Origin: Mycobacterium sp. MS1601
Lineage (GTDB): Bacteria; Actinomycetota; Actinomycetes; Mycobacteriales; Mycobacteriaceae
Direction of reading: 5' to 3'
Assembly: GCF_001984215.1 (NCBI RefSeq)
Contig: NZ_CP019424.1
Span: 1-13,210, forward strand
DNA length: 13,210 nt
Shown here: piece after piece, positions 1-13,210 of the stretch
Position numbering within the stretch: the stretch's first letter is position 1
How the letters are laid out: each line of letters opens with the position of its first letter
Notes under the pieces: model-generated
What the model saw: only the letters and a program-made list of their open reading frames with translations
What the model was told of the DNA's origin: nothing
The model's database searches: none
Position numbers and translations under genes: made by a program

Positions 1-1
1 C

Positions 2-235
2 GATCCGGACGTGTTCGACATCGATCGCACCTGCGAACACCAGGTGGCCTTCGGTCGCGGTGTCCACTTCTGCCTGGGTGCGGCACTGGCGCGGATGGAG
101 GCTCGGACCGCCCTGAATGCGTTGCTGGACAAAGTGCCCGACTGGGAGGTCGACCTGGAGTCTGCGCGTCGTCTGCGGTCCGGGCCGATCCGGGGCTTTA
201 CGTCGCTGCCCATCATGTGGGCCGCACCGGTCTAG
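2..235 (+). CDS. Cytochrome P450, C-terminal part (5' truncated by window)
   Basis: Only the last 77 codons are present; the frame is open to the left edge. The heme-binding signature FxxGxxxCxG is intact as [10 protein letters not shown] (codons at about 50-79), with the cysteine as proximal heme ligand, followed by the L-helix ALARMEA and the usual C-terminal sheet region ending WAAPV. P450s of this kind are soluble monooxygenases that need ferredoxin and a reductase; none is in the window. The substrate cannot be told from this fragment. The next genes on the same strand are thioesterases and a hydrolase, so oxidation of a lipid, sterol or other acyl substrate is a reasonable context guess. 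It stops at TAG, about 200 bp before the next gene. Confidence 0.93.
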
Positions 236-437
236 CCCGTGCCCCTGTCCGACGGCCTCGACGATCCGTCCCTTCCCGCGCAGGCCACCCGCAATCCCAC
301 GGGCAGCCCGAAGTGGACGCTGGGGTGTCGTGCCTGTCGGTGGCACTGGTCTTCGGCACCAGCCAGGCCGCGATGGCGCTGTCGGCGATCACCGCGGTCG
401 GATCGCAGATTGACACGTCTACAGAATCGAGCACTCC
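236..437. other. Gap between P450 and thioesterase, no recognisable gene
   Basis: About 200 bp separate the P450 stop from the first thioesterase. Several short frames are open on both strands because of high GC, for example a GTG-started frame at 239, but none gives a protein with recognisable motifs. The frame across 217-441 contains a hydrophobic patch (about AAMALSAITAVG) that I cannot assign; it may be a decayed gene remnant or chance. A promoter for the thioesterase run could lie here. Confidence 0.4.
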
Positions 438-962
438 GTGAGCGAGGCGCTGAGCGGTGAGCCGGTGCGGTTGCCGCCGCACACTCCCACCTGCATGGGG
501 TGCGGCCCCGACAATCCCCACGGCCTGCAGATGGAGGTGTTCCGATCCGGGCAGCAGGTCTACACCGACCTGGTTTTCGACGAACGGCACGGCGGGGCAC
601 CGGGTCTCGCGCACGGAGGTGCGATCGCCGCGGCGTGCGACGACTTGTTCGGCTTCACCCTGTGGATCGTCGGAACCCCGGCGGTCACCCGCAACCTGGC
701 CGTCGGCTACCGCGTGCCGGTGCCGTTGCATCACCCCCACCGCATCGTCGCGCGCGTCGACAGCCGCGAGGGGCGAGCCCTGCACGTCAGTGCGACCGGG
801 ATCGGGCAGGACGGCATCGTGCGCTTCACCGCCACGGCGATGTTCGTTGCCGTGGACGTCGAGCACTTCGCCGCCCACGGCGACCTCGGCGCGTTCGGTG
901 ACATGCTCGAGCGTTTCGCTGGAGCACGACCGTCGGCCGATGACAGAGAAGGCGAGGATTGA
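438..962 (+). CDS. PaaI-like hotdog-fold thioesterase (first of pair)
   Basis: The protein has 174 residues with a GTG start. It begins with a CMGCGPDNPHGL segment (residues 19-30), typical of PaaI/THEM4-like acyl-CoA thioesterases. The hotdog core helix motif follows, GLAHGGAIAAACDD (about 57-69), then the strand VTRNLAVGYRVPVP (83-96) and a final strand FTATAMFVAV. In this family the His-Gly-Gly loop and an acidic residue in the following helix bind and activate water for thioester cleavage; here H59-G60-G61 and D68/D69 fit. The likely role is release of CoA from an acyl-CoA. It sits 6 bp before a second, divergent hotdog protein, and such adjacent pairs can form heterodimers. The substrate is unknown. 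Confidence 0.85.
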   Translation: MSEALSGEPVRLPPHTPTCMGCGPDNPHGLQMEVFRSGQQVYTDLVFDERHGGAPGLAHGGAIAAACDDLFGFTLWIVGTPAVTRNLAVGYRVPVPLHHPHRIVARVDSREGRALHVSATGIGQDGIVRFTATAMFVAVDVEHFAAHGDLGAFGDMLERFAGARPSADDREGED

Positions 963-968
963 CAGACG

Positions 969-1418
969 ATGGTGACCACGACGTTCGCGCACTTCGACGC
1001 GCAGATCGCCGACCAGCTGCTCCACGCGGCGAACACGGCGGGCGGACTGTCGACGTTCCTGAATTTTCGACACACCGCACTCACCGCGGGTCGGCTGGTG
1101 GCGGAGATGGATACCCGCGAGGACCTGCTGACCCCGTTCGGCAATCTGCACGGCGGGTGTTTGTCGGCGATGGTCGACCATTGTCTCGGGGTGGTGTTCT
1201 ACCCCGTCATTCCGGCGGGATCGTGGGTCGCGACCACCGAGTTCAAGTTGAACCTGCTCAGACCCGTGTCCAGCGGGGTGTGCGTCGCCATTGCCGACAT
1301 CGTGTCGCTGGGCAAACGCAGCGGGGTGGCGCGCATCGACATCACCAACGGCCACAAGGCCGTATGCGCCGCGCAGGGCACCGTCACGATCGTGAGCACC
1401 GCAGGCAACGCATCGTGA
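969..1418 (+). CDS. PaaI-like hotdog-fold thioesterase (second of pair)
   Basis: The protein has 149 residues, with an ATG start preceded by GAGGA at 954-958. The hotdog signature GNLHGGCLSAMVDHCLG lies at residues 58-74, with H61-G62-G63 and D70 as candidate catalytic elements. It continues with VATTEFKLNLLRPV and the closing strands ARIDITNGHKAVCAAQGTVTIV. The fold and motif match the 4HBT/PaaI thioesterases that hydrolyse aromatic or acyl-CoA esters. It follows the first thioesterase after 6 bp, and its stop TGA overlaps the GTG start of the next gene (GTGA at 1415-1418). That makes translational coupling of three genes likely. It shares fold but little direct sequence with its neighbour, so this is an old pair, not a recent duplication. 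Confidence 0.86.
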   Translation: MVTTTFAHFDAQIADQLLHAANTAGGLSTFLNFRHTALTAGRLVAEMDTREDLLTPFGNLHGGCLSAMVDHCLGVVFYPVIPAGSWVATTEFKLNLLRPVSSGVCVAIADIVSLGKRSGVARIDITNGHKAVCAAQGTVTIVSTAGNAS

Positions 1419-2304
1419 CTTCGGTCGTGCAGCATCGGGTCCGGACCGGAGACGGGATCACCCTTGCCGCCGAGTACTACCCCCACGACGGTGATCGTCC
1501 CGTCGTGTTCCTCCTGCACGGCGGCGGTCAGAACCGGCACGCGTGGACCACCTCAGCGCGCCGGCTCCAGTCGCGCGGATACTCGGTGGTGGCCTATGAC
1601 ACCCGCGGTCACGGCGACAGCGACTGGGATCCGGCCGGGCGCTACGACGTCGAGCGACTCGCCACCGACCTGCTCGCCGTCCGTGACCACTTCAGCGCCA
1701 ATACCCCGCCCGCCGTCGTCGGCGCATCGCTGGGGGAATGACCGCCCTGGGCGCGCACCTGCTCGCATCCGGGGCGTCGTGGGCGGCGGTGATCCTGGTC
1801 GACGTCACCCCGCGGTTGGAGTTCGAGGGTGCCCGTCGCGTCGTGACGTTCATGGCCGCCCACCCCGACGGCTTCGCCACCCTCGGCGATGCCGCCGAGG
1901 TGATCGCCGCCTACAACCCGCATCGCGCGCGCCCCGAGAACCTCGACGGCCTGCACAAGGTGCTTAGGCAGCGTCCCGACGGTCGCTGGGTGTGGCGATG
2001 GGACCCGGCGTTCGTCCACTCCAACTTCGACTTCCTGCGCGACGGCGCGGCCGCGGGCACCGAGCAGTTCGACGCGATCAGCCATCTGCTGATTGACGGA
2101 GCCCGACGCGTCACCGCCCCAACACTTCTCGTCCGCGGGCTGCTGTCCGACGTGGTCTCCCAGGCCACCGTCGAGGAGTTCACCCACCTGGTCCCGCACG
2201 CCGAAACCGTCGACGTGTCCGGCACCGGTCACATGATCGCCGGGGACGACAACGACGCCTTCACCGCCGCGGTCACCGACTTCCTCGACCGCTGCACTCT
2301 CTAG
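1415..2304 (+). pseudogene. Alpha/beta hydrolase, split by a one-base frameshift at the nucleophile elbow
   Basis: Two frames encode two halves of one alpha/beta hydrolase. The first, from GTG 1415 to TGA 1741, holds the oxyanion region FLLHGGGQNRHAW, the DTRGHGDSD motif and the approach to the nucleophile, VVGASLG. The second continues from about 1737 to 2304 with GMTALGAHLL, the lid, VRGLLSDVV with the presumed acid Asp, and GTGHMIAGD with the catalytic His. Adding one G to the five-G run at 1732-1736 gives GASLGGM and a 296-residue protein with Ser105, Asp246 and His273 as triad, normal for the family. As written, the second frame has an ATG at 1738 overlapping the stop (ATGA), so two peptides could be made, but neither would have a complete active site. 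A sequencing error is quite possible. The GTGA overlap with the upstream thioesterase supports membership of the same operon. Confidence 0.85.
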
Positions 2305-2541
2305 ACCGCGCCACTGCACCGCTCGGGCACGCTGCCCACGCTTGGGCGACGCGGCCAGTTCGGTGACGTGTTCAGTCTGTAGAGTTTCTGCGCCGTCGGC
2401 TGGCTACGTGTCCAAAATCGTTGCTGCACTGACTATTTCGCCGCGCATCACTCATCCGACATGTCGAGCGGTGGTGGACTACCACCACGTCAGCTCTTCG
2501 AGAAGCTTTGCTTTTCCACGCAGCAGTTCCCCGGCCCGCTG
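2305..2541. other. Convergent intergenic region, no gene seen
   Basis: This is the 237-bp space between the 3' ends of the hydrolase (+) and the DUF732 gene (-). It is lower in GC than its surroundings. I see no credible coding frame; its only structured elements are two hairpins near its right side (2471-2488 and 2500-2516), which would suit transcription termination of the converging units. Confidence 0.5.
2471..2488. terminator. Hairpin between convergent genes, possible terminator
   Basis: GTGGTGG at 2471-2477 and CCACCAC at 2482-2488 form a perfect 7-bp stem with an ACTA loop. A second weaker stem (GAGAAGC / GCTTTTC around a TTT loop, 2500-2516, one G-U pair) lies just beyond it. There is no long T-tract directly after the first stem, so this is a weak call, but the position between two converging transcripts is right. 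Confidence 0.35.
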
Positions 2542-2925
2542 TCAGCAGCCGAGTTCCCCTCCGGCGGCGACGATGATCTCAACGGCGGCCGGTACTGATA
2601 TCGCCAAGTCCTTCGAGACCATCTCAATGGCGTCAGAGGATGGATGGCCGCTGTGGGTCAGCTGGCACACCTTGTAGCCCTCGGTCAGCAGTTGTTGAGC
2701 TGTCAGATACGCCAGCCTGCTCTGAAGTCGCTGGAGGTAGCCGGCCTCATCGGCGACCGCAGTGGGCGCGGTCGCGACCCCGATGCCCACAGCGATGGCC
2801 AGCAGGGCTACATGGACGGCTCGTGGACGCCGGTTCCGCCGCAGCGATGTCCGCGTCGACCCCACACGGACATCGCCTGCTGCGGTAGGTCGGGACGAGT
2901 GAGCACAGGCAACGCGGTCGTTCAT
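2542..2925 (-). CDS. DUF732-type small exported protein
   Basis: The protein has 127 residues, starting at ATG 2925. A basic N-terminus (RRNRRPR, about 29-35) is followed by a hydrophobic stretch AVHVALLAIAVGIGVATAP (36-54) and a likely cleavage site AVA-DE around residue 58, so it should be exported. The mature part, with YLQRLQSR, TEGYKVCQL and a final Cys, resembles mycobacterial DUF732 domains, whose paired cysteines (here C87 and C127) likely form a disulfide. Function is unknown in this family. Its ATG overlaps the stop of the MmpL gene (ATGA at 2925-2922), so it is the last gene of the MmpL operon and probably acts in or near the cell envelope with it. A longer in-frame start upstream lies inside the MmpL gene and is unlikely. 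Confidence 0.75.
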   Translation of the reverse strand: MNDRVACAHSSRPTAAGDVRVGSTRTSLRRNRRPRAVHVALLAIAVGIGVATAPTAVADEAGYLQRLQSRLAYLTAQQLLTEGYKVCQLTHSGHPSSDAIEMVSKDLAISVPAAVEIIVAAGGELGC

Positions 2926-5900
2926 GAGGTCCGTCTCTGGGGGGTGGTGGGGCGGTGGGGCCACCAGCTGGCCTCGCGGAGCAGGACGGCGATGGCGGGG
3001 ACGGTGAGGGTGCGCACGACGAAGGTGTCCAGCAGCAGACCGCAGCCGATGATGAATCCGGCTTGGATCATGATGGCGATGGAGCCGACCATCAGGCCCA
3101 ACATGCTGACCGCGAAGATGATGCCGGCCGAGGTGATCACCGACCCGGTGCTGGCCACGGTGCGTAGGACCCCGACGCGGATGTTGCGGGTGGATTCCTC
3201 CTTGAGCCGCGACACCAGGAGCATGTTGTAGTCGGCGCCCACCGCGACCAGGATGATGAACGCCAATAGCGGTACGGGCCAAGCGATTTCACCACCGAGT
3301 CCCCACTGGAAGACCAAGACTCCAATGCCCAGCGAGGCAGTGTAGTTGAGCACCACGGTGCCCAGCAGGTAGAGCGGGGCGAGCAGTGCGCGCAGCAGCA
3401 GCACCAGGATCAGGCCCACGATGAGCAGGGTGGAGGCGGCCAGCTGGATGAAGTCGGCGGTCAGGAGGCGCTGAATGTCGGAGTTGACCGCCGGGAACCC
3501 GGCAACCGAGATGCGGGCTTGCGCCAGGGAGGTGTTGGGTCTGGCTGCCTCGGCGACGGCGACCATCTGGTGGGACAAGTCCATGGCCTCGGCGCTGTAG
3601 GGGTCGTTGCTGGATTCCACGAGGAATCGGGCGGTCTTGCCGTCGCGGGAGAGGAACTGTTTGGCGACGTCGGCGAACTGGCGGTTCTCGAAGGCGTTGG
3701 GCGGCAGAAAAAAGCCGCTGGAGGTGTCGGAGCCGGTGCTGGCGCGCGCCGAGTTCTGCAGCTGGGTGGCGATCTGGCTCATCCCGCTAAGCATGTCGAT
3801 GTTGCTGTCGGCCAGGGTGTGCACGCCGGTGGCCAGGGCTTGGGCGCCCGAGGCGAGTTGGCCGATGCCGTCTTGGAGTCGGCGGACGTTACCGGCCAGG
3901 TTGGCGGGGTCACCGAGCGCGCCGAACGCCTTGTCCAGCGAGGTGACTGCGGTCTGGACGCCGGCCAGGGTGTCGGCCACGGATGCGTTCTGGCCGACGG
4001 TGTCCCCGAGCCCGGCGACCTGGGTGAAGAACCCGGCGTTGCGCAGCGTCGTGAGGACCTGGACCTGGTCGCGGATCTGGGCGCACTGCGGTGTGGTCGC
4101 GCACCACGGCGAGGTGTTCAGCGCGCCCACCAGCGGGTCGATGGTGGCGATGGCACCATCGGCCTGCTCGGCGAGCGGGCGCAACCCCGGTCCCGAACGC
4201 AGCGCCTGGTCGACCGCGGGTGCGGTCGCCGAGAGTTGGCTCAACAGGGGCCGAAACTGGTCCACCTTCCGCCCTGCGCTCTGGGCCTGATCGAGGATTC
4301 CGGTCAGCGGGGTCAGCGCGGTCCGCAGGGTGGTGTCGAGTTGGGCGAGGCCACCGGCGAGTTGGTCCGCGCCGCCGGTGAGCTTGGCCAGGTCATCCTT
4401 GCGGGCGTTGCCGTCGTCCACCGCGCCGGCCATCTTGTCGCCGATTTGTCCGTTCTGCCACCCCAGTTGGGCCTGCTCCAGGCGGGCTCCCGCGGGTCGG
4501 GTGACCCCGGACACCTTCGTCACCCCGGGGACCTGCGCGATGCGCGAGGCCATCTCGTCGAGGTCGGCCAGTCCCTTGCCGGTGCGCATGTCGGTGGGAG
4601 ACTCCACGACGAGGAATTCGGAGATGACGACGTCGGTGCGGAAGTGCCGGTCCAACAGCTGATAACCCTCGTTGCTGGCGGTGGTGGCGGGTTGTCCCTT
4701 GCGGTCGTCGTAACTCAACGTCATCGTCGTGGCGACCGCTGAGAGTGCCAGCAGGATGGCCAGGCTGACCAGCAGCAGCGGCACCGGCTTGCGCACCACC
4801 GCCACGGCCACGGAGTTCCAGTACCGCCGGGTGCGGTCGGACTTGGGTTCGCCGATACCGCGTTTCGCGGCCAGCGACAGCACCGGCGGCAACAACGTCA
4901 CGGTCGCCACGAACCCGACCAGGACGGCGACCGCGCAGGCCGGTCCCATCCCGGCGAACACGCTCAAGTTGGCGAACACCATCGCGGCGAACGCCAACGC
5001 GACCGTGGCGGCCGAGGCCAGGATGACGCGGCCGATGCTGGCGGTGGCGTGCTCCACCGCCTGATCGGGGGCGACCTGCGCCCTGCGCTGTTCGTGGTAG
5101 CGGCTGATCAGGAAGACGGTGTAATCGGTGCCGGCGCCCAGCAGGATCGCCGTCATGAAGGCCACGGTGAACTGCGAGACCGGCATACCCAACTCGCCGA
5201 GTACGGACAGCACTCCGCGCCCCACCGCCAGACTGATGCCGATCACCAGCAGAGGCAACAGCGCGGTGAACACCGACCGGTAGACGATGAGCAGGATCAG
5301 CGCGATCAACCCGGCGGTGGCGATGGAGATGAACAGCAGATCGTGTTCGGCCTCGGCGATCTGATCGCTGAACGTCGACGGCGGCCCGGTCACCCGCACC
5401 GTCGTCGACGATCCGGCGAACGCGTCGGCGGCGATCGCGCGGACCGCGGTGACCGATTCGGCGGCGGCGGGGTCACCGAGCGTGCCGGCCACCCCCACCG
5501 GCAGATACCAGGCCTTGCCGTCCTGGCTGAGTGCCTGGGTGGCGGTCACCGGGTCGGCCAGCAGGTCTTGAACCAGCAGAACGTGCGTGGTGTCGGCGCG
5601 CAGCCGCGACACCAGATCCGTGTACTGCGTGCGCGCCGAGGGGGTCAGGCCTGCCGGGTCCTCCATCGCGACGAAGAGCATGGTCTTGGAGCCCTGCTCG
5701 CCGAAGGCCTCGCTCATTCGGTCGAGGGTTTGAAAAGACGCCACGTCGCGGGGGATCAGCTGGACGGATTGTTTCTGCACCACCGTTTCCAGTTGCGGGA
5801 ACAGCAGGGCCAGGACCACCGCCAGTCCGACCCAGGCGCCGATCACCAACGCCTTGTGTCGCACGGTGAATCGGGCCAACGCGCCGAGGCGCTCGCTGTA

Positions 5901-5993
5901 CTCCCCGGAGGTCTTGGCAGCCGAAATGGTGCGTTCACGCACCCGGGTGGCGGCGGCGTCGGGCGGGTCCGCTTCGTGGCCGTCGACGCTCAA
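2922..5993 (-). CDS. MmpL family RND transporter
   Basis: The protein has 1023 residues when started at TTG 5993. It shows the MmpL plan: TM1 at about 47-66; a first extracytoplasmic domain to about 215; a bundle of TM helices; a long second extracytoplasmic domain with helical, Gln/Ala-rich segments; then the second TM bundle. Both proton-relay Asp-Tyr pairs known from MmpL proteins are visible: GAGTDYTVFL (D290-Y291) and VGADYNMLL (about D921-Y922). MmpL proteins use the proton gradient to export lipids, siderophores or drugs across the inner membrane. No MmpS partner is present. I chose TTG because it overlaps the upstream stop in a TTGA; an in-frame start further upstream (at 6125) would add 44 residues of Pro/Arg-rich sequence unlike MmpL N-termini. 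The substrate cannot be read from sequence. Confidence 0.93.
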   Translation of the reverse strand: MSVDGHEADPPDAAATRVRERTISAAKTSGEYSERLGALARFTVRHKALVIGAWVGLAVVLALLFPQLETVVQKQSVQLIPRDVASFQTLDRMSEAFGEQGSKTMLFVAMEDPAGLTPSARTQYTDLVSRLRADTTHVLLVQDLLADPVTATQALSQDGKAWYLPVGVAGTLGDPAAAESVTAVRAIAADAFAGSSTTVRVTGPPSTFSDQIAEAEHDLLFISIATAGLIALILLIVYRSVFTALLPLLVIGISLAVGRGVLSVLGELGMPVSQFTVAFMTAILLGAGTDYTVFLISRYHEQRRAQVAPDQAVEHATASIGRVILASAATVALAFAAMVFANLSVFAGMGPACAVAVLVGFVATVTLLPPVLSLAAKRGIGEPKSDRTRRYWNSVAVAVVRKPVPLLLVSLAILLALSAVATTMTLSYDDRKGQPATTASNEGYQLLDRHFRTDVVISEFLVVESPTDMRTGKGLADLDEMASRIAQVPGVTKVSGVTRPAGARLEQAQLGWQNGQIGDKMAGAVDDGNARKDDLAKLTGGADQLAGGLAQLDTTLRTALTPLTGILDQAQSAGRKVDQFRPLLSQLSATAPAVDQALRSGPGLRPLAEQADGAIATIDPLVGALNTSPWCATTPQCAQIRDQVQVLTTLRNAGFFTQVAGLGDTVGQNASVADTLAGVQTAVTSLDKAFGALGDPANLAGNVRRLQDGIGQLASGAQALATGVHTLADSNIDMLSGMSQIATQLQNSARASTGSDTSSGFFLPPNAFENRQFADVAKQFLSRDGKTARFLVESSNDPYSAEAMDLSHQMVAVAEAARPNTSLAQARISVAGFPAVNSDIQRLLTADFIQLAASTLLIVGLILVLLLRALLAPLYLLGTVVLNYTASLGIGVLVFQWGLGGEIAWPVPLLAFIILVAVGADYNMLLVSRLKEESTRNIRVGVLRTVASTGSVITSAGIIFAVSMLGLMVGSIAIMIQAGFIIGCGLLLDTFVVRTLTVPAIAVLLREASWWPHRPTTPQRRTS

Positions 5994-6424
5994 GGGCGCA
6001 CCGCAGGGCGCTCGGACACCAGGTCGTCCGCGGGCATGTCGTGGCGGACGACGCGGACCCGGCCACCGGGTAGACAAGCCATGTAACCGTGGCGCTTGCC
6101 GTACAACTCCCACGCCGCGAAGCACTCGTCGGCGGCCACGGTGAAGCCGTAGCCGTTGGAGAACTCGACACGCAGCGTGCCGTCGTCCTCGCAGGTGGCG
6201 AGCGTGCAGACGCTACCGGCGAAATTCAACAACGGGCGCTGATGATTCGGTACGTCATTCGGGTCGACCATCACGTCTTCGGCCGGGTGTGCCCCCACCG
6301 CAGGAAGCGACAAGCGCAGTGGTCGGGTAACGACCAGCTCGTTGTAGTCGGCCATGGTGAGTACCAGGCCGCCAACCAAGCTGACGCGCTGGACCTCGCA
6401 GGCTTCGATCCACTGGGTGATCAT
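5990..6424 (-). CDS. DUF6188-like small protein, first gene of the mmpL operon
   Basis: The protein has 144 residues, with ATG at 6424 and an AGAGG ribosome-binding site just upstream. It opens MITQWIEACEVQRVSLVGGLVLTMADYNELVVT and has the characteristic late segment AAWELYGKRHGYMACLPGGRVRVVRHD (about 103-129). I recognise this as the actinobacterial DUF6188 type, from memory of the family pattern. No catalytic motif, signal peptide or membrane segment is visible, so it is probably a small cytoplasmic protein. Its stop overlaps the TTG start of the transporter (TTGA at 5993-5990), which predicts translational coupling. Role unknown; a regulatory or accessory role for the transporter is an inference from position only. 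Confidence 0.7.
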   Translation of the reverse strand: MITQWIEACEVQRVSLVGGLVLTMADYNELVVTRPLRLSLPAVGAHPAEDVMVDPNDVPNHQRPLLNFAGSVCTLATCEDDGTLRVEFSNGYGFTVAADECFAAWELYGKRHGYMACLPGGRVRVVRHDMPADDLVSERPAVRP

Positions 6425-6465
6425 GAGACCTCTCTACCTCGATCTGATTCGTAACGATACCATCA

Positions 6466-6480
6466 GTATCGGTGCGCTAC
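6466..6480. promoter_or_regulatory. Candidate TetR operator in the mmpL operon promoter
   Basis: GTATCGGTGCGCTAC is an imperfect inverted repeat: half-sites GTATCG and CGCTAC, 5 of 6 positions symmetric, 3-bp spacer. It lies 42-56 bp upstream of the first operon gene. An extra half-site CGATAC at 6455-6460 forms a second perfect inverted pair with the GTATCG half (CGATAC-N5-GTATCG). The same 15-mer with two spacer changes recurs upstream of the TetR gene at 7191-7205, as expected for a regulator that controls itself and its neighbours. Binding is inferred. Confidence 0.6.
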
Positions 6481-6516
6481 TAATAGTGTTGTTTCGTGTG
6501 GATCGGGTTGGCCCGG

Positions 6517-7110
6517 CTACCTCTCGTCGTGGACTATCAACGCGATGCTGCGCTCCAGTCCGATCGCGACGTCTTCGGTGGAGGCGCCGTGCCGGACCCA
6601 CGCGATCAGGCTGGCCAGCCAGATATCGCCGACCAGGGCGGCAACTCGGTGTTGTGTCGGGCTCGGCTCCTCACCGGCGATCGCCAGCCCGATCAGGTGC
6701 TCGATGACCCCCGCCGCGCGGGCCACCTCGGCGCTCGCGCTGCCATCGGCGACGACGAATGCGCGGGTCACGGCCTCGGTCAGGGCCGGCCGAGCGCGCC
6801 ATTCCTGGCATAGTCGGGTGTTCAACTGCTCCACCCGCAGGCGCGGCGATCCCGCTGTGACCGTCCAATCTCGTTCAGCGCCAATACGTTCGAACTCACG
6901 CGCGAGGACGGCGATCAGCACGTGCGGCTTCGACGGAAAGTAGCGATACAGGGTGCCGACTGCCATGCCCGCACGATCGGCGATGGCGCGCATCTTCACG
7001 GCGTCATATCCACCGCTCGTGGCGATCGTCGCGGTGCAGTCAAGGATGATCTCGCGTCGGCCGAGTCTCCCGGTGAGGAAATCGTGCCTGATCGATTCGG
7101 TTGTCGTCAT
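6517..7110 (-). CDS. TetR family regulator, KstR-like
   Basis: The protein has 197 residues with an ATG start. The N-terminal DNA-binding domain covers about 18-65, with helix-turn-helix segment AVKMRAIADRAGMAVGTLYRYFPSK. The whole protein reads like a paralogue of the mycobacterial sterol regulator KstR: GGYDAVKMRA, TLYRYFPSK, REFERI, LTEAVTRAFVVAD and DIWLASLIAWVRHGAS all have close counterparts there from memory. KstR itself binds 3-oxo-cholestenoyl-CoA-type ligands; this protein may sense a related acyl-CoA. However, no KstR-type box (AAC-N2-GTT core) is seen nearby, so it likely uses another operator; the shared GTATCG-N3-CGCTAC element is the best candidate. It lies 92 bp upstream of the transporter operon on the same strand and diverges from a second TetR gene. 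Confidence 0.88.
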   Translation of the reverse strand: MTTTESIRHDFLTGRLGRREIILDCTATIATSGGYDAVKMRAIADRAGMAVGTLYRYFPSKPHVLIAVLAREFERIGAERDWTVTAGSPRLRVEQLNTRLCQEWRARPALTEAVTRAFVVADGSASAEVARAAGVIEHLIGLAIAGEEPSPTQHRVAALVGDIWLASLIAWVRHGASTEDVAIGLERSIALIVHDER

Positions 7111-7152
7111 CGGCGGTCCGCAGCCTTTCGCGTGCTTAGGGCTGTCAGAGCG

Positions 7153-7165
7153 GTGACACTGTCAC
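7153..7165. promoter_or_regulatory. 13-bp palindrome between divergent TetR genes
   Basis: GTGACA-C-TGTCAC is a perfect 13-bp palindrome, 43-55 bp upstream of the KstR-like gene and about 100 bp upstream of the divergent TetR gene. It could be the operator of either regulator or of an outside factor. It does not match the GTATCG element, so two different proteins may act on this intergenic region. Confidence 0.45.
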
Positions 7166-7190
7166 GTTCAGCCGCGGCTAGGGATGACCA

Positions 7191-7205
7191 GTATCGCTAC
7201 GCTAC
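7191..7205. promoter_or_regulatory. Candidate TetR operator between divergent TetR genes
   Basis: GTATCGCTACGCTAC repeats the element at 6466-6480 with two changes, both in the spacer; the preceding CA is also shared, giving 15 of 17 matching bases. It has the same imperfect dyad (GTATCG / CGCTAC). It lies 81-95 bp upstream of the KstR-like gene and 63-77 bp upstream of the second TetR start, so it could serve both divergent promoters. Confidence 0.6.
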
Positions 7206-7235
7206 CGTTGGTACCATAACGTGGTGAGAGTCGTA

Positions 7236-7271
7236 ATGACCAGACAATCCCGGCGACGGAAACGGCGTTGA
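7236..7271 (+). other. Possible 11-codon leader ORF overlapping the second TetR start
   Basis: ATG at 7236, preceded by GGTGAGAG at about 7222-7229, opens an 11-codon Arg-rich frame (MTRQSRRRKRR). Its TGA overlaps the TTG start of the TetR gene as TTGA. The TetR start has no good ribosome-binding site of its own, so coupling through this leader is possible. This is too short to be certain. Confidence 0.3.
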
Positions 7272-7927
7272 GCGAACATGTGTTGCCCGACGGCGACGAC
7301 GCCGATCCGCGTCGGGCGCGGTCACGGACCCGACTGCTCGACGCCGCCGCTCACCTGCTCAGTACCGGCGGAGTCGAGGCGGTCACGATCGAGGCGGTCA
7401 CCAAGGCCTCGAAGGTCGCACGAACCACCCTCTACCGCCACTTCACCAGTTCCTCCCACCTTCTCGCCGCCACCTTCGAGCGACTCCTGCCCCAGGTCAC
7501 CCCGCCGCTTCCGAGCTCAGTTCCCCTGCGAGAGCAGCTGATCGAACTGCTCACCCGTCAGGCAACCTTGTTCGCCGAGGCACCCCTTCACCTCACCACC
7601 CTCGCCTGGGTCTCACTAGGGCCTTTGTCGCCAGATGGTAAAGACGCGGGCCACACGCAGTCACTGCGAAAAAGGGTCGTCGACCAATACCGCCAACCGT
7701 TCGACACCATCCTGCAGAGCCCCCAAGCGCGCGACGAACTCGATGACTTCGACGTCGAACTCGCCATGTGCCAACTCGTCGGACCACTCGCCTTCGCACG
7801 CATGACCGGACTCCACACCATGAGCCGGCACCACTGCGAACACATCGTCGATGACTTCCTGACGGCGCATCAACGCATGCGCCCCGGAGGTCAACCAGCC
7901 TCAGCTCGCGATTTCTCACCGAAGTAG
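7268..7927 (+). CDS. TetR family transcriptional regulator
   Basis: The protein has 219 residues from TTG 7268; a GTG five codons in is an alternative. The DNA-binding domain spans about 19-66 (RTRLLDAAAHLLSTGG, then VTIEAVTKASKVARTTLYRHFTS). The C-terminal half is helical and presumably binds a ligand and forms a dimer; I do not recognise a subfamily or ligand. It is divergent from the KstR-like gene with about 157 bp between them. That region has two candidate operators, so autoregulation or control of the mmpL operon is likely. Downstream is the resolvase site region, so this gene marks the edge between the transporter block and the plasmid-maintenance block. Confidence 0.9.
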   Translation: MSEHVLPDGDDADPRRARSRTRLLDAAAHLLSTGGVEAVTIEAVTKASKVARTTLYRHFTSSSHLLAATFERLLPQVTPPLPSSVPLREQLIELLTRQATLFAEAPLHLTTLAWVSLGPLSPDGKDAGHTQSLRKRVVDQYRQPFDTILQSPQARDELDDFDVELAMCQLVGPLAFARMTGLHTMSRHHCEHIVDDFLTAHQRMRPGGQPASARDFSPK

Positions 7928-8001
7928 ACAGATTAACGCAGACGCCAAGCCGTGATTCCACGCGCGTGGCGATTGAGTTGTAGCGGCGGCAATCTAACCG
8001 T

Positions 8002-8025
8002 GTCTCGTTTCTAGAGAAACGAGAC
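8002..8025. repeat. 24-bp inverted repeat, probable serine-resolvase crossover site
   Basis: GTCTCGTTTCT at 8002-8012 and its exact complement AGAAACGAGAC at 8015-8025 flank a 2-bp AG centre. Serine resolvases cut around a central dinucleotide between inverted half-sites, and an asymmetric centre gives direction, so this layout fits site I of a res region. It lies about 116 bp upstream of the resolvase gene. Palindromic hairpin function (terminator for the TetR gene) is the alternative; no T-tract follows it. Confidence 0.6.
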
Positions 8026-8071
8026 CGGCTTACGGGGAACACTCCCCCGTCGCATCGCCCCAGGTGGCGCC

Positions 8072-8103
8072 GTCTCATTTCTCGTCTCACACAGCGTGTC
8101 TCA
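8072..8103 (+). repeat. Additional resolvase half-site-like repeats
   Basis: GTCTCATTTCT at 8072-8082 matches the crossover half-site in 10 of 11 positions. Shorter copies GTCTCAC (8084-8090) and GTCTCA (8098-8103) follow at 12- and 14-bp steps. These could be the accessory resolvase-binding subsites between the crossover site and the gene start. Confidence 0.5.
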
Positions 8104-8140
8104 GATCCTCGTTGTCGGTGCGCAATGCGACAGTGGTGCT

Positions 8141-8725
8141 GTGACGGCGATTCTCGGGTACGCGCGGGTAAGCACTCTGGGCCAGGACCTTGATGCGCAG
8201 CTCGCCGCGCTCGCCGCCGAGGGGGTCGAATCCGGTCATGTCTTCACCGACAAACTCTCCGGTGCGGTGAACACCGATCGGCCAGGTCTCACGGCCTTGC
8301 TTCACTATGCCCGCGAGGGTGACACCGTAGTGGTAACCGCCATCGATCGGCTGGGCCGATCTGTCGTAGAAGTAACTCGCACCATCGCAGATCTTGGCCA
8401 GCGCCGAATCCTGTTGCGCGCGTTACGTGAAGGCGTAGACACCGGTACGCCGACGGGGCGTGCGGTGGCCACCATTATGGCGACGCTGGCCGAGCTCGAG
8501 CTCGAGCTCGGCCGCGAGCGGCGCGCCGCCTCACGCGACTCTCGCCGAGTTCGCCAACTGCCGGCCACCAAGCCGGCCAAGCTGACCCCGGAACGCCAAG
8601 AACAGCTGCGCCGGCTCGCCGCAACGGGCGAACCGGTACCCGAACTTGCTCAAGCATTCGGCGTCAGCCGGGCCACGGCATACCGCTACCTGGCCAAACT
8701 CAGCTCACCATCAGGAGCCGCGTGA
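8141..8725 (+). CDS. Serine recombinase (resolvase/invertase family)
   Basis: The protein has 194 residues from GTG 8141. The catalytic domain opens with GYARVSTLGQDLDAQL, giving Ser11 as nucleophile and Arg9 next to it, and continues with VVVTAIDRLGRS carrying the conserved arginines R70 and R73. A long E-helix (about 103-135) leads to a C-terminal helix-turn-helix, PVPELAQAFGVSRATAYRYLA (165-185). This order (catalytic, then HTH) and length match Tn3-type resolvases and Pin-type invertases, not the IS607 or large serine integrase groups. An upstream in-frame GTG at 8096 would push the catalytic serine too far in and lies in the res region. Likely job: resolving plasmid multimers. Its stop overlaps the next gene (TGATG), so they are co-translated. 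Confidence 0.92.
   Translation: MTAILGYARVSTLGQDLDAQLAALAAEGVESGHVFTDKLSGAVNTDRPGLTALLHYAREGDTVVVTAIDRLGRSVVEVTRTIADLGQRRILLRALREGVDTGTPTGRAVATIMATLAELELELGRERRAASRDSRRVRQLPATKPAKLTPERQEQLRRLAATGEPVPELAQAFGVSRATAYRYLAKLSSPSGAA
8713..8717 (+). promoter_or_regulatory. Ribosome-binding site deciding the ATG start at 8725
   Basis: AGGAG lies 7 bases before ATG 8725 and 4 before GTG 8722. The spacing favours the ATG. Confidence 0.55.
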
Positions 8726-9366
8726 TGACCAGCACCGATCTGCACCCGTCGACACATCTACGAGCCGCGGCGTGGGTCCCCGACGACGTCGAAGATCGGC
8801 CGTGGGAGGACGCCATCGCCCTTGCCTCCGAATGGATTTGGGAACGCAGCCAGGAGGAGGATCTAGCGCCCCTGCTGGTGAGCAACGCGCAAAATGCCGC
8901 GAGCTTCGGTTATGCCGACCTTGACGAGATCATCCGAGCTGGTGGGCACGCCACGCCGCAAAGCCGTAGCCGGCCCGACCGCGGGCCGGTCCTAGTCTTC
9001 GTGCCAGATGAACGGTCGTTGCACTTCGCGATGGGCCTCGCTCGCGGTCATTCACTCGCTGTCGTCGAGGGTTCCACGCCCTTGGCCGAGTGGGCTGCTG
9101 GCGCGGCCGCGGTCAACCTGCTGACGGGAGAGGTCACGCCGTCCGAGATGGACGATGACGTGCGCAAAGACCTCGATTCCGTCATCTTCTACGGCGGCCG
9201 TAACGGCTGGACCGGAGCAGATGACAAGGCCCAAGCGCGACGCTTCCTCGGCGGCCACATCAGCGGCGGCCGGCTCACTCCCGATCAAGCCGCCGCCTAC
9301 GTCCTTTCGTCGCAGTCGGTGTCCGACCGCGGAGCGAAACGGCTACGCGAACAGCTCAGCCGCTAG
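8725..9366 (+). CDS. Protein of unknown function, between resolvase and AlbA_2-like gene
   Basis: The protein has 213 residues. I do not recognise a family. It is soluble, with no signal or membrane segment. An acidic, Trp-rich N-terminal part (AAAWVPDDVEDRPWEDAI and SEWIWERSQEEDL) is followed by a possible Rossmann-like or flavodoxin-like strand-helix unit (GPVLVFVPDERSLHFAMGLARGHSLAVVEG, about 87-116). Next is a distinctive segment SVIFYGGRNGWTGADDKAQARRFL (about 152-175) and a helical, basic C-terminus (LTPDQAAAYVL to KRLREQL). The conserved look of the GGRNGW-TG-DDK segment suggests an active or binding site. It overlaps the resolvase stop and lies 30 bp ahead of the AlbA_2-like gene, so the three form one transcription unit. 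A role in resolution, plasmid upkeep or a defence pair with the next gene is only inference. Confidence 0.8.
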   Translation: MTSTDLHPSTHLRAAAWVPDDVEDRPWEDAIALASEWIWERSQEEDLAPLLVSNAQNAASFGYADLDEIIRAGGHATPQSRSRPDRGPVLVFVPDERSLHFAMGLARGHSLAVVEGSTPLAEWAAGAAAVNLLTGEVTPSEMDDDVRKDLDSVIFYGGRNGWTGADDKAQARRFLGGHISGGRLTPDQAAAYVLSSQSVSDRGAKRLREQLSR

Positions 9367-9396
9367 TCCGCGCGAAAGTCCGGTTGAGGAGCCCCC

Positions 9397-10599
9397 ATGG
9401 ATGCGATCCAAGCCCGTACAGAAGACGAACTCCAGCGGTTAGCGCTGAATGGGTTGCTTGAAGAAACCCACTGGTTGGATCTCAAGCGGGAGCTGGGATC
9501 CGGTAACGCCGCCAACAAGGACCTAGCCAAAGACATCGCTGCTTTCGCTCTTGACGGAGGAACAATCCTGATCGGCGTCGACGAGGACACCTCACCGCCA
9601 GGCCTGTGGCCCGTCCCTATCCACGGACTCGCCGAACGCATCGAGCAGATCGCGCGAATGAGAGTCGACGAGGCGGTACAGATCCGCACCACCGCCATCA
9701 ACTCCACTAGCGATCCCACCCTCGGTTACGTCGTGGTCCACGTGCCGCAGTCAGTTCGAGCCCCGCACATGGTCGATGGCCGCTATTACGGCCGCGGCGA
9801 CAAAACCAACCGAATGCTCCCCAATGCCGAGGTAGTGCGGCTACTCGACAGGCGACTGGCTGATCGTCGTGACCTCCGAGCGGATGCGCGCGCGATACGT
9901 ACAGACCTCGTCGGCGGTGACCAACGACTGTTAGTGGTGGTGGCCGAGCCGGTCGGGGCCCGCGAGGACATGCTCGTTGCTTTGTCTGAATCATCAACGT
10001 GGCAAGAAACAGTGCTTCAACTAGTGCACTCAGCCACGGACGCTCAAAACCAAACGTATGCACCAACTTTGGCCCAGGCCAGCGGTTTCGCCCGACGTCC
10101 TGGCGGCGTCGCACTCACCACTGGCATGTACGACGGGCAACGTTTCTCGGGCAACGACCACGCCGCCGAGATCGTCTTCACCGAATCCGGGCGGCTCGTT
10201 CTGGCATCTGAGCGAGCCGTGACCACACGATCATTCCCAAACGTGTTCCCTGCCCAACCCGACGTCACCGTCATATTTGAGGCGTTGATCGTCGGTCACA
10301 TCAGCATGCTTGCCCGACTCGCTGCGGCGGTCTCCCATCAGTGGGGATATACCGGCAGTTGGCGGTTCGCACTCTCGATGAATGGCCTCAACGACTCGGT
10401 CTCATGGACCCTCGCCGACCAGCATTTCGGCGACGGAGGGCCGATCTACACCGAGAACATCTATGAGCGGGCCACTGAAGCTTCGCTAGACGACCTCGAC
10501 GACGACCCCGGCCAGGTCGCCGCGGACCTCACTGCTCCGCTGCTTCGAAGCCTCGGCAGTTACCCAGCCTGGGCAAAACGCTTGCAACGACAGTCCTAA
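9397..10599 (+). CDS. Schlafen AlbA_2-domain protein
   Basis: The protein has 400 residues, with ATG preceded by GAGGAG at 9386-9391. The N-terminal part (about 22-140) has the AlbA_2 (Schlafen-type, formerly divergent AAA_4) pattern: ETHWLDLKREL, KDLAKDIAAFALDGGTILIGVDED, YVVVHVP, and a strongly family-like RAPHMVDGRYYGRGDKTNRML. These domains bind nucleic acid or nucleotides; some relatives are RNases, and bacterial members occur in regulators and defence loci. The rest (about 150-400) is an unassigned domain rich in helices and strands, with an acidic stretch SLDDLDDDPGQ near the end. No DNA-binding HTH tail is evident, unlike many AlbA_2 regulators. It is last in the resolvase unit and convergent with an Abi/HEPN-like gene. 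Defence or stress function is inference. Confidence 0.8.
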   Translation: MDAIQARTEDELQRLALNGLLEETHWLDLKRELGSGNAANKDLAKDIAAFALDGGTILIGVDEDTSPPGLWPVPIHGLAERIEQIARMRVDEAVQIRTTAINSTSDPTLGYVVVHVPQSVRAPHMVDGRYYGRGDKTNRMLPNAEVVRLLDRRLADRRDLRADARAIRTDLVGGDQRLLVVVAEPVGAREDMLVALSESSTWQETVLQLVHSATDAQNQTYAPTLAQASGFARRPGGVALTTGMYDGQRFSGNDHAAEIVFTESGRLVLASERAVTTRSFPNVFPAQPDVTVIFEALIVGHISMLARLAAAVSHQWGYTGSWRFALSMNGLNDSVSWTLADQHFGDGGPIYTENIYERATEASLDDLDDDPGQVAADLTAPLLRSLGSYPAWAKRLQRQS

Positions 10600-10637
10600 G
10601 GCAGGCCGGCGCCGTTTCGGGGGCGCTATGGATTATT

Positions 10638-10701
10638 ACGTCATGACGTATAGACGTAATTGCGTCTCAACGTAAGTACGTCATGACGTCATGACGTCGT
10701 G
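10638..10701. repeat. Array A: eight tandem 8-bp repeats (ACGT-core)
   Basis: Units start at 10638, 10646, 10654, 10662, 10670, 10678, 10686 and 10694, with no slippage. Seven begin ACGT and one GCGT; the most frequent unit is ACGTCATG. The array contains the perfect palindrome ACGTCATGACGT-type junctions where adjacent units abut. It lies between converging genes and covers the last codons of the Abi-like gene (stop at 10691-10689), so it is not a promoter. It matches the arrays near parA and is most likely a partition (centromere) or RHH-binding site. Confidence 0.85.
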
Positions 10702-11453
10702 GGTCGCTGCGTCAGCACGGTCTGTACCTTGCTTCGTCTCACGACCCAGTCGCGCAATTCATGGCTGATCGAGTTCAGCAGCGGTAGGAGAACCCGGTCG
10801 TGCTGATGTCGAACGTCGACATAGAGCAGTGAGTCCATATGAGACACGCGGTTTCGTAGTTTCCGCAGATCACGAACCTTGTTGCCTGTGCCGTACCCGC
10901 GCGGGTCGTGTTGGACGTGGGGAAATCCCCCATGCAGGCAGTTGCGCCACAGGTCCCGACGGGCTTGAAGGTTCACCGGGTTTTGCACCGGATGGCCGTT
11001 TGGGTCCACCCATCCCGCATTGAACTTCTCGGGTAGCAGGTTGGCCCAGGTGCCGAACATGACGTTCGCGACCAGGTCGTCATGGGTGATCGCGCCGCCG
11101 TGACGGGGGTGGTTGGCCGGCCGAGCGCGGCGAGACTGGTCAGCTGCCTTGTAAAGGTTGTGGCGGGATGCGCTGAACACGTTCGGCCCCGACAGGTACG
11201 GAATGCTGGCAACGTGACCGATCCATTCAGGCGCACCTACATGCTGCTGCGACCACCCGCACAGCTGCGTGTCGATCGCATGCCGCACCGCGACCTCGGC
11301 GATTCCCAACGGGTCCTGTAAGGCGGCGGCGACCTCGATGTTCCACTCGTAGAGTGCCAGCGCATCGGCGTCTTGCCCGCCAGAAAGAGACCGATAATGC
11401 GCCAGTCGCGAAGGGTGCAGGCTCTTGAAGATCTCCGCTGGGTTCACTGACAC
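10689..11453 (-). CDS. Abi-like protein with HEPN-type RX4H motif
   Basis: The protein has 254 residues, with GTG start at 11453. It resembles the Abi_2/AbiD-AbiF group: ALALYEWNIEVAAALQDPLGIAEVAVRHAI at about 31-60, DDLVANVMFGTWANLLPEKF (125-144), and KLRNRVSHMDSLLY (198-211), which gives RNRVSH with R200 and H205. HEPN-fold RNases use an RX4-6H motif and many Abi proteins use it to cleave RNA and stop growth after phage infection. So this is a candidate RNase of an abortive-infection or toxin type. No obvious antitoxin is adjacent. Its 3' end runs into repeat array A and its 5' side faces a hairpin and array B, so it sits as a single-gene cassette between two arrays. Confidence 0.75.
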   Translation of the reverse strand: MSVNPAEIFKSLHPSRLAHYRSLSGGQDADALALYEWNIEVAAALQDPLGIAEVAVRHAIDTQLCGWSQQHVGAPEWIGHVASIPYLSGPNVFSASRHNLYKAADQSRRARPANHPRHGGAITHDDLVANVMFGTWANLLPEKFNAGWVDPNGHPVQNPVNLQARRDLWRNCLHGGFPHVQHDPRGYGTGNKVRDLRKLRNRVSHMDSLLYVDVRHQHDRVLLPLLNSISHELRDWVVRRSKVQTVLTQRPTTS

Positions 11454-11480
11454 AACCGGTCACTGTGCCAGACAAACAAG

Positions 11481-11507
11481 GAAGCCCCCCTCAGAGAGGG
11501 AGGCTTC
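11481..11507 (-). terminator. Rho-independent-like hairpin after the par cassette
   Basis: GAAGCCCCCCT (11481-11491) and AGGGAGGCTTC (11497-11507) pair over 11 positions with one mismatch around a CAGAG loop. Read on the minus strand it is followed by CTTGTTTGT, a T-rich tail, so it would end the parA-RHH transcript before the Abi gene, whose own promoter must then lie between the hairpin and 11453. Confidence 0.65.
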
Positions 11508-11561
11508 TTCACGAACAGCCGGACAAGCCGACCGCATCTGTAAGCACTATATCAAATTTGG

Positions 11562-11582
11562 GACACCAATGAAGACACCAAT
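11562..11582. repeat. Short direct repeat, 9 bp twice at a 12-bp step
   Basis: GACACCAAT occurs at 11562-11570 and 11574-11582, in an AT-richer patch between the terminator hairpin and array B. It is not part of the ACGT repeats. It may be a protein-binding site or chance. Confidence 0.4.
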
Positions 11583-11605
11583 TTCAAGCATTCGGAGGTG
11601 TACAG

Positions 11606-11637
11606 ACGTAACAACGTAACAACGTAATTACGTCTTG
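11606..11637. repeat. Array B: four tandem 8-bp repeats (ACGT-core)
   Basis: Units start at 11606, 11614, 11622 and 11630: ACGTAACA twice, then ACGTAATT and ACGTCTTG. Same period and core as arrays A and C. It starts at the end of the RHH gene: the TAA that would end the frame-corrected gene (11630-11628) falls within it. Position downstream of the par genes is like a second centromere flanking a type Ib par operon. Confidence 0.8.
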
Positions 11638-11854
11638 GCGTTGTCGGCCAGCCACGATCGGCCAAATCGGTGAGGATCTTGCTCATGCTGGTGTCGCCGT
11701 CAAGGGCGGCCTGCTTGAGGCCCCGAACAGTAGAACGGGGCAGGTAGACCGTGGCTCTCTGCATGTCATCTGCGGGGGACCGGAACGCTTCGGCGGCCCG
11801 CTTGGAGGGCTCAGTGCGCACACGGGCGGCCATCTTCGAGGTCAGATCAGACAT
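11628..11854 (-). pseudogene. Small ribbon-helix-helix partition protein (ParG/ParB-like), apparent C-terminal frameshift
   Basis: It starts at ATG 11854, overlapping the parA stop by 8 bp. A basic, probably disordered N-terminus (about 1-30) precedes the RHH: strand QRATVYLP (32-39), helix STVRGLKQAALDG (41-53), helix SMSKILTDLADR (56-67). This matches the architecture of small ParG/omega-type centromere-binding proteins that pair with short ParA. As written, the frame then runs through array B and ends at 11552 (100 residues) with a tail of no RHH character. Adding one base near 11654-11656 gives DRWLADNAKT and TAA at 11630-11628, a natural 75-residue protein; I take this as the real gene. 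It should bind the 8-bp arrays, pair with ParA and repress the par promoter. A genuine extended tail is the alternative. Confidence 0.72.
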
Positions 11855-12424
11855 GGGCCATCGCTTCCAGGAGTTCGGTCAGAACATCGTCGTAGCCGTG
11901 CAGACGGGTGGGAGTGGCGCCGTAGGCACGGCGCACGTCTTCGCGCCGCAGGATCGGGGTCCCGATGACGGGTACGCCTTCGGCCTCCAAGAGTCCGCGG
12001 ACTTCATCGGCAAGACGGGTGCGTAGATCCACGCTCGTCAGCAGGACGGCGGTCGGACGGTGAGCGGTGATCTCCAACGTGGGCCAGACCGTCGAACGTC
12101 CAGCGGGGACGTCCCGGTCGGCACGACGACCAGATCTGCGATGTCAATGGCCTCCTGGATTACCTGCGCCGTTCCAGGTGGGGTGTCGATGATTGTCAAG
12201 TCGCAATCGCGATCTGCGGTCAGGGGCCGGCTGGCCGGCACTACAGGAAACGGCATCGGACCGTCGGCCGTGGCGTCGGCGGCCCATTCGAGTGCAGAGC
12301 CTTGTGGATCGGCATCGACGAGCACCACGTCTAAGCCGCGCGAGACGCCCGCGGCTGCGAGATACATCGCGCTGGTGGTCTTGGCGACCCCACCCTTGGT
12401 GTGCACCAGGGAAATAATCGGCAT
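11847..12424 (-). pseudogene. parA: ParA-type partition ATPase, split by a one-base frameshift
   Basis: The N-terminal part (from ATG 12424) has the deviant Walker A KGGVAKTT at about 10-17 with both lysines, the A' motif VLVDADPQGS and the Walker B region LTIIDTPPGT, followed by IADLVVVPTGTSPLDV. The C-terminal part (LEITAHRPTAVLLTSVD, GVPVIGTPILRREDVRRAYG, ending LEAMAHV) is in another frame. One extra base in the CC at 12089-12090 (plus strand) restores DVRRVWPTLEITAH and a 192-residue protein, the size of short type Ib ParA proteins. It has no N-terminal HTH, so repression is likely done by the RHH protein. ParA would use ATP-dependent, nonspecific nucleoid binding to move plasmid copies apart. 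Array C begins 13 bp before its start codon. Whether the lesion is real or a sequencing error is open. Confidence 0.85.
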
Positions 12425-12436
12425 ACCAGCGATCTT

Positions 12437-12500
12437 ACGTCATGACGTAACAACATAACTACGCTAAAACGCAAAAACGTCATTACGTTATTACGTCATA
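12437..12500. repeat. Array C: eight tandem 8-bp repeats upstream of parA (probable centromere/operator)
   Basis: Units start at 12437, 12445, 12453, 12461, 12469, 12477, 12485 and 12493. Outer units are near-consensus (ACGTCATG, ACGTCATT, ACGTTATT, ACGTCATA); the inner ones are degenerate (ACATAACT, ACGCTAAA, ACGCAAAA) but keep the 8-bp phase. A perfect 16-bp palindrome TTACGTCATGACGTAA spans 12435-12450. The array covers the only room for a parA promoter, so RHH binding here should both mark the centromere and autoregulate the operon, as known for type Ib par loci and for MetJ, another RHH protein that binds 8-bp tandem boxes. Confidence 0.85.
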
Positions 12501-12535
12501 GTGGTGAACCGAAGCATGTTGACGGCAGGCCATCG

Positions 12536-12760
12536 CTAGATGCCGACGTGCTTGTCCAGCCAGGCTGCAGCCACGAAGAACACCCCGCCGCCCGCTACGG
12601 CAGCGGTGAGTGGTTCACGTGTTCCTGCGTAGGTTCCGATCCCGCTAGCCCCTGCGGCCACCGCGGCCGCCGAGAACACCACGGTGCTGCGCAGCGTCAG
12701 CAGCGGCGGTGGGTCCTTCTTCTGTGATGCCACAGTTGCCCCTATTGCTCGTAGAAACAT
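12536..12760 (-). CDS. Small two-helix membrane protein of unknown function
   Basis: The protein has 74 residues from ATG 12760, preceded on its strand by a GGGGTGAAGG purine-rich site. Two hydrophobic segments are visible, TVVFSAAAVAAGASGIGTYAG (about 26-46) and LTAAVAGGGVFFVAAAW (51-67), after a short charged start with SQKKDPPP. It ends DKHVGI. No family recognised; such small membrane proteins are common on plasmids and phages. An in-frame start further upstream (12817) would add 19 residues of non-hydrophobic sequence and is less likely. Divergent from the RHH gene at 13062 and upstream of array C on the same strand as parA, with no sign of being in the par operon. Confidence 0.6.
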   Translation of the reverse strand: MFLRAIGATVASQKKDPPPLLTLRSTVVFSAAAVAAGASGIGTYAGTREPLTAAVAGGGVFFVAAAWLDKHVGI

Positions 12761-12778
12761 GCCTTCACCCCTTAAAGG
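12754..12778. repeat. Copy 1 of an imperfect 25-bp direct repeat
   Basis: Positions 12754-12778 match 13057-13081 in 22 of 25 bases, starting GAAACATGCCT and ending TAAAGG. This copy covers the start codon region of the small membrane protein; on the plus strand it would encode MPSPLKG, compared with MPRPRKG at the start of the RHH protein 303 bp (101 codons) downstream. Confidence 0.6.
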
Positions 12779-12791
12779 GACGGCAGGCCAT

Positions 12792-13061
12792 GTTCTACAG
12801 GGGCACCGTGCAGACAACTGGGCCGCTAAACTGCCAACAGCCCTAAACGTGCAGGTCAGAAGGCTATGTCTGGACGGGGGCGCACACCCGGCTCAACAGT
12901 CCGGCACGGCTCGTCTTCCCTCGCTGAGTTGCTCTTCACCACACACTGGGCGGCCTCGGCCCAGTTCCGCTGGCATGACGAACCACACCAGTCACAAAAA
13001 CATCACGGGCGACGGCGTGTCCTGTATCAGATACCGCGATCTTGCTGGCAGTCTTCGAAAC
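12792..13061. other. Region upstream of the terminal RHH gene, nothing assigned
   Basis: About 270 bp without a gene I can support. A plus-strand frame is open from 12759 through the RHH start without a stop, but its translation is rich in His, Ser and Cys and has no motif. The promoters of the divergent small membrane gene and the RHH gene should lie here. Confidence 0.4.
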
Positions 13062-13081
13062 ATGCCTCGACCCCGTAAAGG
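13057..13081. repeat. Copy 2 of an imperfect 25-bp direct repeat
   Basis: This copy contains the ATG of the terminal RHH gene (13062-13064) and its first codons. It differs from copy 1 at three positions. No Shine-Dalgarno-like sequence precedes the ATG, so leaderless translation is possible. Confidence 0.6.
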
Positions 13082-13210
13082 CGACCGCGTGGAACTGCTA
13101 ACCCGCCCGGAGCGTCTCGTTTCCGAAAAGATCAAGCAGCAGGCCGCCGCGCGAGGCATGTCTGTCTCGCAATACGTGGCTGATCTGCTAGCCATCCAAG
13201 CCGGCCACCC
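13062..13210 (+). CDS. Ribbon-helix-helix DNA-binding protein, N-terminal part (3' truncated by window)
   Basis: The frame runs off the right edge after 49 codons. It reads MPRPRKGDRVELLTR then PERLVSEKIKQQAAARG, then MSVSQYVADLLAIQAGHP. This is the pattern of small RHH/CopG-like proteins on mycobacterial plasmids and phages: a short strand region, a first helix (VSEKIKQQAAARG) and a second helix starting MSVSQYVADLLA. Such proteins act as copy-control, antitoxin or transcriptional repressors. It is unlike the par RHH protein in sequence. What lies beyond the edge, perhaps a replication gene, would decide its role. Confidence 0.75.
   Translation, partial: MPRPRKGDRVELLTRPERLVSEKIKQQAAARGMSVSQYVADLLAIQAGH

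Follow-up and report, generated by a model that had tools for sequence, protein, structure and literature searches.

The eight octamer repeats at positions 12437–12500 of contig NZ_CP019424.1 of Mycobacterium sp. MS1601 very probably form the parS site on the parA side of a type Ib parABS cassette, one of the kind known from phage RedRock and carried here on a mycobacterial plasmid. The evidence consists of the sequence of the repeats, their register and conservation, homology, and the ribbon-helix-helix (RHH) fold indicated for the partner protein by profile and model. The stretch analysed, called the window below, is the whole contig of 13,210 bases, one of six contigs in a genome of 6,829,132 bases (6.83 Mb). 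The best plasmid match to the par end of the window is pMSPYR102 of Mycolicibacterium gilvum Spyr1 (86% over 81% of the query).

Repeat arrays in the window

Array 1 (12437–12500, no strand assigned), which is parS-L-like and likely also an operator, is made up of eight 8-bp units that, read directly, are in order ACGTCATG, ACGTAACA, ACATAACT, ACGCTAAA, ACGCAAAA, ACGTCATT, ACGTTATT and ACGTCATA. The preliminary description reported eight octamers with an exact 8-bp step at the parA start, and they do run through the 64 bases without a slip in register; the ACGT core is exact in five units and has one change in the other three, and a gap of 12 bases separates the array from the parA ATG. That first reading needs correction on two points: the octamers form three arrays in the window, not one, and each repeat unit, which is directional, combines a core and a spacer of 4 bp each. 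Array 2 (11606–11645, no strand assigned) is parS-R-like, and its five in-register units overlap the small partner gene at its 3' end. Array 3 (10638–10701, likewise unstranded), a distal parS-like site that lies downstream of the parA start at a distance of about 1.76 kb, has eight in-register units, seven with an exact ACGT, and overlaps the next gene at its 3' end. The centres of the three arrays lie at -42, +801 and +1757 relative to the parA ATG.

Chance and low complexity are ruled out as the source of these arrays by shuffles, by a genome-wide pattern search and by the control windows described below. When up to one mismatch is allowed, ACGTNANNACGTNA occurs 23 times in the window (0.65 expected), a number reached in none of 200 shuffles, and only one of the 23 (at 1836) lies outside the arrays. 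A run finder that requires at least four in-register cores, each with at most one mismatch and at least two of them exact, returns three runs in the window and none in any of 50 shuffles. A genome-wide search with a three-unit pattern and one mismatch gave 11 matches, all within the three arrays of this contig, and the reversed control of that pattern has none in the 6,829,132 bases. Among 297 same-genus genomes, a 16-mer pattern has at least one match in 62, single matches being near background, and at least three matches in 20, versus six for the reversed control (counted by eye). The partner protein is present in nine of 401 genomes of the family, with four close matches, the window's genome included.

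The commonest hexamers among 212 pooled units from 24 records (near copies included, all chosen for ACGT-like cores) are GACGTA, found 71 times, and its reverse complement TACGTC, found 59 times. In 50 non-duplicate arrays the unit direction switches 90 times, against a shuffled mean of 120 (minimum of 2000 shuffles 102), and plus-to-minus switches exceed minus-to-plus switches by 28 (shuffled maximum 19), comparisons in which shuffling of direction overstates independence because the arrays share ancestry. The low number of switches and the plus-to-minus excess therefore suggest that the arrays tend to be two facing half-arrays.

A terminator-like hairpin of 12 pairs, recognised by consensus match only, lies downstream of parB at 11481–11507 on the minus strand. 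A scan of 10550–12650 found no sigma-70-like promoter (0.6 expected), so the operator role of array 1 is argued from its position and from the repression attributed to RedRock ParB (see below). Between arrays 2 and 3 lies a gene (10689–11453, minus strand) that is PD-T4-5-like by PADLOC and is called the slot gene here; an open reading frame with a Schlafen/AlbA_2 domain (PF04326, E 1.9e-10; 9397–10599, plus strand) is convergent with it and stops just short of array 3. Two 30-nt copies (83%) are present at 12749–12778 and 13052–13081, 303 bp apart, and the latter carries the start of a small open reading frame (13062 to the contig end) that has weak RHH-like matches and whose relatives are labelled toxin-antitoxin system.

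The parA and parB genes

The window's parA gene (11847–12424, minus strand) encodes a small ParA ATPase in a broken frame: residues 1–117 and 111–192 of pMSPYR102 ParA are matched in two frames, by pieces that are 91% and 94% identical to that protein. In the relatives L001–L006, L019–L035 and L043, parA is a single open frame. The gene of the small partner, parB (11552–11854, minus strand), matches its relatives over residues 1–68 and has its last residues in another frame; the breaks in the two genes are about 450 bases apart. They are due to decay or to assembly error, and because its own parA and parB are frame-broken, this copy of the cassette may not work. The start of parB overlaps the end of parA by 8 bp in both RedRock and pMSPYR102. 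A MobF relaxase is found in five of the six fetched plasmid records L001–L006.

The preliminary description proposed as the binding partner the small RHH protein adjoining parA, and the profile and fold comparisons agree that this protein is of the RHH kind; it is a homologue of RedRock ParB. The partner profile matches ParG (1p94, E 0.0016), RHH_1 is matched by eight of 11 members at E 1, and PHROG 2639, an Arc-like repressor, is matched by all 11 members of A1. Under the curated Pfam cut-offs the L001 partner reaches 19 bits for RHH_1 (cut-off 20.5) and 16.6 bits for ParG (PF09274, cut-off 21.4), and on the latter score it is not assigned to the ParG family. The leading fold matches to a model of a 75-aa relative are CopG, Arc, ParG, PutA and AmrZ, with omega (1irq) further down; Foldseek gave no match at E ≤0.001 (best 0.11), and in the single-chain model no strand is assigned where the ribbon should be. 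The small partner is, as predicted from profile and fold model, an RHH protein.

Conservation of phase and position in related systems

Twenty-five systems with this partner were compared, namely the window, six plasmid records (L001–L006) and 18 genome loci (L019–L035 and L043). Thirteen of 42 plasmid records were fetched, and L007 was left out of the period test as a near copy of L005; of 80 genome loci, 25 entered the period test and 28 the upstream comparison, the remainder being weaker matches, mostly from other phyla. The period test, which is unbiased, tried every period from 5 to 13 on the 200 bases that precede parA. Its best period is 8 in all 25 systems, with z at least 4 in 24 of them (z is 3.6 in L033). 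Of 234 control windows taken from six of these records, 14 had 8 as their best period and none reached a z of 4 for it; 18 had a z of at least 4 at another period, which makes the test informative about an 8-bp period and not about periodicity in general. Drifting cores in constant phase had been read at the outset as a sign of selection, with the phase in related plasmids proposed as a check. Loss of the octamer phase did not occur in that check and the controls are negative, which speaks for the original reading.

A strict finder detects an upstream array in 22 of the 25 systems (all but L004, L033 and L035), an array at the parB 3' end, at +799 to +816, in 20 (21 if L024, at +943, is counted), and a distal array in 18, counts in which several arrays are near copies and some loci end early. 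The upstream array centres of the relatives lie at -37 to -59 from the parA ATG; 20 of 23 parB-side arrays are at +799 to +816 and three at +943 to +993, and 19 of 20 distal arrays are at +1712 to +1900 and one at +1347.

L010, a plasmid record, shares 12503–13210 with the window at 93% and has neither an ACGT array nor a close parAB; it has a weak ParA-like match at its end (27–39% identity, E 0.001–0.002), and no ParB was found in it at E 1. The strict ACGT finder returned no array in L008, L009, L012 and L013, which have other ParA partners. In L008, L009 and L012 the best period is 8 as well, on cores that are different or degenerate, and two ACGT chains come up in L012 with a less strict finder.

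We note that L002, a 43.7-kb M. grossiae plasmid record, has the par-region arrays twice, at 7751–9606 and 28186–30035, 20.4 kb apart, and that in G260, the genome with L002's coordinates, one of the parB copies is divided between two frames; the doubled par region is perhaps a dimer or an assembly duplication. Corynebacterium efficiens pCE2 (L013) has two ParA genes (7257–8113 and 16770–17627), a small gene after each, and differing upstream repeats.

Relationship to the RedRock cassette

Tandem repeats before parA were proposed earlier as phage centromeres of type 1b (excerpts of PMC3585329). According to the excerpted text of PMC7157519, RedRock ParB recognises two parS sites, each made up of eight repeats of 8 bp, the RedRock cassette stabilises shuttle plasmids, and Miko and Rachaly have an additional parS locus. 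The window system shares with RedRock (gp37/gp38, parS-L and parS-R) a homologous ParA and a predicted RHH ParB encoded directly after parA, and RedRock and the plasmid systems have in common 8-bp arrays before parA and after parB. The ParA of L019 is 51% identical to RedRock ParA over 185 residues, and its ParB is 45% identical to RedRock ParB over 67 aa. Before parA, RedRock has ten TCGA-like cores at 8-bp steps with at most one change, seven of them exact, and at its parB end there are seven such cores, six exact. RedRock ParB is said to repress parAB at parS-L. Twenty-one phage records match the partner, with ParB or an Arc-like repressor annotated in 19. From a sample in which 23 of 79 viral loci were used and eight of 21 phage rows were fetched, all 31 phage records have a best period of 8; they represent about 27 phages, four being in twice as judged by record length and array. 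In phage Benvolio an unannotated stretch downstream of the annotated ParB (L114 2501–2614) shares 63% identity with the plasmid partner across 38 residues and is perhaps a second RHH gene.

The two branches differ in several respects. The core is ACGT in the window systems and TCGA in RedRock; half-arrays tend to face each other in the former, whereas the RedRock repeats are described as direct and in a single orientation (phage Loser has both unit directions mixed, in register). A distal third array past the next gene sets the window and plasmid systems against RedRock, and the relatives of the window system are plasmids, whereas RedRock is a mycobacteriophage. The window system belongs with RedRock, as a branch on plasmids that has a core, an arrangement and a third site of its own. 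The earlier suggestion of a new centromere type does not stand, since the RedRock design of eight 8-bp copies, small ParB and parA had already been reported and TP228 parH also has tetramer boxes. We found no description of arrays of this type in plasmids in the literature searched; the main phage parABS paper (Dedrick 2016), which may mention plasmids, lies outside that literature.

Comparison with MetJ, TP228 and omega

MetJ is an RHH protein, and we take the R-x-T of the window-type strand to resemble its Lys23 and Thr25. In the excerpts of PMC4239095 the met box AGACGTCT occurs in tandem, and these 8-bp boxes with their ACGT centre are like the window arrays; MetJ is described there as the SAM-responsive methionine repressor of gamma-proteobacteria, unlike the window partner. 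The met-box comparison drawn in the preliminary description is apt, by analogy, for the mechanism. Membership of the MetJ family is rejected, as the MetJ model is absent among the 19 Pfam families matched at E 1 by any of the 11 partner members.

The box of TP228 parH is ACTC and its spacers are 4 bp. The available text of PMC7308502 describes parH as a series of degenerate tetramer boxes separated by AT-rich spacers, and TP228 ParG as a protein whose RHH domain is C-terminal and whose N-terminal tails are unstructured. Like TP228 parFGH, the window system has a ParA homologue and a partner whose profile matches ParG, and like parH it has, beside the par genes, a tetramer core (ACGT-like) and a 4-bp spacer in each unit; unlike TP228, it has another core and a partner under the ParG Pfam cut-off. 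The omega protein of pSM19035 is an RHH protein with sites near par genes. Its repeats are heptads, by the title of the omega paper, versus 8 bp in the window, and sites of the omega heptad kind are rejected because the best repeat step is 8 bp, not 7 bp, in all 25 systems.

Proposed mechanism and alternatives

The phage homology, together with the 8-bp repeats read by RedRock ParB, makes array 1 most likely a parS centromere and operator. Each dimer of the RHH ParB would contact a 4-bp ACGT-like core through a two-stranded β-ribbon placed in the major groove, and β-strand residues 33–35 would read this core, by analogy with MetJ. Adjacent dimers would stack at every 8 bp along the array, so that the phase would be held while single cores may drift. 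ParB bound at array 1, beside the parA start, probably would also repress parAB, and the same ParB loaded on arrays 2 and 3 would form a nucleoprotein cluster of about 1.9 kb that ParA could move. We infer ParB binding, stacking, repression and partition on this plasmid from the sequence and from analogy.

The slot between the parB-side and distal arrays is occupied in 16 of the 25 systems (the window, L001–L004, L019–L022, L027, L028, L030, L031, L033, L034 and L043). The slot gene is PD-T4-5-like by PADLOC in the window, L001, L002, L022 and L033 and HEC-09-like (NYN) in L003 and L031, the other nine having been assigned by eye from their first residues. The slot is a candidate exchangeable defence-gene site framed by parS-like arrays. 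A defence-like gene lies beyond the second array, outside the slot, in L029 (weak PDC-M51B match) and L035 (PD-T4-5/AbiD). The presence of genes of unrelated kinds between these two arrays would fit arrays that serve mainly as recombination ends for exchange of the gene between them, with partition as a side use, but array 1 has no such slot and gene exchange beside a par locus requires no special site, and we consider this very improbable.

It is also improbable that the arrays are operators only, at which the RHH protein represses parAB and its neighbours in the manner of MetJ while the true centromere lies elsewhere. The end of array 1 so close to the parA start and the ACGT centre that the met box AGACGTCT also has agree with an operator, but such arrays are reported as parS in RedRock (excerpts of PMC7157519). 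Arrays 2 and 3, moreover, lie at gene 3' ends and not ahead of gene starts. Short direct repeats of constant phase are typical of iterons, and in this the arrays resemble those of a replication origin bound by a plasmid Rep protein. They flank parAB, however, and are absent from L010, which has the replication-side stretch (93%) and no close parAB. Iterons are named for phage P1 in the excerpted text of PMC7157519, and RedRock, described there as a repA-less phage, keeps the 8-bp design; a replication origin is hardly credible here.

Core tetramer and ParB β-strand

The β-strand of ParB and the core of its arrays were compared on a ParB alignment, which replaced a strand caller that failed for several phages, and the cores were also read by eye because the automatic 4-bp core caller often took a shifted core. 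A RAT strand accompanies an ACGT core in 25 systems, TMG/TLG and NMA strands accompany TCGA in 16, RTN accompanies ACAC/GTGT in five records (three phages), KLN/KFN accompany GCGC/ACGC in three records (two phages) and KFT accompanies ACGG in three records (two phages); RVT, KYT and QYS strands occur in one phage each, with ACGT-like cores. A difference in the ParB strand is mostly accompanied by a difference in the core tetramer. The ParB proteins of phages Loser and AnnaL29 are 70% identical and have strands SRTNLY and AKLNTY and arrays of ACAC and GCGC/ACGC, respectively. On a ParA tree of 56 rows, made by a quick method with one support value and with the ACGT label of L012, L013b, L129, L135 and L136 taken from weak arrays, the ACAC and GCGC/ACGC labels need two changes each, forced by the starred branches, and each time a given core is paired with one and the same strand type.

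There are counter-cases: RTT strands occur with different repeats (L008, L011, L012 and L013b; others are without a clear array), TCGA is common to two strand types, and L129 and L132 have ACGT-like cores with other residues. parB and parS could also be inherited as one block, and the match of strand and core, which comes from comparing sequences, associates the two within a set of related systems and does not prove a code. Read as a code, R-A-T would specify ACGT, T-L/M-G and N-M-A would specify TCGA, R-T-N would specify ACAC/GTGT, K-L/F-N would specify GCGC/ACGC and K-F-T would specify ACGG. We tentatively suggest, as a possibility that falls a little short of an even chance, that throughout this ParB family of plasmids and phages dimer packing fixes the 8-bp pitch while a few β-strand residues switch centromere identity, and that defence genes are also swapped in a slot flanked by two of the plasmid arrays.

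If true, RHH centromere proteins would have a recognition code that occurs in nature, and this code would be the basis of plasmid/prophage incompatibility, which here means plasmid against plasmid and plasmid against extrachromosomal prophage. The natural ParB/parS pairs in the 25 plasmid-type systems and 31 phage records, with one pitch and differing cores, make such an RHH code directly testable. Mycobacterial plasmid partition is tied in this way to a phage system with functional data, and plasmid maintenance and incompatibility might therefore be predictable from the core tetramer and the β-strand.
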